Positions 1 through 64,000 of a stretch of 64,000 bases of DNA are shown piece after piece. The DNA comes from Fibrobacter sp. (lineage in GTDB: Bacteria > Fibrobacterota > Fibrobacteria > Fibrobacterales > Fibrobacteraceae), in the NCBI GenBank assembly GCA_024398995.1, contig JAKSIE010000006.1, forward strand, positions 1-64,000, written 5' to 3'. Each line of letters opens with the position of its first letter. Within the stretch, counting starts at the first letter, position 1. The notes under the pieces were generated by a model. That model saw only the letters and a program-made list of their open reading frames with translations. It did not search any database and had not been told where the DNA came from. The position numbers were made by a program, and so were the translations under genes.

Positions 1-10
1 GAAAGTCAAC

Positions 11-33
11 AAAAAAGGGTGGCGAAGCCACCC
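11..33 (-). terminator. Rho-independent terminator after the 53-439 gene
   Basis: Read on the minus strand, a perfect six-pair GGGTGG/CCACCC stem with a CTTCG loop is followed by six T. It starts about 20 nt after the stop codon of the 53-439 gene, so that gene ends its own transcript. Confidence 0.88.
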
Positions 34-52
34 ACACATGTTGATGAAGAGC

Positions 53-439
53 CTATTTTTTCTGCAAATAATTCAACAGCAAGTCGGAATGAACGATGAC
101 TCCATTTTGCACGCTGCCGCAAATCGCGCCACCTTCAAATATTTTGCACAGATTGTTGCTGCAAGTGTCGGAAAGATGTTCCTCCCGCAACAACGAATTG
201 CTGAAAGTTAGTCTCGCAGAAATTCCATATTCCTTTAAAAGTTCTGCCACCCGTTCCGCAGACTCGTCTCCAAAGCCAACGCGGCCTCCGCCCCAGATAC
301 AGTCGGCGGGAGCCCCGTAAATGGATCCGATTTCACACCAGTCGTAAAACCACTCCCGATGCTCACGGAACAGCGGCAGAAACGCCTTGTACAGATCGTA
401 GAATTCGAATAGCCCGGGAAGATGGTAAAAAACTTTCAT
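53..439 (-). CDS. Conserved hypothetical protein, possibly the N-terminal part of a longer family
   Basis: 128 residues, no signal peptide or membrane segment. The sequence is rich in aromatic residues near the N-terminus (FYHLPGLFEFYDLYKAFLPL), followed by a Gly-rich IWGGGRVGFGD stretch, a SNSLLREEHLSD segment and three Cys (CSNNLCKIFEGGAIC). From memory, similar gut-bacterial proteins are roughly 290 residues and continue well beyond the HSDLLLNYLQKK sequence where this one stops. It may therefore be an N-terminal fragment, but the stop is followed at once by a clean terminator, so it could still be a stable short gene. Function unknown. It is divergent from the membrane protein at 493. Confidence 0.7.
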   Translation of the reverse strand: MKVFYHLPGLFEFYDLYKAFLPLFREHREWFYDWCEIGSIYGAPADCIWGGGRVGFGDESAERVAELLKEYGISARLTFSNSLLREEHLSDTCSNNLCKIFEGGAICGSVQNGVIVHSDLLLNYLQKK

Positions 440-492
440 TGTTAATCCTTGATGCGCAAAATAGAATATTTGAAATTTATATTTACCATGGT

Positions 493-1083
493 ATGAAAAA
501 ATGCGTTTTGAAAGATCATTTTGTTATTGCCTATGTTGCGGTGATTGCGGTCTGTTGCGTGATCTGTCTTGTTACGACTTTGAAAATTCATTCCTTGCCT
601 GAACTTGGGTATGTAATCAATAATGACTTCTTGAAGTTGCTGGTTCAGTACAAAAATTACGAAATCATCCAGGACGCATCCGCTGTACTTGCCGTCACTT
701 TTGGAATAGCCATTTGCATTTACATTGCCCTCAAATACAAGTTTCCAAGGTTTGAAGAAAATCACAAAAAATGGAATCTGGGTTGTGCGCTCATTGTGTT
801 TCCTGTTATAGGCCTTTCGGCCTCTATTGCTCCTAATCTGGATTTCCCCACAAGGTTAAAGGCGGAGCCTAAACTCCATAAGGAATTTGTCGTCGATAAG
901 TATAAGTCTCATGGATCAAAAAGCGGAACCTCTTACCACTTGCTGTTTAGTAGCGGTTCCTCATTTATGGTGGGTTCAAAAAAATATAACGCCGCATTTG
1001 TCAGACAGGAATATTATACGGTTTATCAGGGAGATATTTTGATCCAGATTTTTTCACCTGATATGTATCGCTTAGCCGAATGA
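493..1083 (+). CDS. Hypothetical membrane protein
   Basis: 196 residues counted from ATG 493; the frame opens at a TTG at 439, but the 18 extra residues look like untranslated leader. There are three likely transmembrane helices: about residues 9-30 (VIAYVAVIAVCCVICLVTTL), about 60-80 and about 95-112. A hydrophilic C-terminal domain of some 80 residues follows. No recognised domain. The stop overlaps an ATG of the SDR frame (ATGA at 1080), so the two genes are probably co-transcribed. I see no convincing Shine-Dalgarno. Function unknown. Confidence 0.65.
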   Translation: MKKCVLKDHFVIAYVAVIAVCCVICLVTTLKIHSLPELGYVINNDFLKLLVQYKNYEIIQDASAVLAVTFGIAICIYIALKYKFPRFEENHKKWNLGCALIVFPVIGLSASIAPNLDFPTRLKAEPKLHKEFVVDKYKSHGSKSGTSYHLLFSSGSSFMVGSKKYNAAFVRQEYYTVYQGDILIQIFSPDMYRLAE

Positions 1084-1097
1084 AGCAAGGAAATATG

Positions 1098-1811
1098 ATG
1101 AACGATTTTAAGGATAAAGTTGTGGTTGTGACGGGCGGTGCCCACGGCATCGGTAAGACTATTGTTAGCGAGTTTGAGCGTGAAGGTGCGAAGGTTGTTT
1201 TTATAGACATTCGTGAAAATGATTCCTTTGTAGGTGACATTTCCAAGAAGGAAATCTTGGAACGGTTCGCTGCACACGTCATTGAAAAATATGGTCACGT
1301 CGATGTTCTGGTGAACAACGCTATCCCCATGATGAAGGGCATTGATGAATGCTCCTACGAGGAGTTTAACTATGCGATGGCCGTAGGCGTTACGGCTCCT
1401 TTCTACTTGGCAAAACTTTTCGCTCCCCATTTTACTCCCGGCGCTTCCATCATCAACATTTCCTCATCCCGAGATCGTATGAGTCAGCCTCAGACTGAAA
1501 GTTATACGGCTGCCAAGGGTGGGATTGCTGCCTTGACCCACGGATTGGCTGTGAGCCTCGGCGGGCGAGGTGTTCGCGTAAACTCCATTTCCCTGGGCTG
1601 GATCGATACTGGCTTTACGACTTACGAAGGCCCCGACGCTACGCAACAGCCTGCAGGTCGTGTAGGAAACCCTTTGGACATTTCCAACATGGTTTTGTTC
1701 CTGGCTTCTGATAAGGCTGGCTTTATTACCGGAGAAAACATCTGTATTGATGGTGGAATGACCAAACAGATGGTTTATCATAACGATTGTGGTTGGAAAT
1801 TGGAAGGGTAA
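1098..1811 (+). CDS. SDR family NAD(P)-dependent oxidoreductase
   Basis: 237 residues from ATG 1098, chosen because AAGGA lies six bases upstream; ATGs at 1080 and 1095 are alternatives. It is a classical short-chain dehydrogenase/reductase with the whole motif set: cofactor loop TGGAHGIG (12-19), NNA (73-75), catalytic Ser in NISSS (about 122-124), and YTAAK with Tyr136 and Lys140. The C-terminal GENICIDGG is also typical. Asp37 at the end of strand 2 (VVFIDIR) suggests NAD preference. The substrate cannot be read from the sequence. It follows the membrane protein closely, probably in one transcript. Confidence 0.9.
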   Translation: MNDFKDKVVVVTGGAHGIGKTIVSEFEREGAKVVFIDIRENDSFVGDISKKEILERFAAHVIEKYGHVDVLVNNAIPMMKGIDECSYEEFNYAMAVGVTAPFYLAKLFAPHFTPGASIINISSSRDRMSQPQTESYTAAKGGIAALTHGLAVSLGGRGVRVNSISLGWIDTGFTTYEGPDATQQPAGRVGNPLDISNMVLFLASDKAGFITGENICIDGGMTKQMVYHNDCGWKLEG

Positions 1812-1937
1812 ATCCCGGGTGTTCCCCATCACTTTTTGTTAAAATCACAAAGCAAAATATTGGGACTCTACGAAAAAATTGCCTAAAAAAGGTATTTATA
1901 CATTGAATACTTAGGTTATATTTATAGAGACCCCGAT

Positions 1938-2789
1938 ATGCTTAATATTGACGAAATTAGCGATTATAGAGATTTGCTTAAGGATTATTATGTCCAACGA
2001 AAGTTGGATTTTCCACTGTATTCCTATAAAATGCTGGGGTCGAAACTTGGCTTGGAAACCAGCCAGGTGTATCGTGTTCTGAATAAGGAATACCATCTTC
2101 CCACTCGAAGCGTTCCTCTGGCAAAGGACCTTTTAAAACTGAAGGGCCGTAGTGGGGAACTTTTTGAAATTCTGGTGGCAGCCTCCAAGACAAAGTCTCA
2201 GGCAAAAAAAGACAAGCTTTACAAGATGGCCCTTTCACTGAAAGATGTGAAAATGCGCCAGTTGGATTCCAACGAATTGCTGTTCCTGAGCAAGTGGTGG
2301 ATTCCTGTTGTACGCGTGACCATTGAAATGAATGGTGGCGATGCAGAACCGTCTAAGCTTTTGAAGATGATTCGCCCCACAATTTCTAAAGATCAGTTGG
2401 ACGAGGCAATTCGAGTTTTGCGCGAGTTGAATTTGATTACACCGTTGGCTTCTGGTCGTTATGCCATTTCCCAGGCAAATTTCACGTCTGCAGGAACCCC
2501 AAAGGTTACTGCAATTCGCAGTTATCAAAATCAGCTTTTGGCCTTGGCTCAGGATTCCATTGTTTCTGTGGATCCGACGCAGCGTAATATTTCGTCTTTG
2601 CTGGTTGGTGTTGACGACGACTGCTATGAAGATTTGAACAATATGACCCAGGAATTCCGCCGCCAGATCCAGAAGCGAGTGGAAGAAGTTCCTGAGCCCA
2701 AGAAGGCTATGCAGTTTGTCTTTGCCTTGTATCCGGTATCGGATGTTTCTCAGGGTGGTTCTTCGGAATCAGGGAGGAAACGTAAATGA
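1938..2789 (+). CDS. TIGR02147 family protein (putative DNA-binding regulator), module A
   Basis: 283 residues. It belongs to the TIGR02147 paralogous family, abundant in Fibrobacter. Family hallmarks are an N-terminal DYRDLLKDYY segment, a helix-turn-helix-like stretch (about residues 35-60, LGSKLGLETSQVYRVLN), a central SNELLFLSKWWIPVVR, a winged-helix-like part ending GRYAIS, and a C-terminal MQFVFALYPVSD. The N-terminal part resembles Xre-type HTH proteins, so a transcriptional role is inferred, not shown. Its stop overlaps the start of the following lipoprotein gene by 4 bp (ATGA). The same arrangement occurs at 30011-32055. Confidence 0.87.
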   Translation: MLNIDEISDYRDLLKDYYVQRKLDFPLYSYKMLGSKLGLETSQVYRVLNKEYHLPTRSVPLAKDLLKLKGRSGELFEILVAASKTKSQAKKDKLYKMALSLKDVKMRQLDSNELLFLSKWWIPVVRVTIEMNGGDAEPSKLLKMIRPTISKDQLDEAIRVLRELNLITPLASGRYAISQANFTSAGTPKVTAIRSYQNQLLALAQDSIVSVDPTQRNISSLLVGVDDDCYEDLNNMTQEFRRQIQKRVEEVPEPKKAMQFVFALYPVSDVSQGGSSESGRKRK

Positions 2790-4375
2790 AAAAGTTTTCA
2801 GTAATTAGCGAACTTGTCTTGTTCTGCTGCGCCTCTCTTGCACTGGTGGGTTGTACAGCGGATCCTCAGACTGCTGGCGTCAGCACCGTGGAAACGGAAA
2901 ACGCCTTGGTCATCCAGGTGACTGACGGTAGTGCGCCTGCGAAGGGTGTTCTTGCCCGAGTGCGTTCGGCTCGTTATTTGCAGAATGTTGATAACAAACC
3001 TTACGCAGAAAGTGATGGGGTGGCTGCTGAATACACTGCCGATTCCAAGGGTTTCGTGTATATCACGAAAAAGGAAATTTCCAGTTTGAAGCTTGCCGAA
3101 ATTTCTGTTGAAGTGGTTGGTGAAAAACAGGGCGCCTTTGGGATTTTTGCATTGGACGGATCTGAGGAAACTGCTCCGGATTCTGCAACTTTGGCTCTTG
3201 AAAAATTTGGTTCCTTGAAGGGGCATGTGACTTTTGCTGAAGGTGATACTACAGCGGAAGTTCGCATTTACGGAACGGATCGAATTGTCTCCACGGACTC
3301 CGAAGGAAACTTTGAAATCAATGACCTTCCGCCTTATGCGCACTACACCTTGATGGTAGGCTCCAGTTACAATACTGTCGTAGAAATGGAGGCGGGAGTG
3401 TTTGCGGAAAAGACAAAGGATGTAGGTGAAATCGTCCTTAAAAAATATGTCCTTTATGATGATATGTTGATGATTTCTGATTGGATGAAAGTTGCCAAGG
3501 CTGCTCGCCAGGAAGGCGAACCGGTGGTGGGTTTCATTCGGTTGAATTCCAAGAATTTTGACTTTAGCGATGCCATGGCTCAGGGTAAGGATGTTCAAGT
3601 TGAAACTGACGATAGTGATCCCATGACTTACGCCATTAACTACTGGAACGACTCTCTTGAACAGGCTGAAATCCTGGTGTTGCTGGATGCAAAAACGGAG
3701 CTCGTTAAGTTGACTTGGGGCATGGGCGCTGTGGACGAAAAGTCTGCAAAGAAGGTGACCTCTTCAAAGTTGTGGGAATCTGTTTCTGCAGAAGTGGCCC
3801 GTGAACAAAATTCCGTTAGCCTCATTGATTTTGAAAATGGATTCAAGTCCAATGTGACTGCTCCTGCCGCGGTGTTTGACTGGTATTTTGAATACCAGGG
3901 TGATTCCGTAGAAACCACCCCAGGTTTGGACAATGCGATTGAAGGCGTAGAATCTGCAGGTGCTGACCGCGATGGCAAGGCTTTCCACTGGAAATCGAAA
4001 TCTCCCAATGGTAGCTGGTCCTATGTGGGCCTCTGGCTTAGCTCGGCAAAGAAACCCAGTAACTTCCAGGCCATTGATTCTGTGGAATTCATGGTTCGTG
4101 GCGAGGGCCGCATTGCCTTTGCCTTCGAGTCCGAAGACACTACAGGATATGTTAGCAAGGCCTTTAACTTTGATACCCTCAAGACGGAATCCAGCGAATG
4201 GGTTCGCAAGGTTATCAAGCAAAGCGATTTCGTGGAAGGCACTGGCGCCTATGCCAATATTGGTTGGGACGTTATCCAGACTCGGGTTACTAACTTCAAT
4301 ATTGCGGCCTATGGTGAAGCTGAATTCTGGCTGGACGACATCAAGTTCTATGGTGTAAATCTGGACGACCTATAA
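2786..4375 (+). CDS. Lipoprotein with carboxypeptidase-regulatory-like and C-terminal carbohydrate-binding-like domains
   Basis: 529 residues. The lipoprotein signal ends LALVGC with lipid Cys23. Residues about 30-220 contain beta-sandwich repeats of the carboxypeptidase regulatory-like type (SLKGHVTFAEGD, then DSEGNFEINDLPPYAHYTL). Residues about 335-525 resemble the CBM11/CIA30 galactose-binding-like fold: it starts SLIDFENG and ends EFWLDDIKFYG, the common pattern of that fold. GGGAGG precedes the ATG, which sits inside the stop of the TIGR02147 gene, indicating translational coupling. I infer a surface or periplasmic carbohydrate-binding lipoprotein working with its upstream regulator. 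No catalytic motif seen. Confidence 0.82.
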   Translation: MKKFSVISELVLFCCASLALVGCTADPQTAGVSTVETENALVIQVTDGSAPAKGVLARVRSARYLQNVDNKPYAESDGVAAEYTADSKGFVYITKKEISSLKLAEISVEVVGEKQGAFGIFALDGSEETAPDSATLALEKFGSLKGHVTFAEGDTTAEVRIYGTDRIVSTDSEGNFEINDLPPYAHYTLMVGSSYNTVVEMEAGVFAEKTKDVGEIVLKKYVLYDDMLMISDWMKVAKAARQEGEPVVGFIRLNSKNFDFSDAMAQGKDVQVETDDSDPMTYAINYWNDSLEQAEILVLLDAKTELVKLTWGMGAVDEKSAKKVTSSKLWESVSAEVAREQNSVSLIDFENGFKSNVTAPAAVFDWYFEYQGDSVETTPGLDNAIEGVESAGADRDGKAFHWKSKSPNGSWSYVGLWLSSAKKPSNFQAIDSVEFMVRGEGRIAFAFESEDTTGYVSKAFNFDTLKTESSEWVRKVIKQSDFVEGTGAYANIGWDVIQTRVTNFNIAAYGEAEFWLDDIKFYGVNLDDL

Positions 4376-4410
4376 TTTTGTATATTGCGCCACGTACAAA
4401 GGAATAAGCT

Positions 4411-5217
4411 ATGGCTGAAATTCAATCTGTTTGCGTCGGCGAAGTGGAAATGGAATACGCCCGCTTTGGTAGCGGTGCAAAGATTTTCGTGATTATTCCG
4501 GGTCTTAGTCTCCGTAGTGTAATGGTTTCTGCGTCTTCTGTAGAAACTGCCTACAAGATTTTTAAGGAAGACTATACCGTTTACCTTTTTGACCGCCGCA
4601 AGAATATGCCTGCGGTGTATTCAGTCGCGGAAATGGCGAGGGATACTGCCGCTGCCATGAAGGCCTTGGGCCTTGAACATGCGGATATTTTGGGAACGTC
4701 TCAAGGTGGCATGATTGCCCAGCATATTGCCATCGAAAATCCGGAATTGGTAAACCGTCTGGTGCTGGCCTCCAGTTCTTCAAAGGCGGAACCCCTTCAG
4801 CTTTCTGTCATCGGGAACTGGGCAGCTCTTGCCCGCGCCGGCCGTTCTGAAGATTTGGTGGGCGACTTTATTGATAACGCTTTCACACCTTCTTTTGTGC
4901 AACGTTATCGCCGCGCGCTCTTGATGATGTACAAGAACCTGACAGCCGAGGAACTGCTGCGATTTGCAATTACAGCAGAGGCTTGTGCCGGCATTGACAC
5001 CTACGACAATCTCCATAAGATCCAGTGCCCCACCTTTGTAATCGGCGCGGCTCTTGACCATGTGGTAACCTACGAAGCCTCCGTCAAAATTGCAGAAAAG
5101 CTGAAATCTGCAGGCGCGCCTTGCGAATTCTTCACCTATGAAGAAAATGGCCACGCCGTATTCGACGAGGCCAAGGACTATAAGGAAAGAATTTTGGATT
5201 TCTTGCGCCGCATTTAG
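4411..5217 (+). CDS. Alpha/beta-fold hydrolase
   Basis: 268 residues, no signal peptide, so cytoplasmic. The catalytic triad is readable: nucleophile elbow GTSQGG with Ser97, an acid at about Asp216 (GAALDH), and His248 in ENGHAVFD. The oxyanion strand is FVIIPGLSL near residue 30. The overall pattern matches small esterases and C-C hydrolases of the alpha/beta-hydrolase superfamily. The substrate is unknown. It lies 35 bp after the lipoprotein gene on the same strand, so it may share its transcript. The region around the stop codon is duplicated (5203-5243). Confidence 0.88.
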   Translation: MAEIQSVCVGEVEMEYARFGSGAKIFVIIPGLSLRSVMVSASSVETAYKIFKEDYTVYLFDRRKNMPAVYSVAEMARDTAAAMKALGLEHADILGTSQGGMIAQHIAIENPELVNRLVLASSSSKAEPLQLSVIGNWAALARAGRSEDLVGDFIDNAFTPSFVQRYRRALLMMYKNLTAEELLRFAITAEACAGIDTYDNLHKIQCPTFVIGAALDHVVTYEASVKIAEKLKSAGAPCEFFTYEENGHAVFDEAKDYKERILDFLRRI

Positions 5218-5243
5218 ATTGAATTTTTGCGCCACATTTAGAT
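5203..5243 (+). repeat. Imperfect direct repeat spanning a stop codon
   Basis: A 17-bp unit ttgcgccgcatttagat at 5203-5219 recurs at 5227-5243 with one change, a 24-bp period. The first copy encodes the last residues and stop of the alpha/beta hydrolase; the second lies just after it. Confidence 0.75.
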
Positions 5244-5255
5244 GAGGGTGCTGGC

Positions 5256-6476
5256 CTAGTCGGTAACTTCGTCCATGGTTTGCTTGATTTTGTCCTTCAT
5301 GCTAAGGAACACGTCTGCCAGAATGGGCTCGAAGTCTGTTCCCTTGCCCTTTTCAATAATCTGGAAGCATTCTGGCAGAGGGATGGGGTCGCGATAGCAG
5401 CGTTTTTGTGAAATTGCGTCAAATACGTCGGCTACAGCCATGATGCGAGCTGCCAACGGAATTTCAGTTTTGGAACGGCCTTCGGGGTAGCCCTTGCCAT
5501 TCCATTTTTCATGGTGGTAACGAGCCACTTCGTAAACCATCTGACGGTAATTATCGTCGCCGATGTGGGAGAACGTCTGCTTGATAATCTTGCCGCCTTG
5601 TTCCGCATGGCTCTTCATGATTGCGAATTCTTCGTCGGTCAACTTACCCGGTTTCTGCAAAATGTAGTCCGGGATGGACATTTTGCCGATGTCATGCATA
5701 GGAGCTGCGTTGGTCAAGTTGCTGATGAATTCAAGATCGATGATTTCCGGATAAACTTTGCGTTTGAACAATTCCTTGGAAAGAATTTCCACGTAGCGGC
5801 TAGTGCGCTTGACATGACCACCTGTGTTTTCGTCACGGTTTTCAACCAGATTTGCAAAACCGAGAACGATGTCCTGGTTCAGTTCCTTGATTTTGTTGGT
5901 GTTGTTAATCTGCTTGTCTAAAAGTGCTGTGGTTCTACTGGAAAGGAAGTAGAGCAAGTAGCCAAGGCTGCACAAGGTAAGTGCTCTAGGTAAAACGCTG
6001 AAGAGTACCAGTCGTTTCAATACCAGGAAGTTCTGGTCCGGAACAAAATTGCCGTAGAATCCTGCGAACTGCCCCAAGGTTGACATGATCATGGTCATGA
6101 TGAGAGCGTAAAGCGTGATTTTTTTTGAAAAATAGAGGCTTGCGATGGCAATGGGAAATGCGTAAATGACTGTTGCGTGAAAAGTAAGGGTTGTCTGGAG
6201 GTTGAATAAGAACAAACTAATCAAGAAAACGTAAATGTACTTGAGTTTCGGATTTGACGGATTGAAAATCTTGTTCAGCAACCAAGGACTTAAAAGAATT
6301 ACAGCTCCGATTAAATAAGCTGTGGTCATCACCTTCTGGTCGATGATGAAAATGTGGAGTAGATTTAAAATGTAGATGAAAGAAAAGATGCCGAGAGTAA
6401 TCGACAGCGCTTTGGCAACTGTTTTATTAGCGTCAGCTTCATTCTGACGTAATAGAAAATGATCACGTTGACCCAT
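5256..6476 (-). CDS. HD-GYP domain protein with N-terminal membrane region
   Basis: 406 residues from ATG 6476, preferred because GAGG lies six bases upstream; GTG 6488 in the same frame is an alternative. About residues 20-185 hold roughly five or six hydrophobic helices of an uncharacterised membrane sensor. The rest is an HD-GYP phosphodiesterase domain: ENRDENTGGHVKRTS near 213-226, the metal-binding HDIGK near 261-265, HHEKWNGKGYPEG near 321-333, and a second DVFDA motif. HD-GYP enzymes hydrolyse cyclic dinucleotides, chiefly cyclic di-GMP. The GYP and HD residues are intact, so activity is likely. No GGDEF domain is fused. Confidence 0.9.
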   Translation of the reverse strand: MGQRDHFLLRQNEADANKTVAKALSITLGIFSFIYILNLLHIFIIDQKVMTTAYLIGAVILLSPWLLNKIFNPSNPKLKYIYVFLISLFLFNLQTTLTFHATVIYAFPIAIASLYFSKKITLYALIMTMIMSTLGQFAGFYGNFVPDQNFLVLKRLVLFSVLPRALTLCSLGYLLYFLSSRTTALLDKQINNTNKIKELNQDIVLGFANLVENRDENTGGHVKRTSRYVEILSKELFKRKVYPEIIDLEFISNLTNAAPMHDIGKMSIPDYILQKPGKLTDEEFAIMKSHAEQGGKIIKQTFSHIGDDNYRQMVYEVARYHHEKWNGKGYPEGRSKTEIPLAARIMAVADVFDAISQKRCYRDPIPLPECFQIIEKGKGTDFEPILADVFLSMKDKIKQTMDEVTD

Positions 6477-6547
6477 ACATAACCTCACATTCTATTACAA
6501 AATAATAAAATAAATGAAGGTCTTTGAAATGTCTTTCTAAAAGGTTC

Positions 6548-7708
6548 CTATTTCAGGAGAGTCTCTGGTACGCATTCCGCCATAGCTTCGTATGCCTTGG
6601 CACTGGGATGTAAGTGGTCTCCGGAGTCGAATCCGGTGGCGAATTTTTTCGGGTCGGCAGGATCTTGGACGGCTTTGTCAAAGTCTACACAACCATCGAA
6701 CTTTTCTGAATTACGAAGCCATTCGTTGAATTCGTTGCGGATGACGTCGCGATTTTCATTATAGGTTCTCCAGCCGAAAATGGGAAGCAGGGTTCCACTC
6801 CAAACATTAAGTCCTAGAGAACGGGCGTGTTCAATATACAGTTTTTCTACACTGTCGATTAAGTCCTGGGTGGTGGGCATGTCGCTCCAAGGACGGAACG
6901 GATTGACTTCAGATCCCACTGGATGGATTATGTCGTTGATGCCGTGCTGGATGATAACGGACTTTGCTCCCGCAACATTCAATTCAATAGGAAAACGGGT
7001 GGCTCCCTTCAAACCGTAGGCGGCGTAGGTAATGCAATCGTACTGGCGGAGAATTCTTGTTCCGCTAACGGCCCTTCGGATAATTGATACGTTGCTGAAA
7101 CCTTCCTTTTCTGCGCGAAGGCTCAGGTAGTCGGGCCAATCCTGTGCGGTAATGGAATCACCGTAGCAGACTAGGGCGAAGTTCTTTTCTTCAGTGAAAA
7201 CGTCCACTGTATTCAAGAAATAGAACCAGTTGGTGTTTCGGGTCAAATTGGCGGGTAATTCGTCGTTTGCGGCGAAGTTGCCGTAGCTGAACTTTCCAGA
7301 AGAAAGGGGACCTGTAATTAACGTGCCTGCATTCATCTGGGTGAAGTCTGCGAAGTAGAGGCTTACATCGAGGGTTTCTCCAGCGACTATGTCGAGATTA
7401 ACTTCATCGCTGAGAATTTCCTGGCCCGCAGGGATGGCGCCTTCAACCTTTCCGTTGAATGTTATGGAAATGGGGGTGTAAGCCAGGTTCTTGCCTTTTT
7501 TTGCCACAAGGGCCTGGCTAATGGTTACAGGTTCTGTTCCTGTCAGGTTGGAAAAGTGGAAACGTAGTTTGCTTCCGTTAAAGCACATGCGAATGGGGTA
7601 GCGTAAGGTCAGGTCCTTGGCATACACCGCTTCCTTGCGATCGGTAATGGAGGTTGCATTTCCCCAGCAGGCGACCCATTTTGTGAATTGCTTACCCGTT
7701 GCGCTCAT
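6548..7708 (-). CDS. SGNH/GDSL-family hydrolase
   Basis: 386 residues. An N-terminal beta-sandwich-like region (about 1-170) precedes an SGNH hydrolase domain with block I GDSITAQ (Ser185), an Asn block HGINDI near 262, and C-terminal DHLHP giving Asp364 and His367. The family includes carbohydrate esterases, lipases and acyl-transferring enzymes. No signal peptide is evident, so an intracellular esterase, for example deacylation of imported oligosaccharides, is possible but inferred. It lies between the HD-GYP gene and the metallo-beta-lactamase-fold gene on the same strand. Confidence 0.88.
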   Translation of the reverse strand: MSATGKQFTKWVACWGNATSITDRKEAVYAKDLTLRYPIRMCFNGSKLRFHFSNLTGTEPVTISQALVAKKGKNLAYTPISITFNGKVEGAIPAGQEILSDEVNLDIVAGETLDVSLYFADFTQMNAGTLITGPLSSGKFSYGNFAANDELPANLTRNTNWFYFLNTVDVFTEEKNFALVCYGDSITAQDWPDYLSLRAEKEGFSNVSIIRRAVSGTRILRQYDCITYAAYGLKGATRFPIELNVAGAKSVIIQHGINDIIHPVGSEVNPFRPWSDMPTTQDLIDSVEKLYIEHARSLGLNVWSGTLLPIFGWRTYNENRDVIRNEFNEWLRNSEKFDGCVDFDKAVQDPADPKKFATGFDSGDHLHPSAKAYEAMAECVPETLLK

Positions 7709-7742
7709 TCTTCGCTTCCTTTTAGCTGTAAAACTTGAATTG

Positions 7743-8627
7743 TTACTCGGCGAATCCCGGACTGGGCAAATGCATACCGGCCATAGTCAAACCGTTGGCT
7801 TTTGCGTATTCCAAAATGCGCTTGCGGCTTTCGATGGATTTTGCCTTGTCCATATCGTAGTTGGAATTTACTTCGGGATGGTTGATCTGCAGGGCGTAAC
7901 CGTGCATCAGATCACCGATGACCAAAAGTTCGTTGTAACGGAAAACGGTGTGGCCTGGGGTGTGGCCGATAGCGTCAATGGCTTCCACGGCATGGGGGAG
8001 GGTGTCGCCAAAATTGAACAGGCTCAACTTGTCGCCATATACGCCGAGAATAGCCTTTTGCAGGTCATTCTTCTCTATGTTCATCCAGGCGTCGTGTTCA
8101 ACTTTGCCCAGGAACAAGGTGGCGTTCTTGAAAACCTTTTCCATTCCGGCATCTGTCTTTTTTACCAGTCCGGAAATGTGGTCCACGTGAAGGTGGGTCA
8201 GGTACACCAGCTTGATGTCGTCGGGATTAACTCCCAATTCATTCAGGTGGGTTGCCATCTGGCCGCCAAAATCACCCAGGCCTGCATCAAAAAGAACGTA
8301 TTCTCCGTCTACCTTCAGCAGGAAGGTGCTAACGGAAGCTGGAATGCCATCGGCAAGACCAACGCTGTTGTAAAGGGAGTCGCTGGCGTCGCTGAAAAGT
8401 TCGCGAGGGTTCAGTTTGTTGCCTGCGTTGTCCTTAATCCAGGTGACGGTAGCGCCGGACTTGAGTGTTACGGTCTTGTATTCCGAGGATTCCGTCGCAT
8501 TCTTTACGGTTTCTGTAGAAACGTTCTTTGTGGATGCATTGTCTGCCGAGGCCTTTTCAGAAGCTGTGCAGCCAAAGAAAAGAGATACCGTAACTATAGG
8601 TAGAGCAAGTTTAGTAAAAATATTCAT
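7743..8627 (-). CDS. Metallo-beta-lactamase-fold hydrolase, lipoprotein
   Basis: 294 residues with a lipoprotein signal ending LFFGC (lipid Cys20). The zinc-binding motif HLHVDH is at residues 145-150, with a further ligand region HTPGHTVF near 222-229 and GDLMHG near 237. The pattern fits the MBL-fold lactonase/hydrolase group. A Ser/Thr/Ala-rich spacer of about 30 residues follows the lipid anchor. It is probably an envelope-anchored hydrolase; substrate unknown. The gene ends 34 bp before the start of the SGNH gene on the minus strand, so co-transcription is likely. Confidence 0.88.
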   Translation of the reverse strand: MNIFTKLALPIVTVSLFFGCTASEKASADNASTKNVSTETVKNATESSEYKTVTLKSGATVTWIKDNAGNKLNPRELFSDASDSLYNSVGLADGIPASVSTFLLKVDGEYVLFDAGLGDFGGQMATHLNELGVNPDDIKLVYLTHLHVDHISGLVKKTDAGMEKVFKNATLFLGKVEHDAWMNIEKNDLQKAILGVYGDKLSLFNFGDTLPHAVEAIDAIGHTPGHTVFRYNELLVIGDLMHGYALQINHPEVNSNYDMDKAKSIESRKRILEYAKANGLTMAGMHLPSPGFAE

Positions 8628-8665
8628 GGAATCCTCTTTAGTTTGTTCTACCTTAAGTTAGCAAT

Positions 8666-11119
8666 TTATATTGCAAAGCCCATGCGCCTGCCTTCGTGAT
8701 CGTCCTTGCAAGCAACTTCATTTTGAAGTTCCTTGACGATTCGTTGGTCGGTAACGTCCTTTTCGTTCAGGAATCGGAGCTGCCCGTAGACAGCATTGAA
8801 ATCGCCGGGAGCGAGATTGCGGATTTTGCACGCCGCCTCCGGACATTCAATCTTCGGGAAGAACAAGTTCCACACCTGGGGAATGGCTTCGGGCTTCAGG
8901 TAGCCGAACTTCACCTTCAAAGCAAAGCGGCGGCGGGATGCCTGGTCCAGATTGTCGTTGAAATTGGTGGCGGCAATAAAAATACCGTTGAAGTTTTCCA
9001 TTTGGGTAAGAATTTCATTCACCTGGGAAACTTCCCAGCCACGGCTGGCTCCGCGACGGTCGCGAATCAAACTGTCGGCTTCGTCCAGGAACAGGATTGC
9101 CTCTTGCTCTTCTGCTTCCTGGAACATCTGGCGGATGTTCTTTTCGCTTTCGCCAACGTACTTGTCCAGCAAATCGCTGCAGCGCTTGATGATGAGCTTA
9201 CGACCAAGTTCGCGGGCGATGTGACGGGCAAATTCGGTCTTGCCAGTACCAGGCGCTCCATAAAGCAGAATGTTCAAGGAGTCCGGACGGTCCCCCTCCT
9301 CAAAGGTCTGCCACTTGGCGTCGTAATTGCGAATGACTTTATTCAAGTGGACCATATCCACGTCGGTATTCAAAATGTCGATGGAGTACTTTGGTGCATG
9401 ACTTTCGGTATCGCGCTTGTTGAACTCCAGTTCCAAGCCAAGAAGCTCCGCCTGGGCCTTGGTCATCCTCTGCACCACGTCTTTAGGGTCCAATTTGGAT
9501 CCTGCTTTTTTCAAGGCCTTGGCAGTGCGAATAGCCTGGGTAATACCGCCTGCAGTGACGGGAATTTCGCCAGACAACTTTTCAATAGTTGCTTCGTCCA
9601 AAAGGTTTCCGGCCTTTTGGGTCTTGATGATGGATTTCCAGATGTTGATACGTCGGGAACTGTCAAGACGGTCGAACTTCACAGAGAAATCAAAACGTCT
9701 CAAGGAACTTGCTTCGATGTATTCTGTATTGTTGGAAATCCAAATGATGGGTGTTTCCAGCTTTTCAAGGAAGGTGTTGAGCGTTCCCTTTTCGCAGCTG
9801 TTCAGGATGTAGTCGGCTTCGTCGACAAGGATAATCACATCCTCCTTTCGGAAGGTGTAGCTAGCCAGGAGAATTCCGCTCATTTTTTCGCGGACCATGT
9901 TGCTGAAGGGATTGTCCTTATTGTCGCCGGTGTTATCCAGGTTAGTAAGGATAAGTTTTTTGTTAAGCTTTTGAGCAATGGCCTTGGAAAGTTCGGTCTT
10001 GCCGGTTCCTTCGACACCATAAAGGAAAATGTTCAGGGGCGTACCCTTTTTGTGGTGGGTAAGCATTTCCACAAGAAGATCCGTATCCGGGTTATTGCCT
10101 TGCAGCTGTTCGTAGGAGATGGCGGATCCCTTGTAAGTCTGGAAATTGCTTTCGCTGTAGTTGGCTCCGGATCGTCCGCTAAGATAATGAACAACTTTAG
10201 TAAGAAGGTTTAACTCATCGTCGATGAGCATCATACGGCGAAGGGTTGCGTTAGGGTCAAGGATTGCATCTATGTCGTTTTGGGATACCCCGCAGATCAT
10301 CTGGAAAAGGGCCGCGTTGTTGGCGGGTTTTTGATGGTTCAATCGCAAGAAGTCTACCAGGTCATCGCACTGCTTTTCGTAAAAGAAAATCCAGGAAAAA
10401 ATCAGAAATTCCAGTTCCACATCTGTGAGCTGGTAAATCTTTTGGATGGATTTGATACGCTGGAGATAAGGATCCTTGTTGGCGGATGCCTCGGAAATAA
10501 GCCTGATAGCTTCGTTGATGAACTGCTGTTGAAGGGTGCTGCAGACCAGCTTATCATAGATGGTTTCGCGGTCAAGATGCTGATGTACGGTACTTACCAC
10601 CTGGTCCATGTGGCCGGATTCGGTGGCGCACTGAAGATCGATGCAGGCGCTCTTTCGGTTATGATATTCCGTAGAAGCCAAATCCTCCAGTTCGTCCTTG
10701 GGGGCGTCTTGATGAGACCTGCTGTTGCGCGGCTTGACTTTGCGTCCGTCGATGAGGTCAAGAAAGTCAAAATCGTCAAATTCGCTGAAATCGGCCTTGT
10801 CGGCGCAACGGGAACTCGCAACATTGTGTTGTCTGCTGTTGGCGACGTCAATCGCGTTTCTCCCGCGCTTTTTTATCTGGATGATTTCGCGGGAGTTTTC
10901 CTCTTTGAGTACAGTTTGAACAGCGTCAATGATTGTCGTGACGGAGTCAAAGGGGAGAATTTTGATGAATTCAGAAGGGCAGGGGTAGTTATTGTTGTTT
11001 CTAAGAAAGCGAATCCAGTATTCGTAGGCCTTAAGTTCGGGAAATTTGGGCTTGGAAACGCAAGCCTTTTTTCTTTTGTTCAACTGGTCAATGATATTCT
11101 TGTAGTAGTTCTTGCTCAC
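8666..11119 (-). CDS. AAA+ ATPase with two AAA domains
   Basis: 817 residues from GTG 11119, chosen because GGAGAG lies about five bases upstream; an unsupported TTG at 11173 would add 18 residues. The N-terminal third has no recognised domain. AAA domain 1 has Walker A GVEGTGKT near 368-375, Walker B VIILVDEAD and an arginine-finger-like SLRRFDF. AAA domain 2 has Walker A GAPGTGKT near 621-628, Walker B ILFLDEAD and SRRRFAL. Both look competent. The arrangement resembles classical remodelling ATPases, but I cannot name a substrate. It is divergent from batA; Bat proteins usually pair with MoxR AAA+ ATPases, and no moxR is present here. Confidence 0.88.
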   Translation of the reverse strand: MSKNYYKNIIDQLNKRKKACVSKPKFPELKAYEYWIRFLRNNNNYPCPSEFIKILPFDSVTTIIDAVQTVLKEENSREIIQIKKRGRNAIDVANSRQHNVASSRCADKADFSEFDDFDFLDLIDGRKVKPRNSRSHQDAPKDELEDLASTEYHNRKSACIDLQCATESGHMDQVVSTVHQHLDRETIYDKLVCSTLQQQFINEAIRLISEASANKDPYLQRIKSIQKIYQLTDVELEFLIFSWIFFYEKQCDDLVDFLRLNHQKPANNAALFQMICGVSQNDIDAILDPNATLRRMMLIDDELNLLTKVVHYLSGRSGANYSESNFQTYKGSAISYEQLQGNNPDTDLLVEMLTHHKKGTPLNIFLYGVEGTGKTELSKAIAQKLNKKLILTNLDNTGDNKDNPFSNMVREKMSGILLASYTFRKEDVIILVDEADYILNSCEKGTLNTFLEKLETPIIWISNNTEYIEASSLRRFDFSVKFDRLDSSRRINIWKSIIKTQKAGNLLDEATIEKLSGEIPVTAGGITQAIRTAKALKKAGSKLDPKDVVQRMTKAQAELLGLELEFNKRDTESHAPKYSIDILNTDVDMVHLNKVIRNYDAKWQTFEEGDRPDSLNILLYGAPGTGKTEFARHIARELGRKLIIKRCSDLLDKYVGESEKNIRQMFQEAEEQEAILFLDEADSLIRDRRGASRGWEVSQVNEILTQMENFNGIFIAATNFNDNLDQASRRRFALKVKFGYLKPEAIPQVWNLFFPKIECPEAACKIRNLAPGDFNAVYGQLRFLNEKDVTDQRIVKELQNEVACKDDHEGRRMGFAI

Positions 11120-11289
11120 GGGCTCTCTCCAAAAATCCTTCTGTATATCGCTTCCGTTGTTCAGTTCTGTCAATTTTTTTTTGAGAAAACCTTAGATTGG
11201 TCTTTTTTTGCGGTTTTTCGTAAATTTTGCCCAGTTCATAAATTGTATATTCTTATTGTTTCTGTCGAATTACCGTTTTTGGAGTATTC

Positions 11290-12393
11290 ATGGATATTGG
11301 ATCGTTGCATTTTCAGAACCCGGAGGCTTTTTGGCTCCTGCTTTTGGTTCCCGTTCTGATTGCCTCATACATATACAGGAATCGTCGTCGTAAGAGTACT
11401 ATTAAGTTCCCCGCCCTGGCCATTGCCAAAAAGGCTGCCCCCAGCAGTAGGGTTCGTTTTCGTCATATTGTTCCGGCACTCCGCCTAGCCGCTCTGTGCT
11501 GCTTCGTGGTTGCCTTGGCGCGCCCCCAGAACGCTATGGAAGTGGAATACACTTCTACCGATGGCGTCGATATTATGTTGGCCTTGGATATTTCTGGTTC
11601 CATGGGAACCCTGGATATGTTGACTCGTGCCGAACAGGCTAAGCTTGGCGTGATGAATGCCGAACGTATGCTCAAGTCGGGCAACTACTGGAAGTATAGC
11701 CGCCTGGGTTACGCCCAGGAAGTCATTGCTGAATTCATTCAGAAACGTCATAGCGACCGTATCGGTCTTTCTGCCTTTGGTTCCCGCTCCATGACCCAGT
11801 GTCCTTTGACCTTGGATTACGGTTCTCTCCTTGAGATTCTTAAGGCGTCCGGCGATTTGGCCCGCGATTCCGTTTACGCCTCCCAGACGGCAATCGGTGA
11901 TGGCTTGATGAACGCTTTGGCCCGTTTGCAAAAGTCCGAGGCAAAGTCCAAGGTGGTGGTCCTTTTGACCGACGGTCGCGACAATGCAAGCCTTGTTCCT
12001 CCTATGCGTGCCGCCGAAGTGGCCCAGTCCCTGGGGGTTAAGGTTTACACCATCGGCGTGGGCAAAAAGAAGGGTAAGATTCTTTCTTTTCAGCAGAATC
12101 CCTGGACCGGAGAAATCTCCTGGGGCGAACGTGAAATCACTCCCGAAGAAGGCATCGACGAAAATGTGCTGAATGCCATTGCCCTTAAGACCGGTGGCCG
12201 TTTCTACCGCGCCGAAAACAAGGAAGAATTGGAACGTATCTACTCTCAGATTGATGAACTCGAAAAGACCGAAATCGAGACCATTGCCTATGCCCGCTAT
12301 GCCGAGAAATTCTATCCCTGGCTGCTAGCTGGTGCCCTCCTGATTTTGCTTGAACTGTTGCTTGCCAACACCCGCTTCGTGAGGATTCCGTAA
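11290..12393 (+). CDS. batA: BatA-like VWA-domain membrane protein
   Basis: 367 residues. An N-terminal membrane anchor (about 13-30, then 60-78) precedes a von Willebrand factor A domain with a complete MIDAS site, DISGS (Asp100, Ser102, Ser104), a later TxxG Thr region and LLTDGRDN. A C-terminal helix is at about 344-362. This is the BatA arrangement of the Bacteroides aerotolerance proteins. The VWA domain carries an insertion of about 35 residues right after MIDAS (LTRAEQAKLGVMNAERMLKSG). GGAG lies upstream of the ATG. The stop overlaps the next gene (TAATG). Confidence 0.88.
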   Translation: MDIGSLHFQNPEAFWLLLLVPVLIASYIYRNRRRKSTIKFPALAIAKKAAPSSRVRFRHIVPALRLAALCCFVVALARPQNAMEVEYTSTDGVDIMLALDISGSMGTLDMLTRAEQAKLGVMNAERMLKSGNYWKYSRLGYAQEVIAEFIQKRHSDRIGLSAFGSRSMTQCPLTLDYGSLLEILKASGDLARDSVYASQTAIGDGLMNALARLQKSEAKSKVVVLLTDGRDNASLVPPMRAAEVAQSLGVKVYTIGVGKKKGKILSFQQNPWTGEISWGEREITPEEGIDENVLNAIALKTGGRFYRAENKEELERIYSQIDELEKTEIETIAYARYAEKFYPWLLAGALLILLELLLANTRFVRIP

Positions 12394-13421
12394 TGCGCTT
12401 TGCTGAACCGACTTTCTTGTGGGGCCTTCTTTCCCTTCCGCTTTTTGCATTGCTGTTCCTGTATGCGTACCGCCGTCGTAAAAAGTTGGCTGCCCGATTT
12501 GTTTCCCTTTCCATGTTGCCTAAGCTGTCCACCTCCGTGTCTCCCTGGCGTCGACTGGCAAAGGTTTTGATTCTCCTTTTGTCCATTGCATTCTTGTTCG
12601 TTGCCTTGGCACGCCCCCAGTGGGGCCGCAAGATGGAACATATTGAGCGTAAGGGCTTGGACCTGGTGCTTTTGCAGGATATTTCCCTTTCTATGCTTGC
12701 CGAGGATATTAAGCCGAACCGTTTAACTCGTAGCCGTCACGAAATTTCCGCCTTCCTGGAATCCCTTTCTGGTGACCGTGTGGGCCTGGTGGCTTTCTCC
12801 GGCGAAGCTCAGGTCATGGTGCCTCTGACTTTGGATTACGGTACGGTGCAGATGATGCTTCGCGAACTTACTCCGGGTTGGCTCATGCCCGGCACGAACC
12901 TTGAAAATGCCATCCGTAAGGGCATGGCACTGTACCAGAATTCTGGAAGTGGCGGCCAGTATGCTGTAATGATCCTTATGAGTGATGGTGAAGAACTGGA
13001 AGCCGCTGCGGTCAATGCCGCCAAGGAGGCTGCAGCCCTTGGCATTCGTATTTACACCATCGGTATCGGTTCCCGCGAAGGCGTGCCTATTCCGGTTCCC
13101 TCCAAGAACGGAAGTGTCGCTTACAAGAAGGACGCTCAGGGTAATATTGTGACTACCCGCCTTGAGGACGGAACCCTGCAGGAGATTGCCAGCGTAACCG
13201 GAGGTTTGTACTTCTATGCTAGCCCAGGTGAATTCCAGCTCCAGAAGGTGCTGAACGAAATCGCCACCCTTGAAAAGAAGGAACAAGCCAGCGACCGAAT
13301 GGAAAATTACCAGGATCGCTACCAGATCTTCCTAGGATTGGCAGCTTTCCTCTTCTTGTTGGAGGCATTAATCTCCGAAAGAGGCCGTCGCCGCAAGCAA
13401 GTTGCCGGACGATTTAATTAA
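12393..13421 (+). CDS. batB: BatB-like VWA-domain membrane protein
   Basis: 342 residues. Two N-terminal helices (about 8-26 and 55-73) flank a short cytoplasmic loop, then a VWA domain with MIDAS DISLS (Asp96, Ser98, Ser100), followed by the BatB-typical PNRLTRSRHEIS, and a helix near the C-terminus (IFLGLAAFLFLLEALI). It overlaps batA by one base, so the two are translated together. BatA and BatB are thought to form a periplasm-facing complex in envelope stress or aerotolerance; the true function is unresolved. The partners batD and batE lie more than 40 kb away in this window. Confidence 0.88.
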   Translation: MRFAEPTFLWGLLSLPLFALLFLYAYRRRKKLAARFVSLSMLPKLSTSVSPWRRLAKVLILLLSIAFLFVALARPQWGRKMEHIERKGLDLVLLQDISLSMLAEDIKPNRLTRSRHEISAFLESLSGDRVGLVAFSGEAQVMVPLTLDYGTVQMMLRELTPGWLMPGTNLENAIRKGMALYQNSGSGGQYAVMILMSDGEELEAAAVNAAKEAAALGIRIYTIGIGSREGVPIPVPSKNGSVAYKKDAQGNIVTTRLEDGTLQEIASVTGGLYFYASPGEFQLQKVLNEIATLEKKEQASDRMENYQDRYQIFLGLAAFLFLLEALISERGRRRKQVAGRFN

Positions 13422-13598
13422 AATTTTGCTACAATTTTTCTAGGTGTGACAAAATTGGGCTTTTTCTACCCGAAAATGACCGATTTTGGGGATGAGTTAG
13501 GTTCTTGTTCAACCTTTTTTACACAAAATTGGCGAAATTCGTCCAAATTTTAAAGTAAATTATGGTTGGAAGTGTTTTTTTTCTAAAACGGAGACCTT

Positions 13599-14282
13599 AT
13601 GCTCGACCTATTAGCGGTACAGTCTGGTACTGCCAACGCATCCTTTATCACTTTGGCCTACACTCTTATTTTGGCCTTCATCCTTTCTTCCGTCATTGCA
13701 TGGACGTACGAAAAGACTTTCTTGGGTCTTTCTTACTCTAGAAACTTTGTTCAGGGCATCGTGCTCAGCTCTGTTGTGGCTGCCATGGTGATGTCTGCAA
13801 TCGGCGATAACGTGGGCCGCGGCCTTGGTATGATGGGCGCACTTTCTGTGGTCCGTTTCCGTACAAGCTTTAAGGACCCCCGCGATATCATGTTCATCTT
13901 CGCCTCTCTGGGCGCCGGTATCGGTTGCGGTGTTTATGCCTGGGGCGCAGCCCTCGGTGGTACCATTGCGTTCTGCCTGGTTGCCTTCTTGATTTCTCGT
14001 ACCGGTCTCGGAACCAAGCACTTCTTCGATGGTATGCTTCGTTTTGCTTTGAACAACGAACCTGAAACTCGTCAGAAGATCGAGGATGTCCTTCGAAAAA
14101 GTCTAAAAACGTATATCCTAATTACGATGCGAGAGGTGGATGGTGGCGCCCGTGTGGATTGCGCTTACCAGGTCCGTCTCCGTGCCACCAAGCCTGCAGC
14201 AGAAATCCTTAAGGAACTGTCTCAGATCGAAGGCATTTCTGATATTTCCTTTATGATGCAAGACGCCACCACCGAAATGTAA
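13599..14282 (+). CDS. DUF4956 membrane protein
   Basis: 227 residues. Four hydrophobic helices (about 15-38, 50-70, 100-120, 122-140) carry the DUF4956 signature: GLGMMGALSVVRFRTSFKDP after the second helix, then FASLGAGIGCGVYAWG. A cytoplasmic C-terminal domain of about 75 residues resembles an ACT-like fold (ILITMREVDGG... ISDISFMMQD). GGAG precedes the ATG. DUF4956 genes often lie next to VTC-domain polyphosphate polymerase genes, as here. It is the first gene of a five-gene run to 19252. Biochemical role unknown. Confidence 0.88.
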   Translation: MLDLLAVQSGTANASFITLAYTLILAFILSSVIAWTYEKTFLGLSYSRNFVQGIVLSSVVAAMVMSAIGDNVGRGLGMMGALSVVRFRTSFKDPRDIMFIFASLGAGIGCGVYAWGAALGGTIAFCLVAFLISRTGLGTKHFFDGMLRFALNNEPETRQKIEDVLRKSLKTYILITMREVDGGARVDCAYQVRLRATKPAAEILKELSQIEGISDISFMMQDATTEM

Positions 14283-14294
14283 AGGGAGTTTAAA

Positions 14295-15359
14295 ATGAAC
14301 AAGTTAGAAGAAGCTCTCGATACTTTTTGGAATAAGAACAAGACAAATCCCGGTGTAGCTCACGCTTATAAGCATAAGCTTATCTATGCCTGGTGCCTTA
14401 GCATTGTCATTGTTATTGTTCTTGGAATTGTTTTTGCCGGTAAGGCAACAATGTTCCAGGGCATTGCCGAAGCGGCCGAAACCACAATTAGCCTTCCGAG
14501 CCCTACGGAAGTGGTTAAGGTCCACGTGATGCCGGGTCAGTCCATTCATGCTGGCGATACCATTGTGGAACTGAATCGTCCGGATTTGATCCTTCGTCTT
14601 ACTGAACTTACTCGCGAACTTGATGCAAGTGAAGGCCGTAGCAGCTTGTCCAATGCTGAAATTGATCAGAAGGTCGCCGAAGTTAAGGCTGACTTGGCTT
14701 CCCGTAGCCTTGCTCTCAAGTCTGAAATCCGCAACTTGGAAACTGAATACCAGAAGAACAAGGAAATTGCTGCAAAGCTCAAGAGCCTTAAGAACTCTGA
14801 TTCCAAGAGCGATGGCAACGATGCCATGGCAATGCGTATCAGGAGCCTGAAGAACGAACTCGCTGTTCTCCAGTCCAATGCTAACGAACAGATCAAGCTC
14901 CTCAAGAGCAGCGGCCGCCTGCAGAAGAGCGCTGGCAAGACCGAAGTTGAAAACCTCAAGAAGGAACTTGCCGAACTTCAGAAGCAGCAGGAAGAACTGG
15001 TCCAGATTGCTAAGGAAGACTGGGTTGTGGGTTCCGTCAATGCTCGTGACGGCGAAAAGCTCTCTAGCTTTGCCCCCATTGTCACCTTGACCCACAAGTC
15101 TCCCACCTTGGTCCGTGGCTACATTCACGAACGCATGTACCAGCGCATGGATGTGGGCGAAACCGTTAAGGTCCGTACCCTGGGTGGAAGCGGCAAGGCT
15201 ATTAAGGGCAAGGTTGTTGGCCTTTCTAGCCGTATCGTGGAATTCCCCACTCGTATGTGGAAAATGCCCGAAATGCCTATTCACGGTCGTGAAGTTATTA
15301 TCCAGATCCCCGAAGAAAATCCGTTCTTGCTGGGCGAAATGGTGACTATCTCTGAATAG
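14295..15359 (+). CDS. HlyD-like periplasmic adaptor (membrane fusion) protein
   Basis: 354 residues. One N-terminal membrane helix (about 29-50) is followed by a lipoyl-like half (TEVVKVHVMPGQSIHAGDTI, near 76-95), a long coiled coil (about 105-240, Lys/Glu/Leu/Gln-rich), and a C-terminal beta-barrel region. This is the membrane-fusion-protein architecture that bridges an inner membrane exporter and an outer membrane channel. AGGGAG is six bases before the ATG. The gap to the DUF4956 gene is 12 bp. The usual partner ABC or MFS exporter is not encoded alongside, so its inner-membrane partner may be the DUF4956 protein. Confidence 0.85.
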   Translation: MNKLEEALDTFWNKNKTNPGVAHAYKHKLIYAWCLSIVIVIVLGIVFAGKATMFQGIAEAAETTISLPSPTEVVKVHVMPGQSIHAGDTIVELNRPDLILRLTELTRELDASEGRSSLSNAEIDQKVAEVKADLASRSLALKSEIRNLETEYQKNKEIAAKLKSLKNSDSKSDGNDAMAMRIRSLKNELAVLQSNANEQIKLLKSSGRLQKSAGKTEVENLKKELAELQKQQEELVQIAKEDWVVGSVNARDGEKLSSFAPIVTLTHKSPTLVRGYIHERMYQRMDVGETVKVRTLGGSGKAIKGKVVGLSSRIVEFPTRMWKMPEMPIHGREVIIQIPEENPFLLGEMVTISE

Positions 15360-15392
15360 TTTGATTGAAATAAGAATTTTTAGGAAGTGTTT

Positions 15393-16781
15393 ATGAAAAA
15401 GTTTGGATTGGCAACCCTGGCGCTGTCTGCAGCCGCTTTTGCTGGCCCTCTTACATGGGAACAGCTAATCCAGTCCGTTGATAACGATCCCCGTTATCAG
15501 GCCGCTCAGCAGCGTGCTGAAATGACTTCTACTGGCCGTAATACCAAGCTTTGGGATAAGTTGGAATTGCGCTACAAGCTGGATGGTTTCAGCTTTGCTA
15601 ACCACGATTTCGAACTTCGAATTACTCCCAAGGCTTTTGGAGAAGGCTCTGCAGACAAGGCCCATTGGGATGCTCAGGTTGCATACCAAAAGGCTCACTT
15701 GGTTGCTGACCGAGCTGTTCTTCTCTACGATCGTTATGACAAGGCCATACATTACATCAATCGCCGTCGTATTGCAAACCTGAATAAGGAATTGTATCAG
15801 GTCAATGCAGACCGTATTGAAGTCCTTCATTTGAAATCTGGTTCTACCACGTTCAATCCTCAGGACTTGATTACTTCCCTTGAAAAGGAAGCGACTCTTC
15901 GTGCCGACATCATGACCGATAGCACCTCTATCCTGAATGCCGAAGCAAAGCTCAGGCTTTGGGTCCCTGATTTTGATGGCGTGGAACTTGATACGACATG
16001 GCTTCCGTCCATGGAAGAAATTGCTTCTCAGTTGGAAAATGGCCTGGAAGTCTCCGCTTCTTTTCCGGCCTTGGCTATGGCCGAAGGCAAGATGAAGGCC
16101 GAGAAGGCAAAGGTCCAGCAGGATGTGTCTAAGGATCGAGACTACATCTCCCATATTGGTATTGGTTATTCCTTGAAGATTGAATCCTTGATGGAAAAGT
16201 ACAAGGACCTGGACTACGCAGATGTGGTCGGCACTGGGGACTATACAAATTTGGAATCCGAATGGCGTAAGAAGACTGGTTGTACCGCTAACGACATTAC
16301 ATTGTGCAGTGGTATGACTTCTAAGTTCCTTGTTCCTGATCTGGATAACCGCAAAACTTCCGACAAGTTCTTTGCAAACTTGGCCTTCCGTCTTCCGTTC
16401 TTTGATAGCAATAAGGATTCTCGCCTCAAGCAGCAGGTTGCAGAACTGGATGCCGAAGGCGACTATATGAAGGAATTCCGCGACGTGACTCAGAAGGTCA
16501 CCAAGCTGGTGGACGAAGTGAACTCTCTTATTGCACAGTGGAAAGTGCTGAAGGAGTTCTCCGAAAAAGTGAATGCAGGTTCGATCTTTGAACAGTTCGC
16601 AAAGAACGCTGGTTCCGATCCGCTGCTTCTCCTTCGCGCTCGTGAAAGTGCCTTGGAAAGCGACCTGAAGGCTATCAAGCTGGAAAACGATATTTACAGC
16701 GGCTACTTGGCTTTGCTTGAATACGCCGGTGTTCTTGGCGCCGAAGGTGTGCAGAATCATCTGCAGAAGGGCTTGAAGTAA
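15393..16781 (+). CDS. TolC-like outer membrane channel protein
   Basis: 462 residues from ATG 15393 (TAGGAAG upstream); GTG 15387 is an in-frame alternative. A Sec signal peptide ends near AAAFAG (residue 18). Long helical stretches with an outer-membrane-efflux-like pattern follow, including PALAMAEGKMKAEKAKVQQD and a C-terminal helix LESDLKAIKLENDIYSGYLALL. Similarity to TolC is distant, but helix spacing and the neighbouring HlyD gene support an outer membrane efflux channel. It would be the third layer of the 13599-19252 envelope system. Confidence 0.75.
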   Translation: MKKFGLATLALSAAAFAGPLTWEQLIQSVDNDPRYQAAQQRAEMTSTGRNTKLWDKLELRYKLDGFSFANHDFELRITPKAFGEGSADKAHWDAQVAYQKAHLVADRAVLLYDRYDKAIHYINRRRIANLNKELYQVNADRIEVLHLKSGSTTFNPQDLITSLEKEATLRADIMTDSTSILNAEAKLRLWVPDFDGVELDTTWLPSMEEIASQLENGLEVSASFPALAMAEGKMKAEKAKVQQDVSKDRDYISHIGIGYSLKIESLMEKYKDLDYADVVGTGDYTNLESEWRKKTGCTANDITLCSGMTSKFLVPDLDNRKTSDKFFANLAFRLPFFDSNKDSRLKQQVAELDAEGDYMKEFRDVTQKVTKLVDEVNSLIAQWKVLKEFSEKVNAGSIFEQFAKNAGSDPLLLLRARESALESDLKAIKLENDIYSGYLALLEYAGVLGAEGVQNHLQKGLK

Positions 16782-16782
16782 T

Positions 16783-17613
16783 ATGGCCGAAGCCCGCGGT
16801 TTTAGTCTTCTCGAACGATTCGAGCTTAAGTACCACATTCCCGTGGAATGGGCCGACAAGATTGGCGCCTTCATTGCTCCCTATTGCGAAGAAGACTATT
16901 ATTCCAAAATTACTCCCGGTGGATTTTACTGGATCACCAACTTGTACTTGGATTCGCCCTCTTGGACATTCCTTGGTTGGAAAAAGAAGCAGTTGTTGGA
17001 CCGTTTCAACATGCGCATTCGCACCTATGGAGAACATCCCGCTCAGGATGGAACCTTCCATTTCGAAGTGAAGCGCAAGATCAAGAGCATTTGCTACAAG
17101 AGCCGTGCAACGATTAAGGGTATCAATCCGGGCGAAGTGTGGCACATGAAGCCGGAAGAGTGGCCCTGTAAGGGCGAAAAGGACCGTAAGTACCTGAAGG
17201 ACTTTTTGTACAAGACTTCCTTGCACAATGCCCATCCCCGTTTGCTGACGCAGTACAAGCGTCGCGCCTGGTTTGGTCTTCGCGAAGAGTATTCCCGCGT
17301 GACTATTGATACGGGTATGCGTTTCCGTGAAGAAAACGGTTTTGACTATACGGTGGACCCCCACTATATGCAGACTACCGGTATTCCAAGGTTTTTCTTG
17401 CCCGGCTGCGATGCAGTGCTGGAACTGAAGTGCCCCTGCTCTCAAGTGCCCTACTGGATGATCGACTTGATCCGGTTCCTGAATATCAAGCAGGGTGGAT
17501 TCTCCAAGTTTGGTAATGCGGCTGCAGAATGGCAGCGACTTTATGAAAATCCTCGACGTTTCAAGACCCCTTATTGGACAAAGCTTGGAACAACCCTGGA
17601 AGAAAATTTGTAA
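16783..17613 (+). CDS. VTC-domain polyphosphate polymerase-like protein
   Basis: 276 residues, cytoplasmic, one base after the TolC-like gene. The VTC tunnel-fold motifs are all visible: ERFELKYHI near 11-19, YLDSP near 46-50, NMRIRTYGE near 66-74, FHFEVKRKI near 84-92, LLTQYKRRAW near 155-164, RVTIDTGMRFR near 171-181 and VLELKCP near 209-215. In yeast Vtc4 this fold makes polyphosphate from ATP on basic residues lining the tunnel; bacterial homologues are largely uncharacterised. The acidic and basic residues expected for catalysis are present. Substrate and product remain inference. Confidence 0.88.
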   Translation: MAEARGFSLLERFELKYHIPVEWADKIGAFIAPYCEEDYYSKITPGGFYWITNLYLDSPSWTFLGWKKKQLLDRFNMRIRTYGEHPAQDGTFHFEVKRKIKSICYKSRATIKGINPGEVWHMKPEEWPCKGEKDRKYLKDFLYKTSLHNAHPRLLTQYKRRAWFGLREEYSRVTIDTGMRFREENGFDYTVDPHYMQTTGIPRFFLPGCDAVLELKCPCSQVPYWMIDLIRFLNIKQGGFSKFGNAAAEWQRLYENPRRFKTPYWTKLGTTLEENL

Positions 17614-17641
17614 TATAGAGTATCACTCTAAGGAATTTTTT

Positions 17642-19252
17642 ATGGATATCAAAAAGTTTTTGACCGTAGGTGCTGGCGTTGCCCTCCTCTCTTTGGACAC
17701 TGCTTGTTCCGGTGGAGGGGAAAACAATAGTAAGAACCCCACTGGCCCTGATGTTCCGGGGGCTAGTTCTTCTTCTACAGGAGACCAGCCTGGCGTTTCC
17801 TCCAGCTCCCAGTCACTTCTGGTTTCTAGTTCGTCCTTGTCTGATAGCGATGCTCCCCAGATGGCTTGTTCCGAAATCATGTACAAGTATAAGGACGGCA
17901 AGGCTCTGGAATGGGTGGAAATCTATATCGCTGGTGGAAGGGACCTGAGCAAGATGACCGACTATGCTCTCCACTTGAGTGGTGATGTGGATTATACTTT
18001 CCCGGATGAAGCTTTGGCAAAGGGTGAGTATGTGGTGGTCACTAACGATCTTAACGCATTTAAGACTGAGTACCCTGACTTTACGGGCCGTCTCTTTGGC
18101 CCTATGGAAGGAAAGATGGTTAACGAAGGTGGTGTCGTTAATGTTAAGATTGTGGGTGATGGCGACGTGACTTGCGCCTTTAGCAACGAACCTCCTTGGC
18201 CGAGTCTTGCAGATGGCAAGGACCATTCCCTTGTTTATACCGGCGGTATTGCAGCCCAGTCTACCTCCTGGTGTGCTAGCGCAATTCCTGGCGGCAACCC
18301 GGGCGTTGGTAACGATGCTTGCGTTGACGTGGTGAATACGGTTCGAATCAACGAAGTGAAACCTTCCGTTAATCCAAACGTATCCTGGATTGAACTATAC
18401 AACTCTGGCACTACAGACGTAGATGTCTCAGGTTGGACTGTGTATGTGAAACTCCGTGACGGTACGTCTACTATTAATCCTGGTGCGGTTGTTCCTGCCG
18501 GTGGTTATCTGGTCCTGGATGGCAAGGCTGACTTTGATAAAGAAGTCGTCATTGCCAATAAGCAGGGTGGTGAAGTTTATCTCTATGGTAAAATGCCTGG
18601 CCAGGAGTCCAGTATTTGGCTGCAGGCAGGTGAAAGTTCCTGTGGTGTCATAGACGTGGGTGATGGCTCTATTGCTCAGGGCCCCATGGCTTCTGAAACT
18701 CCGGGTAAGGCAAATTCTTCTCTGAAATTGGGGTCTGTGTACATTAGCGAAATTCATTACCATCCTAAGGATGGAGACCCCCTTAACTTTGAATTCCTTG
18801 AATTGGTTAACACCACTGCTGAACCTTTAAAGCTTTACAATACAACCTTGTCTAAGGGCTGGAAGATTGAGGGTGTCAACATTGAGTTCACGAATAACGA
18901 TGTTATCCCGGCAAAGGGAATGATGGTTCTTGTCTCTGATACTATTGCTAAAGACACTGGATTTATCCGCACTAGATATAATATTGCGAATACGGTTCCC
19001 ATTAGGCTTTATGCAGGTAAGCTGTCCAACCGTGGTGAATCTGTTGTGGTTAAGGAACCCTTCTCCAAGGCAGGTTCGGGTGAAAATGTAAGGTATTTCT
19101 ACACCTGGCACGACGCAACCTTGTACTCTGACGCATGGGCCAATTTGACTGCTGCCGATGGTGCAGGCTTTAGCTTACAGCGTAAGGATTTGACTACCAT
19201 GGGCTACAGCCCCACTGCGTGGACGGCTGCTGCGCCTACTCCAGGCAAGTAA
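17642..19252 (+). CDS. Lipoprotein with three lamin-tail (LTD) domains
   Basis: 536 residues from ATG 17642; the longer frame from 17495 overlaps the VTC gene and lacks support. A lipoprotein signal ends LDTAC, then a poly-Ser linker typical of Fibrobacter (residues about 35-75). Three lamin-tail-like beta-sandwiches follow: CSEIMYKYKDGKALEWVEIY, VRINEVKPSVNPNVSWIELY and VYISEIHYHPKDG/FEFLELVN, each with the pattern EI/EV ... EWVEL followed by an AKGEYVVV-like strand. LTD domains often join CotH kinases; no kinase is present. Last gene of the operon, followed by a strong terminator. Confidence 0.85.
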   Translation: MDIKKFLTVGAGVALLSLDTACSGGGENNSKNPTGPDVPGASSSSTGDQPGVSSSSQSLLVSSSSLSDSDAPQMACSEIMYKYKDGKALEWVEIYIAGGRDLSKMTDYALHLSGDVDYTFPDEALAKGEYVVVTNDLNAFKTEYPDFTGRLFGPMEGKMVNEGGVVNVKIVGDGDVTCAFSNEPPWPSLADGKDHSLVYTGGIAAQSTSWCASAIPGGNPGVGNDACVDVVNTVRINEVKPSVNPNVSWIELYNSGTTDVDVSGWTVYVKLRDGTSTINPGAVVPAGGYLVLDGKADFDKEVVIANKQGGEVYLYGKMPGQESSIWLQAGESSCGVIDVGDGSIAQGPMASETPGKANSSLKLGSVYISEIHYHPKDGDPLNFEFLELVNTTAEPLKLYNTTLSKGWKIEGVNIEFTNNDVIPAKGMMVLVSDTIAKDTGFIRTRYNIANTVPIRLYAGKLSNRGESVVVKEPFSKAGSGENVRYFYTWHDATLYSDAWANLTAADGAGFSLQRKDLTTMGYSPTAWTAAAPTPGK

Positions 19253-19275
19253 GAATACGAAAGATTTTTAATGTT

Positions 19276-19304
19276 AGACCCCTCCGCTGAGGGGTCTTTT
19301 TTTT
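19276..19304 (+). terminator. Rho-independent terminator after the lamin-tail gene
   Basis: A perfect nine-pair stem AGACCCCTC/GAGGGGTCT with a CGCT loop, followed by a run of T. It closes the 13599-19252 operon. Confidence 0.92.
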
Positions 19305-19458
19305 GTGTACGCACAAATTAACAAAATGGCGTTTTTGGATGAAATAAGAGGAAAAATTCGTCTTTGTAAGATTTTTGTAATATTTTTTAAAAAAAATGTA
19401 AGTTTTGTCGCCCAAAAACCTTGCCTTCAAAATCCCCCTTTTTTATTTTTTTCGTGCT

Positions 19459-21318
19459 ATGAAAAATAAGTCCGTATTTTTGTTGACAGCATGTGCGGCA
19501 ATGGCTTCCGCCCCTTCGTTTGCCGCCTCGATTACCTTGCAAGATGCCTTGGATATGGCAATTGTAAGCAACTCTCAGATTAAGGCAGAGAGATCCAAGG
19601 TGGATATGGCCGAAAGCGAGCAATCGGAGGCCCTATCCCGCTTTCTTCCGCAGTTGAGTTTAAGCGCTAGCGTTACTAAGATAAACGATCCTATTACTAT
19701 TGACCTGGGGGCCCTGCAGAGTCCTTTGGCCGACATTGCCGGTGCTTCTGCTTACTCAAAGGCTTATCTTACTGCTTATAATACGGTTTATGCAAAGGCC
19801 TTCGAGACTGCTTTTGAACAAACATACCAGCAGGCTTATGGCGAAGCCTATAAGAGCGCCGTTAACCAGATGGTTGCGGCTGGCTTGCCTCAGGCAATGG
19901 CTGAAGAACGAGCCAAAGCTGCTGTAGATGCCAAGGCCTCTGACATTCGTGATGCGGTCAGTGCCAAGTCCGACGATATTTGGAGCGCCGTTGTCAATAA
20001 GAAGTCTATAAACGATGTGGCGGTTCAAACTGCGGAACAGGCTGGCCAGAAGTATGGTGGCGATGCCTCCGACGCCATCAAGGAATCCAAGGATTTCAAG
20101 ATGAGGGTTCAAGATGACCTGTTCTTCAATGCTCGACTGACCGCCATTTGGCCCATCTTTACAGGTTTTAAGCGCACCGCAGCTTATGATGCTGCCAAGG
20201 CCAATGTAACTGCCAAAAGGGCCGCCTTCAATATGGCTCAAAATACCGTTTTGATGGATGTTGCCACGAAGTACTTCACCTTGCGCTTGGCAGAAGAACT
20301 TACCGTTATGCGTGAATCCACCGTCAAGAACTTGGAAGAACACCTGGAACGTTCCAAGAAGCTGGAAGCTGGTGGACAGATCAGCAAGGCTGAACGTCTC
20401 CGTGCAGAAGTTGCCTTGGCTGAAGCTGTAGACGCCTTGGAAGATTCCCATCGAGATCAGTCTATGGCTCGTATGGCTTTGGCAAGTTTGCTCCACACTG
20501 ATACGAACTTGACTGCTGTTACTCCGGTAATCGCTCCGGAACAAACTCCGACCATGGAAGAATTCAAGACTTTGGCTATTGAACGTCATCCGGGCCTCTG
20601 GCAACTGCGTACTGAACGTAAGCGCAGCCAGAACGCAGTGAAGGCTGCACAAGGTGATTACTATCCTATGATTGCGCTGTTTGCCTACAAGGAACTTTAT
20701 ACTAAGAATCTGACCCTTCTTGAGCCGGAATGGGCTGTGGGTGCAAAGCTTCAGTGGGATCTGTTCAAGGGTGGCGAAACTCGCGCCAAGGTTTCTAGCG
20801 CAAAGGCGCTGGACCGCTCTCTTGCTAATATGGAAGAAAGCACCATCGATAACATTAAGCTTTTGGTTGAAAAGCGCTGGCGTGAAAAGGAACATGCCTT
20901 GAGCCGCTTGAACAGCTTGAAAAAGACTCGTGAACTTGCTGAAGAAGCTCATCGTAGTCAGATCTTGGCATACGAAGCTGGCTTGGGTACTAGCCTTGAT
21001 GTTGTAGATGCCGAACTGGCTTTGTCTCGTTTGCAGGTGGCCGACCTTAAGGGCCATTATGACGCTGTGATTGCCTGGCTTGGCTTGCTTGAGGCCAGTG
21101 GCGAAGTTGTTAACGCAGGCACCATGCTTACCGCTGTTCAGCCCGTCGAAGAAAAGGCAGAAGAATTTGCAGTCTCTGCGCCTGTAGAAACTCCGGTCCT
21201 TCTACCGGCAACTCAGAATGCAGTAGCTCCGGCGGACACCAATGCAGTTGCAGAACCTGCCAAAGAACCTGCCGCAGAATCTGAACCTGCCGAAACGGTA
21301 CCGGCTGCCGCACCCTAA
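19459..21318 (+). CDS. TolC family outer membrane efflux protein
   Basis: 619 residues from ATG 19459; the frame opens at a TTG at 19405 but the extra residues are not signal-like. A signal peptide MKNKSVFLLTACAAMASAPSFAA is followed by the TolC fold: ITLQDALDMAIVSNSQIKAE and the second repeat with EEHLERSKKLEAGGQISKAE and the conserved WAVGAKLQWDLFKGGE. It is longer than the usual TolC length of 450-500 because of an Ala/aromatic insertion (about residues 95-190, see findings) and an Ala/Pro/Glu-rich tail of about 60 residues. First gene of the second export operon, to 24851. Confidence 0.9.
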   Translation: MKNKSVFLLTACAAMASAPSFAASITLQDALDMAIVSNSQIKAERSKVDMAESEQSEALSRFLPQLSLSASVTKINDPITIDLGALQSPLADIAGASAYSKAYLTAYNTVYAKAFETAFEQTYQQAYGEAYKSAVNQMVAAGLPQAMAEERAKAAVDAKASDIRDAVSAKSDDIWSAVVNKKSINDVAVQTAEQAGQKYGGDASDAIKESKDFKMRVQDDLFFNARLTAIWPIFTGFKRTAAYDAAKANVTAKRAAFNMAQNTVLMDVATKYFTLRLAEELTVMRESTVKNLEEHLERSKKLEAGGQISKAERLRAEVALAEAVDALEDSHRDQSMARMALASLLHTDTNLTAVTPVIAPEQTPTMEEFKTLAIERHPGLWQLRTERKRSQNAVKAAQGDYYPMIALFAYKELYTKNLTLLEPEWAVGAKLQWDLFKGGETRAKVSSAKALDRSLANMEESTIDNIKLLVEKRWREKEHALSRLNSLKKTRELAEEAHRSQILAYEAGLGTSLDVVDAELALSRLQVADLKGHYDAVIAWLGLLEASGEVVNAGTMLTAVQPVEEKAEEFAVSAPVETPVLLPATQNAVAPADTNAVAEPAKEPAAESEPAETVPAAAP

Positions 21319-21340
21319 AAGATTTTAAGAGGAAAGAATC

Positions 21341-22339
21341 ATGAAAGTTATTAAGATTATCGGAAAAGTTTTGAGTGTACTGATTTTGATCGCCTTGATC
21401 GTTCTCGGTATCACCACCTTGCAAAAGTTTGCAACCGAACCTCGTGAAACTTACCTGCAAGGTCAGATGGAAGCCCGTCGCGTTCTCGTTGCCGGCAAGG
21501 TTCCTGGTCGTGTGGAAACCGTGTATTTCCGCGAAGGTGACATGGTTGAAAAGAATACAATCGTTGCATTAATCAGCAGCCCAGAAATCGAGGCTAAGAA
21601 GATGCAGGCTCGTGGTGCTCTTGGCGCCGCTCGCGCCCAGGCAAGTAAAGCTCAGAATGGTGCCCGTTCCGAAGACGTGACTGCTCTGAAGGCCATGGCC
21701 GCTCGCGCTCAGGACGCTGCAAACCTTGCTAAGAATACTTACGACCGTGTACAGAAACTCTACAACGAAGGCGTTATGCCGCTTCAGAAAAGAGACGAAG
21801 CTGAAACCCAGATGAGAGCTTCGCAGTCTGCCGCAGATGCCGCCAAGGCTCAATATGATCAGGCTCTGGCTGGCGCTCGTTCTGAAGATAAGGCTGCTGC
21901 AAACGCACTCGTTCTTCAGGCTAAGGGTGCAAACGCCGAAGTGGATGCCTACTTGGAAGAAACCAAGATCCGTGCTCCTATTTCTGGCGAAGTTTCTGTA
22001 AAACTGGTTGAAGAAGGCGAAGTGGTAGGTTCTGGTATGCCCATTGTTGCAATTACCGACTTGGATAATTCCTGGGCTGTATTCCACATTCGTGAAGATA
22101 TGCTTAAGAACGTTTTCAAGGGTAAGACCTTTAACCTGTATATCCCGGCGCTCGATCAGCATGTTGATATGGAAGTGACCTACATTGCCTCCGTAGGTGA
22201 CTATGCTACCTGGCGCAGCTCCAAAGAAAGTGGTGGCTTTGATTTGAAAACCTTTGAAATTCGCCTCCGCGCCAAGGACAAAGTCGAAAATGTTCGCCCG
22301 GGTATGAGTGTCCTTTTCCCGTTGGATCAGATTCAGTAA
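21341..22339 (+). CDS. HlyD family efflux adaptor protein
   Basis: 332 residues with an N-terminal membrane anchor (about 8-28). The biotinyl-lipoyl half RVETVYFREGDMVEKNTIVALI, a coiled coil of Ala-rich helices, and the second lipoyl half KIRAPISGEVSVKLVEEGEVV are all present, followed by a beta-barrel domain. It resembles the YhiI/YbhG type that works with ABC-2 permeases and TolC. GAGGAAAG lies upstream of the ATG. Gaps are 22 bp upstream and 23 bp downstream, so it is in one operon with the TolC and the two permeases. Confidence 0.9.
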   Translation: MKVIKIIGKVLSVLILIALIVLGITTLQKFATEPRETYLQGQMEARRVLVAGKVPGRVETVYFREGDMVEKNTIVALISSPEIEAKKMQARGALGAARAQASKAQNGARSEDVTALKAMAARAQDAANLAKNTYDRVQKLYNEGVMPLQKRDEAETQMRASQSAADAAKAQYDQALAGARSEDKAAANALVLQAKGANAEVDAYLEETKIRAPISGEVSVKLVEEGEVVGSGMPIVAITDLDNSWAVFHIREDMLKNVFKGKTFNLYIPALDQHVDMEVTYIASVGDYATWRSSKESGGFDLKTFEIRLRAKDKVENVRPGMSVLFPLDQIQ

Positions 22340-22362
22340 TCTCTAGAATTTCTGGTTGACCC

Positions 22363-23655
22363 GTGCTAAAGTCGTTCTTTAGAACAGTGTACAAGATGTA
22401 TTTCCAGCACAACTTAGTGTTGTGGCTGGTACTTCTTGTGTTGCCTGTTGGCGTGTCCATCTTTATGCTGGAAGTATTTTCCGCAGAAATTGTTCAGCAT
22501 GTTCCTATCGGAATTGTAAAACAAGACCGTTCCCAGCTGGCAGACGAATTTGAACAAGGCCTTAGAGCAAGTCCTGTTATCGAAGTGAAAACCATGTGCG
22601 CGGAATTAAGTGACTGCGAACATGCGATTATTCGCGGGGACTTGACTGCGTTTGTTGTCATACCTTATGACATGGAACGTAGGGCTCTTCGCCTAGAAAC
22701 TCCTGTGGTTCCCATTTATTCCAGCGGTCAAAACTACTTGACCAATACCTTTGTTACAAAGGAGATTCGCTCGGTGTTTTCCTCCATCGGAGCGAATATA
22801 TACACGAAGGCGATGGAGGATCCTGTCAAGGTTCAGCTTAAGTCTGTTGGCAATATCGAGGCCAACTATCAAGGCTTTCTTGGCTTGGGCTTGGCGACAT
22901 CCATTTTCCACCTGGCATGTATTCTTGGGGCCGTGTATGTCATGAGCTTCCCTTTCCGTGATCGTCGCATTCGTGAATTCCTTGCTGCTGCTGGTGGCAA
23001 TCGTGCCGTTCTCTGGGCTGCATCCTTGTTGCCTTTGATTATTTTGGAATGGTTGGCTATGGTGGGTGTCTATGCCTATGCACGTAAAGTTTTGGCTCCG
23101 ATGACCCTCGATGAGTTTGTTGTGGTTTCGGCGGCTCAGCTAATCATGGTACTTGCTTGCGTTGGCGCAGGAACTTCCTTTGTGGGAATCACCGGCAATA
23201 TGCGTATGTCCTCCAGTGTGGCTGGCGTTATCGCTGGCCCGGCCTTCGCTTTTGCTGGCCAGACTTTCCCCCTGATGGCAATGCCCATTGCTGTTCGTGG
23301 TTTTGCCTTTATTCTTCCCTTGACCCATATTCTTAAGGTTCAGTCTTCTATGCTTCTTGGCCCCATCGGAAAAGCTCACGCCTGGGATTCCATCGAGATT
23401 CTCATTGGCATGGCAATTTTCTGGATGCTCCTGGGTGGCAGATTGATGTTCTTCCGCTGGAAGTGGGGTGCCAAGAGAGAACCGCGTATTGTTGAACTTG
23501 ATAAGCTGAACGCTAGGGAGGCCTTTAAGTTTAAGGCTGAGCTGGAAGCCAAGATTGCTGAGAAAAAGGCTGTCATTGCTGCTAAAAAAGCTGCAAAAAT
23601 AGCCGCCAAGGTCGCTAAGGCAGAAGCTAAGAAAGCTGCCAAGGAGGCCAAGTAA
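22363..23655 (+). CDS. ABC-2 type transporter permease with cationic tail
   Basis: 430 residues starting at GTG 22363. A first helix (about 16-36) precedes a large periplasmic domain of the YhhJ/YbhR ABC-2 type (VPIGIVKQDRSQLADEFEQGL ... VEVKTMCAE), then five further helices (about 175-385). The last 45 residues are a Lys/Ala-rich cationic helix (KAVIAAKKAAKIAAKVAKAE), unusual in this family. The stop overlaps the next permease start (TAATG). No ABC ATPase gene is adjacent. Confidence 0.87.
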   Translation: MLKSFFRTVYKMYFQHNLVLWLVLLVLPVGVSIFMLEVFSAEIVQHVPIGIVKQDRSQLADEFEQGLRASPVIEVKTMCAELSDCEHAIIRGDLTAFVVIPYDMERRALRLETPVVPIYSSGQNYLTNTFVTKEIRSVFSSIGANIYTKAMEDPVKVQLKSVGNIEANYQGFLGLGLATSIFHLACILGAVYVMSFPFRDRRIREFLAAAGGNRAVLWAASLLPLIILEWLAMVGVYAYARKVLAPMTLDEFVVVSAAQLIMVLACVGAGTSFVGITGNMRMSSSVAGVIAGPAFAFAGQTFPLMAMPIAVRGFAFILPLTHILKVQSSMLLGPIGKAHAWDSIEILIGMAIFWMLLGGRLMFFRWKWGAKREPRIVELDKLNAREAFKFKAELEAKIAEKKAVIAAKKAAKIAAKVAKAEAKKAAKEAK

Positions 23656-24851
23656 TGTTTGAGATGATTAAGCGTTTGCTCAAGGTTGCCTTTACCGAAT
23701 GGAAGTTGTTCTATACGGATCCGGCTGCAGTTTTGTTGCTGGTCGTGGCTGGTGTTATTTACGCTTTCTACTATCCTACTCCGTATATGAACCAGACCGT
23801 TTCCAAGGTACCTGTTGCTGTAGTGGACATGGATCATACGGTGATGTCTCGTCAGCTGACGGAAATGTCCCAGGCGACCCAGCAGATTGATGTCCGTTAT
23901 ATATTCTCCGACGTAGCTGAGGCGGAAGCAGCCCTTGCCCGCGAAGATATCTACGGCTTTATGGTGATTCCTCACGATATGGAAAAGGAATTACGTAATG
24001 GAGAGACTGTCACACTGAACGTGTTTACACACGGCGCCTATGTAATGCTCCATGGTAACATCGGTACGGCCTTTACCACTTGCGGGCTAACTCTTGGAGC
24101 GACAACCAAGGTAAAGCGAATTGCTTTGGGGCGTAAAGTTCCTGCGGCAAAGGCCATGGCCATGCGTGATCCGGTGCCTATTAGCATAGAGACCATGTAC
24201 AATAGCACCGGAAGCTATTCCAACTATGTGGTGCCCAGTGTATTGGTTTTGGTTCTTCAGCAAACATTGGTTATTGGTCTTTGTGTGTTGGGTGGCCCTC
24301 GCGCCCATCGCCGTTTCCGTCGCAAGTATCGCGAAACCCCGGTGGAGAATGAAAAACTGTTCTATCGCTATTTCGGTCGTTCCCTTGCGTATTTCTTCCA
24401 TTATTGCACATTTATCCTGTTCTACCATTTCGTTATCTACAACATCTTCGATTTCCCTCGTCGTGGAGAGTTGCTTCCTATGGTAGCTTTTGCTGTGGTG
24501 TTCCTTTTCTGCGTCATCAATTTTGCAATGGTTCTTTCTCAGGTATTCCTCCGACGCGAAACAAGTATGCAGGTTTTCTTGTTCCTGAGTATGCCTGTAT
24601 TGTTCTTGGGCAACTTCAGCTGGCCTTTGTATCTGATGCCTACTTGGATGCAGGCTGTTGCCTATGCCATTCCTTCGACATTTGCAATTCCTGCATGGCT
24701 TGCTATTGAACAGCGCGGCGCCGATATCTTTGACGCGGCAGCACTTCTTTACCCCATGGCAATACAGGGCGTGTTCTATATGGTCCTTGGCCTTGTCATG
24801 ACAAGAATTCGAGATGGGGCTACCCTCATCAACAATACCGGCGATATGTAA
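23655..24851 (+). CDS. ABC-2 type transporter permease
   Basis: 398 residues, start overlapping the stop of the previous permease by one base. Same architecture: first helix about 20-38, periplasmic domain starting VPVAVVDMDHTVMSRQLTEM, and five C-terminal helices with the family pattern VLVLVLQQTLVIGLCVLG and FLFLSMPVLFLGNFSWPLY. It probably forms a heterodimer with the upstream permease. This is the last gene of the TolC-HlyD-permease-permease operon. No ATP-binding subunit is encoded in it, so an unlinked ATPase would be needed. Confidence 0.9.
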   Translation: MFEMIKRLLKVAFTEWKLFYTDPAAVLLLVVAGVIYAFYYPTPYMNQTVSKVPVAVVDMDHTVMSRQLTEMSQATQQIDVRYIFSDVAEAEAALAREDIYGFMVIPHDMEKELRNGETVTLNVFTHGAYVMLHGNIGTAFTTCGLTLGATTKVKRIALGRKVPAAKAMAMRDPVPISIETMYNSTGSYSNYVVPSVLVLVLQQTLVIGLCVLGGPRAHRRFRRKYRETPVENEKLFYRYFGRSLAYFFHYCTFILFYHFVIYNIFDFPRRGELLPMVAFAVVFLFCVINFAMVLSQVFLRRETSMQVFLFLSMPVLFLGNFSWPLYLMPTWMQAVAYAIPSTFAIPAWLAIEQRGADIFDAAALLYPMAIQGVFYMVLGLVMTRIRDGATLINNTGDM

Positions 24852-24932
24852 TAATTCCGCAATACCCTTTTTCCCAAAAACAATATATTTTAGGATTAGT
24901 TGGTTTTAGATTAAACTGACAAAGGGATGTTT

Positions 24933-26882
24933 ATGGGAAATTTAAAATTGTCAAAAAAATCATTGATGTTTAATGCAATGGTGGCCTTTGGTGTTTCTGC
25001 TGCCTTTGCGGATATTTCCATTTCTGTAGACGCGTCTGCCGGAATCAAAAAAATTTCGCCCTATATTTATGGCCGAAATATCGATGTGATTGGCGATGGT
25101 GAGGAGTCCGATCCGGAAAAGGCTGCGGAACTTCTTGAAAAGGAAAAAGGGTTCTACAATAAAATGCTGGAATCCGGTATGCATTTTTTACGTGCCAACA
25201 ACGGTAACAATGCAACGCGCTATAATTGGCGTAAAAAGTTGACGGTTCATCCGGACTGGTACAACAATGTCTATAGCCATGACTGGGACATTACTGCCAA
25301 GAAGGTCCTGGATAATCTTCCTGGGGTCAATGCTATGTATGCCTTTCAGCTGACAGGCTATGCGGCAGCTTCGACCGAATACAATTTTTCCGACTGGAAT
25401 TTTTACCAAGAGCATGGCGCTTGGGCAAAAGCAACGCTGGACCTTGCTGGTGGTGGCGAAGTTGCCGATGATGGAACAACGCTTATAAAGGCGGGGGATT
25501 ATAGTCTGTATAACGAATCTTGGCCTGCCGATTCCACCGTAGGAATTATTAGTCATTGGCGTGATGAGTTAAAGTACGATATGTCCAGGTTCCAGTATTG
25601 GAGCATGGATAACGAAATGGAAATCTGGAATGGAACCCACGGAGATCTACCTCTAGATATGGATCCGGATTTCTTGGTGGAACGTTATATCGATGTGGCC
25701 AAGAAAGCTCGTGCTGCCTGGAAGGACGTTAAGCTTACGGGGCCTGTCGTAGCCAATGAATGGCAGTGGTGTACCACAGGGGCCTCCGAAGGAAAATCCG
25801 GCTTAGGCAAGGGCGAAGACCGCAATTACTGCTGGTTGGAATACTTTATTAAGCGCATTGCCGAAGAGCAGAAAAAGTCTGGCGTTCGCTTGCTAGATGT
25901 GTTTGACATGCACTGGTATCCTACGGAAAAAACTTATGCTGAACGTGTGAATTGGCATCGAGTATTCTTCGATACCACCTATAACTATTCCGGTACGAAC
26001 GGCATGAAGCTGGTAACGGGAAAGTGGGATAATAATCAAACCAAGGAATACGTTTTTAAACGCGTTAACGATTGGCTGAATCAATACTTCGGCGAAGGTC
26101 ATGGCATTACTCTGGGCATTACCGAGACATCTATTATTGATGAAAAGGATCCTATGACAACGGCGCTGACCTATGCCTCCTGGATAGGAACCTTCATGGA
26201 CAATGATGTGGAAATTTTCACTCCCTGGACATGGGGCGACGGCATGTATGAGACCGTCCATCTATTTAGCCGCTATGGCCATGAAGCCCGTGTCCAATCC
26301 ACGTCCTCAAATGATTCCCTGGTTTCTGCCTACAGTTCTGTAACTCCAAAAGTGGATTCCATGACGGTTATTCTTGTGAACCGTTCTGAACAGGCTTCTC
26401 AAACAGTGAATCTTTCTATGAAGGGTTTTGATGCTATAGATGGTGAAGTTGAGGTCCTTGAACTTTCTGGCTTGACTGGCGAAACTTTTGAGTCGCATGC
26501 TGTGAATGCTCTGAAGAAAAAGTCCGCCACGGTTTCTGCAAATGGTGTCGGCTTGACACTTCCTGCCAAGTCCATCACGGCAGTGCTGCTTAAAAATTCG
26601 AATCCGAAGGACAAGCCTATTATAGATGGCATTGTCCCGGTAAAGTCGAAAAACGTTGGAAACCTGTTGCGCTACGAAAATGGATCCTGGCTTGTAGAGA
26701 ATGCGTCGGGCATGGTCCGTTCTGTACGTGTGTTCAATACTCTTGGCGTTAGAATCCAAAGCTATGAGGCTTTGGCTAGGGGTAGCGTGCGTCTTTCTAC
26801 AGAAGGTTTGGTTTCTGGAAACTATTTGATTCTGGTTGAGACCGCAAAGGGCCTGTTTGCACAAAAAATTCTTGTTAAATAG
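24933..26882 (+). CDS. Glycoside hydrolase family 44 endoglucanase
   Basis: 649 residues from ATG 24933 (AAAGGG six bases upstream); the ATG at 24927 is weaker. A signal peptide ends SAAFA near residue 26. The catalytic domain (about 30-530) carries GH44 motifs: KISPYIYGRNI near 40-50, YWSMDNEMEIW with the acid/base Glu228, DVFDMHWYP near 322-330, and GITETS with the nucleophile Glu398. Family members cleave beta-1,4-glucans and xyloglucan. The last 75 residues form a beta-sandwich (SVRVFNTLGVRIQSYE ... GLFAQKILVK) like type IX sorting domains. A terminator follows. Confidence 0.9.
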   Translation: MGNLKLSKKSLMFNAMVAFGVSAAFADISISVDASAGIKKISPYIYGRNIDVIGDGEESDPEKAAELLEKEKGFYNKMLESGMHFLRANNGNNATRYNWRKKLTVHPDWYNNVYSHDWDITAKKVLDNLPGVNAMYAFQLTGYAAASTEYNFSDWNFYQEHGAWAKATLDLAGGGEVADDGTTLIKAGDYSLYNESWPADSTVGIISHWRDELKYDMSRFQYWSMDNEMEIWNGTHGDLPLDMDPDFLVERYIDVAKKARAAWKDVKLTGPVVANEWQWCTTGASEGKSGLGKGEDRNYCWLEYFIKRIAEEQKKSGVRLLDVFDMHWYPTEKTYAERVNWHRVFFDTTYNYSGTNGMKLVTGKWDNNQTKEYVFKRVNDWLNQYFGEGHGITLGITETSIIDEKDPMTTALTYASWIGTFMDNDVEIFTPWTWGDGMYETVHLFSRYGHEARVQSTSSNDSLVSAYSSVTPKVDSMTVILVNRSEQASQTVNLSMKGFDAIDGEVEVLELSGLTGETFESHAVNALKKKSATVSANGVGLTLPAKSITAVLLKNSNPKDKPIIDGIVPVKSKNVGNLLRYENGSWLVENASGMVRSVRVFNTLGVRIQSYEALARGSVRLSTEGLVSGNYLILVETAKGLFAQKILVK

Positions 26883-26906
26883 ATGAACCCCTTGTTTTTG
26901 CCGATG

Positions 26907-26936
26907 AACGGGTGTGCTTTGCACCCGTTTCTTTTG
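26907..26936 (+). terminator. Terminator after the GH44 gene
   Basis: Stem AACGGGTG/CACCCGTT with a seven-base loop, then TCTTTT. The T-run is interrupted, but the position right after the stop supports it. Confidence 0.75.
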
Positions 26937-26968
26937 TACATTTAGAGTAGAAAAAGAGGTATTAGATT

Positions 26969-27685
26969 ATGATGTTCGATCCTTTGTACATGTCTATCTT
27001 GCTTGTGACTTTGGCTTTGTCCGGCATTGTTTCTTGGATGGTAAAGTCCCGTTTTAACGCTGGCCAGAAGGTTGCTATTTCCAGTGGCCTTACCGGTGCT
27101 GATGTGGCCAAGGCAATCCTTATGGATGCAGGCATTACTGACGTTCAGGTTTTGGTGCATCATGGTTTTCTTTCGGATCACTACAACCCCATGAACAAGA
27201 CCTTGAACTTGTCCAAGGAAGTTTACTATGGTCGTAACGCAAGTGCTGCGGGTGTTGCTGCGCACGAGGTTGGTCACGCAATTCAGCATGCCCAAGGTTA
27301 TTTCCCCATGTGGCTCCGTTCTGTCATTGTTCCTGCGGCAAACATTGGCTCCAACATTGGACCTTGGCTTGTGATTGCGGGGATTATTTTGATGGGAGCG
27401 GGCCGCGCTCTTGGTTATTCCCTGGCTATTGTGGGTGTGTTGCTGTTTGCGATTGCAACCTTGTTCACCCTGGTTACTGTGCCGGTGGAATTTGATGCCT
27501 CTGCTCGAGCCAAAAAGGCTTTAGCTCGCATGGAAGTGGTTGCTCAGGGCCGTGAATATAATACCGTAAGCGGCGTACTCTTTGCTGCGGGTCTTACTTA
27601 TGTGGCTGCAGCAATCGGTTCCATTATGCAGCTGCTGTACTGGGCTTATCGGGCTGGGCTACTCAGCGGCAGAAACGACGATTAA
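26969..27685 (+). CDS. Zinc metallopeptidase, YugP family
   Basis: 238 residues. A membrane helix at about 5-22 is followed by the zinc motif AAHEVGHAIQHAQGY (HEVGH near 95-99), two central helices (about 115-165) and a C-terminal helix. It matches the YugP-type neutral zinc peptidase family, of unknown substrate, inner membrane. The ATG pair at 26969/26972 is preceded by AAGAGG. Single gene between two terminators. Confidence 0.9.
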   Translation: MMFDPLYMSILLVTLALSGIVSWMVKSRFNAGQKVAISSGLTGADVAKAILMDAGITDVQVLVHHGFLSDHYNPMNKTLNLSKEVYYGRNASAAGVAAHEVGHAIQHAQGYFPMWLRSVIVPAANIGSNIGPWLVIAGIILMGAGRALGYSLAIVGVLLFAIATLFTLVTVPVEFDASARAKKALARMEVVAQGREYNTVSGVLFAAGLTYVAAAIGSIMQLLYWAYRAGLLSGRNDD

Positions 27686-27694
27686 GTAAAAAAA

Positions 27695-27718
27695 TGCACC
27701 GCAGTAGCGGTGCTTTTT
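27695..27718. terminator. Bidirectional terminator between the YugP-like and ScpA genes
   Basis: A seven-pair stem GCACCGC/GCGGTGC with an AGTA loop sits between A-rich and T-rich flanks. It can end both the plus-strand peptidase and the minus-strand scpA transcripts. Confidence 0.88.
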
Positions 27719-27719
27719 G

Positions 27720-29333
27720 TTAGTCTTTTTTACCGAAATTTTTAGCGCTTCTAGTCAGGTAGGCAATGTACTCGGCGTCGGTCATCTCGTTGCCTGCGAA
27801 GAAGGGAGCTTCGTCTTTTTCAGACTCTTCCTGTTTTGTAACAACGGGTTCTTCTGCAATTTCTTCTGTGGGCTCAATCTTAGTCTCGGCGGTTTCTGCT
27901 GTTGCTTCTACAGATGCGTTTGCGGGTTCTTCCGCGGGAACGATTGTGGGGGCGGCCCCGCCGTTCTGGTTGTAAAATTCCTGGGCCTTGCGCATGAACT
28001 CTGCAAACTCTTCGTCCGACATTTGCTTTTCTGGTTCGGCAGCTGTCGGCTCTTCGGAGACTTCGCTGGCGCTTACTACTGTGGGCACAAAATCTTCGTC
28101 ATCCTCATCAACGAATTCTTCATCAACGAACTCTTCAGTGACGAATTCTTCTTCACCTTCGACGGGCTCTGCAGACTCGGCGTCGGGTTCAACTGTTGCT
28201 TCGTCTGCGACGGTACTTTCGGCGGGAGCGCTGGATTCCTCAACAGGTGCTGCGGCACTTTCGGCAGGTGCTGCGGCACTTTCGACTGGAGTTGCTGCTC
28301 CTTCGGCGGCGTCATCGGCCTTCATCATTTCGGCAAAGGCGTTCTCCTGAACGTCGGACATATCCACTTTGCCTTCCAACATGTCGGTAAGGTCCTCTTC
28401 GGAAACTTCTCGACCGCTGGTTGCCCACTGAACGGCTTCGCGCATCACGGCGGCCAGATCACCCACAGTCTGTTCCTGGGAACGAGCCATGGCCTGGTTG
28501 CGGATTGCTTCCACAAGGCCGCTCTTGACTTCGGGATCCTTGGAGAAGAAGACTGTTTCGCGAGCCATTTCGTCGGCGAAATCCGGATTGTTCTTTTTGC
28601 GGTAAATCCAGATAGGACCGAACAATTCGCTCTGGCGGAAAACGATTTCGTCTGTCTTGATCATCTCAAGCATTGCCATAAAGGTCACGGCGGCAACGAT
28701 GGGATGGGAGTCATTTTCTAGAAGGTCTTCGAAAAGGGCTCGGCCATTCACACTCAAGAAGTTGTTGATGGCCTGCTGACGGTCCTGAATGGTCACATAG
28801 TCCAATTCAATATGATGAACCGTTTCGGAGATCTTTGTTTTCAAACTTTTTTGGTAGGCGCGGAATAATTGCCAAATGTTGGCGTCGGCCAAGGTGTCGT
28901 CATCGGACTGGGTCTTTTCCAAGCGTCCGCGAGAATAGGTACCGAAGTTTTCCCCTTCCATTTCTTGAAGTCCGCTGGCCACCTGTTTGAATCGCTGGTA
29001 CTCCAGCATTTCCTTCATAAGCTGTTCACGGTCGGCGTTGTATTCTTCTTCAAGCTGGGGATCTCGTTCTTCGGCAGGGAGCAGTTCCTGCACCTTCAAC
29101 GCCATGAGGCGGCTTGCCATGGAAAGAAAGTCGCCCGCTTTGGAAAGGTCCATGCTGGAGGATTCACTGTAGACGTTCACCCATTCCAGGAACTGGTCGG
29201 CAATTTCTGCAATGGAAATCTGTTCCAGAGGAACTTCTTTCTTCTGGACGAGATAGACCAACAAATCCATGGGACCATTGAAGGCTCCAATACGGACTTC
29301 GTATTCTTCTTGTTCCAGATATTCGTTTTCCAT
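27720..29333 (-). CDS. scpA: Segregation and condensation protein ScpA with a long acidic tail
   Basis: 537 residues from ATG 29333. About residues 8-265 are the ScpA kleisin: FNGPMDLLVYLVQKKEVPLE near the N-terminus, LSMASRLMALKVQELLP, and the winged-helix part FVALLEM-like (VAAVTFMAMLEMIKTDEIVF). ScpA joins SMC ATPases for chromosome segregation. Typical ScpA is about 250 residues; here about 270 more form an acidic, low-complexity tail rich in Glu, Ala, Pro and Val, with short tandem repeats. No scpB or smc gene is adjacent. An in-frame TTG at 29342 is a weak alternative start. Confidence 0.9.
   Translation of the reverse strand: MENEYLEQEEYEVRIGAFNGPMDLLVYLVQKKEVPLEQISIAEIADQFLEWVNVYSESSSMDLSKAGDFLSMASRLMALKVQELLPAEERDPQLEEEYNADREQLMKEMLEYQRFKQVASGLQEMEGENFGTYSRGRLEKTQSDDDTLADANIWQLFRAYQKSLKTKISETVHHIELDYVTIQDRQQAINNFLSVNGRALFEDLLENDSHPIVAAVTFMAMLEMIKTDEIVFRQSELFGPIWIYRKKNNPDFADEMARETVFFSKDPEVKSGLVEAIRNQAMARSQEQTVGDLAAVMREAVQWATSGREVSEEDLTDMLEGKVDMSDVQENAFAEMMKADDAAEGAATPVESAAAPAESAAAPVEESSAPAESTVADEATVEPDAESAEPVEGEEEFVTEEFVDEEFVDEDDEDFVPTVVSASEVSEEPTAAEPEKQMSDEEFAEFMRKAQEFYNQNGGAAPTIVPAEEPANASVEATAETAETKIEPTEEIAEEPVVTKQEESEKDEAPFFAGNEMTDAEYIAYLTRSAKNFGKKD
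28108..28152 (-). repeat. 15-bp tandem repeats in the ScpA tail
   Basis: Three 15-bp units (28108-28122, 28123-28137, 28138-28152) differing at a few bases encode repeated EEFV(D/T) motifs in the acidic tail. Confidence 0.7.
28244..28285 (-). repeat. 21-bp tandem repeat in the ScpA tail
   Basis: Two copies of a 21-bp unit, 28244-28264 and 28265-28285, differ at one base and encode two PAESAAA-type heptapeptides. Confidence 0.75.
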
Positions 29334-29386
29334 TATCCCCAAATGTAGAAAAAAGTTTATTTTTATAAAAAAAGGAGGGCCTTGTT

Positions 29387-29956
29387 ATGGTCCAGTTTTC
29401 GTCGAAATACTTTAAGTGGTTCTTTGCTGCTTTGGCGGTGCTTTCTGCCTTTGCTTGTTTTTGCTTTGCTGGTGAACTGATTGATCCAAGAGACAATCAT
29501 GTCTATAAAACGGTGAAAATTGGGAACAAAGTTTGGATGGCCGAAAATCTCAATTATGAACTGCGAGAAAGTTTTTGTTTCGAAGGCAGCAACTGTAACC
29601 AATTCGGGCGTTACTACCGCTGGAAGGACGCCTTGAATATTTGCCCTGCTGGATGGCACCTGCCTGTAAAGGGTGAACTAGATGCCTTATTGAGTGCAGG
29701 TCCCAAGGCTCTCAAAAATTCGAATGGATTTAACCTGCAGCAGACAGGTTGTTTTGGCGGTCAGGATGCTATTGTCTATGATGCGGATCGTTCCTTCCTG
29801 TGGAGCGCAACTTCGGTGGATGAATGTGGCGGAGATGCTGCAGAAATGGAATGTTTCTACGCTTATGTTCTTCGCAATTCCCACTTTGGTGTGTCTGTGG
29901 TTGAAGAATACTTTGATGCGGACGTCTTTTATTCTGTTCGTTGCGTGAAGGATTAA
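29387..29956 (+). CDS. Fib_succ_major (TIGR02145) domain secreted protein
   Basis: 189 residues. A signal peptide ends ACFCFAG (about residue 29). The mature part is a single Fibrobacter major paralogous domain: the opening DPRDNHVYKTVKIGNKVWMA and ENLNY, then GRYYRWKDALNICPAGWHLP. This fold is a formylglycine-generating-enzyme-like or C-type-lectin-like surface module of unknown function. Four or more Cys suggest disulphides. Single-domain versions are common in Fibrobacter. It sits 30 bp upstream of the second TIGR02147 gene region, so co-transcription is possible. Confidence 0.88.
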   Translation: MVQFSSKYFKWFFAALAVLSAFACFCFAGELIDPRDNHVYKTVKIGNKVWMAENLNYELRESFCFEGSNCNQFGRYYRWKDALNICPAGWHLPVKGELDALLSAGPKALKNSNGFNLQQTGCFGGQDAIVYDADRSFLWSATSVDECGGDAAEMECFYAYVLRNSHFGVSVVEEYFDADVFYSVRCVKD

Positions 29957-30010
29957 TATATTTTATATTGGACCTTCAGAAGAAGGGTGTTTGGTGAAAA
30001 GGATTTGGGT

Positions 30011-30859
30011 ATGGCTTCTAGTAAGGTAGTAGAAAGTCTCTTTTCTTACGATGATTATCGTAAGTTTCTTCAGGATTACTTTGAAGAACAAAAAAATCGG
30101 AGTGCAGCGTTTTCTCACCGATTCTTTGCTGCAAAGGCTGGATTTAAAACATCCTCCTATTGCTTGAATGTGATTCGCGGACGTTTTAAACTGACGCGAA
30201 AATCTGCGGAAAAAATCGCATCGGCCATAGGACTTGGGTCTCTTCAGGAAGCATTCTTCCTTGCTTTGGTGGAATTTAACCAGGCCGAACAAATTAACAA
30301 GCGTGATGAAGCCTGGGAACAAATCTTGTTGGTCAAGAGACAGGCGGAAATTACCCATCTAACCAATCGTGAACAAACCTATTTTTCAAAGTGGTATCAT
30401 CCCGTTATTCGAGAACTGATTGTCAATTCTAAATGGAATGAAGACTTCAAGGTTTTGGCCCGAATGGTGGTTCCTCATATTACGGCGAATGAAGCCCGTG
30501 ATGCGGTAAGGAACTTGCTGGAGTTGGGATTAGTTAAATATGAAAATGGTCGGTACATTGAAACGTCCTTGGTGGTGGACGCTAAGGATGTTTCTCCGAT
30601 TGCGCTTCGCCAAATCCGCCGCGACTACATTCAGCATGCGCTGCGGGCTGTAGAATGTGTTCCGAGGGATGAATACTATTCAGCATTTACGACACTTGCC
30701 ATGAGCGAAAAGTCGTTTAAGTATGTGGTCGAGGTTATGCGTGATGCTCGTAAGAAAATTATGGCGAAAATCGCGAACGATATGGATGTGGAACGCGTTT
30801 ATGAAATGATGTTCATGACATTCCCTATGAGTGAAAGAATTTCGAAGGATGAAAAATGA
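30011..30859 (+). CDS. TIGR02147 family protein (putative DNA-binding regulator), module B
   Basis: 282 residues from ATG 30011 (AAAGGA seven bases upstream); GTG 29987 is an in-frame alternative. TIGR02147 hallmarks: YDDYRKFLQDYFEEQK near the start, an HTH-like region with FAAKAGFKTSSYCLNVIRG, the central YFSKWYHPVIREL, a winged-helix-like GLVKYENGRYIE and the C-terminal MMFMTFPMSE. It shares the central [YF](F/L)SKW motif with the 1938 protein but is otherwise divergent. Its stop overlaps the next lipoprotein start by 4 bp, as in module A. Confidence 0.88.
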   Translation: MASSKVVESLFSYDDYRKFLQDYFEEQKNRSAAFSHRFFAAKAGFKTSSYCLNVIRGRFKLTRKSAEKIASAIGLGSLQEAFFLALVEFNQAEQINKRDEAWEQILLVKRQAEITHLTNREQTYFSKWYHPVIRELIVNSKWNEDFKVLARMVVPHITANEARDAVRNLLELGLVKYENGRYIETSLVVDAKDVSPIALRQIRRDYIQHALRAVECVPRDEYYSAFTTLAMSEKSFKYVVEVMRDARKKIMAKIANDMDVERVYEMMFMTFPMSERISKDEK

Positions 30860-32055
30860 AAACTGTAATTCAAATCCTTTCGTTTAATTTGTTTGTAATA
30901 TTTCTTTTTTGCGCTTGTAGCGAAAAGAATGTTGCTGGTGGTATGACTGATATTGACCACTCCATTACGGTTTCGGGTGTGGTAATTGATTCCGATGGAA
31001 AAGTTGTTCCCTCAGCTCGTGTTGTGGCGTATATTGACAACTCAATCTCCATAGATGATTCTGTTGATACCCAGTCTGACAAGCAGGGAAAATACCAGCT
31101 GGTACTTAAGAAACATGCCGAAAAGGATACGGTTGTCCTGTTTGCGGAACAAGGTTCTCAATGCGGTTTGACGAACTTAGGTGATGGAGAACGTCATGAT
31201 TTAAAGATTTCTTCAAGAAAGTCCCTGAAGGGATCCATGAATGGATCTAATGGTGGCTTTGTCCGCATTAAAGGTACGAATCTGAAGGCTGATGTTGCCG
31301 AGGACGGTTCCTTTGCCTTTGACGCGATTCCATCTGGCAAAGATCTTATTCTTCAATATGTGCAGAAGGACGATGCTATTGCGGCATATACAATTTCTGT
31401 TTCAGATTCTGCGGAAGAAGTTGTACTGCCGGCAATGATTGAAATCCTTCTTAAGATGGAGGGGTCGGAACGAGTTTTTGATAACGATTCTACTGTCGCT
31501 GAAAAGGTTACTTATGAATCTGGAATTGATGGCAAGGCTATATTGTTAGCTCCGGGACAGTTTATCGAGATTGATTCTATGAATCTTACCGATGGTGATT
31601 TTACTATTTCCCTTTGGACAAAGTGGAATGGCCCCAATGATAATCACCAGATTCTAGTTTCTCAGCGTAGTTACTGGAGCGACAGCACTTCGAAATTCCA
31701 ATGGCACTACGAGGCCTCCTACGGAAACTTTACGGTGATGAAAAGTGCTCCGGTTAGGCCCGATGATATTGTCTTCGGAGACTCTTCTATCGTTCCTGTA
31801 GGGGAGTGGTGCTTCTTGACCCTGGTTTCGGAAAATCATAATTTCACCATGTATGTCAATGGTGAGCAGGTGGGGGAGACCAGTCCCTTTACCACAAATC
31901 AGCTGGATGTTTACGTACCTTTCCGCATAGGTGGAAACGAAATTAAAACGGAAACATGGAACGGCTTGATTGATGAAGTTCGAATAGAAAGCGTGGCCCG
32001 TAATCAGGAATGGATTGTTAACACATTTCAAACACACTTATACAACATGGAATAA
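30856..32055 (+). CDS. Lipoprotein with LamG-like domain
   Basis: 399 residues. A lipoprotein signal ends FLFCAC (the last Cys, near residue 22, is the probable lipid site). A carboxypeptidase-regulatory-like domain follows (VSGVVIDSDGKVVPSARVVAY, then KQGKYQLVL). Residues about 215-395 form a concanavalin/LamG fold: DGKAILLAPGQFIEI, DGDFTISLWTKW, NHQILVSQRS, FTMYVNGEQVGE and WNGLIDEVRIESVARN. LamG domains bind glycans or proteins. Start sits inside the TIGR02147 stop (ATGA). Inferred carbohydrate-binding surface lipoprotein paired with its regulator. Confidence 0.85.
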   Translation: MKTVIQILSFNLFVIFLFCACSEKNVAGGMTDIDHSITVSGVVIDSDGKVVPSARVVAYIDNSISIDDSVDTQSDKQGKYQLVLKKHAEKDTVVLFAEQGSQCGLTNLGDGERHDLKISSRKSLKGSMNGSNGGFVRIKGTNLKADVAEDGSFAFDAIPSGKDLILQYVQKDDAIAAYTISVSDSAEEVVLPAMIEILLKMEGSERVFDNDSTVAEKVTYESGIDGKAILLAPGQFIEIDSMNLTDGDFTISLWTKWNGPNDNHQILVSQRSYWSDSTSKFQWHYEASYGNFTVMKSAPVRPDDIVFGDSSIVPVGEWCFLTLVSENHNFTMYVNGEQVGETSPFTTNQLDVYVPFRIGGNEIKTETWNGLIDEVRIESVARNQEWIVNTFQTHLYNME

Positions 32056-32106
32056 TCCAAACCATTGGTGATTTTAAATTGCCGATGTACCTTTGACTTT
32101 GGAGTG

Positions 32107-32120
32107 ACGCCATTTGGCGT
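32107..32120 (+). promoter_or_regulatory. Short leader hairpin upstream of the 32144 gene
   Basis: ACGCC-ATTT-GGCGT lies 24 nt before the ATG. It could be a leader stem or a dyad operator; no direct support. Confidence 0.35.
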
Positions 32121-32143
32121 TCCTTTGAAATGGGATTTGGATT

Positions 32144-34561
32144 ATGAAAAAATACGTACTTGGCGCAACCCTTGTTGTATGCGCTATATCTTTCGCCGCC
32201 AATGGCGATGCCTATACTTGGCCGACTTATCGTTCTGACCTGGATTACGATACAAGATCAAATCTAGGTGAAATCAAACCGCCAACCAAGTTTAATGAAA
32301 ACTGTTCCGGCGTTACCGGCAGAAAGGCTGGTAAGTGGTGGGCTCTCTATTGGGGAAAGGATCGCGACGCTAGAATCACGGATGTGACCATTGATAGCAT
32401 CCTGAAAAAGTACGATACGGATTTTACGTATCTCTACGATACCTTGGGTTGGGCTCCTGATGCACAGGCTCAGAAAGGCCAGTATAGTGCTGTCTATTAC
32501 TATGGTTCTGGAACATGTGCTGGTGGCGCTAAGACGGATACTACGGGAGGCTGGCAAACAGTGGTTGCCGGCTATACGGCTGTGGCTGCATCTTTTTATC
32601 CTCTTTACAGCTTTAATACCAGCTGCCCCTACCGTGATCGTGTTTCTCAAATGGATGCTATGATTCACGAGGGAATCCATTCCATGACGAATGGCTATCC
32701 TGGTGCAAAACAGGCCCACTGGTTTCAGGAAGCGGGTAACACTTGGATTCAGCAGGATATGTTCTCCCACCGCGAAGGAGTCTATAGCGGCATGGGCTTC
32801 CTGAATGCGGCTACGGTGATAGCTCCTTTTATGCCTATCGAATGCTATTCAGGTTGGCTTGTGGATGGAACCTTTGGTGGTCCCGGTGCGCAGGGTGTTA
32901 CCGGCAAGAACCAGCGTTATCTCTTAGGTGGCGCTCAGTATAGCAATATCTTCCCTACATTCCTGGGAACATGGCTAGGCACGGGCTCTGTCCGCTGGAT
33001 TTATGGCAATGCCTATGGTAAAACAACCTATTTGCTGGAAACTTACGCCTTGGACAAGGGGCTTGGTGCTGCAGCAACCCGTAGGCTTATTACGGAATTC
33101 CGTGCAAGAATGGCCTTGTTGGATATGAAAAAATGGTCCAACGAAATCAAGAATCTCTTGAATAACAATTTCGGTGGAACGAGCTACGAAGAACAGTATT
33201 ACTGGGATAACGGCCAGTACAGAAATACCTGGAAGATGACCCCCTACCAGCCAGTTACTGTCAGTGATGGTTATCTGATTCCTGACGAAGCCACAACTCC
33301 GGGCTGGTCCGGCTCTAACGTAGTGCCCCTGAAGGTGTCTTCTGGTGCAAAACAGGTGAAGGTTTCCTTCTACAATGTTGGCGGCAATTCCAATAACACC
33401 AACATGAATTACCTCCTTTGCTATCGAGCAACCGATGGAACTCCTGTTTATAGTGAACCTATTACCGGCGAAGGCTCTGTAACTTTGCGCTTGGATAAGA
33501 CCCCTTCTACAACTAATGGCTCTCAGATGGTATTTGCCGTGGTGGTCAATACGGATTATCAGTATTCTGGTAACGAAAACATTCGTACGAAACATTTTAA
33601 CTACAAGCTTAAACTTGAAGAGGGCCTTGCTGGCGCTGGCGATGCCAACGTAAAGTACTACAACAATTTTGTTCTGGACTATAAGTGGCCGGAGATTACA
33701 GATAATATTACCCCTGTTACCCCAGGTTCTTCTAGCAGTAATGTGCAAAGCAGTTCTAGTGTTATGCCCAACAGTTCATCCAGCATTGTATCCAATAGCT
33801 CCTCCAGCGTCGCATCGAGTAGCTCTATCAATGTGAAGGTGGATACGGTTAAATATGAACTTTCTGCAACGGTCCAGATTAGCGAAGATTATGGAACCTC
33901 CGTGGTTGATTTTGATGTTCAGAAGGTTGCGACAAACCTAGGCCTTGCTGCAGCAGACTTGGGCTCGGCGACATTCTTCGCTGTTGATGCGGATGGCTCC
34001 TTGAATACCAATTCTACAGCGAATGCTCCTGGCCACTGGTTTGGTAAAAATGGTGAAGTCGTGAGCTGGGGTGAAAACGCTTATGTATTCGCCGAATGGA
34101 ATATGACCGCAGGAAAGGTTTCCTTGGGTCATTATCCGAATCGTGTTTCTGCTGGCGAAACATATACCTTTGCCCAGGGATTAAAAAATGGAAACAAGAT
34201 GGTAATCTTTAAGGTTTCAGTGAAGATAGCCAACGATTCCGATGCGGAAAATCCCAAGGATCCTTCAGATGGTTCCATGTCTGTTGCTTTCACAGGAAAT
34301 GCTCCTGCAAGAAACATGTCTCTGAAGAATCGTCGTGGAGTTCTTGAAATCAAATATTCCCTCCCGAATCAGGACAATGTGAAGATTAGTCTGTATTCAG
34401 GTTTTGGTGGCCTTCTTTATCAGAATATTTCCGCCAAATCCGCTGGCAGTCATGTGGAATATTTGGATTTGGCAAGAGCCGGCCTTCCTCAAGGTACTTA
34501 CATTGTGAAGGTGTCTACAGGAACCTATCGTGAAATCCGAAGCATTACCATGGTGAAGTAA
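32144..34561 (+). CDS. Secreted protein with HExxH zinc site, DUF4859 domain and sorting-like tail
   Basis: 805 residues. A signal peptide ends ISFAA near 19. The N-terminal domain (about 20-380) contains HEGIH at residues 175-179, a canonical HExxH zinc-peptidase motif, with Glu196 in WFQEAGNTW as a possible third ligand (gluzincin-like). A beta-sandwich (about 385-515), a poly-Ser linker, a DUF4859 module (VDFDVQKVATNLGL... NAPGHWFGKNGEVVSWGENA) and a C-terminal sorting-like sandwich (VKISLYSGFGGLLYQN) follow. I infer a secreted cell-surface metallopeptidase. It follows the second TIGR02147/lipoprotein pair on the same strand. Confidence 0.8.
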   Translation: MKKYVLGATLVVCAISFAANGDAYTWPTYRSDLDYDTRSNLGEIKPPTKFNENCSGVTGRKAGKWWALYWGKDRDARITDVTIDSILKKYDTDFTYLYDTLGWAPDAQAQKGQYSAVYYYGSGTCAGGAKTDTTGGWQTVVAGYTAVAASFYPLYSFNTSCPYRDRVSQMDAMIHEGIHSMTNGYPGAKQAHWFQEAGNTWIQQDMFSHREGVYSGMGFLNAATVIAPFMPIECYSGWLVDGTFGGPGAQGVTGKNQRYLLGGAQYSNIFPTFLGTWLGTGSVRWIYGNAYGKTTYLLETYALDKGLGAAATRRLITEFRARMALLDMKKWSNEIKNLLNNNFGGTSYEEQYYWDNGQYRNTWKMTPYQPVTVSDGYLIPDEATTPGWSGSNVVPLKVSSGAKQVKVSFYNVGGNSNNTNMNYLLCYRATDGTPVYSEPITGEGSVTLRLDKTPSTTNGSQMVFAVVVNTDYQYSGNENIRTKHFNYKLKLEEGLAGAGDANVKYYNNFVLDYKWPEITDNITPVTPGSSSSNVQSSSSVMPNSSSSIVSNSSSSVASSSSINVKVDTVKYELSATVQISEDYGTSVVDFDVQKVATNLGLAAADLGSATFFAVDADGSLNTNSTANAPGHWFGKNGEVVSWGENAYVFAEWNMTAGKVSLGHYPNRVSAGETYTFAQGLKNGNKMVIFKVSVKIANDSDAENPKDPSDGSMSVAFTGNAPARNMSLKNRRGVLEIKYSLPNQDNVKISLYSGFGGLLYQNISAKSAGSHVEYLDLARAGLPQGTYIVKVSTGTYREIRSITMVK

Positions 34562-34599
34562 TCTGGGCTGAATTTTTCCATCGAACAAAATCCCCCGAT

Positions 34600-34630
34600 A
34601 AAAAAGCCGGACTCGAAAGAGTCCGGTTTT
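34600..34630. terminator. Bidirectional terminator between the 32144 gene and glmS
   Basis: An eight-pair stem CCGGACTC/GAGTCCGG with a GAAA loop has A-rich and T-rich flanks, so it can serve both convergent genes. Confidence 0.88.
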
Positions 34631-34673
34631 CTGATACTTATAAGAACTGTTGCAGTAAATTGCGGCGGTGTTT

Positions 34674-36500
34674 TTATTCCACAGTTACGCTCTTTGCCAG
34701 ATTACGGGGCTGGTCTACGTCGTTGCCGCGAAGCACTGCGATGTGGTATGCCAACAACTGCAGCGGAATGCAGGTGAGAATAGGCATAAGCATGCTCAGG
34801 GTCTTGGGAACCTTGATCAGGTGGTCTGCAATTTCGTCCAGCGGGTGGCAATCTTCGGTGGTGATAGCAATGACCTTACCGCCGCGAGCCTTGATTTCGC
34901 GAACGTTGCTGATCACTTTGTCGAAAAGGGCATCCTTAGGAGCGATAACCACCACCGGCATGTTTTCATCAATAAGAGCGATGGGACCGTGCTTCATTTC
35001 TGCAGCAGGGTAGCCTTCGGCGTGGATGTAGCTGATTTCCTTCAGTTTCAGGGCGCCTTCCATGGCCACGGGGTAGTTGTAATGGCGGCCCAGGTACAAG
35101 AAGTTTCCTGCCTTTACATACTGGTGGGCGATGCCAGCAATCTGGTCGGAAAGCTTGAGGGTCTTTTCCACAAGTTCCGGAAGCTCCTGCATGGATTTGA
35201 CTATGTCTGCTCCACTTTCGAAACTCAAACGACGCTGACGGCCAAGCAACAATGCAATCATGGCGAGAACAGTCACCTGGGAGGTAAATGCCTTGGTGGA
35301 TGCCACACCGATTTCTGGACCGGCGTGGAGGTAGACGCCGCCGTCACTTGTGCGTGCGATGGTGGAGCCAACTCCGTTACAAATGGCAAGAGCAGTTGCG
35401 CCCTTCTGTTGGGCTTCCTTCAGAGCTGCCAAAGTGTCTGCAGTTTCGCCTGACTGGGAAATGGCCAGCACCAAGGTGCCCGGCTTGATAATGGGATTGC
35501 GATAACGGAATTCGGAAGCGTATTCCACTTCAACAGGAACGCCTGCCAAATCTTCGATCATGTATTCACCTACCATGGCGGCGTAGTAGCTGGTACCGCA
35601 AGCGGTGATGATGATTCGGTTGATGTTTCGAAGTTCCTTGATGTTGGTGTCAAGACCGGCGAGCTTTGCGTTACCTTCGGCAACCAGGAGACGACCGCGC
35701 ATCGTGTTACGGAGGACTTCGGGTTGTTCAAAAATTTCCTTCAGCATGAAGTGGGCGAAACCACCCTTTGCAATAGAATCGGCATCGAATTCTACGTCCT
35801 GAACTTCGTGCTGTACCGGCTGGCTCAAGGTGTTCAACAAGTTGTATGTTCCATCCTTGATTTCTACCACGTCGTTATCGTCAAGATAAACGACTTTCTG
35901 AGTGTGGCTGATAATAGCGGAAACGTCGCTGGCCAGGTAGAATTCATTTTGACCAATGCCAAGAATGAGAGGACTGCCGCGACGAGCTCCGATAAGGGTG
36001 CCCGGACGATCCTTGCAAATAACTGCCAGACCGAAGGTGCCTTCGATTAAGGAAATTGCCTTGAGGACCGCGTCCTTCAGGTTGCCCTTGTAGAACTTTG
36101 CAATAAGGTGTGCTACAACTTCGGTATCGGTTTCGGACTTGAATTCAACCCCGTCGGCCTGGAGTTTCTTTTTCAGGCTTGCGTAGTTTTCAATAATGCC
36201 GTTATGAACGATGGAAATGTTTCCATCGAAGCTCATGTGGGGGTGTGCATTCTGTTCGGTGGGGGCGCCGTGGGTAGCCCAACGGGTATGGGCAATGCCG
36301 ATGTTGCTGGTAACAGAATCTTTTTTCAGCTTTTCTTCAAGCGCGCTGATTTTACCGGAGGCGCGAACGGTATGGATGCCGGCGTCCTGGATAACAGCGA
36401 TGCCCGAGCTGTCGTAACCACGGTATTCAAGCTTCTTAAGACCACCAATCAAGATAGGAAGGGCTTCACTTTGCCCAACATAAGCGACAATTCCGCACAT
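34674..36500 (-). CDS. glmS: Glutamine--fructose-6-phosphate aminotransferase (isomerizing)
   Basis: 608 residues from ATG 36500, so that Cys2 of MCGIVAYVG becomes the N-terminal nucleophile after Met removal; the longer frame is not used. The glutaminase half (class II amidotransferase; THGAPTEQNAHPH, NGIIEN) is followed by two SIS isomerase domains (TACGTSYYAAMVGEY; SQSGETADTLAALKEA; VASTKAFTSQVT) and the invariant C-terminal RNLAKSVTVE. It makes glucosamine-6-phosphate for peptidoglycan and LPS. Full length, no anomaly. No glmS riboswitch was recognised upstream. Confidence 0.97.
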   Translation of the reverse strand: MCGIVAYVGQSEALPILIGGLKKLEYRGYDSSGIAVIQDAGIHTVRASGKISALEEKLKKDSVTSNIGIAHTRWATHGAPTEQNAHPHMSFDGNISIVHNGIIENYASLKKKLQADGVEFKSETDTEVVAHLIAKFYKGNLKDAVLKAISLIEGTFGLAVICKDRPGTLIGARRGSPLILGIGQNEFYLASDVSAIISHTQKVVYLDDNDVVEIKDGTYNLLNTLSQPVQHEVQDVEFDADSIAKGGFAHFMLKEIFEQPEVLRNTMRGRLLVAEGNAKLAGLDTNIKELRNINRIIITACGTSYYAAMVGEYMIEDLAGVPVEVEYASEFRYRNPIIKPGTLVLAISQSGETADTLAALKEAQQKGATALAICNGVGSTIARTSDGGVYLHAGPEIGVASTKAFTSQVTVLAMIALLLGRQRRLSFESGADIVKSMQELPELVEKTLKLSDQIAGIAHQYVKAGNFLYLGRHYNYPVAMEGALKLKEISYIHAEGYPAAEMKHGPIALIDENMPVVVIAPKDALFDKVISNVREIKARGGKVIAITTEDCHPLDEIADHLIKVPKTLSMLMPILTCIPLQLLAYHIAVLRGNDVDQPRNLAKSVTVE

Positions 36501-36620
36501 AATCGTTCCTTTATTAACGATATGCAATATATGAAAAACTTTGAGTAAAAAAGATTTACAAATTGTCTTTTGGCTTAAGTTTTTGTTATTTTTCAAAGCG
36601 TCTTAAAAAAAGAGGATAAA

Positions 36621-37493
36621 ATGAACAAAAAAATGATTATTGCCGCTGGTGCTCTCGCTCTTGCCATGACTGGTTGCGATCAGCTTTGCCAGGGTTCTTC
36701 CGCTGCTAAGAAGACTTCTCTCGTTACTGACAAGGATAAGTATAGCTACGCACTCGGTGCTCACTTTGGTAACCAGGCTCACTACCAGCTGGTAACCCGC
36801 GATTCCATCGACCTGGACATCGACGTGTTTATTCAGGCTTTCAAGGAACGCTACAACGAAGATTCTGCTGCATTCTTGATGAATGACTCCACCATCTTCC
36901 AGACTCTGACCGACCTTTCTCAGAAGCGTCAGGCCGAAAAGATGGCTAAGGACAGCATCGCTGCTGCAGAAAACAAGGCTGCTGGCGAAGCATTCCTCGC
37001 TCAGAACAAGACCGCCGAAGGCGTTGTCACTACCGCTTCAGGCCTTCAGTACAAGGTAATCACCGAAGGTAAGGCTGACGGTGCTACTCCGGCAGATGGC
37101 CACATCGTTAAGGTTCACTATACCGGTACCCTCCTGAACGGCACCAAGTTCGACAGCTCTGTCGATCGTGGCGAACCTCTGGAATTCCCCATTGGCGCTG
37201 TGATTCCGGGTTGGACCGAAATGCTCAAGCTCATGAAGGTTGGCGAAAAGGTTACCGCATGGATTCCTAGCGAACTCGCTTACGGTCCTGCCGGTCGTCC
37301 TCAGATTCCGGGCAACAGCGTTCTCGTGTTCGAAATGGAATTGATCGATACCCACGCTGTTGAAGCTCCTGCTGTAGAACCTGCTAAGGCTGAACCCGCA
37401 AAGCCGGCTGCAAAGCCCGCAGCAAAGAAGACTGCTCCCAAGGCTGAAGCAAAGCCTGCTGCAGCACCGGCTGCTCCCGCAGCTCAGCAGTAA
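36621..37493 (+). CDS. FKBP-type peptidyl-prolyl isomerase, lipoprotein
   Basis: 290 residues. A lipoprotein signal ends LAMTGC (Cys19). An N-terminal dimerisation part (about 30-120, DKYSYALGAHFGNQ) precedes the FKBP domain with the family core VKVHYTGTLLNGTKFDSSVDRGEP, FPIGAVIPGWTEML and AYGPAGRPQIPGNSVLVFEMEL. This is the FkpA/Mip arrangement, a periplasmic folding factor that speeds proline isomerisation. The last 45 residues are an Ala/Pro/Lys-rich tail, not part of the fold. It is divergent from glmS and is followed by a terminator. Confidence 0.93.
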   Translation: MNKKMIIAAGALALAMTGCDQLCQGSSAAKKTSLVTDKDKYSYALGAHFGNQAHYQLVTRDSIDLDIDVFIQAFKERYNEDSAAFLMNDSTIFQTLTDLSQKRQAEKMAKDSIAAAENKAAGEAFLAQNKTAEGVVTTASGLQYKVITEGKADGATPADGHIVKVHYTGTLLNGTKFDSSVDRGEPLEFPIGAVIPGWTEMLKLMKVGEKVTAWIPSELAYGPAGRPQIPGNSVLVFEMELIDTHAVEAPAVEPAKAEPAKPAAKPAAKKTAPKAEAKPAAAPAAPAAQQ

Positions 37494-37520
37494 TTTCTTA
37501 GCGAAATTGCGTTTAAAAAA

Positions 37521-37555
37521 GGATTCTCTGGCGATGGCCGGGGAATCTTTTTTTA
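37521..37555 (+). terminator. Terminator after the FKBP gene
   Basis: An 11-pair stem with four G-T pairs (GATTCTCTGGC/GCCGGGGAATC, short GATG loop) is followed by TTTTTTT. Confidence 0.85.
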
Positions 37556-37614
37556 TTTTGCAATAAAATTTAGTCTGTAAGGGGTTTTTGTCCCGTTTCT
37601 ATATTGAGGATTTC

Positions 37615-38928
37615 GTGTTCCGTTTAATTCTTTCGTCGATTGTAATTGCCATCAGCCTTATGGGCTGTAACGAAGAAGAAAAAATTCAGTCCCTGAAAAC
37701 CGAAGGGGACGCGCTTCGAACCAAGATTGATTCTCTCTCTGCCGAAATAGAAAAGGTTCAGCAATTCCCAGAAAATTGGACTGTTGAAAACGATACCGTA
37801 CGCGCCGGCGATGGCCTGTTCCAGGTTCTCCTGCGCATGAAAATCAACGAAAAAGAACGCGGCAAGATTGTGCTTGGCATGCAGGATAGCGTGGATCTGG
37901 TGAAGCTTCGCGTGGGCCAGGTGTTCTTTGCTGCTTTGGATACCGAAGGAAGTGTTCAGCGTTTCCGCTATGCGCCCAATCCTGCGACGATTCATATGAT
38001 GAGCAAGACGGATACCGGTTACGTTTACAGCCGTATTGAAAAGCCCGTATCCCGTCGTATTTCCGTTTTTGAAGGAGCTCTCACGGAAGGTAGCACATTG
38101 GATGGAACATTGCGCCGCGTAGGTATTCCTGGCCGAATGGTTGGCATCGTCAGTGGCGTGTTGCAGTGCAAGGTGGCTTTCCCGCTGGCTCGCGCTGGAG
38201 ACAAGTTCCGTATTCTTCTTGAAGAAACTTTCTACCAGGATTCTGTCTGGATTAACGGTAAGGTTCTCTACGCAGAATTTGACGGTCGTGTGGTTGGCCA
38301 TCATGAGGCGTTCCGCTATGATGATGGAGACCCCAAGAGTTCTTTTAATGCCCATTATACAGAATCCGGCGACGCCCTGATTTTCGACGGTCTGCGCTAC
38401 CCCTTGGATCGTCTCCACATTACCAGTCCTTTCGGTTCTAGAATTCACCCCATTACTGGTCAGCGCAAGGCTCATCACGGTATTGACTACGGTGGCAATC
38501 CGGTAGGCACTCCTGTGTATGCTGTTGCCGAAGGTAATGTGACTGTTTCCGGCTACGACGAATTTAGCGGAAATAAGATTGCTATCCGCCATCGCGACAA
38601 TTCCGAAAGCTGGTACATGCACTTGTCTACCCGCGGCGTTGGGGTAGGAGCCCATGTTTCTGCCCGTCAGGTCATTGGCCGCGTGGGTAACACGGGCCGC
38701 AGCACTGGTCCTCATCTTCACCTGGGTTTCAAGAATGAAAAAGGCGCTTGGATCAATCCTGCAAGCAAGACTATGATTGCGGCTCCCAAACTTACTGGAG
38801 AACGCCTTGCCCGTCTGAAAAAGGAAGTCGCAGAAATCCGTAAGCAGATTGAATTGACGCTTGCGGCTCCTGCTGTAAAGGCGAATGACACGACGGACGT
38901 GTTGGTTCGTATGCGAACCTTGGAATAG
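37615..38928 (+). CDS. M23 family metallopeptidase, lipoprotein
   Basis: 437 residues from GTG 37615 (GAGGA four to five bases upstream). A lipoprotein signal ends ISLMGC near residue 18. A coiled coil (about 22-45) and LysM/OapA-like middle precede the LytM domain: SPFGSRIHPITGQRKAHHGIDYGG (zinc His and Asp), then SWYMHLSTR and GPHLHLGF. It is a probable peptidoglycan DD-endopeptidase or an activator of cell-wall hydrolases in the periplasm. HxxxD and HxH are intact, so catalysis is likely. Confidence 0.92.
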   Translation: MFRLILSSIVIAISLMGCNEEEKIQSLKTEGDALRTKIDSLSAEIEKVQQFPENWTVENDTVRAGDGLFQVLLRMKINEKERGKIVLGMQDSVDLVKLRVGQVFFAALDTEGSVQRFRYAPNPATIHMMSKTDTGYVYSRIEKPVSRRISVFEGALTEGSTLDGTLRRVGIPGRMVGIVSGVLQCKVAFPLARAGDKFRILLEETFYQDSVWINGKVLYAEFDGRVVGHHEAFRYDDGDPKSSFNAHYTESGDALIFDGLRYPLDRLHITSPFGSRIHPITGQRKAHHGIDYGGNPVGTPVYAVAEGNVTVSGYDEFSGNKIAIRHRDNSESWYMHLSTRGVGVGAHVSARQVIGRVGNTGRSTGPHLHLGFKNEKGAWINPASKTMIAAPKLTGERLARLKKEVAEIRKQIELTLAAPAVKANDTTDVLVRMRTLE

Positions 38929-38950
38929 ACGACCATCCAAGGAATATGAG

Positions 38951-38982
38951 AAAAGTGCCCGGCAATTCACCGGGCACTTTTT
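38951..38982. terminator. Bidirectional terminator between the M23 and S41 genes
   Basis: A 12-pair stem AAAAGTGCCCGG/CCGGGCACTTTT with a seven-base loop serves two convergent genes. Confidence 0.92.
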
Positions 38983-38997
38983 AAATTTGTTTATCAG

Positions 38998-40458
38998 TTA
39001 CTTTTTGATCTTGTAAGCGCCACTCATTTGGCTGAGTAATTCTTTCTTGGTCTTGGGGAATTCTACGCGAGCCTGAGCCTTTGCCTTGGCAAAGTTGCCT
39101 GTGGATTCGGTGCCGTAGCCTGCGGTTCTCTTTTCCTCGTTTCCGTTGGCAGCTTCCTTTGCGATTTCGAGAGCCTTTTCCATCTGCTCTTCTTCATCAG
39201 TAATCGCATAGTCCGGAACGATACCCACCTTGTGGTAAATATCCCCGTCCTTGTCCATAGATTCCAAGCCTGTAATCAATGCCAAACCACCCGCAACGTA
39301 GTTTGTCTGAATCACGTACTGACCAATGCCCTTGCCGTAGGTGGTTTGACCTACCAAAGGCGACTTCTTGTTGACGGTGACTGCAGACAACATGACTTCA
39401 GCGCAACTTGCGGATCTGTCGTTTGCCAGGAATACATAATAGAGATCCTTACCGATGCCGTCGTTTGATGCTGTGTAGGCGGTGGTGTCGAACTTTTGGA
39501 AGTAAGTCTTGTTGTATCCGCTGCCCGAGGAGTCAACGTCGGTTTCAACATCAATGATGATGGTGTCTCCTTTGCTCAACAATTCTGCGGACATTCTGTT
39601 GCACTGGTCCACGTCGCCGCCCGGATTGTTACGAAGGTCGATGATTGCAGCCTTGTGAGTGTCCTTGATTTTTTTCAAAGCGCTAACAAATTCGCCATAG
39701 GATCCGTTTGCGGAACTTGTGGTGGTGGTGAATTCGGTAATGCGAATAACGGGGATGGAATCTTCAAAGGACAGGTAAACCGTAGGTTCGTTGTATTCGC
39801 CAATCTTGACATTGATAGTCTTGATTTCGTCGTTACGAACAACTTCCAGAGAGATACGATCGCCTTTTTTGCCCTTAGTTTCTGCTTCAAATACCTTTGC
39901 GCTAGTAATGTCGTATCCGTTAACGGTCAAGACGGTGTCGCCTTCCATAAGGCCGTAAAGTTCTGCAGGACCATTTTCATAAACCTGATTCACGACAACC
40001 TTGACGGAATCACCGACTTTGACTTCCTTGACATCGGCGCCAAGGCCTACCAGGGCTTCGGTTTCGCTGAGCATATTCAAAATGCGTCCTGCGTAGGATG
40101 GATCAAAGTAACGAGTGAACGGGTCACTCATATAGTCGTACATGTTGCAGATTTTTGCGAACTGGGTGGTGCAAAAGCTCTTTGTATCGTAATAAGAACT
40201 AGTGGATGCGTTTAGGTAGAAATCAAAGTCGTCCAGTTCGTTTTTCTTATGGCCGTAGAAGTAGTACAGGTCGAGAAGATCGTAGTTGTAGGTGAGTTCA
40301 TCGTATTCAATGGTGTTTCTGTAGATTTCTTCTCCAGAGGAACTACTTCCGCCATTGGGACTGAAAATCGGTTCTGTCCCTGGTTCGGTACATCCTGTGA
40401 ATGCAGCGGCGAGCGTAATGGCTCCGCCCACACTCAAGACTCCTTTCAATTTTTTCAT
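38998..40458 (-). CDS. S41 family peptidase lipoprotein (carboxy-terminal processing protease-like), copy 1
   Basis: 486 residues. A lipoprotein signal ends AAFTGC (Cys23) and a short SSSS linker follows. An N-terminal helical domain (NYDLLDLYYFYGHKK ... YMSDPFTRYFDPS) precedes a PDZ domain (about 150-240, GLMEGDTVLTVNGYDI) and the S41 core: IDLRNNPGGD, NDRSASCAEVMLSA with the catalytic Ser, and TTYGKGIGQY with the catalytic Lys. It is a Ser/Lys-dyad periplasmic protease. It is a paralogue of the upstream gene at 40483-41805, about 24 bp away, and part of a three-gene minus-strand operon. Confidence 0.92.
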   Translation of the reverse strand: MKKLKGVLSVGGAITLAAAFTGCTEPGTEPIFSPNGGSSSSGEEIYRNTIEYDELTYNYDLLDLYYFYGHKKNELDDFDFYLNASTSSYYDTKSFCTTQFAKICNMYDYMSDPFTRYFDPSYAGRILNMLSETEALVGLGADVKEVKVGDSVKVVVNQVYENGPAELYGLMEGDTVLTVNGYDITSAKVFEAETKGKKGDRISLEVVRNDEIKTINVKIGEYNEPTVYLSFEDSIPVIRITEFTTTTSSANGSYGEFVSALKKIKDTHKAAIIDLRNNPGGDVDQCNRMSAELLSKGDTIIIDVETDVDSSGSGYNKTYFQKFDTTAYTASNDGIGKDLYYVFLANDRSASCAEVMLSAVTVNKKSPLVGQTTYGKGIGQYVIQTNYVAGGLALITGLESMDKDGDIYHKVGIVPDYAITDEEEQMEKALEIAKEAANGNEEKRTAGYGTESTGNFAKAKAQARVEFPKTKKELLSQMSGAYKIKK

Positions 40459-40482
40459 GATTTCTCCTTATTACCCTGTGTA

Positions 40483-41805
40483 TTATTTTTCTTCAATGAA
40501 GGCGCCACCAAAAGAGCTTACACCACGTTTTAAAGCGACAAATTCGTCTAACTTAGGTGCTCTCTTTTTCAATGCGGTTGCCTTGTCGAAATTGTTTTTT
40601 ATCAATGTTACTGCGCAGGAAACGGAGGCTTTTCCTTCACAAACATAGTCGGGGACAATTCCCTTGCGATGGTAGGAATTGCCTTTTGGCGTTAAGAATT
40701 CCAGGTTTGTGATGATGGCCATGCCGTTTTCGATGGTTGTCCAGGTAGTTTGTCCGATTCCCTTGCCAAAGGAGGTTTTTCCAATGACGGGAATGTTTGC
40801 TCCTTCGGAAACCGACGCCGCGAAAATTTCTGCGCAACTTGCGCTGGATTCGTTAACCAGCAAAACGAACTTGCGGTTTTCTCCGGCATCGCCATTTTGC
40901 GCGTAGATGGTCCTGGATAATGTCAGTGATTTTCCCGAAGCATCAAAAGCTTTCCAGTAGCGGGAAGAAAGAACTCCGCTCGAAACAAAAAGGTCCGCCA
41001 TGGGAATGCACTGGTTTACGTGTCCGCCGGGATTGTTCATGAGGTTCAATATTCTTACGTTCGTCTCGGCTCGTGTGGAATCCAGATAGGCCTTCAGTTC
41101 ACCCAGGGATCCGCTGGTTTGATTAATCGTAGTTTGTTTGAAACCGGTAATGGAAATGACCGTGATTCCGTCCACAGTGTCAAGAAAAACCGTGGGTGCG
41201 TAAATGTCGGTTTTGGTCAAGGTGTCACGGATGGTATCCTGTGCGAATACGATGGTGTATGCAATTTCCTTGTTGTAGGTAAGTACAGAATCGTAGGTGT
41301 TGTAAACGGAATAGCCGGTAGGGTCATCGGGCGAGAGCACTAGGTCTACGCCATTGACTTCGATGATGTTGCCGTAGCGTGGGAACCCGGCTTCGGCGGC
41401 AGGACTTTTCTCGTAGACTCTGTAGATGAACAGCGGGTGATTACCGTTGGCACTTAAGGTGGCAGTGCTTGCGTCTAGGAGGTATTCCATGCCCACGTCG
41501 CCCTGAACGATGCTTGTGTTCATGGAGATGCTGGTCTGTTCGCTCTTGCTTGGGGGAACGTACCTTGTGTATGGGTCCGAAAGTGCCTTGTATAGGTTTT
41601 CCACTTTGTCTCCATCGGCATCGAGGGTGTCCAGGTCGCTTTCGTAAAGGTAGGTCCTCTTCAGGAGCCAGTAGTTGTATTGGTACTCCGTGGGGGTTGG
41701 TGTGCTTTCTACGGGATGGAAAAAGTCGCTGCATCCAAAGAGCAAAAAGGCGACGAAGAACATCGCCGCCGTTAATGCAGTTTTCTTTGAAAACTTACTG
41801 GTCAA
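40483..41805 (-). CDS. S41 family peptidase lipoprotein, copy 2
   Basis: 440 residues starting at TTG 41805, needed to give a normal signal peptide (SKKT... LLFGC, Cys25); the next ATG would leave only 11 residues. Same architecture as copy 1: helical cap (YNYWLLKRTYLYESD ... LSDPYTRYVPPS), PDZ domain (YGNIIEVNGVDLVL), and S41 core with LMNNPGGHV, NESSASCAEIF and SFGKGIGQTTW. The dyad Ser and Lys are intact. Its start overlaps the end of the LRR gene by 11 bp, so translation is coupled. Confidence 0.92.
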   Translation of the reverse strand: MTSKFSKKTALTAAMFFVAFLLFGCSDFFHPVESTPTPTEYQYNYWLLKRTYLYESDLDTLDADGDKVENLYKALSDPYTRYVPPSKSEQTSISMNTSIVQGDVGMEYLLDASTATLSANGNHPLFIYRVYEKSPAAEAGFPRYGNIIEVNGVDLVLSPDDPTGYSVYNTYDSVLTYNKEIAYTIVFAQDTIRDTLTKTDIYAPTVFLDTVDGITVISITGFKQTTINQTSGSLGELKAYLDSTRAETNVRILNLMNNPGGHVNQCIPMADLFVSSGVLSSRYWKAFDASGKSLTLSRTIYAQNGDAGENRKFVLLVNESSASCAEIFAASVSEGANIPVIGKTSFGKGIGQTTWTTIENGMAIITNLEFLTPKGNSYHRKGIVPDYVCEGKASVSCAVTLIKNNFDKATALKKRAPKLDEFVALKRGVSSFGGAFIEEK

Positions 41806-42547
41806 TTTTCAGCCCCTTCTTGTCCAACAGCACGCGGGGGATGCCGCCTTCCATGGGGTTTTCGATAACGGAGATTGTTTCCAGCTTGTCGCATTCGGCA
41901 AGGCTTTCGGGGAGGGTGGCCAACTGGTTTGCATCCAGGACCAGTTCCTTCAAGTTCTTCAGTTCGCCGAATTCGGACGGGATGGCGCCCAGGCTGTTGC
42001 CGGAGACCATGAGGACTTCCAGGCTTTCCAGGTGTCCCAGTGCAGAGGGAATGCTGGTCAAGTCGTTGTTGTCCAGGTAAAGCTTCTTGAGTTTTTTCAG
42101 CTTGCCCAGGGTGGCGGGGATTTCGGACAGCATGTTGTCATGGAGGGACAGCTTGGTGACGTTTACCCACTTGCCCACTTCGTTGGTCAGGTCCAAAAGC
42201 TGATTCTTGGCGATGTTCACCTGCTGGAGGTTTTTCAGGTTGCCTACGGAATCCGGAAGCTCAGACAGGCTGTTGTAGCCCAGGTACAGGTGCTCCAGCT
42301 TGGTAAGCTCGCCGATGGTCTCGGGCAGGTCCATCAGGTCGTTTTCGCTAACGGAAAGCTTCTTGAGGTTCTTCAAATTGCCAATATCGTCCGGAAGCTC
42401 CACCAGGAGGTTACGGTCCAGGATCAGTTCTTCGAGAGAGTCCAGTTCAAAAAGTTCCGGCGGAAGGAGACGGAGGTTTTTCTGGGACAGGTCTAACGAG
42501 GTGGCCTTTTCGGCCTTGGCCTTGGCAATAACATCTAGCAAATTCAT
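41795..42547 (-). CDS. Leucine-rich-repeat protein
   Basis: 250 residues, almost wholly LRR: about nine 23-residue repeats with the bacterial pattern LxxLxLxxNxLxxLPxxIGxL (for example LKKLSVSENDLMDLPETIGE). No signal peptide or anchor, so it appears cytoplasmic. It is the first gene of the LRR-S41-S41 operon, which is unusual: an apparently cytoplasmic LRR protein coupled to two envelope proteases. The N-terminus (MNLLDVIAKAKAEKATSLDLSQKNL) is regular. Function unknown. Confidence 0.9.
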   Translation of the reverse strand: MNLLDVIAKAKAEKATSLDLSQKNLRLLPPELFELDSLEELILDRNLLVELPDDIGNLKNLKKLSVSENDLMDLPETIGELTKLEHLYLGYNSLSELPDSVGNLKNLQQVNIAKNQLLDLTNEVGKWVNVTKLSLHDNMLSEIPATLGKLKKLKKLYLDNNDLTSIPSALGHLESLEVLMVSGNSLGAIPSEFGELKNLKELVLDANQLATLPESLAECDKLETISVIENPMEGGIPRVLLDKKGLKIDQ

Positions 42548-42713
42548 ATAAGAAACTCCTATTGACTAAATCATAGCATTTTTACGCCATAAAGAGTAAA
42601 AGCCCTCTTAAAAAACGTAAAATGTTTGATTTTTGCTCATACGTGCACTAAAAATGACGGATTTTGGCAAAAAAATTAAAAAAGTTTATTCAGTTGTATT
42701 CAAAAAGGTGCTT

Positions 42714-42743
42714 TTGAAACTATTTTTATGGCAATAATATATA
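42714..42743 (+). promoter_or_regulatory. Predicted sigma-70-type promoter for the AIPR gene
   Basis: TTGAAA at 42714-42719, an 18-bp spacer and TATATA at 42738-42743, with a nearby TAATAT. It lies 64 bp before the ATG in a 260-bp AT-rich intergenic region that holds no other gene. Confidence 0.5.
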
Positions 42744-42806
42744 TAAATGTATTAGGTAGGGTCCCGAACAGGCTCCTAGCTTTTGCTTTTATCAATTGAG
42801 GAAAAA

Positions 42807-44699
42807 ATGGAATTAACGAAATCGCAGGAACGCCGTCTAGCTTTTGTCGCTAGTCTTTTGAGTCTCAATCCTAATGATCCTACAGATCGAATTAAGGCGC
42901 TCAGACATTTAAACCTGGACGAAAATGGTTGTTTCCATGGATTCCAATACTCTCAGGGCTTTATGGAATTCTTCATCTTCCTGGATGAAGATACCCCGCT
43001 GGAAAAGGTTGTTCAGCACCTGAATTCCGATCTTAAGCAGCTTCAGATTGCTGTTTTCCGCACTAGCGACCCCACCAATCCGTTCTTCATGTCTCTTCGT
43101 GAAGAAGCCGACCCCTGGGCAGTCAACAAGATTTCCGACGATGCTGAAGAAGAAGAGGACGACGCACCTGCAAGCCGTCCCTACATGGAAACCCTCGAAA
43201 TCACCGTGCTCCGCACCCGCGCAAGCCGTGACTTGACCGACTCCGAACTGGAACGCACCCTTAAGGATATGCGCCGTAAGCTCAATCTCTGGAAGGCCGA
43301 AGTTAAGGCTAAGCTGGAAATTGTTGCCGAACACGACGATTTGACCCGCGATTTCCGCTCCGCTGATGACAAGCTTGAAATCGTTATGGAGTCCGAACCT
43401 CTTCACATGACTAGCGATCACGGCGAACTTTTCCTCGGTTTCTGCCCGATCCGCACGATTTTCGACTACCACGTCAATTTGGGTAAGCGTCTGAAGACCA
43501 AGCACAACATGGCTATCGTCTCCAGCAACATCCGTACTTACCTCGGCAACCTCACTCATACCAACGCAGCTCTTATCGACGCCTTCCAGACCATGGAACG
43601 CAACGACGACCAGAACGTGAACGTGGAAGACTTCCCGTTCCTGCACAACGGTATGACCCTTACCGGCGACGACCTGCGCTTGAAGGATCGCGACGGCAAG
43701 AAGGTTCTTTACATTGACCGTCCCAAGATTATTAACGGTGCTCAGTCCCTGTTCACCTACGAACAGTACGCTAAGAAGAGCAAGAAGCCGGTGAACCCCA
43801 AGGTTCTCGTCAAGGTTGTTGTGCCCTATCCTGGTGCAGACAACTTCCTGAATCAGGTGACTATGGCTAACAACCGTCAGAACCCTGTGTTCAGCTACCA
43901 TCTCCGTGCTGCTGACGATCTGCAGTTCTTCATTTGGCAGCGTTACCAGGAAGAAGGCTTTACCTACGTTTACAAGGATGGTGTTCGCCTCAAGGCCCGT
44001 ACCCGTAAGCTTGAAGTCCGTATGCGTCCCGAACTTGCCAAGACCCTCTTTATGATGGATGGTAAGCTCAGCGAATGCCGTTCTTCTGACTGCATTTTCG
44101 ACAAGGAAACCCTGTACCAGCGTTGCTTCGGTGCATTCGTGCGCGTTGCTCCCGAAAAGGAACAGTCCTTCGTCCGCAAGACTATCGCTTTCACCAAGGC
44201 ATGGCAGCTCCTTAGCCGCTTGCCCATCAAAATTCGTAAGGTTACCCCGGGTAAGGGTGTTTCCATCGAAGCTAACGATGATAATCCGCTGACTCGCATC
44301 ACCTGGAACGGCCGTCTTGATGACAAGTTCATCTTCCGTAGCGCCGTCAAGGACCTGGTTGTAGCTCTTGCCCTTAAGCATTGGCTCATCTACGGTGATC
44401 CGATCCAAGACTTCGAATGGCTGGTTGAAAACGAACTGAACTTCAACGAATCCATTTTGAAGTACGCTTCCAAGATCTACACCGAAGACCTGAAGGGTAT
44501 CTTGATCAGCGAATTCAAGGATAACTCCAACTACTACGACACCATCACTACCATCGACAAGGATAGTGGCGAATCTGTGGAACGTCGTTTGTGGAAGGGT
44601 TTCGCAAACACTGCTACCTACGAAAAGATGCTCGACCTTCTGTGCAAGAAGAACAAGCAGTGGGAAAAGTGCCGCGAAGGTATCGAAGCCTTTATCTAA
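42807..44699 (+). CDS. AIPR (abortive infection phage resistance) family protein
   Basis: 630 residues from ATG 42807 (GAGG five bases upstream). The AIPR core is recognised by NIRTYLGNLTHTN, then FLHNGMTLTGDDL, PKIINGAQSLFTYEQY, VLVKVV and VTMANNRQNPVFSYH. Family members were named for phage-abortive infection and often pair with other defence genes, but their mechanism is not established. There is no signal peptide. It stands alone between its own promoter and terminator, with no restriction, toxin or helicase gene nearby. Codon use resembles highly expressed native genes, not a recent import. Confidence 0.82.
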   Translation: MELTKSQERRLAFVASLLSLNPNDPTDRIKALRHLNLDENGCFHGFQYSQGFMEFFIFLDEDTPLEKVVQHLNSDLKQLQIAVFRTSDPTNPFFMSLREEADPWAVNKISDDAEEEEDDAPASRPYMETLEITVLRTRASRDLTDSELERTLKDMRRKLNLWKAEVKAKLEIVAEHDDLTRDFRSADDKLEIVMESEPLHMTSDHGELFLGFCPIRTIFDYHVNLGKRLKTKHNMAIVSSNIRTYLGNLTHTNAALIDAFQTMERNDDQNVNVEDFPFLHNGMTLTGDDLRLKDRDGKKVLYIDRPKIINGAQSLFTYEQYAKKSKKPVNPKVLVKVVVPYPGADNFLNQVTMANNRQNPVFSYHLRAADDLQFFIWQRYQEEGFTYVYKDGVRLKARTRKLEVRMRPELAKTLFMMDGKLSECRSSDCIFDKETLYQRCFGAFVRVAPEKEQSFVRKTIAFTKAWQLLSRLPIKIRKVTPGKGVSIEANDDNPLTRITWNGRLDDKFIFRSAVKDLVVALALKHWLIYGDPIQDFEWLVENELNFNESILKYASKIYTEDLKGILISEFKDNSNYYDTITTIDKDSGESVERRLWKGFANTATYEKMLDLLCKKNKQWEKCREGIEAFI

Positions 44700-44718
44700 G
44701 CTTCAAAATCCCGGTTTT

Positions 44719-44753
44719 AAAAGTCCTCGACGAAGAGTCGGGGGCTTTTTTTT
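44719..44753 (+). terminator. Terminator after the AIPR gene
   Basis: A 12-pair stem with G-T pairs (AAAGTCCTCGAC/GTCGGGGGCTTT, GAAGA loop) is followed by T8. Confidence 0.87.
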
Positions 44754-44825
44754 ATGCATTTTTGGGGGATTCTCTTTAAAATATTGTCACATCTTACTTA
44801 TATGTGGGGGAGCTTGCAATAATTG

Positions 44826-44854
44826 TTGACCGCTTTTGCTGCAATTTTTATCTT
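44826..44854 (+). promoter_or_regulatory. Predicted promoter for the carboxyltransferase gene
   Basis: TTGACC at 44826-44831, a 17-bp spacer and TATCTT at 44849-44854 lie 39 bp before ATG 44894. Confidence 0.5.
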
Positions 44855-44893
44855 TGGCTACGAAAATATTACAAAAGAAGGAGTTCTTACATT

Positions 44894-46516
44894 ATGTGGA
44901 ACGAAAAACATTTGAACAGACTGAATGAGTACCTGAGCCAGGCTCAGGCTGCCGGTGGCGCTGCTCGTATTGATAAGCAGCATCAGTCCGGTAAGTGCAC
45001 TGCTCGCGAACGTATGGAAATGCTGTTCGACGCAGGTACTTTCGTGGAAGTTGGCGCTCTTCGCAAGTCCAGCAACCGCGTTCTCAAGGAAAGCAAGGTC
45101 GTCCTGGGTGACGGCGTGGTTACCGGTTACGGCAAGGTGAATGGCCGTCTGGTTTTTGCTTCCTCTCAGGACTTTACTGTTGGCGGTGGCGCCCTCGGTC
45201 AGTGCCATGCTGAAAAGATTTGCCGCGTCATGGACATGGCTGTGGAAGCTGGTTGCCCCTTTGTCGCCATGAACGACTCCGGTGGAGCTCGTATCGACGA
45301 AGGCGTATTCTCCCTGGCTGGCTATAGCGCCATCATGGCCCGTAACGTCTGGGCTTCTGGCGTGATTCCTCAGATTGCCGTAATCATGGGCCCCTGCGCT
45401 GGTGGTGCCTGCTACTCTCCGGCTCTGTCTGACTTTATCTTCATGACCCAGTCCACTTCCCAGATGTTCCTCACTGGCCCCGCTGTTGTTAAGCAGGTCA
45501 TGGGCGAAAACATCACCGCTGCAGAACTGGGCGGCGCTCCGGTGCATACTGCAAAGTCTGGTGTGGCTCATTTCATGTACCCCGACGACAAGCAGACTCT
45601 GGAAGGTGTCCGCAAGCTCCTTTCTTACCTGCCTCAGGGCAACAAGACGAAGCCTATTCCCGCTGCAGAACAGATGGAAGAAAAGGCCGACGAATCCGGC
45701 ATCAAGAAACTTTTCAAGAAGTTCCTGAACAAGCAGGAAGCTACCTGCGAAGCTGCCGAAGACAAGAGTGCTACTATCCAGGACATCGTTCCGGATAACT
45801 ACAAGCAGGCTTACGACGTTAGCGCCGTGATCGCCGCTTTCGCTGATGCAGACAGCTTCTTCGAAGTCCAGAAGGACTGGGGCAAGAACGTCGTGATCGG
45901 CTTTGCCCGCCTGAACGGTGAAGTTATCGGTATCGTTGCTAACCAGCCCAAGGTTCTCGCCGGTTCTCTCGATGTGGACGGCTCCTCCAAGGCTGGCCGC
46001 TTCGTTCGCTTCTGCGACGCCTTCAACATTCCGCTGCTGGCTCTCGTAGACGTTCCGGGTTACATGCCTGGTAGCAAGCAGGAATACTCCGGCATTATCC
46101 GCCACGGCGCAAAGCTCCTGTACGCCTTTGCCGAAGCAACTGTACCTAAGGTTACTCTCATTCTCCGTAAGGCCTTCGGTGGTGCTTACATCGCCATGAA
46201 CTCCAAGGATGTGGGCGCAGACTACGTCTTCGCTCTGCCTATTGCCCAGGTGGCTGTGATGGGTGCAGAAGGTGCTGTTGAAATCATCAACAAGAAGGAA
46301 ATCGCTGCTGCACCGGATCCGGTGGCTGCACGTGCCGCTTGCATCGCCAAGTACGAAGACGAATTGATGAACCCCTACGTTGCCGCTGCCATGGGCGTGG
46401 TTGACGAAGTCATCAAGCCGGAAGACGTACGTAAGCGCCTTGTGACTGCCTTCGACGCTCTGAAGACTAAGGATCAGAAGCGTCTTTGGAAGAAGCATGC
46501 TAACATTCCGCTGTAA
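44894..46516 (+). CDS. Acyl-CoA carboxylase beta / methylmalonyl-CoA decarboxylase alpha-type carboxyltransferase
   Basis: 540 residues from ATG 44894 (AAGGAG upstream). Both carboxyltransferase halves are complete: GKCTARERMEMLFD, DFTVGGGALGQCHAEKI, NDSGGARIDEG, MGPCAGGACYSPALSDF, then VPGYMPG, GAKLLYAF, LRKAFGGAYIAMNSK and MGAEGAVEI. This subunit moves carboxyl groups between biotin and acyl-CoA (propionyl/methylmalonyl-CoA or acetyl-CoA). An insertion of about 30 charged residues (EEKADESGIKKLFKKFLNKQ) between the halves is unusual. No biotin carrier or carboxylase gene adjoins, so I cannot choose PccB or MmdA. Confidence 0.9.
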   Translation: MWNEKHLNRLNEYLSQAQAAGGAARIDKQHQSGKCTARERMEMLFDAGTFVEVGALRKSSNRVLKESKVVLGDGVVTGYGKVNGRLVFASSQDFTVGGGALGQCHAEKICRVMDMAVEAGCPFVAMNDSGGARIDEGVFSLAGYSAIMARNVWASGVIPQIAVIMGPCAGGACYSPALSDFIFMTQSTSQMFLTGPAVVKQVMGENITAAELGGAPVHTAKSGVAHFMYPDDKQTLEGVRKLLSYLPQGNKTKPIPAAEQMEEKADESGIKKLFKKFLNKQEATCEAAEDKSATIQDIVPDNYKQAYDVSAVIAAFADADSFFEVQKDWGKNVVIGFARLNGEVIGIVANQPKVLAGSLDVDGSSKAGRFVRFCDAFNIPLLALVDVPGYMPGSKQEYSGIIRHGAKLLYAFAEATVPKVTLILRKAFGGAYIAMNSKDVGADYVFALPIAQVAVMGAEGAVEIINKKEIAAAPDPVAARAACIAKYEDELMNPYVAAAMGVVDEVIKPEDVRKRLVTAFDALKTKDQKRLWKKHANIPL

Positions 46517-46558
46517 GCGGAATAGGACCGATTAATATCGGACACTAAAGCTCTCACG

Positions 46559-46597
46559 AAAAAGGACCAGTCGTTGGACTGGTCCTTTTTGTTTTTT
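46559..46597 (+). terminator. Terminator after the carboxyltransferase gene
   Basis: An 11-pair or longer stem AAGGACCAGTC/GACTGGTCCTT with a GTTG loop and a T-rich tail. Confidence 0.9.
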
Positions 46598-46609
46598 TTT
46601 GAGGGAATT

Positions 46610-47278
46610 TTATCGTCGAGTGATTTTTGCCTGAATACCGAAACTCATGAGACCCAAAAAACCGGCGTCAGATGAATGCCCAGGAGAATAGGAAGTTTCC
46701 TTACCGAAGAGCCCGATTGTATTTGTTTCTCCAATGCCGATTCCCCAATGTTCACCGATTTTCCAGGTCTTGCCGAATTCAAGAATTGTGCCGAGTCCCT
46801 TGCCGTTTAGCTTAAAACCCGCGTAACTACCAGAATTTTCGGCGTTATAGGTTAGATATCCTAAGGAAACGCCTATGTGTAATCCGCTCATTTTAGCATT
46901 GGGATTTTTGACGGGATAGAAGGTGGCGCCGCCGCCAACAAAAAGGCGATAGTAGGGAGCCGTACTGGAATAGGATGAATTGTCGCCGAATAGGCCGTCG
47001 TTTGTATGGAAGTAGCTTATTGTCATGGTGGATGCGCTTAACGTTCCATGGATCGATGTTTTCCTTGAAAGTGTCCATCCTAGTCGCAGGTCGGCGTAGG
47101 GGCCTATGCCATTGTATCTTTCGGTATCGGAGAGAATGTCTAGATGACTAATGCTTGCGTGGGTAAAACCGGCTCCACAGCCAAAATATAAACCGCTATG
47201 TTCGTCCTGCTGAGGTTGCACGGGGTTTGCCTGGACGATGGCTGCTGCTGCTAAAACGATGAAAAGTAAGTTTTTCAT
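46610..47278 (-). CDS. Outer membrane beta-barrel protein
   Basis: 222 residues. A signal peptide ends AAIVQA near residue 17. The mature part starts with a Gly/aromatic strand (GLYFGCGAGFTHASI) and continues with alternating hydrophobic strands separated by charged turns, ending MSFGIQAKITRR, a typical outer membrane barrel ending. No known family was recognised; OmpW/OprF-like small barrels are possible. It is divergent from sprA. Confidence 0.78.
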   Translation of the reverse strand: MKNLLFIVLAAAAIVQANPVQPQQDEHSGLYFGCGAGFTHASISHLDILSDTERYNGIGPYADLRLGWTLSRKTSIHGTLSASTMTISYFHTNDGLFGDNSSYSSTAPYYRLFVGGGATFYPVKNPNAKMSGLHIGVSLGYLTYNAENSGSYAGFKLNGKGLGTILEFGKTWKIGEHWGIGIGETNTIGLFGKETSYSPGHSSDAGFLGLMSFGIQAKITRR

Positions 47279-47327
47279 AAGTTTCGCTCCTTTTCTCCCA
47301 AAGTATGAAAAAAAGGGGGAAAAACAT

Positions 47328-47345
47328 ATAGCCCGAATGGGCTAT
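47328..47345 (-). promoter_or_regulatory. Inverted repeat in the barrel/sprA intergenic region
   Basis: A perfect ATAGCCC-GAAT-GGGCTAT dyad in the divergent intergenic region. On the minus strand it is followed by a T-run, so it may be a leader attenuator of the barrel gene or an operator. Confidence 0.4.
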
Positions 47346-47481
47346 GCTTGAAATAATTGCTAAATTCCCGCAAATTCCTAGGCTTTTTTGCCACAAGTAT
47401 TTCGTTTTTTTGAACGAAATTCAGTATTTTGTGTGGTATTAGACCTTGATGGTAAAAGGATTTCAAAAACTGTAGAAAAAC

Positions 47482-50400
47482 GTGGCTTTTGGATTGAAAC
47501 ATTGGTGGTTTGCTATGGGTGTTGCCGTAGCTGCAGGACTCGCCTGGTCTCAGGGCGATTCTTCCTCTGTCATATCCGCATCTGATACCACCGCGGCTGA
47601 TCCTGCCGAAAATGAATGGCAGCCTACCCTGCAGTATATTTCCCTGCCTCCTTCTGTTACCCCGTTGAATGGCCTTTTGCCATTTGGTGGCGTGGGAGCA
47701 TCTCCTAGCCTGATGAGCAACAGCAAGGGGCAGGTGTTTAGTCACAATGTTGATGTGGCCACCCGTGAAATGGATGTTAGCGAAAAGCGCGTGAATTCCG
47801 TTTCTCGCGATACCACCACCTTGTGGTCGGCCCATTATCCGGAACTTACGGATTACGTTGCCGATATGTACGATATTGGCCGTAAGCGCCTTTGGTTGAA
47901 TGGCTTGGTTGGCCAGGCAAGCGGAGGTTACGAAACCCCGGAAACCGGTTCTGTCTTTGATATTACCATTCCTGTGACTATGCCCGCCTGGATGAGGGAC
48001 TTCGGCTTGGATAAGCCTAAGCTCATGCTTCAGGGTTCCATGGATATCCGTCTGAAGGGTTACGGCGAATACGACAACGCCGAGGGTAGTACTAAGACCA
48101 GTCTTTGGCCTAGCCCCACATTGAACTATACCCCGAACTTTATGGTGAAGGGTAAGATTGGTCCTTATATCACTGTTGAAATCCAGAACGTGGAAGAAGG
48201 CCTAGGTACCAAGAACCAGGTTCGAGTGGTGTATGAGGAGTCCTATAAGGGTGAGTTCGAGGACTATATCCTTCAGCGTGTAGAAGCAGGTACCACCAAC
48301 CTTGCTTTGACGGGTACAGAACTGACGGGTTACTCAGAAAACCATCAGGGCCTCTTTGGTATTAAGGCTGACTGGAAGTTGGGCGACTGGCGCCTTACCA
48401 CTATTGCTTCTCAGGATGGCGGCTCTCAGGAAGAATTCACCTTGAAGGCCAACGAGTCTACCTCGGAATTCCAGGTGCTGGATAAGCAGTTCATTTCTTA
48501 CCGCTACTATTTCTTGAATCACGAAGTTCGTAACGCCTACATCAATGAGGCTGTGACCGGTCGTAAGACGTCCAGTTACTCGGCAACGAACCTTAAGCTG
48601 TATAAGCGCGGTGCGACGAATGCGATTACTGGTGTTATCGACAATGTGACCGTGGTTTATAAGACTCCCTCCGGCAAGACTGTTAAAAAGCTTGTGGAAC
48701 GACTGGTTGAAATTCCCAGCTCCGACTTTACCTACGATCCCAAGATGGGCGTTGTTAAGATCAATGGCGTTAACAGGAATACTTTGGTTGCTGCAAGCTG
48801 GAGTGGTGACGGAACCGATCGTACTGGAACCACGGTTCGCGACCGTTCTGAACTGGTGCTTATTCAATGGGACGCAGCACTTTCTGAACTGGACGGCATC
48901 GACAAGTTGATGCTGCGTAACGTGTACTCCATTGGTATTGCCGATGGTAGCTCTTCTAACTTTGTATTGAGAATGAAGAACAAGTCCGGCATTGCCGGTA
49001 GCTTCTTGAAGACTCTGGGACTGGTGGACGCCTCCACCGGAACCCCGCTGGTTAATGACGCAAAGATCTTTACGAAGAATGCTTCTGGTAGCTATACCGG
49101 TGAAATGTGGTTGCCCTGCTTGCCATACACGGACTCTGTGTACATGGGCAAGCCTAATGCGGTGGAATTGGCTAGGCAGAACTGCTTGGAGCCCTTGCGA
49201 TTGCTGGATTCCACGGATGCCATGGCTCAGCTTTATAACCTGCCGGTTTATAACCTGAATCGCTATACCAACCGTTTCTACTTTGAATCTGTGGGTAAGC
49301 GTCGTAACTCTACCTTGAGTGTTCGCGATCCCAGTTCCAGCTATTCTGTGAATGGTAACTCCTGTATGGATATCTCTCCGGGCACTGAAAAGGTGACCGC
49401 AGGTTCTACCACCCTTATCCGTGGAACGGACTACGAAGTCAACTACGAACTGGGTCAGATTGAATTGCTCAGTGAACGTGCGCTTGACCCCAATAAGGAA
49501 ATCAAGGTTTCCTTTGAATGCGAACCTTTGTTTGAAATTGACAACAAACTGTTGCTTGGTGCTCGTGCGGAATTGCCCTTGGATCTCTACGGTTTTGGCG
49601 CAGGTTCCGTGTTCGGCTTGACTGCTTTGTACAAGAGCCAGAGCACCACTGCTAAGACTCCGACCTTGGGTAGCGAACCTTACTCTAGCGCCTTGCTCGG
49701 TATGAACCTGCGCTTGCAGGATACAGTCAATGCTTTGACTGAATTGGTGAACAAGATTCCTGGCATCAATACTACCGCCTCTTCTAGTTGGCGCTTTGAA
49801 GCGGAACTTGCCGCAAGTCGTCATAATGCAAATACCAGCGGTAATACTTCTGCCTTGGTCGAAGACTTTGAGGCTACCGGTTCCGGTCTGACTTATCCTC
49901 TGTCCAGATTGTCCTGGTACCAGGCATCTCCTCCGGGTGGTGTTTCTGATAATCCTTCTACTTACATCGAAGACTTGGACTACCGTCACCAGGGTGAATT
50001 TATATGGCATAGCAACAACACTGAACTGTATAAGAACATCTATCCGAAGGTGGGCAACTCCGATGTAGATAACCAGCACTTGACTGTGCTGAAGATGACC
50101 TTGCGTGCTAACGACAACCTGTCCGGTAAGTCCTGGGGTGGTGTGATGCGCCCGAACAGTTCTTACTATCAGGATATGAGCAACATGAAGTACATCGAAG
50201 TGGTTGCTCGCGGTAACGTAGGTTCTATCTATTTGGATTTGGGTCTTATTAGCGAAGACTTGTCTATTAACGGCTTTGCTCCCGATGGCCTTTACCAGGG
50301 CGAAAATGATCTGGGTACAACCACAGCCCTGCATGACAAGGGCTTGGATGGAAAGACGGGTTCTGATGAACAGCGTCAGGTTTGGGACTGTCGTATCTCT

Positions 50401-53400
50401 GGTTGCGTAAGCCAGATTTACGATGCTACCAACTCCAGCAACTTCTCTACGGATATTGCCCGCGATAACTTCAATGACGACTTGGACGAAGAGAGCGATC
50501 CTCCTGTTTACATCAATGGAACTGAAAACAACGCTGGCGAACGTAAGTACGATACCGAAGATATTAACAAGAACGGTTCCTTGGATAAGGACATTAGCTA
50601 TGTCCGCTATCGCGTTGATTTGTCTGACACCAACATTGCAAACTTTGAAGTCTTGAAGAACGGTTGGCGCAAGTGGCGCATTCCTCTGAACCAGTACGAC
50701 ACGGTGGTTTCTGCAAATGGTAGCGACTACCTGACAATTCTTTCTGAATCCCAGTTCTCCAGACTTTGGATGGGTCGTTTGAATCCTGGCGTTGCCGAAG
50801 CTAAGGTGCAGATTGTGGGCCTTGCTGTTGTTGGTAATGCATGGGAAGAAACTACTGTTGCAGACTACTATAGAACGAGCTCCAATGAAAATTCCCAGAT
50901 TGTTGAAGTGAACGGTTTTGGTCAGCAGGTTTCAGAATCTGTAAGCACCAAGGATACTACGTACATTACTGTTACCACCATCAACAACCGTGAGAATTCC
51001 AACAAGTATCACAAGTCTCCCAACACGACCACGGAACGCGATTCTGATACTAATGCTCCGCTAAAGGAAACGGCTCTTGTTCTTGACTACCACAACATGA
51101 ACCCCGGTCAGGAAGTTGGCGTTACCCGAATCTTTGAAACGGACAAGAAGGACTTTTCAAGCTATAAGTCCTTGAAGATGGAAATTCACTACGCCATCGA
51201 AGATAAGGAAATTAGCAACCGACTCTCTGAGGCTCCGGTACGTTTTGCAATGCAGTTCGGTGAAGGTTCCCTGGAAGGATCTTCTGATTACTACGAATGG
51301 AGCTTCCGCCCTGTAATGTATTCTTGCAACAGCTCTGAACGCGAAGCAGACTGTCACGAACAGAACTGGCTTGCTAACGCCTTTGCAATGGACCTTACGG
51401 AATTCTCCAACCTGAAAAAAACTCGCCGTCCGCCTTACATGTTTGCTGTTGAAAAGGATATCGCTCCTAAGCCGGGTGAAGAAGACCGCGCAGAAAAGAT
51501 TCGCCTGGTGGGTAATCCTTCTATTACCAGCATCGACTGGATTCGTTTTGTGGTGATCGCAGACTCTAGCGCCTCCGCAGAAGACTTGAAGGGTACTTTC
51601 TGGCTGGATGACCTGCGCTTGTCTGATATGGATACGGACTGGGGGTACGCTGCACGTGTTGGCGGCCAGGTGAACTTCGCAGACTTTGTTTCTCTCTCTG
51701 GTAGGGTTCGTTACCAGGATGGTAACTTTGCCACCCTTTCTACTTCCAATGGTTCTCCCAAGCCCAAGATTTCTGAAGCCGCTTCTCAGCTGGACGTTGG
51801 TGCCGACTTTACCATGAACCTGAACAAGTTCATGAATGATAGCGCTGGATTCCATATTCCGCTGTCCATGGGTTACCATACCACCACCAAGCGTCCGTAC
51901 ATGAAGCCTACGGATGACTTGCACTTGAAGAAGAACAACTTCATTGATTTGACTAGCGACATGTTCCAGAATGAACTGGATATTGATTCCAGAGCCGAAG
52001 AAGAGAAACTTCGCGACAGTGCTAATTCAAAGGGTTATCAGTCCTTCGTTCGTGAAAAGAGCTTTGGCATTAGCTACCGTAAGGATTACAAGGCTCATGA
52101 ATCCATGCTGGGCGAAGTTCTTTCCCAGGTGTTCTTGGAACGTCCGGCATTTAGCTATAGCTATAACGAATCCGAAGGCCAGTCCACGACAAGCTCCGAC
52201 TCCACTTATTCTTACCACACGATTTTGGAATATAAGTTGGGTACGTTCAGCATGTTCAAGTTTAGGCCTTTTGAAAGTCTTTCCAAGTATCGCTTGCTGA
52301 AGGATTTTGCAAAGTCTGAATTCGAACCTTGGCCCCAGACCTTCGACTTGACTTTGTTTGACTTGAACTATGTGCGTTACGTGAACCAGAACCGCGATCC
52401 GGATTACGTGGACCCGCAGGTGGATAAGGTTGTTACCTACACCACGGAACTTAACCACAAGTTGAATATGCGTTGGAACATTTTCTCGTTCCTTACTACA
52501 AGCTATTCTTTGAATATCCGTCGTGACATGTTCAGTGGTGGAGACCGCGAAGGCTTTGCCAAGGAAAACTTCTTTACCACCCGTGAAGGCGGTCTCTTTG
52601 CTAGCGGCTACATCTTTGACTTTGACCATTCCGATCGCAAGGTTTACGTGTCTGAGGGCGATCCGGTGATTATTGCCACGGATACCATTCCCAAGGTGAA
52701 TTCCAATGGCGACACCATGGTAATCAACATGCAGGATCCGGATTCCTACGAGATTCGCTACGACAGTACTGCGACTTACAAGGTGGACAGTGTGGGTACA
52801 AGGGAATATGGTCGTTCCTATGGTATTCTTAGGGATGAACGTTCTCGTAGCCAGCAGTTCAAGATTGGTTTCAATCCTCGCATTATTCCGTTCTTGCCGT
52901 TCTCCATTAACTATTCTACGGACTTTAACCAACAGAAGACTATTCCTGATGATTATGACTTGATGGACGAAACCAGTATCGATAAGAACTACTGGACCGT
53001 TTCTCAGACGAACCGTTTTGAATTTACTCCGACCTTCAAGATCCTTGACTTTGTGAAAAACTTTGGTAAGGCCACTGCTGTTGCCAAGGCCTTTGAAAAG
53101 ATCAAGTGGCGCGAAATTCGCTTTAGCTGGAATGCAAGCACAAATACGGTGGGTGAAAACTTTACCCTGTCCCAGCTTTACGAAGATCAGGGCGTGACTC
53201 CGTTCCAGTACTATCTGTACGGTTTGGGTATTGGTAACGGCTATCGTAACCGCGGTTTGTGGAACATTGTCTCTGGCGAAATGGGCATGGATGACCGTAA
53301 CGATTACAGAGGCTTTGGTGAGTACCGTAACCATCATGTGGATACCTTGGTGTACCAGGGCAACTTCCGTCATACGGTTTCTCGTCAGTTCCAAACTTCT

Positions 53401-54378
53401 ACGGGCATTACCTTGCCGTTTGGGGATATTGCCCTGTCTGGTGATTTGCATTGGAAGCAGGACTTCGCTCAGTCTAGAGAATATCCGCTGTATATCGATA
53501 CCACCACCATCTGGCCGCGTATTGGTTTGTCAATGAGTGTTCCTAACTTTGCTCAGAAGATCAGCTTCCTGAATTCCTTCCGTAGTGTTTCTACCAGCCA
53601 TAGATTTGATTACTCTTATACTTCTACGGTTCGTCCGTTCCAGAGTGCAGAAGATTCTTGGTCCAGGTCTATTAACTTCAATCCCTTGGTCCGTATTACC
53701 TTTATGCTCCAGAACAGCATGCGCATCGAAAATAGCGTACGCCTGAAGATTGAGGACACCGATCGTCGCCCGAAGGAAGAGGTGATCTCTTGCACTAGCT
53801 GGACTCCTGACGATCCTACTTGCATGAACGGCGACTTGCAGGATACTACGGACTACTTCTGGGAAACTCCCTGGATTCATACGTCTTTGTACAATGACTT
53901 CTCCATTAACATTGGCGATGACTTTACTGTGACCTACCCGTTGAAGCTTGATAAGGCTGTAAAGATCTGGAAGTGGTTCTACAAGTTCAAGAATGCTATC
54001 GATCTTAAGCTTACTGCAGGTTATGACTTCAAGAAGACTATCCGTAAAGAATACGATCCTGTAAGCGGCTATGACAAGGAAACGGAATCCGAGGCTACCG
54101 ATGGCGTGTTTAGGCGCTGGAGCTACAAGTCTCCTGTTAATGGCGATGACATGCAGAAGAGTTTCTATAAGCCGAAACTTGAAATGACTGATAGAACGGT
54201 GCCGTCTCGTACCCATGAATGGTTCATTAGACCGGCTGCAAGCTACACATTCAACAAGATAGCTTCCTTGAGCTCTTACATTGAATACCGTCAGATTCAC
54301 GAGAAGCTGGACGATGAAACAGCTCACCTCCGCCAGATACTCCAATTCGAGCTGGCTCTGATGCTGAGATTCAATTAG
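47482..54378 (+). CDS. sprA: SprA-like type IX secretion / surface translocon protein
   Basis: 2298 residues from GTG 47482 (possible alternatives: TTG 47494, ATG 47515). A signal peptide ends LAWSQG near residue 25. The size matches Bacteroidota SprA (about 2400), the outer membrane translocon of type IX secretion. Features seen: early conserved segments (TIPVTMPAWM, DIRLKGYGEYDN), the VEDFEATGSGLTYPLSRLSWYQASPP region typical of SprA, WMGRLNPGV, WLDDLRLSDMD, and a long run of barrel strands ending LQFELALMLRFN. Sec-exported T9SS cargo with sorting-like tails occurs in the same window. Confidence 0.85.
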   Translation: MAFGLKHWWFAMGVAVAAGLAWSQGDSSSVISASDTTAADPAENEWQPTLQYISLPPSVTPLNGLLPFGGVGASPSLMSNSKGQVFSHNVDVATREMDVSEKRVNSVSRDTTTLWSAHYPELTDYVADMYDIGRKRLWLNGLVGQASGGYETPETGSVFDITIPVTMPAWMRDFGLDKPKLMLQGSMDIRLKGYGEYDNAEGSTKTSLWPSPTLNYTPNFMVKGKIGPYITVEIQNVEEGLGTKNQVRVVYEESYKGEFEDYILQRVEAGTTNLALTGTELTGYSENHQGLFGIKADWKLGDWRLTTIASQDGGSQEEFTLKANESTSEFQVLDKQFISYRYYFLNHEVRNAYINEAVTGRKTSSYSATNLKLYKRGATNAITGVIDNVTVVYKTPSGKTVKKLVERLVEIPSSDFTYDPKMGVVKINGVNRNTLVAASWSGDGTDRTGTTVRDRSELVLIQWDAALSELDGIDKLMLRNVYSIGIADGSSSNFVLRMKNKSGIAGSFLKTLGLVDASTGTPLVNDAKIFTKNASGSYTGEMWLPCLPYTDSVYMGKPNAVELARQNCLEPLRLLDSTDAMAQLYNLPVYNLNRYTNRFYFESVGKRRNSTLSVRDPSSSYSVNGNSCMDISPGTEKVTAGSTTLIRGTDYEVNYELGQIELLSERALDPNKEIKVSFECEPLFEIDNKLLLGARAELPLDLYGFGAGSVFGLTALYKSQSTTAKTPTLGSEPYSSALLGMNLRLQDTVNALTELVNKIPGINTTASSSWRFEAELAASRHNANTSGNTSALVEDFEATGSGLTYPLSRLSWYQASPPGGVSDNPSTYIEDLDYRHQGEFIWHSNNTELYKNIYPKVGNSDVDNQHLTVLKMTLRANDNLSGKSWGGVMRPNSSYYQDMSNMKYIEVVARGNVGSIYLDLGLISEDLSINGFAPDGLYQGENDLGTTTALHDKGLDGKTGSDEQRQVWDCRISGCVSQIYDATNSSNFSTDIARDNFNDDLDEESDPPVYINGTENNAGERKYDTEDINKNGSLDKDISYVRYRVDLSDTNIANFEVLKNGWRKWRIPLNQYDTVVSANGSDYLTILSESQFSRLWMGRLNPGVAEAKVQIVGLAVVGNAWEETTVADYYRTSSNENSQIVEVNGFGQQVSESVSTKDTTYITVTTINNRENSNKYHKSPNTTTERDSDTNAPLKETALVLDYHNMNPGQEVGVTRIFETDKKDFSSYKSLKMEIHYAIEDKEISNRLSEAPVRFAMQFGEGSLEGSSDYYEWSFRPVMYSCNSSEREADCHEQNWLANAFAMDLTEFSNLKKTRRPPYMFAVEKDIAPKPGEEDRAEKIRLVGNPSITSIDWIRFVVIADSSASAEDLKGTFWLDDLRLSDMDTDWGYAARVGGQVNFADFVSLSGRVRYQDGNFATLSTSNGSPKPKISEAASQLDVGADFTMNLNKFMNDSAGFHIPLSMGYHTTTKRPYMKPTDDLHLKKNNFIDLTSDMFQNELDIDSRAEEEKLRDSANSKGYQSFVREKSFGISYRKDYKAHESMLGEVLSQVFLERPAFSYSYNESEGQSTTSSDSTYSYHTILEYKLGTFSMFKFRPFESLSKYRLLKDFAKSEFEPWPQTFDLTLFDLNYVRYVNQNRDPDYVDPQVDKVVTYTTELNHKLNMRWNIFSFLTTSYSLNIRRDMFSGGDREGFAKENFFTTREGGLFASGYIFDFDHSDRKVYVSEGDPVIIATDTIPKVNSNGDTMVINMQDPDSYEIRYDSTATYKVDSVGTREYGRSYGILRDERSRSQQFKIGFNPRIIPFLPFSINYSTDFNQQKTIPDDYDLMDETSIDKNYWTVSQTNRFEFTPTFKILDFVKNFGKATAVAKAFEKIKWREIRFSWNASTNTVGENFTLSQLYEDQGVTPFQYYLYGLGIGNGYRNRGLWNIVSGEMGMDDRNDYRGFGEYRNHHVDTLVYQGNFRHTVSRQFQTSTGITLPFGDIALSGDLHWKQDFAQSREYPLYIDTTTIWPRIGLSMSVPNFAQKISFLNSFRSVSTSHRFDYSYTSTVRPFQSAEDSWSRSINFNPLVRITFMLQNSMRIENSVRLKIEDTDRRPKEEVISCTSWTPDDPTCMNGDLQDTTDYFWETPWIHTSLYNDFSINIGDDFTVTYPLKLDKAVKIWKWFYKFKNAIDLKLTAGYDFKKTIRKEYDPVSGYDKETESEATDGVFRRWSYKSPVNGDDMQKSFYKPKLEMTDRTVPSRTHEWFIRPAASYTFNKIASLSSYIEYRQIHEKLDDETAHLRQILQFELALMLRFN

Positions 54379-54389
54379 CTTGCGCTTTT

Positions 54390-55160
54390 TTACTTGATGA
54401 TTCCCACGTCGCTGGTCTTGACGAAACCCTTGACTTTTTCACCGAGACGGATTTCGATGAAATTACCTTGCTGGGAAAGGACTTCGAAAGAGGTGCCTTC
54501 GGAAAGGGTGTTCAAAGTCTGAGATTTGTTGCTGGGAGCGCTTGTGACGTCGGCATCGGCGGCGGTGACGACTCCAGTAACTTCCGTTTCTGCAAGGAAA
54601 ATCTTGTAGCCGGCGCTTGCTGCAATGACGCAGGCGACGGAAGTCAGTGCGAAGATGATTCCCATAAAGACATTCTTGCGACGTTCGCTAAGGCTAATGC
54701 GGTTGCCAACCATGGCGAACGTGATAAGCCAGAAAATACCTAACAGAATAAACAGCTGGACTTTCAGGGACAAGGCATGATGAACCTTGAAGAGGCCTGC
54801 CAGAAGCGGATTTTCTTCGTCATCGTTATCTACCTTGTCCTTGGTCATGGCCTGGGCGTAGCTCAGGTTGTGCTGAATGTCGGCGTCGTTGGGGCGCAGG
54901 CGCAGGGCAGACTTGTAGTAGAATATGGCGAATCCCAGCTTGGCATTTCTAAAATAGGCGTTACCCAGGTTGTAGTAGAGATCGGCGTCTTGGATGCCGT
55001 TGTCTACGCATGTACGCCATTCGTCGATGGCTCGTTCAAAATCGTTTTCGTTGTAGGCTTTTGTGCCGGCGTCGATGCCGGGACAGGTGCTAGCAGCAAA
55101 GGCAACCTGTGCGAAAATCAGAGAAACGGAAATAGCAAAGATTCTAAGTAAGTTTTTCAT
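54390..55160 (-). CDS. batE: BatE-like TPR and SH3 protein
   Basis: 256 residues. A signal peptide ends QVAFA near 22. Two or more TPR repeats (about 25-105, DADLYYNLGNAYFRNAKLGFAI), two membrane helices (about 131-152 and 164-187), and an SH3-like C-terminal domain (DADVTSAPSNKSQTLNTLSEG) make the BatE arrangement. It lies next to batD, ending 11 bp from the sprA stop on the opposite strand. batA/batB are elsewhere in the window. Confidence 0.85.
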   Translation of the reverse strand: MKNLLRIFAISVSLIFAQVAFAASTCPGIDAGTKAYNENDFERAIDEWRTCVDNGIQDADLYYNLGNAYFRNAKLGFAIFYYKSALRLRPNDADIQHNLSYAQAMTKDKVDNDDEENPLLAGLFKVHHALSLKVQLFILLGIFWLITFAMVGNRISLSERRKNVFMGIIFALTSVACVIAASAGYKIFLAETEVTGVVTAADADVTSAPSNKSQTLNTLSEGTSFEVLSQQGNFIEIRLGEKVKGFVKTSDVGIIK

Positions 55161-55174
55161 TCTTCAAATTCTCC

Positions 55175-56992
55175 CTATTTCAAATCGCCAAGGTTTTCGC
55201 AGAGGCTTTCGACGTCCTTCAGCATTTTCTTTTGTTCTTCGGCAGAGGGGTTTACCGGAGCGAATCTTGCAAATGCGCATTTCTCAAGCCAGCTATCGAT
55301 GGCGGAAATGGTTTCTGCGGAAACGCCGCGTTTTTCCAGTTCCTGTTTCATTTGCGGGCGGGTCATGCCCTTGAATTCGGCGTTGGTCAAATCGCTCAGG
55401 TAGTCCACCAGACCGTTTTCCAGTGCGGCGTAGAGAGCCTTGGCGTCGCCCTTGGCTAGTGCTGCGTTTGCGTTGGCAAAACGAGCCTTAAGCTGCTTAT
55501 TGGCCTTGCCCTTGCGGACCAGGGCTACGTTGTTGCTGTTCTTTCTCTTGCGGAATACTGCGAAAGTGATGATGAAGTAGAAGGGGATGGTGGCCAGCAA
55601 GGCGACCCAGTACCAAATGGTCTTGTAGGGAACCGGCTTGTCAGTTGCGCCCTTCATGCTATGAATAAAGCGGATGTCGCTACCCAGGGACTCGATTTCC
55701 TGCTTCTTGACGGCGGCAGGGCCAGCGGCTGCCACGGGAGTTTGGAATACGGATTCAGCGGAATTGTCGCCCTTTTCAACAACGATGTTCCAGGGGCCGG
55801 CCACTGCAGTTTCGTATTTCTTTTTGCTGGGATTGAACCAAGAGTACTTGATTTCGGGAATGGTGAATTCGCCCTTCTTTTTAGGATAGAGGAACACCTT
55901 GATATTCTTGGTGGTCACCACCTTGTTTCCGGAAATCTTCTTGGAAATATTGTTCTCGGGAGGTACGGAGCGGAAGTCACTAAAGTCGGGGAGCTTGGGG
56001 TCGGAAATGGAACCCGGCAAACCGTCACCCTTGATAGTGATGGCAAGAGTCATAGCTTCGCCCACTTTCAATTCTGTTCGGTCGAATTCAGCCTTGAAAC
56101 TGTAGTTGCCAACCATGCGGTCGAAGTCCTCGGGCTTGCCTTCGGTGGGCAGGGGCTTGACGTTAAGAGTAATGGGCTGTGTGGCGGCTTCTGCTTCCAC
56201 GGACTCTTGACGGACGCTGCGGCTGGAGAAGGACATGCCGCCCATCTGCTTTTTCTCTTCTACAACCTTGGGCTCGCCGCGCTTGGTGTACTTGAACTTG
56301 AAGGGCGGAACTTGCAGGGTGCCGTTCTTTGTAGGGCTGAACCAGGCGTACTTTATGCTTGCCTGCATTTCGCGAACTGCGTTTTCCACAGGCTCAAACT
56401 TCAGGTTGGTCATGTCGTTGCGATGAACGATAAAGTCGTCGCCAGTATTCATGTCTGTGGCCTGCAGGTTTCCTTCGAAGTTTTCGTAGGTGTGGAAACC
56501 TAAGGTTACAGAAATCTGTTCGCCTTCATAGATATTTGTCTTGGACGGTTTCAAAGTTACGTCTAGGGCGGAGTCGTCGTAGGATCTTTGGATGGTCGCG
56601 TAAATCTCGTTTGCGATAACGCGCTTTTGCTCGTCGATGACCATGGTGATTTGGCCCACGTTGAATCGGCCTGTTTTTTTCGGGGCTTTCAAATTGAATG
56701 TGTAGATTCGGGCCTTGTAGCTGGAATGGTTTCTGCCGCCAAAGAAAGACTCGAACATATCGTCAAAACCGGGACGGATCATTTGGTCCGTACTGTCGAT
56801 ACTGACGAGAGAAAAACCGTTTTGAGCAACAAGGTTAATTTCACCACGGTTTTCGGGTAATTCTTGCAAGGGGAAAATCAGCTGAAGGGCAAGACGCTTG
56901 CCGACTTCGATTCGCTCTGTGGCGAACTGGAGTGACGGACGGGCGCTTGCAAAAATCGCCAAGGCTAGGCAAAGGAACAAAACTCGTTTCAT
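55175..56992 (-). CDS. batD: BatD-like oxygen-tolerance protein
   Basis: 605 residues. A signal peptide ends FASARP near residue 18. The large periplasmic region shows repeated beta domains with the BatD pattern: IEVGKRLALQLIFPL, INLVAQNGFSLV, YEGEQISVTLGF and a later FDRTELKVGEAMTLAITIKGDG. One membrane helix is at about 460-480, followed by a short cytoplasmic tail. BatD genes usually lie with batA, batB and batE; here it joins only batE, with a 14-bp gap. Confidence 0.9.
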   Translation of the reverse strand: MKRVLFLCLALAIFASARPSLQFATERIEVGKRLALQLIFPLQELPENRGEINLVAQNGFSLVSIDSTDQMIRPGFDDMFESFFGGRNHSSYKARIYTFNLKAPKKTGRFNVGQITMVIDEQKRVIANEIYATIQRSYDDSALDVTLKPSKTNIYEGEQISVTLGFHTYENFEGNLQATDMNTGDDFIVHRNDMTNLKFEPVENAVREMQASIKYAWFSPTKNGTLQVPPFKFKYTKRGEPKVVEEKKQMGGMSFSSRSVRQESVEAEAATQPITLNVKPLPTEGKPEDFDRMVGNYSFKAEFDRTELKVGEAMTLAITIKGDGLPGSISDPKLPDFSDFRSVPPENNISKKISGNKVVTTKNIKVFLYPKKKGEFTIPEIKYSWFNPSKKKYETAVAGPWNIVVEKGDNSAESVFQTPVAAAGPAAVKKQEIESLGSDIRFIHSMKGATDKPVPYKTIWYWVALLATIPFYFIITFAVFRKRKNSNNVALVRKGKANKQLKARFANANAALAKGDAKALYAALENGLVDYLSDLTNAEFKGMTRPQMKQELEKRGVSAETISAIDSWLEKCAFARFAPVNPSAEEQKKMLKDVESLCENLGDLK

Positions 56993-57120
56993 AATGCCAA
57001 AATTACCAAATTTTACCGAGAGAAATGGACAAATGCCGCCGAATTAGGCCCGTAAGGTAAAGATGCAAGAAAATGTAATGTTCATTAAGAAAAATTTTCG
57101 TTTTTATAACTTATTTTCCC

Positions 57121-57149
57121 TTGAAACGTTAGTAAAAATTTGTTAATAT
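57121..57149 (+). promoter_or_regulatory. Predicted promoter of the tiny 57189 gene
   Basis: TTGAAA at 57121-57126, a 17-bp spacer and TAATAT at 57144-57149, close to the sigma-70 consensus. The predicted start of transcription near 57156 leaves a leader of about 33 nt. Confidence 0.65.
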
Positions 57150-57188
57150 TGGCGCCGTTGTAATAGAAGTCACAAAGAAGGAGTGAAT

Positions 57189-57251
57189 ATGTACTGTCTG
57201 CTTGCTTATCTGATCGTAAAACAAATCAAGGCTGGAAAGGCTCTGATCTAA
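57189..57251 (+). CDS. Tiny 20-codon gene, putative small peptide
   Basis: Twenty codons MYCLLAYLIVKQIKAGKALI then TAA. The hydrophobic first half and cationic second half would suit a membrane-active or membrane-associated peptide. Shine-Dalgarno AAGGAG lies eight bases before ATG 57189. It has a near-consensus promoter at 57121-57149 and two terminators within 100 bp downstream, so it is a self-contained transcript in the 361-bp gap between batD and mqnC. Alternatives: leader peptide of a small RNA, or an unexpressed chance ORF. Too short to confirm without expression or conservation data. Confidence 0.55.
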   Translation: MYCLLAYLIVKQIKAGKALI

Positions 57252-57280
57252 GAAAAACGATTCGACAAAGGCTGAAAGAA

Positions 57281-57347
57281 GAAGGCGACCTGATGAAGGC
57301 CGCCTTGATTTTTTTAGGGGGGGGCACCTGAAATGGGTGTTTTTTTT
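57281..57347 (+). terminator. Tandem terminators after the tiny gene
   Basis: First hairpin AAGGCG...CGCCTT (57282-57306) with an internal mismatch, followed by T7. A second, weaker CACCT/GGGTG hairpin (57325-57339) is followed by T8. A G8 run lies between them. Confidence 0.75.
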
Positions 57348-57352
57348 GCCCG

Positions 57353-58426
57353 TTAATCGAAGTTCAGGGTACGGCGGTAGGGGGTGAATCCGGCGTCCTT
57401 AATGAATTTTTCAGCCTGCTCGATGGAGGTGAGGCCGTGGTTTTGCAGAACATTTTCTTCGATGACTATGCTGTTGATGTCGTCGGCGCCAGCGTGGAGG
57501 CCCAGTTCGCCCAGGGAAAGTCCCATTCCCAGCAGGGAGACCTCAATATGGGGGATGTTGTCCAGGTAGAGGCGGCTAAGGGCTAAAAGTTTCAGGTATT
57601 CGTCTCCGCGAACGTGGCGGATGGGAAAGTTGTCGGTTTGCGGTTGGAAAGTCCATACTACGAAACTGTTGAAGCCCGCCGTGCCCGCGTTTACTGCCAG
57701 GTCCTGGGTCTTGCGGACGTATTCCAGGTGTTCAATGATTTCTTCGTCGGTTTCGTCGCTGCCGAAGACGATGTTTGCGCTGCCGGGCAGGCCCTTCTTG
57801 TGGCAAGCGGCCAACGCGTCGCACCATTCCTGGGCGGGGAGTTTGCGGGGGCTTAGCTTTTGACGCATGCGATCGCTTAAAATTTCTGCGCCAGCACCCG
57901 GAACGGAACTGAGGCCCGCGTCCTTGAATATGTCCAGGAGTTCGTCCAGACTCAAGTTGTTGTACTGGGCGATGCGGACCAGTTCTACGGGGGAGAATCC
58001 GCGTACGGTAACGCCCATTTCATGGGTCAGCATCTTCAATACATCGACGTAATAGCTGAGGGGAATTTCCTTATTGACGCCACCCTGAAGAAAAATCTGG
58101 TCGGCGCCCTTGGCCTTTGCCTCTAGGGTCTTTTGACGGATTTCGTCTAAAGAAAGTACGTAGGCTTCGGGGCTCTTGAATGGCCTGCAGAAACTGCAGA
58201 AGCTGCAAGTGACTTCGCACACGTTGGTGTAGTTGATGATTCTGAATGCGGTGTAGCCCACTTTGTTGCCCGGAAGTCGTGCATGTCGGACGGTGTTTGC
58301 TGCTTCGACAACTTCAGTCCAGGGCACGTCCTTTAAAATATCAAGACCTTCTGCGGGACTCAAGCGTGTTGAAGAAAACCCCTTATTTTTTGCGCAAGCG
58401 ATGATTTTTTGAAGAATTTCGTTCAT
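57353..58426 (-). CDS. mqnC: Radical SAM protein, MqnC-like (cyclic dehypoxanthine futalosine synthase)
   Basis: 357 residues from ATG 58426; the longer frame to 58495 lacks support. It has the radical-SAM cluster motif CEVTCSFC (Cys70, Cys74, Cys77), INYTNVC just before it, YVLSLDEIRQKT, QIFLQGGVN, SVPGAGAEILSDRMR and VVWTFQPQTDNF, all matching MqnC of the futalosine menaquinone route; MqnE is the closest alternative. No other mqn genes lie nearby. The ORF starts close to batD on the same strand, but gene order gives no functional help. Confidence 0.85.
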   Translation of the reverse strand: MNEILQKIIACAKNKGFSSTRLSPAEGLDILKDVPWTEVVEAANTVRHARLPGNKVGYTAFRIINYTNVCEVTCSFCSFCRPFKSPEAYVLSLDEIRQKTLEAKAKGADQIFLQGGVNKEIPLSYYVDVLKMLTHEMGVTVRGFSPVELVRIAQYNNLSLDELLDIFKDAGLSSVPGAGAEILSDRMRQKLSPRKLPAQEWCDALAACHKKGLPGSANIVFGSDETDEEIIEHLEYVRKTQDLAVNAGTAGFNSFVVWTFQPQTDNFPIRHVRGDEYLKLLALSRLYLDNIPHIEVSLLGMGLSLGELGLHAGADDINSIVIEENVLQNHGLTSIEQAEKFIKDAGFTPYRRTLNFD

Positions 58427-58577
58427 ATTTGCCGAAATATTAATGTTTTTATACCCAAAGTGTGTAAAACTTTTTGGACATATTGTCCATGACATTTGCC
58501 TTCTTATATGATAAAAAAATTTGAGCGGGATGTAATTTTAAGAATGGGTTTGGTGTACCCATAAAAAGGAGTTTGGT

Positions 58578-60035
58578 ATGAAATCTATGGGACTTGCATC
58601 CTTTGGTTTGGCTGTGGCCTTGGCTGCTACTGCTGCAAATGCTTTCATCTTGACCGGATCTGTTGCAGACTCAAAAGGGAAGGCGGTAAAGGGTGCCGCA
58701 GTGAGCCTTCCTAGCCTAAGCCTGTCCACGACAACAGATGGCGTCGGTAGCTTTACTTTGAGAGACACGCCTATTTCTGCTGGGTTTAACGATAATACCC
58801 AGTCTATTGTTTCTCTTGTTAATCCTGGCTTTATCGGGATAAATGACGGTGTTCTCTCTTTCTCCCAGTCTGGCGTGAATCCGGTTCAAGTTCAGATTTT
58901 TGATGCCGTTGGCGTTCGTGTTTTGAACAAGACTCTTCAGGGGTCAGGCTCCGTGGATCTTCGTGGTTTTGTAAAGGCCGAAGGTACTTATTTCGCCCGC
59001 GTCAAGATGGGCTCTGCTATGCAGAATCTGAAATTTACCGCCCGCGGGACTTATGGTTCTACTTACGGAAAGCCTGTTGTTCAGGCTTTGAAGAAGGAGG
59101 CTGCTGGAGGTCACCTGCAGGTTGTTGCCGATGGCTTTGATACTTTGCTTGTGGCTCTCGCCAATCTCGATACCAATGTGCAGTTGACCTTGCAGAAGGC
59201 TGCCGGCGCGGAACCTCAGTTTGACTTTGGCTGGGCCAAGGGCAATGAACCTGTTCCTACTCGTGGTTGCGGCAAGACTTGGAGCCGCGTAAAGTCTGGT
59301 AGCTACGATTTCCAGTGGAGTAAGGGCAAGCGTACCATCCGCATCGATATTCCTGACAACTATGATAACAACAAACCTTACCGTCTGGTGTTTGGTATGC
59401 ACTGTATGGGCGGCTGGGCTGGTGGCGTTCAGCAGGAAGGCTACTATGGCTTGAAACCTTTGGACAAGGAAAAGACGACCATCTTTGTGGCTCCGGAAGG
59501 TAACGGAAATCAGGCTCCCTGGGCTCAGGATGACTACACCTTGTTTGATGAACTTTTGGCTGATCTCCAGAGCAATCTTTGCATTGACTCCAGCCGTGTG
59601 TTCTCTACTGGCTTCAGCTATGGTTCCATGTTCAGTAACGGTCTTTCTCGTAATCATCAGCATGTGCTTCGCGGCGTTGCCGTTTACGAAACTGCTGACG
59701 TGAACATTTGGTTGCCTCAGCATTCCGGCAAACCTATTGCATGGATGGGTGTGCTTGGCTTGCAGGATAATCTCTGTACGCCGGCTATGGGTCGCTCTGC
59801 ACGTAACACTGCCTTGAAGTATGCAAGTGCCGAAGGCAAGGATGCAACTAAGGAAAATGCTACGGAATACGGTGGCAGTGGTCCTCACGTTTGCTACAAC
59901 TACAAGGATGTAGATGAACGTTTCCCGGTTCGTTGGTGCACTCAGAATGGTGGCCACATTTGGGATCACAAGGACCCTGGCCAGACCCAGTCCTGGGTTC
60001 CTGCATCCACCTGGGATTTCATTACCCAGTTCTAG
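58578..60035 (+). CDS. Secreted CE1-like esterase with internal sorting-like module
   Basis: 485 residues. A signal peptide ends AATAANA near 22 (AAGGAG upstream). A carboxypeptidase-regulatory-like start (VADSKGKAVKGAAVSL) is followed by a beta-sandwich at about 101-156 (VQVQIFDAVGVRVLN ... LKFTARG) resembling type IX sorting modules, here internal. The catalytic domain (about 228-485) resembles CE1 feruloyl esterase/PHB depolymerase: GFSYGS with Ser347, and a later HIWDH. It probably removes esters from plant polysaccharides. A terminator follows. Confidence 0.85.
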   Translation: MKSMGLASFGLAVALAATAANAFILTGSVADSKGKAVKGAAVSLPSLSLSTTTDGVGSFTLRDTPISAGFNDNTQSIVSLVNPGFIGINDGVLSFSQSGVNPVQVQIFDAVGVRVLNKTLQGSGSVDLRGFVKAEGTYFARVKMGSAMQNLKFTARGTYGSTYGKPVVQALKKEAAGGHLQVVADGFDTLLVALANLDTNVQLTLQKAAGAEPQFDFGWAKGNEPVPTRGCGKTWSRVKSGSYDFQWSKGKRTIRIDIPDNYDNNKPYRLVFGMHCMGGWAGGVQQEGYYGLKPLDKEKTTIFVAPEGNGNQAPWAQDDYTLFDELLADLQSNLCIDSSRVFSTGFSYGSMFSNGLSRNHQHVLRGVAVYETADVNIWLPQHSGKPIAWMGVLGLQDNLCTPAMGRSARNTALKYASAEGKDATKENATEYGGSGPHVCYNYKDVDERFPVRWCTQNGGHIWDHKDPGQTQSWVPASTWDFITQF

Positions 60036-60087
60036 CATGACCGTCATGAAATAACGTTTGTTTTGTATTTACTCACTTTCTTGATGT

Positions 60088-60120
60088 AAAGCTTCCGGTG
60101 TGCTGCCGGAAGCTTTTCTT
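60088..60120 (+). terminator. Terminator after the esterase gene
   Basis: An 11-pair stem AAAGCTTCCGG/CCGGAAGCTTT with a seven-base loop and TCTTTT. Confidence 0.92.
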
Positions 60121-60156
60121 TTGTGGAGAAATTTGAAATTTGTTAAATTTGACGCC

Positions 60157-61602
60157 ATGGAATTTAAACGTTTTGAGGCTTTGATCGAGAAGTTCCCGCA
60201 GGTGCAGATTTTTAGCACCGAAGGCGAGGATCTTGACCGAGTCATTACTCATTTCTTGAATCAGCAGAAGAATGTCTCCACTATGTCGGAGGCCATGCAG
60301 CGTAAGATCCAGCAGGCTCTGGCGCCTTTCTTCCAGCAGCGCTTTATTAGCCTTGGGGATTCTGAGGCTCCTCTGGTTCGTAACCTGCTTTTGAACAAGA
60401 AATTCTTCTTGCAGACAGACCGCTATATTGATGACATGGCCTGGCCTGAAACGGACCCGGACAAGCTTGATGAGGCCCTGAAGATTGCAGACCTTGCCAT
60501 GGGCATATTGGATCGCAAACTTTTAAGCCTTTCCAACGGTGAACTTCGTCGCGTTCTTTTGGCCCGCATGTGGATGGAAAAACCGGAATGGGTTTACTTT
60601 AATGACCTGTTCGGTGGTCTGGATCCCGAGTACCGCGCTCACTTGGCGGGCTGTGTGGCTGACTTGGCAAAACGCCCGGGCTTGAAGGTGGCTGTGCGCC
60701 TGGCACGCGAAGATGAGCTGCTTCCTGAAATTCCAGCCTTTGTTTATGCGGACAAGACCTTTATTGCTTATGAAGGTAAGTTGCCCGAAGTTGCTGCCCA
60801 GCCCAAGTTCACCAAGAAGGAACTGAAGGATTATGAGGTTGTAGAATTGCAGACAGGGAGATCCCGGGTCGAGCCCGGGATGACAACTGACGCGCCCGGG
60901 ATGACAACTGACGCGTCCGGGATGACAGCTGGTGAACCGGAAGTCCTTTTCGATCTTAAGAACATCAACGTCCGTTTTGGTGAAACCGACGTTATCAAGA
61001 ACCTGAACTGGACGGTTCGTAAGGGCGAACACTGGGCGGTCATGGGCGAGAACGGAGCCGGCAAGAGCACCTTGCTTGGCATGCTGACTGCTGACCATCC
61101 TCAGATTTACAACAACGATATTACCCTTCTGGGGGAACGTCCGGGCCATGGATTGAACATTTGGGATCATAAGGCGAAGCTTGGGTTCTTCTCTCCGGAA
61201 CTGGCCTTGCAGTATCGTGAGGATTTGAGCATATTGGAGGTCCTCCTTACGGGATTTACCCCGAACCTTTGCAAAGCTGCTAATCCCACTTGGGAAGAAA
61301 AGGCCAAGGCACGTGAATGGTTGAAGTACCTGGGTTTTGAGGATATGAACCAGAATGTTCGCACCTTGTCTCCCATCGACAAACGCCTGGTACTGATGGC
61401 CCGCGCTGCTATCCGTCCGCCTAAAATTCTTTTGCTGGACGAACCATCCCAGGGCTTGAAGGGAGAATACCGCGAAAAGATTTTCCATTTGCTACAGCTT
61501 TTGTCTACAGAAACAACCATTATTTTGGTGAGCCATTACGAAGAGGAATGGCCGCCTTGTATGACTCACCTGCTCCGCATGCCTAAATTCTCTTTGGGGT
61601 AA
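60157..61602 (+). CDS. ModF-like protein with two ABC ATPase domains
   Basis: 481 residues from ATG 60157; earlier ATGs fall inside the terminator. The first ABC half lacks a Walker A motif but keeps the signature LSNGELRRVLLARM and a degenerate D-loop GGLDPEYR. The second is complete: GENGAGKST near 297, LSPIDKRLVLMARAAIRPPKILLLDEPSQGL, and the H-loop. It resembles ModF/photorepair-type ATPases. The linker between halves (about 235-260) carries a palindromic repeat insertion that keeps the reading frame. A 2-bp gap separates it from the mrp gene. Confidence 0.87.
   Translation: MEFKRFEALIEKFPQVQIFSTEGEDLDRVITHFLNQQKNVSTMSEAMQRKIQQALAPFFQQRFISLGDSEAPLVRNLLLNKKFFLQTDRYIDDMAWPETDPDKLDEALKIADLAMGILDRKLLSLSNGELRRVLLARMWMEKPEWVYFNDLFGGLDPEYRAHLAGCVADLAKRPGLKVAVRLAREDELLPEIPAFVYADKTFIAYEGKLPEVAAQPKFTKKELKDYEVVELQTGRSRVEPGMTTDAPGMTTDASGMTAGEPEVLFDLKNINVRFGETDVIKNLNWTVRKGEHWAVMGENGAGKSTLLGMLTADHPQIYNNDITLLGERPGHGLNIWDHKAKLGFFSPELALQYREDLSILEVLLTGFTPNLCKAANPTWEEKAKAREWLKYLGFEDMNQNVRTLSPIDKRLVLMARAAIRPPKILLLDEPSQGLKGEYREKIFHLLQLLSTETTIILVSHYEEEWPPCMTHLLRMPKFSLG
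60861..60936. repeat. In-frame palindromic and 21-bp tandem repeat in the ABC linker
   Basis: A perfect palindrome ATCCCGGG-TCGAG-CCCGGGAT at 60861-60881 continues as three 21-bp units sharing the core CCGGGATGACA, at 60874-60894, 60895-60915 and 60916-60936 (third unit degenerate). The units encode PGMTTDA-type heptapeptides in the linker. Confidence 0.88.
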
Positions 61603-61604
61603 TC

Positions 61605-62732
61605 ATGGAACTGAATGAAAAAAATATTTTAAAGGCTCTTTGCGCCGTGCAGGATCCGGACCTTCACAAGAATATTGTGGAACTGGACTTTGTGCAGAAC
61701 CTGAAGATTGAAGGAACAAAGGTCAGTTTCGACCTTCGCCTCACTACGCCGACTTGCCCTATCCGCGACCAGTTTAAGGACCAGTGCATTGCCATTGTGA
61801 AGGCAATGGGCGCAACCGAAGTTAATGTGACTTTTACTGCTAAGGAAGGGGGCTCTGCAACGGGTAACTCTGCTACCCAGGCTCCAAAGGATTCCCACAT
61901 TGGCGAAGTGGCCCATGTGGTGGCAGTGGCCAGCGGTAAGGGTGGCGTGGGTAAGTCCACTGTCACCGCAAACTTGGCCATGGCCTTAAGTTTGTCTGGG
62001 GCCCGGGTGGGTATTCTTGACGCCGATATTTATGGCCCCAGCATGGGCCTCATGTTCGGTATCGACAAGGCTCCCGAAGTTTTCGACGACAATACCATCG
62101 CCCCCGTTGAAGCCAAGGGCGGCATCAGTATTGTTTCCATGTGCATGTTTGCTGATTCCGACAAGGCTACCATCTGGCGCGGCCCCATGGTGAGTCAGAT
62201 GATCCAGCACTTTATCCATCACGTTCGTTGGGGCAAGCTGGACTACTTGCTGGTGGACTTCCCTCCAGGAACTGGCGACATCCAGCTGACTTTGACCCAG
62301 AACTGCCCTATGGCGGGCGCTGTGGTGGTGACCACGCCCCAGGAAGTTGCTTTGGCTGACTGCCGCAAGGGTATTGCCATGTTTGATAATGTAGGCGTTC
62401 CTGTCATTGGCATTGTGGAAAACATGAGTTACTTTATCTGTGACCAGTGCAATAAGCCTCACTACATTTTCCGTCAGGGTGGTGGTGAAAGCATCGCCAA
62501 GAAATGGGGCGTGCCTCTCATGAGCAAGGTTCCCTTGGAACCCGCTGTTGCCGACTGCGGCGATGCAGGCATTCCTGCGGTGCTCAAGTACCCCAATTCC
62601 GAATCCGCCAAGGCCTTTATGAACGCTGCCGACCAGATGGTTCGCAACCTGTCCATTTTGGAAGCGGAAGGCGAGGGTGTTCTCAAGAGCTTTAATTATG
62701 GATTTGACCAGCTGCCTGTGGAGGAAGTCTAA
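61605..62732 (+). CDS. mrp: Mrp/NBP35-type P-loop ATPase, Fe-S cluster carrier
   Basis: 375 residues. An N-terminal MIP18/DUF59 domain (about 1-80; ILKALCAVQDPDLHKNIVELD) precedes the P-loop domain with ASGKGGVGKS near 107-116, DADIYGPSMG, DFPPGTGDIQLT, and a CxxC pair in ICDQCNK near 270, which binds a shared Fe-S cluster. ApbC/Mrp family carriers deliver Fe-S clusters to targets. Its stop overlaps the next start (TAATG); the DUF971 gene is commonly next to mrp. Confidence 0.95.
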   Translation: MELNEKNILKALCAVQDPDLHKNIVELDFVQNLKIEGTKVSFDLRLTTPTCPIRDQFKDQCIAIVKAMGATEVNVTFTAKEGGSATGNSATQAPKDSHIGEVAHVVAVASGKGGVGKSTVTANLAMALSLSGARVGILDADIYGPSMGLMFGIDKAPEVFDDNTIAPVEAKGGISIVSMCMFADSDKATIWRGPMVSQMIQHFIHHVRWGKLDYLLVDFPPGTGDIQLTLTQNCPMAGAVVVTTPQEVALADCRKGIAMFDNVGVPVIGIVENMSYFICDQCNKPHYIFRQGGGESIAKKWGVPLMSKVPLEPAVADCGDAGIPAVLKYPNSESAKAFMNAADQMVRNLSILEAEGEGVLKSFNYGFDQLPVEEV

Positions 62733-63028
62733 TGATTCAGCCTAAGAAAGTATTTAAGACTGCCGATGGCAAGCTGGGTTTCGAATGGAACGACGGCTCC
62801 CGAGGCGCTTGCGGAATCCGTAAGCTCCGCCAGTCTTGTCCCTGTGCTTTGTGTGTTGATGAACATACCGGCGAAAAGCTTTTGGTGGATTCTTCTGTTC
62901 CCGAAGATATTACGTTGGTGAAAGTTCAGTCCGTAGGTCGCTATGCAGCCTCCTTGACCTTTAGCGATGGCCATAATTCGGGAATTTACCCTTATGATAA
63001 ACTGAAGGAATTGACGGAAAAAGCATAA
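62732..63028 (+). CDS. DUF971 domain protein
   Basis: 98 residues, one domain: gamma-butyrobetaine-hydroxylase-like N-terminal (DUF971) with RKLRQSCPCALCVDEHTG near 32-49 carrying three Cys likely to bind a metal, and VGRYAASLTFSDGHNSGIYPY near 71-91. It overlaps mrp by one base, so the two are translated together. The association suggests a role in Fe-S assembly, which is inferred. Confidence 0.92.
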   Translation: MIQPKKVFKTADGKLGFEWNDGSRGACGIRKLRQSCPCALCVDEHTGEKLLVDSSVPEDITLVKVQSVGRYAASLTFSDGHNSGIYPYDKLKELTEKA

Positions 63029-63084
63029 AAAGCAATATTTGTGCAAATATTCAGTTTTTTGGCTTGTTTTTAGGTGCTAATGAT

Positions 63085-63936
63085 ATGAGTGATGCAAACG
63101 AAGCTCTCTATTTCCGAGACTTGAATCGATTCCCGACACTGACTCCCCAGGAGGAGTCGGCTCTCCTGACGATTATCAAGACTGGAACCACCGAAGAAAT
63201 TCGCAAATCCGCCCTCCAGCGACTCATTCGCGGAAACCTCCGTTTCGTGGTCAGCGTGGCCCGAAAGTATCAGGGCCGTGGTCTTTCTCTCCTGGACTTG
63301 ATCAACGAAGGTAACCTGGGTCTGTTCAAGGCTGCAAAGCGCTTTGATATGGACAAGGACGTAAAGTTCATTTCCTACGCTGTGTGGTGGATTCGTCAGT
63401 CTATTCAAAAGGCTTTGTTTGAACAGGTTGGTGCCGTTCGAATTCCGCCTAACAAGCTTGCCTTGGTAAACCGCTTTAAGCGTGCCTTGATGCAGAATGA
63501 TGGTGACTATGACAAGACCATCGCCATGGATGAATTCTCTCCTTTTGAAAGAGACATCGTGGAAGTTATGGAAAAGATCGTGGATATTTCCCTGGACGCC
63601 CCCATTGGCGACAGCACCACGGTTTCCAGTAGTAGTGAATCTGTTAGTACCCTTATGGATGTCCTCGGTTCCGAAGGAAACCAGGATGAAGACATGGAAA
63701 GGGAAGAACGCAAGAAGCTGATCCAGGAAACCCTGTCCTCCTTGCCTCAGCGTGAAGAAGAAATTCTCCGTATGTTCTACGGTTTGGATACCGTAGAAGA
63801 TACCACCTTGAAAGATATCGGCGAAGACTTGAAGTTGAGCCGTGAACGTGTCCGCCAGATTAAGAACAAGACCTTGCGTCGCTTGCAGAAGAGCAAGGAA
63901 CACAAGGAAAAACTGGCTGACTTTCTGGAAGATTAA
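63085..63936 (+). CDS. Sigma-70 family RNA polymerase sigma factor, RpoD/SigA group
   Basis: 283 residues from ATG 63085; the frame opens at TTG 63064. Region 1.2 (YFRDLNRFPTLTPQEE), region 2 (RFVVSVARKYQGRGLSLLDLINEGNLGLFKAAKRFD, then FISYAVWWIRQSIQKAL), region 3, and region 4 with DIGEDLKLSRERVRQIKNKTLRRL are all present. Region 1.1 is missing and total length is short, so it resembles the small RpoD-like main sigma factors of Bacteroidota/Chlorobi. It may be the housekeeping factor or a group 2 factor. Its stop overlaps the next start (TAATG). Confidence 0.92.
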   Translation: MSDANEALYFRDLNRFPTLTPQEESALLTIIKTGTTEEIRKSALQRLIRGNLRFVVSVARKYQGRGLSLLDLINEGNLGLFKAAKRFDMDKDVKFISYAVWWIRQSIQKALFEQVGAVRIPPNKLALVNRFKRALMQNDGDYDKTIAMDEFSPFERDIVEVMEKIVDISLDAPIGDSTTVSSSSESVSTLMDVLGSEGNQDEDMEREERKKLIQETLSSLPQREEEILRMFYGLDTVEDTTLKDIGEDLKLSRERVRQIKNKTLRRLQKSKEHKEKLADFLED

Positions 63937-64000
63937 TGGCTAACAAAACTTCGGGAGCACAGAAGGCCGCATACCTGTTTTTGGTTATGTGTTGCGGTGC
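63936..64000 (+). CDS. Partial gene at the window edge, exported or membrane protein
   Basis: Only 21 codons are visible: MANKTSGAQKAAYLFLVMCCG, a positively charged start and a hydrophobic stretch, consistent with a signal or first membrane helix. It overlaps the sigma factor stop by one base (TAATG). No family call is possible. Confidence 0.6.
   Translation, partial: MANKTSGAQKAAYLFLVMCCG

Follow-up and report, generated by a model that had tools for sequence, protein, structure and literature searches.

Sequence evidence for an overlooked 20-codon protein gene, conserved beside batD in the genus Fibrobacter

Between batD and mqnC, in a genome of Fibrobacter sp., lies a complete small transcription unit whose 20-codon open reading frame is, to judge from its pattern of substitution across the genus, a real protein-coding gene that annotation programs have skipped. 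We read it as a stand-alone gene whose product is a small regulatory protein, specific to the genus and associated with the membrane, an interpretation to which its sequence leads us to assign a probability of roughly one half. Fibrobacter species are main cellulose degraders in the rumen. A protein of 20 residues that is under genus-wide selection, and is served by its own promoter, falls below ordinary annotation length limits, and its gene would escape standard transcript, proteome and knockout studies. The peptide is short enough for synthesis and offers a clean way to test what such lineage-specific micro-proteins are capable of.

The window – the whole stretch of 64,000 nucleotides that was analysed – carries the unit on its forward strand at positions 57121-57316, where promoter, ribosome-binding site, reading frame and terminator follow one another. 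A -33 TTG (57121-57123) and a -7 box, TAATATTG (57144-57151), are separated by a 20-base spacer that includes the conserved GTTAGTAAAA, the whole forming a Bacteroidetes-like promoter, TTG-N20-TAATATTG, at 57121-57151. The Shine-Dalgarno site AAGGAG (57178-57183) precedes a reading frame (57189-57251) that opens with ATG at 57189, encodes MYCLLAYLIVKQIKAGKALI and ends with TAA at 57249-57251. Downstream is an intrinsic terminator (57282-57316) of the form AAGGCGACC-TGATGAA-GGCCGCCTT, the hairpin of which (57282-57306) is followed by a run of T. An earlier note, made on this DNA alone, had proposed just such a unit, and every element that it named is present. The flanking genes were also correctly named: BatD is confirmed by Pfam family PF13584, and MqnC by the Radical SAM and CofH_C families of Pfam, its best NCBIfam match, TIGR03699, falling slightly below the cut-off.

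A central issue is whether the unit exists beyond this one genome. When relatives were first searched at the DNA level, the promoter region turned up in 22 of 36 same-genus genomes, a further match, in G036, being spurious, and the sequence 3′ of the matched promoters was a 20-codon reading frame starting MYC. A degenerate codon pattern then matched 67 of the 80 genomes of the genus, counting the window's own, and one further copy, with I8 replacing L8, was found in G021. All told, homologues of the form MYC[IL]LAxL[LI][VI]K..., 18-21 residues long, are present in 68 of the 80 Fibrobacter genomes (about 85%), some of which are incomplete, absence being firm in the near-complete ones only; these 68 genomes hold 83 copies. 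Given that 68 of 80 genomes carry the unit and that the reversed control pattern had no match in the same 80, its occurrence is far beyond chance. The earlier suspicion that standard gene callers would miss a gene here is borne out.

The 88 other Fibrobacterota genomes searched, 31 of them from the same family, yielded no homologue. A scan of some 85,000 species, one genome each, returned 45 matching records, 44 of them from Fibrobacter or Fibrobacterales (several under the name F. succinogenes). In the sole other record, from Sphingobacterium, the promoter is missing, and we regard that match as due to chance. Among the genomes searched the 20-residue protein is thus, on these matches, restricted to the genus Fibrobacter. 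A search of the literature on small proteins or small RNAs of Fibrobacter found nothing.

Evidence that the entity under selection is the protein comes from the distribution of substitutions among codons. In 66 genomes with a usable batD, pN/pS was 0.27 in the frame of the ORF, 1.08 and 1.63 in the other two frames and 0.30 in batD; these are pairwise counts uncorrected for shared ancestry, the out-of-frame controls having the same ancestry. The corresponding rates were pS 0.48 and pN 0.13 for the ORF, pS 0.63 and pN 0.19 for batD: that pN lies below that of batD while synonymous sites diverge supports the small-protein reading. Neither is the DNA of the ORF merely frozen, because its fourfold sites also differ (for example, an identity of 0.59 where that of batD is 0.45), although it is somewhat more conserved than batD. 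The comparison of codons that the earlier note had called for thus came out positive: purifying selection acts on this frame, at the level of the protein. Frameshifts and stops, which would have told against the proposal, are absent from the first 18 codons of all 83 copies – a set collected with a pattern to which the first codons are essential, so that broken copies could escape it – and the length of the ORF is held at 18-21 codons. Residues M1, Y2, C3, L5, A6, L8 and K11 are invariant across 62 distinct 20-codon sequences. The translation initiation signal, a mark of protein-coding small ORFs, is conserved too: a Shine-Dalgarno-like 4-mer stands at -18 to -4 in 81 of the 83 units, against 35% in shuffles.

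The promoter is equally well conserved, but is not of the kind first supposed. The pair TTGAAA (57121-57126) and TAATAT (57144-57149) had been taken for sigma-70-like boxes; the presence of a promoter stands, but its type does not. TTG-N20-TAnnWTTG, with a gap of always exactly 20 bases and a spacer in which GTTAGTAAAA is likewise conserved, occurs in 81 of the 83 homologous units, where shuffles would lead one to expect 0.9, and the window's promoter is better read as Bacteroidetes-type. Bacteroides promoters are reported to comprise a -33 TTTG and a -7 TAnnTTTG (PMC7366714), and the likeness to such sigma-ABfr promoters is plain in the motif; the Fibrobacter units differ in the conservation of the spacer and in that either A or T is allowed before the TTG of the -7 box. 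The possibility that this promoter with its spacer defines a regulon was rejected: in six genomes, allowing up to three mismatches, no second copy was found, the site occurring only at the 20-codon gene.

In the peptide, a hydrophobic stretch of 9-10 residues (YCILAALLV) is followed by a cationic tail, with a net charge of +3 to +6 across homologues, and this layout – already remarked on in the earlier note – is kept despite variable C-terminal residues. The stretch is too short for a normal membrane-spanning helix, and helical amphipathicity is not significant, being equalled by 10-17% of shuffled peptides for the main forms and by more for the others. Searches with the 20-mer at E up to 10 matched no family in Pfam or NCBIfam and no chain in the PDB, short queries being hard for such tools. 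Known small membrane proteins bind and tune membrane partners, and a comparable role can be envisaged here. Transcription from the Bacteroidetes-type promoter would give a short monocistronic mRNA of about 160 nt; the N-terminal half of its product, which is hydrophobic, would dip into the cytoplasmic membrane at its inner leaflet, and the C-terminal half, rich in Lys and Arg, would remain on the cytoplasmic side against the anionic lipid heads. Insertion at the surface is proposed because the stretch is too short to cross the membrane and its amphipathicity does not exceed that of shuffles. In that position the peptide could serve as a small regulatory subunit, binding and tuning a putative membrane partner, with the invariant Met-Tyr-Cys start and Lys11 as candidate contact residues. 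The shortness of the hydrophobic stretch and the non-significant amphipathicity count against this reading, as does the clean absence of the gene from certain near-complete genomes.

The genomic setting bears on both the age of the gene and its importance. The unit is nearly always divergent from batD, which adjoins it in 67 of 68 loci, the remaining locus being cut by a contig end. In 41 of the 68 loci the downstream gene, at most about 1 kb away and on the opposite strand, is mqnC; elsewhere other genes take its place. A functional need for linkage to batD was considered and rejected, the linkage being broken in two genomes besides the 68 (G074 and G075) that contain a relocated, diverged form, MYCLIAALVIMNQKKRFRKSRA; that this relocated copy retains both peptide and promoter core supports the small-protein reading. 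In G036, G066, G076 and G078 batD is adjacent to mqnC and the unit is absent; three of these genomes (G036, G066 and G078) are near-complete, and because the absence there is clean the unit is evidently dispensable. On a batD tree – midpoint-rooted, with three rows of divergent batD alignments on a long branch – the genomes without the unit are nested among carriers and need 3 changes, against 8.6 in shuffles. Read from this tree, the gene is likely to be an old one that was later lost, rather than a late gain. Fifteen genomes have two tandem copies of the unit, and the gene 3′ of the second copy is presumably malQ, from its appearance; TATATTTG stands a few bases before the ATG of this gene.

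Although the data favour a protein, the transcript might also have a function of its own. The most plausible rival is a dual-function RNA, in which the mRNA encodes the peptide while a single-stranded CUCUCUC before the terminator pairs with other mRNAs at their ribosome-binding sites. CTCTCT is indeed found 11-30 nt after the stop codon, before the terminator, in 49 of the 83 units, whereas outside units CTCTCTC occurs just 16 times in 348 kb (both strands), with a T run following only once; moreover, the stretch is predicted to be unpaired when folded with its terminator. In VcdRP and SgrS, too, the ORF comes first and the pairing part is distal (PMC8672173). The unit resembles VcdP of VcdRP and AzuC of AzuCR in being a short monocistronic transcript with a very short upstream ORF and, close to the terminator, a segment that may pair (PMC8672173), but VcdP has 29 residues, not 20, and no relation in sequence is claimed. 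The CU motif is, however, missing from the window's clade of five, from second tandem copies and from some others: what is constant across the genus is the peptide and not the RNA motif. Furthermore, Hfq was not found in six Fibrobacter genomes, a control search being positive in E. coli and others. We therefore regard this explanation as unlikely. As for known RNAs, Rfam gave no match above its gathering scores at the unit (the best were 20.6 against 41 and 15.3 against 42, the sub-threshold suhB and STnc250 scores being treated as chance), and ARAGORN found no known RNA there. A composite, in which the transcript of about 160 nt combines two functions, both conserved – it encodes a membrane regulator of 20 residues and, in most lineages, doubles as an Hfq-free CU-repeat RNA that controls other mRNAs – would on sequence grounds seem quite unlikely; if true, the gene would be among the shortest stand-alone protein genes retained across a whole genus.

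A membrane-active type I toxin, which damages the membrane once its RNA antitoxin is lost, had been among the possibilities first raised, and its standing has weakened to the point where we find it improbable. Membrane-associated type I toxins are shorter than 60 residues with cationic residues at the C-terminus (PMC8309996), and the Fibrobacter peptide shares with IbsC, AapA1 and LdrD (PMC8309996) its size class, its hydrophobic segment and its cationic C-terminal residues; the tandem copies in one lineage would also fit. Unlike those systems, however, the unit has no conserved cis antisense promoter, a Bacteroidetes-type antisense site occurring in 2 of the 83 units against 3.8 in shuffles; its hydrophobic core is short; and its stable vertical inheritance, genus-wide and at one locus, is not what such modules usually show. 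Nor is the mRNA predicted to be unusually structured: the fold of the whole transcript has z = -0.97, and that of a relative's transcript minus its terminator z = +1.05. An exported peptide, acting on other cells as a signal or antimicrobial, is a very improbable reading: a cationic, hydrophobic peptide of 20 residues under selection would be suited to such a role, but the sequence shows neither signal peptide nor leader, nor is any gene for an exporter, a protease or immunity conserved alongside, the neighbours being batD and variable genes. Lastly, a short ORF followed by a terminator suggests a leader peptide or an attenuator acting on the gene downstream, but this reading has next to no probability: which gene lies downstream differs from one member of the genus to another, and in the window nothing follows on the same strand, as the earlier note had recognized.

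The terminator, like the promoter and the Shine-Dalgarno site, is conserved. A hairpin and T run are present in 79 of the 83 units, the terminator is nearly identical in the five genomes of the window's clade, and folded with the 3′ UTR it has z = -2.7. Two tandem terminators had been described, and the window does contain both, but only the first is conserved: the second – a hairpin at 57325-57339 with eight T residues, together 57325-57347 – is specific to the window's genome and was not found in its four closest relatives (L083, L086, L087 and L088). Immediately 5′ of this second hairpin is a run of eight G residues (57317-57324), the length of which could differ among strains.

Several further features of the locus deserve mention. 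On the minus strand, at 56992-57030 in the window, a TAnnWTT box precedes batD, and in 58 of 75 loci 5-6 nt separate its end from the start codon; a box so near the start codon means that the batD mRNA is probably leaderless. At three loci (L093, L103 and L114) the BatD-like match beside the unit is only 37-49% identical to BatD of the window and sits on a very long branch: from its sequence this neighbour may be a divergent or a replaced BatD. Two loci (L006 and L007) contain a second small ORF with AAGGAG about 170-200 bases past the first, beginning MEEKKEYVAPEMKVVDMEYQSMLCA and resembling a peptide precursor. Finally, in the one matching IMG/VR contig (L214) an apparent integrase-bearing element of about 11 kb lies between batD and two tandem units, at about 2970-13700. 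That the unit in this contig is a phage gene was rejected, the contig, with batD together with an integrase-like ORF, being read as a Fibrobacter chromosome that flanks an inserted element; the arrangement, as read from the contig, suggests that the intergenic site beside batD is also an insertion site.
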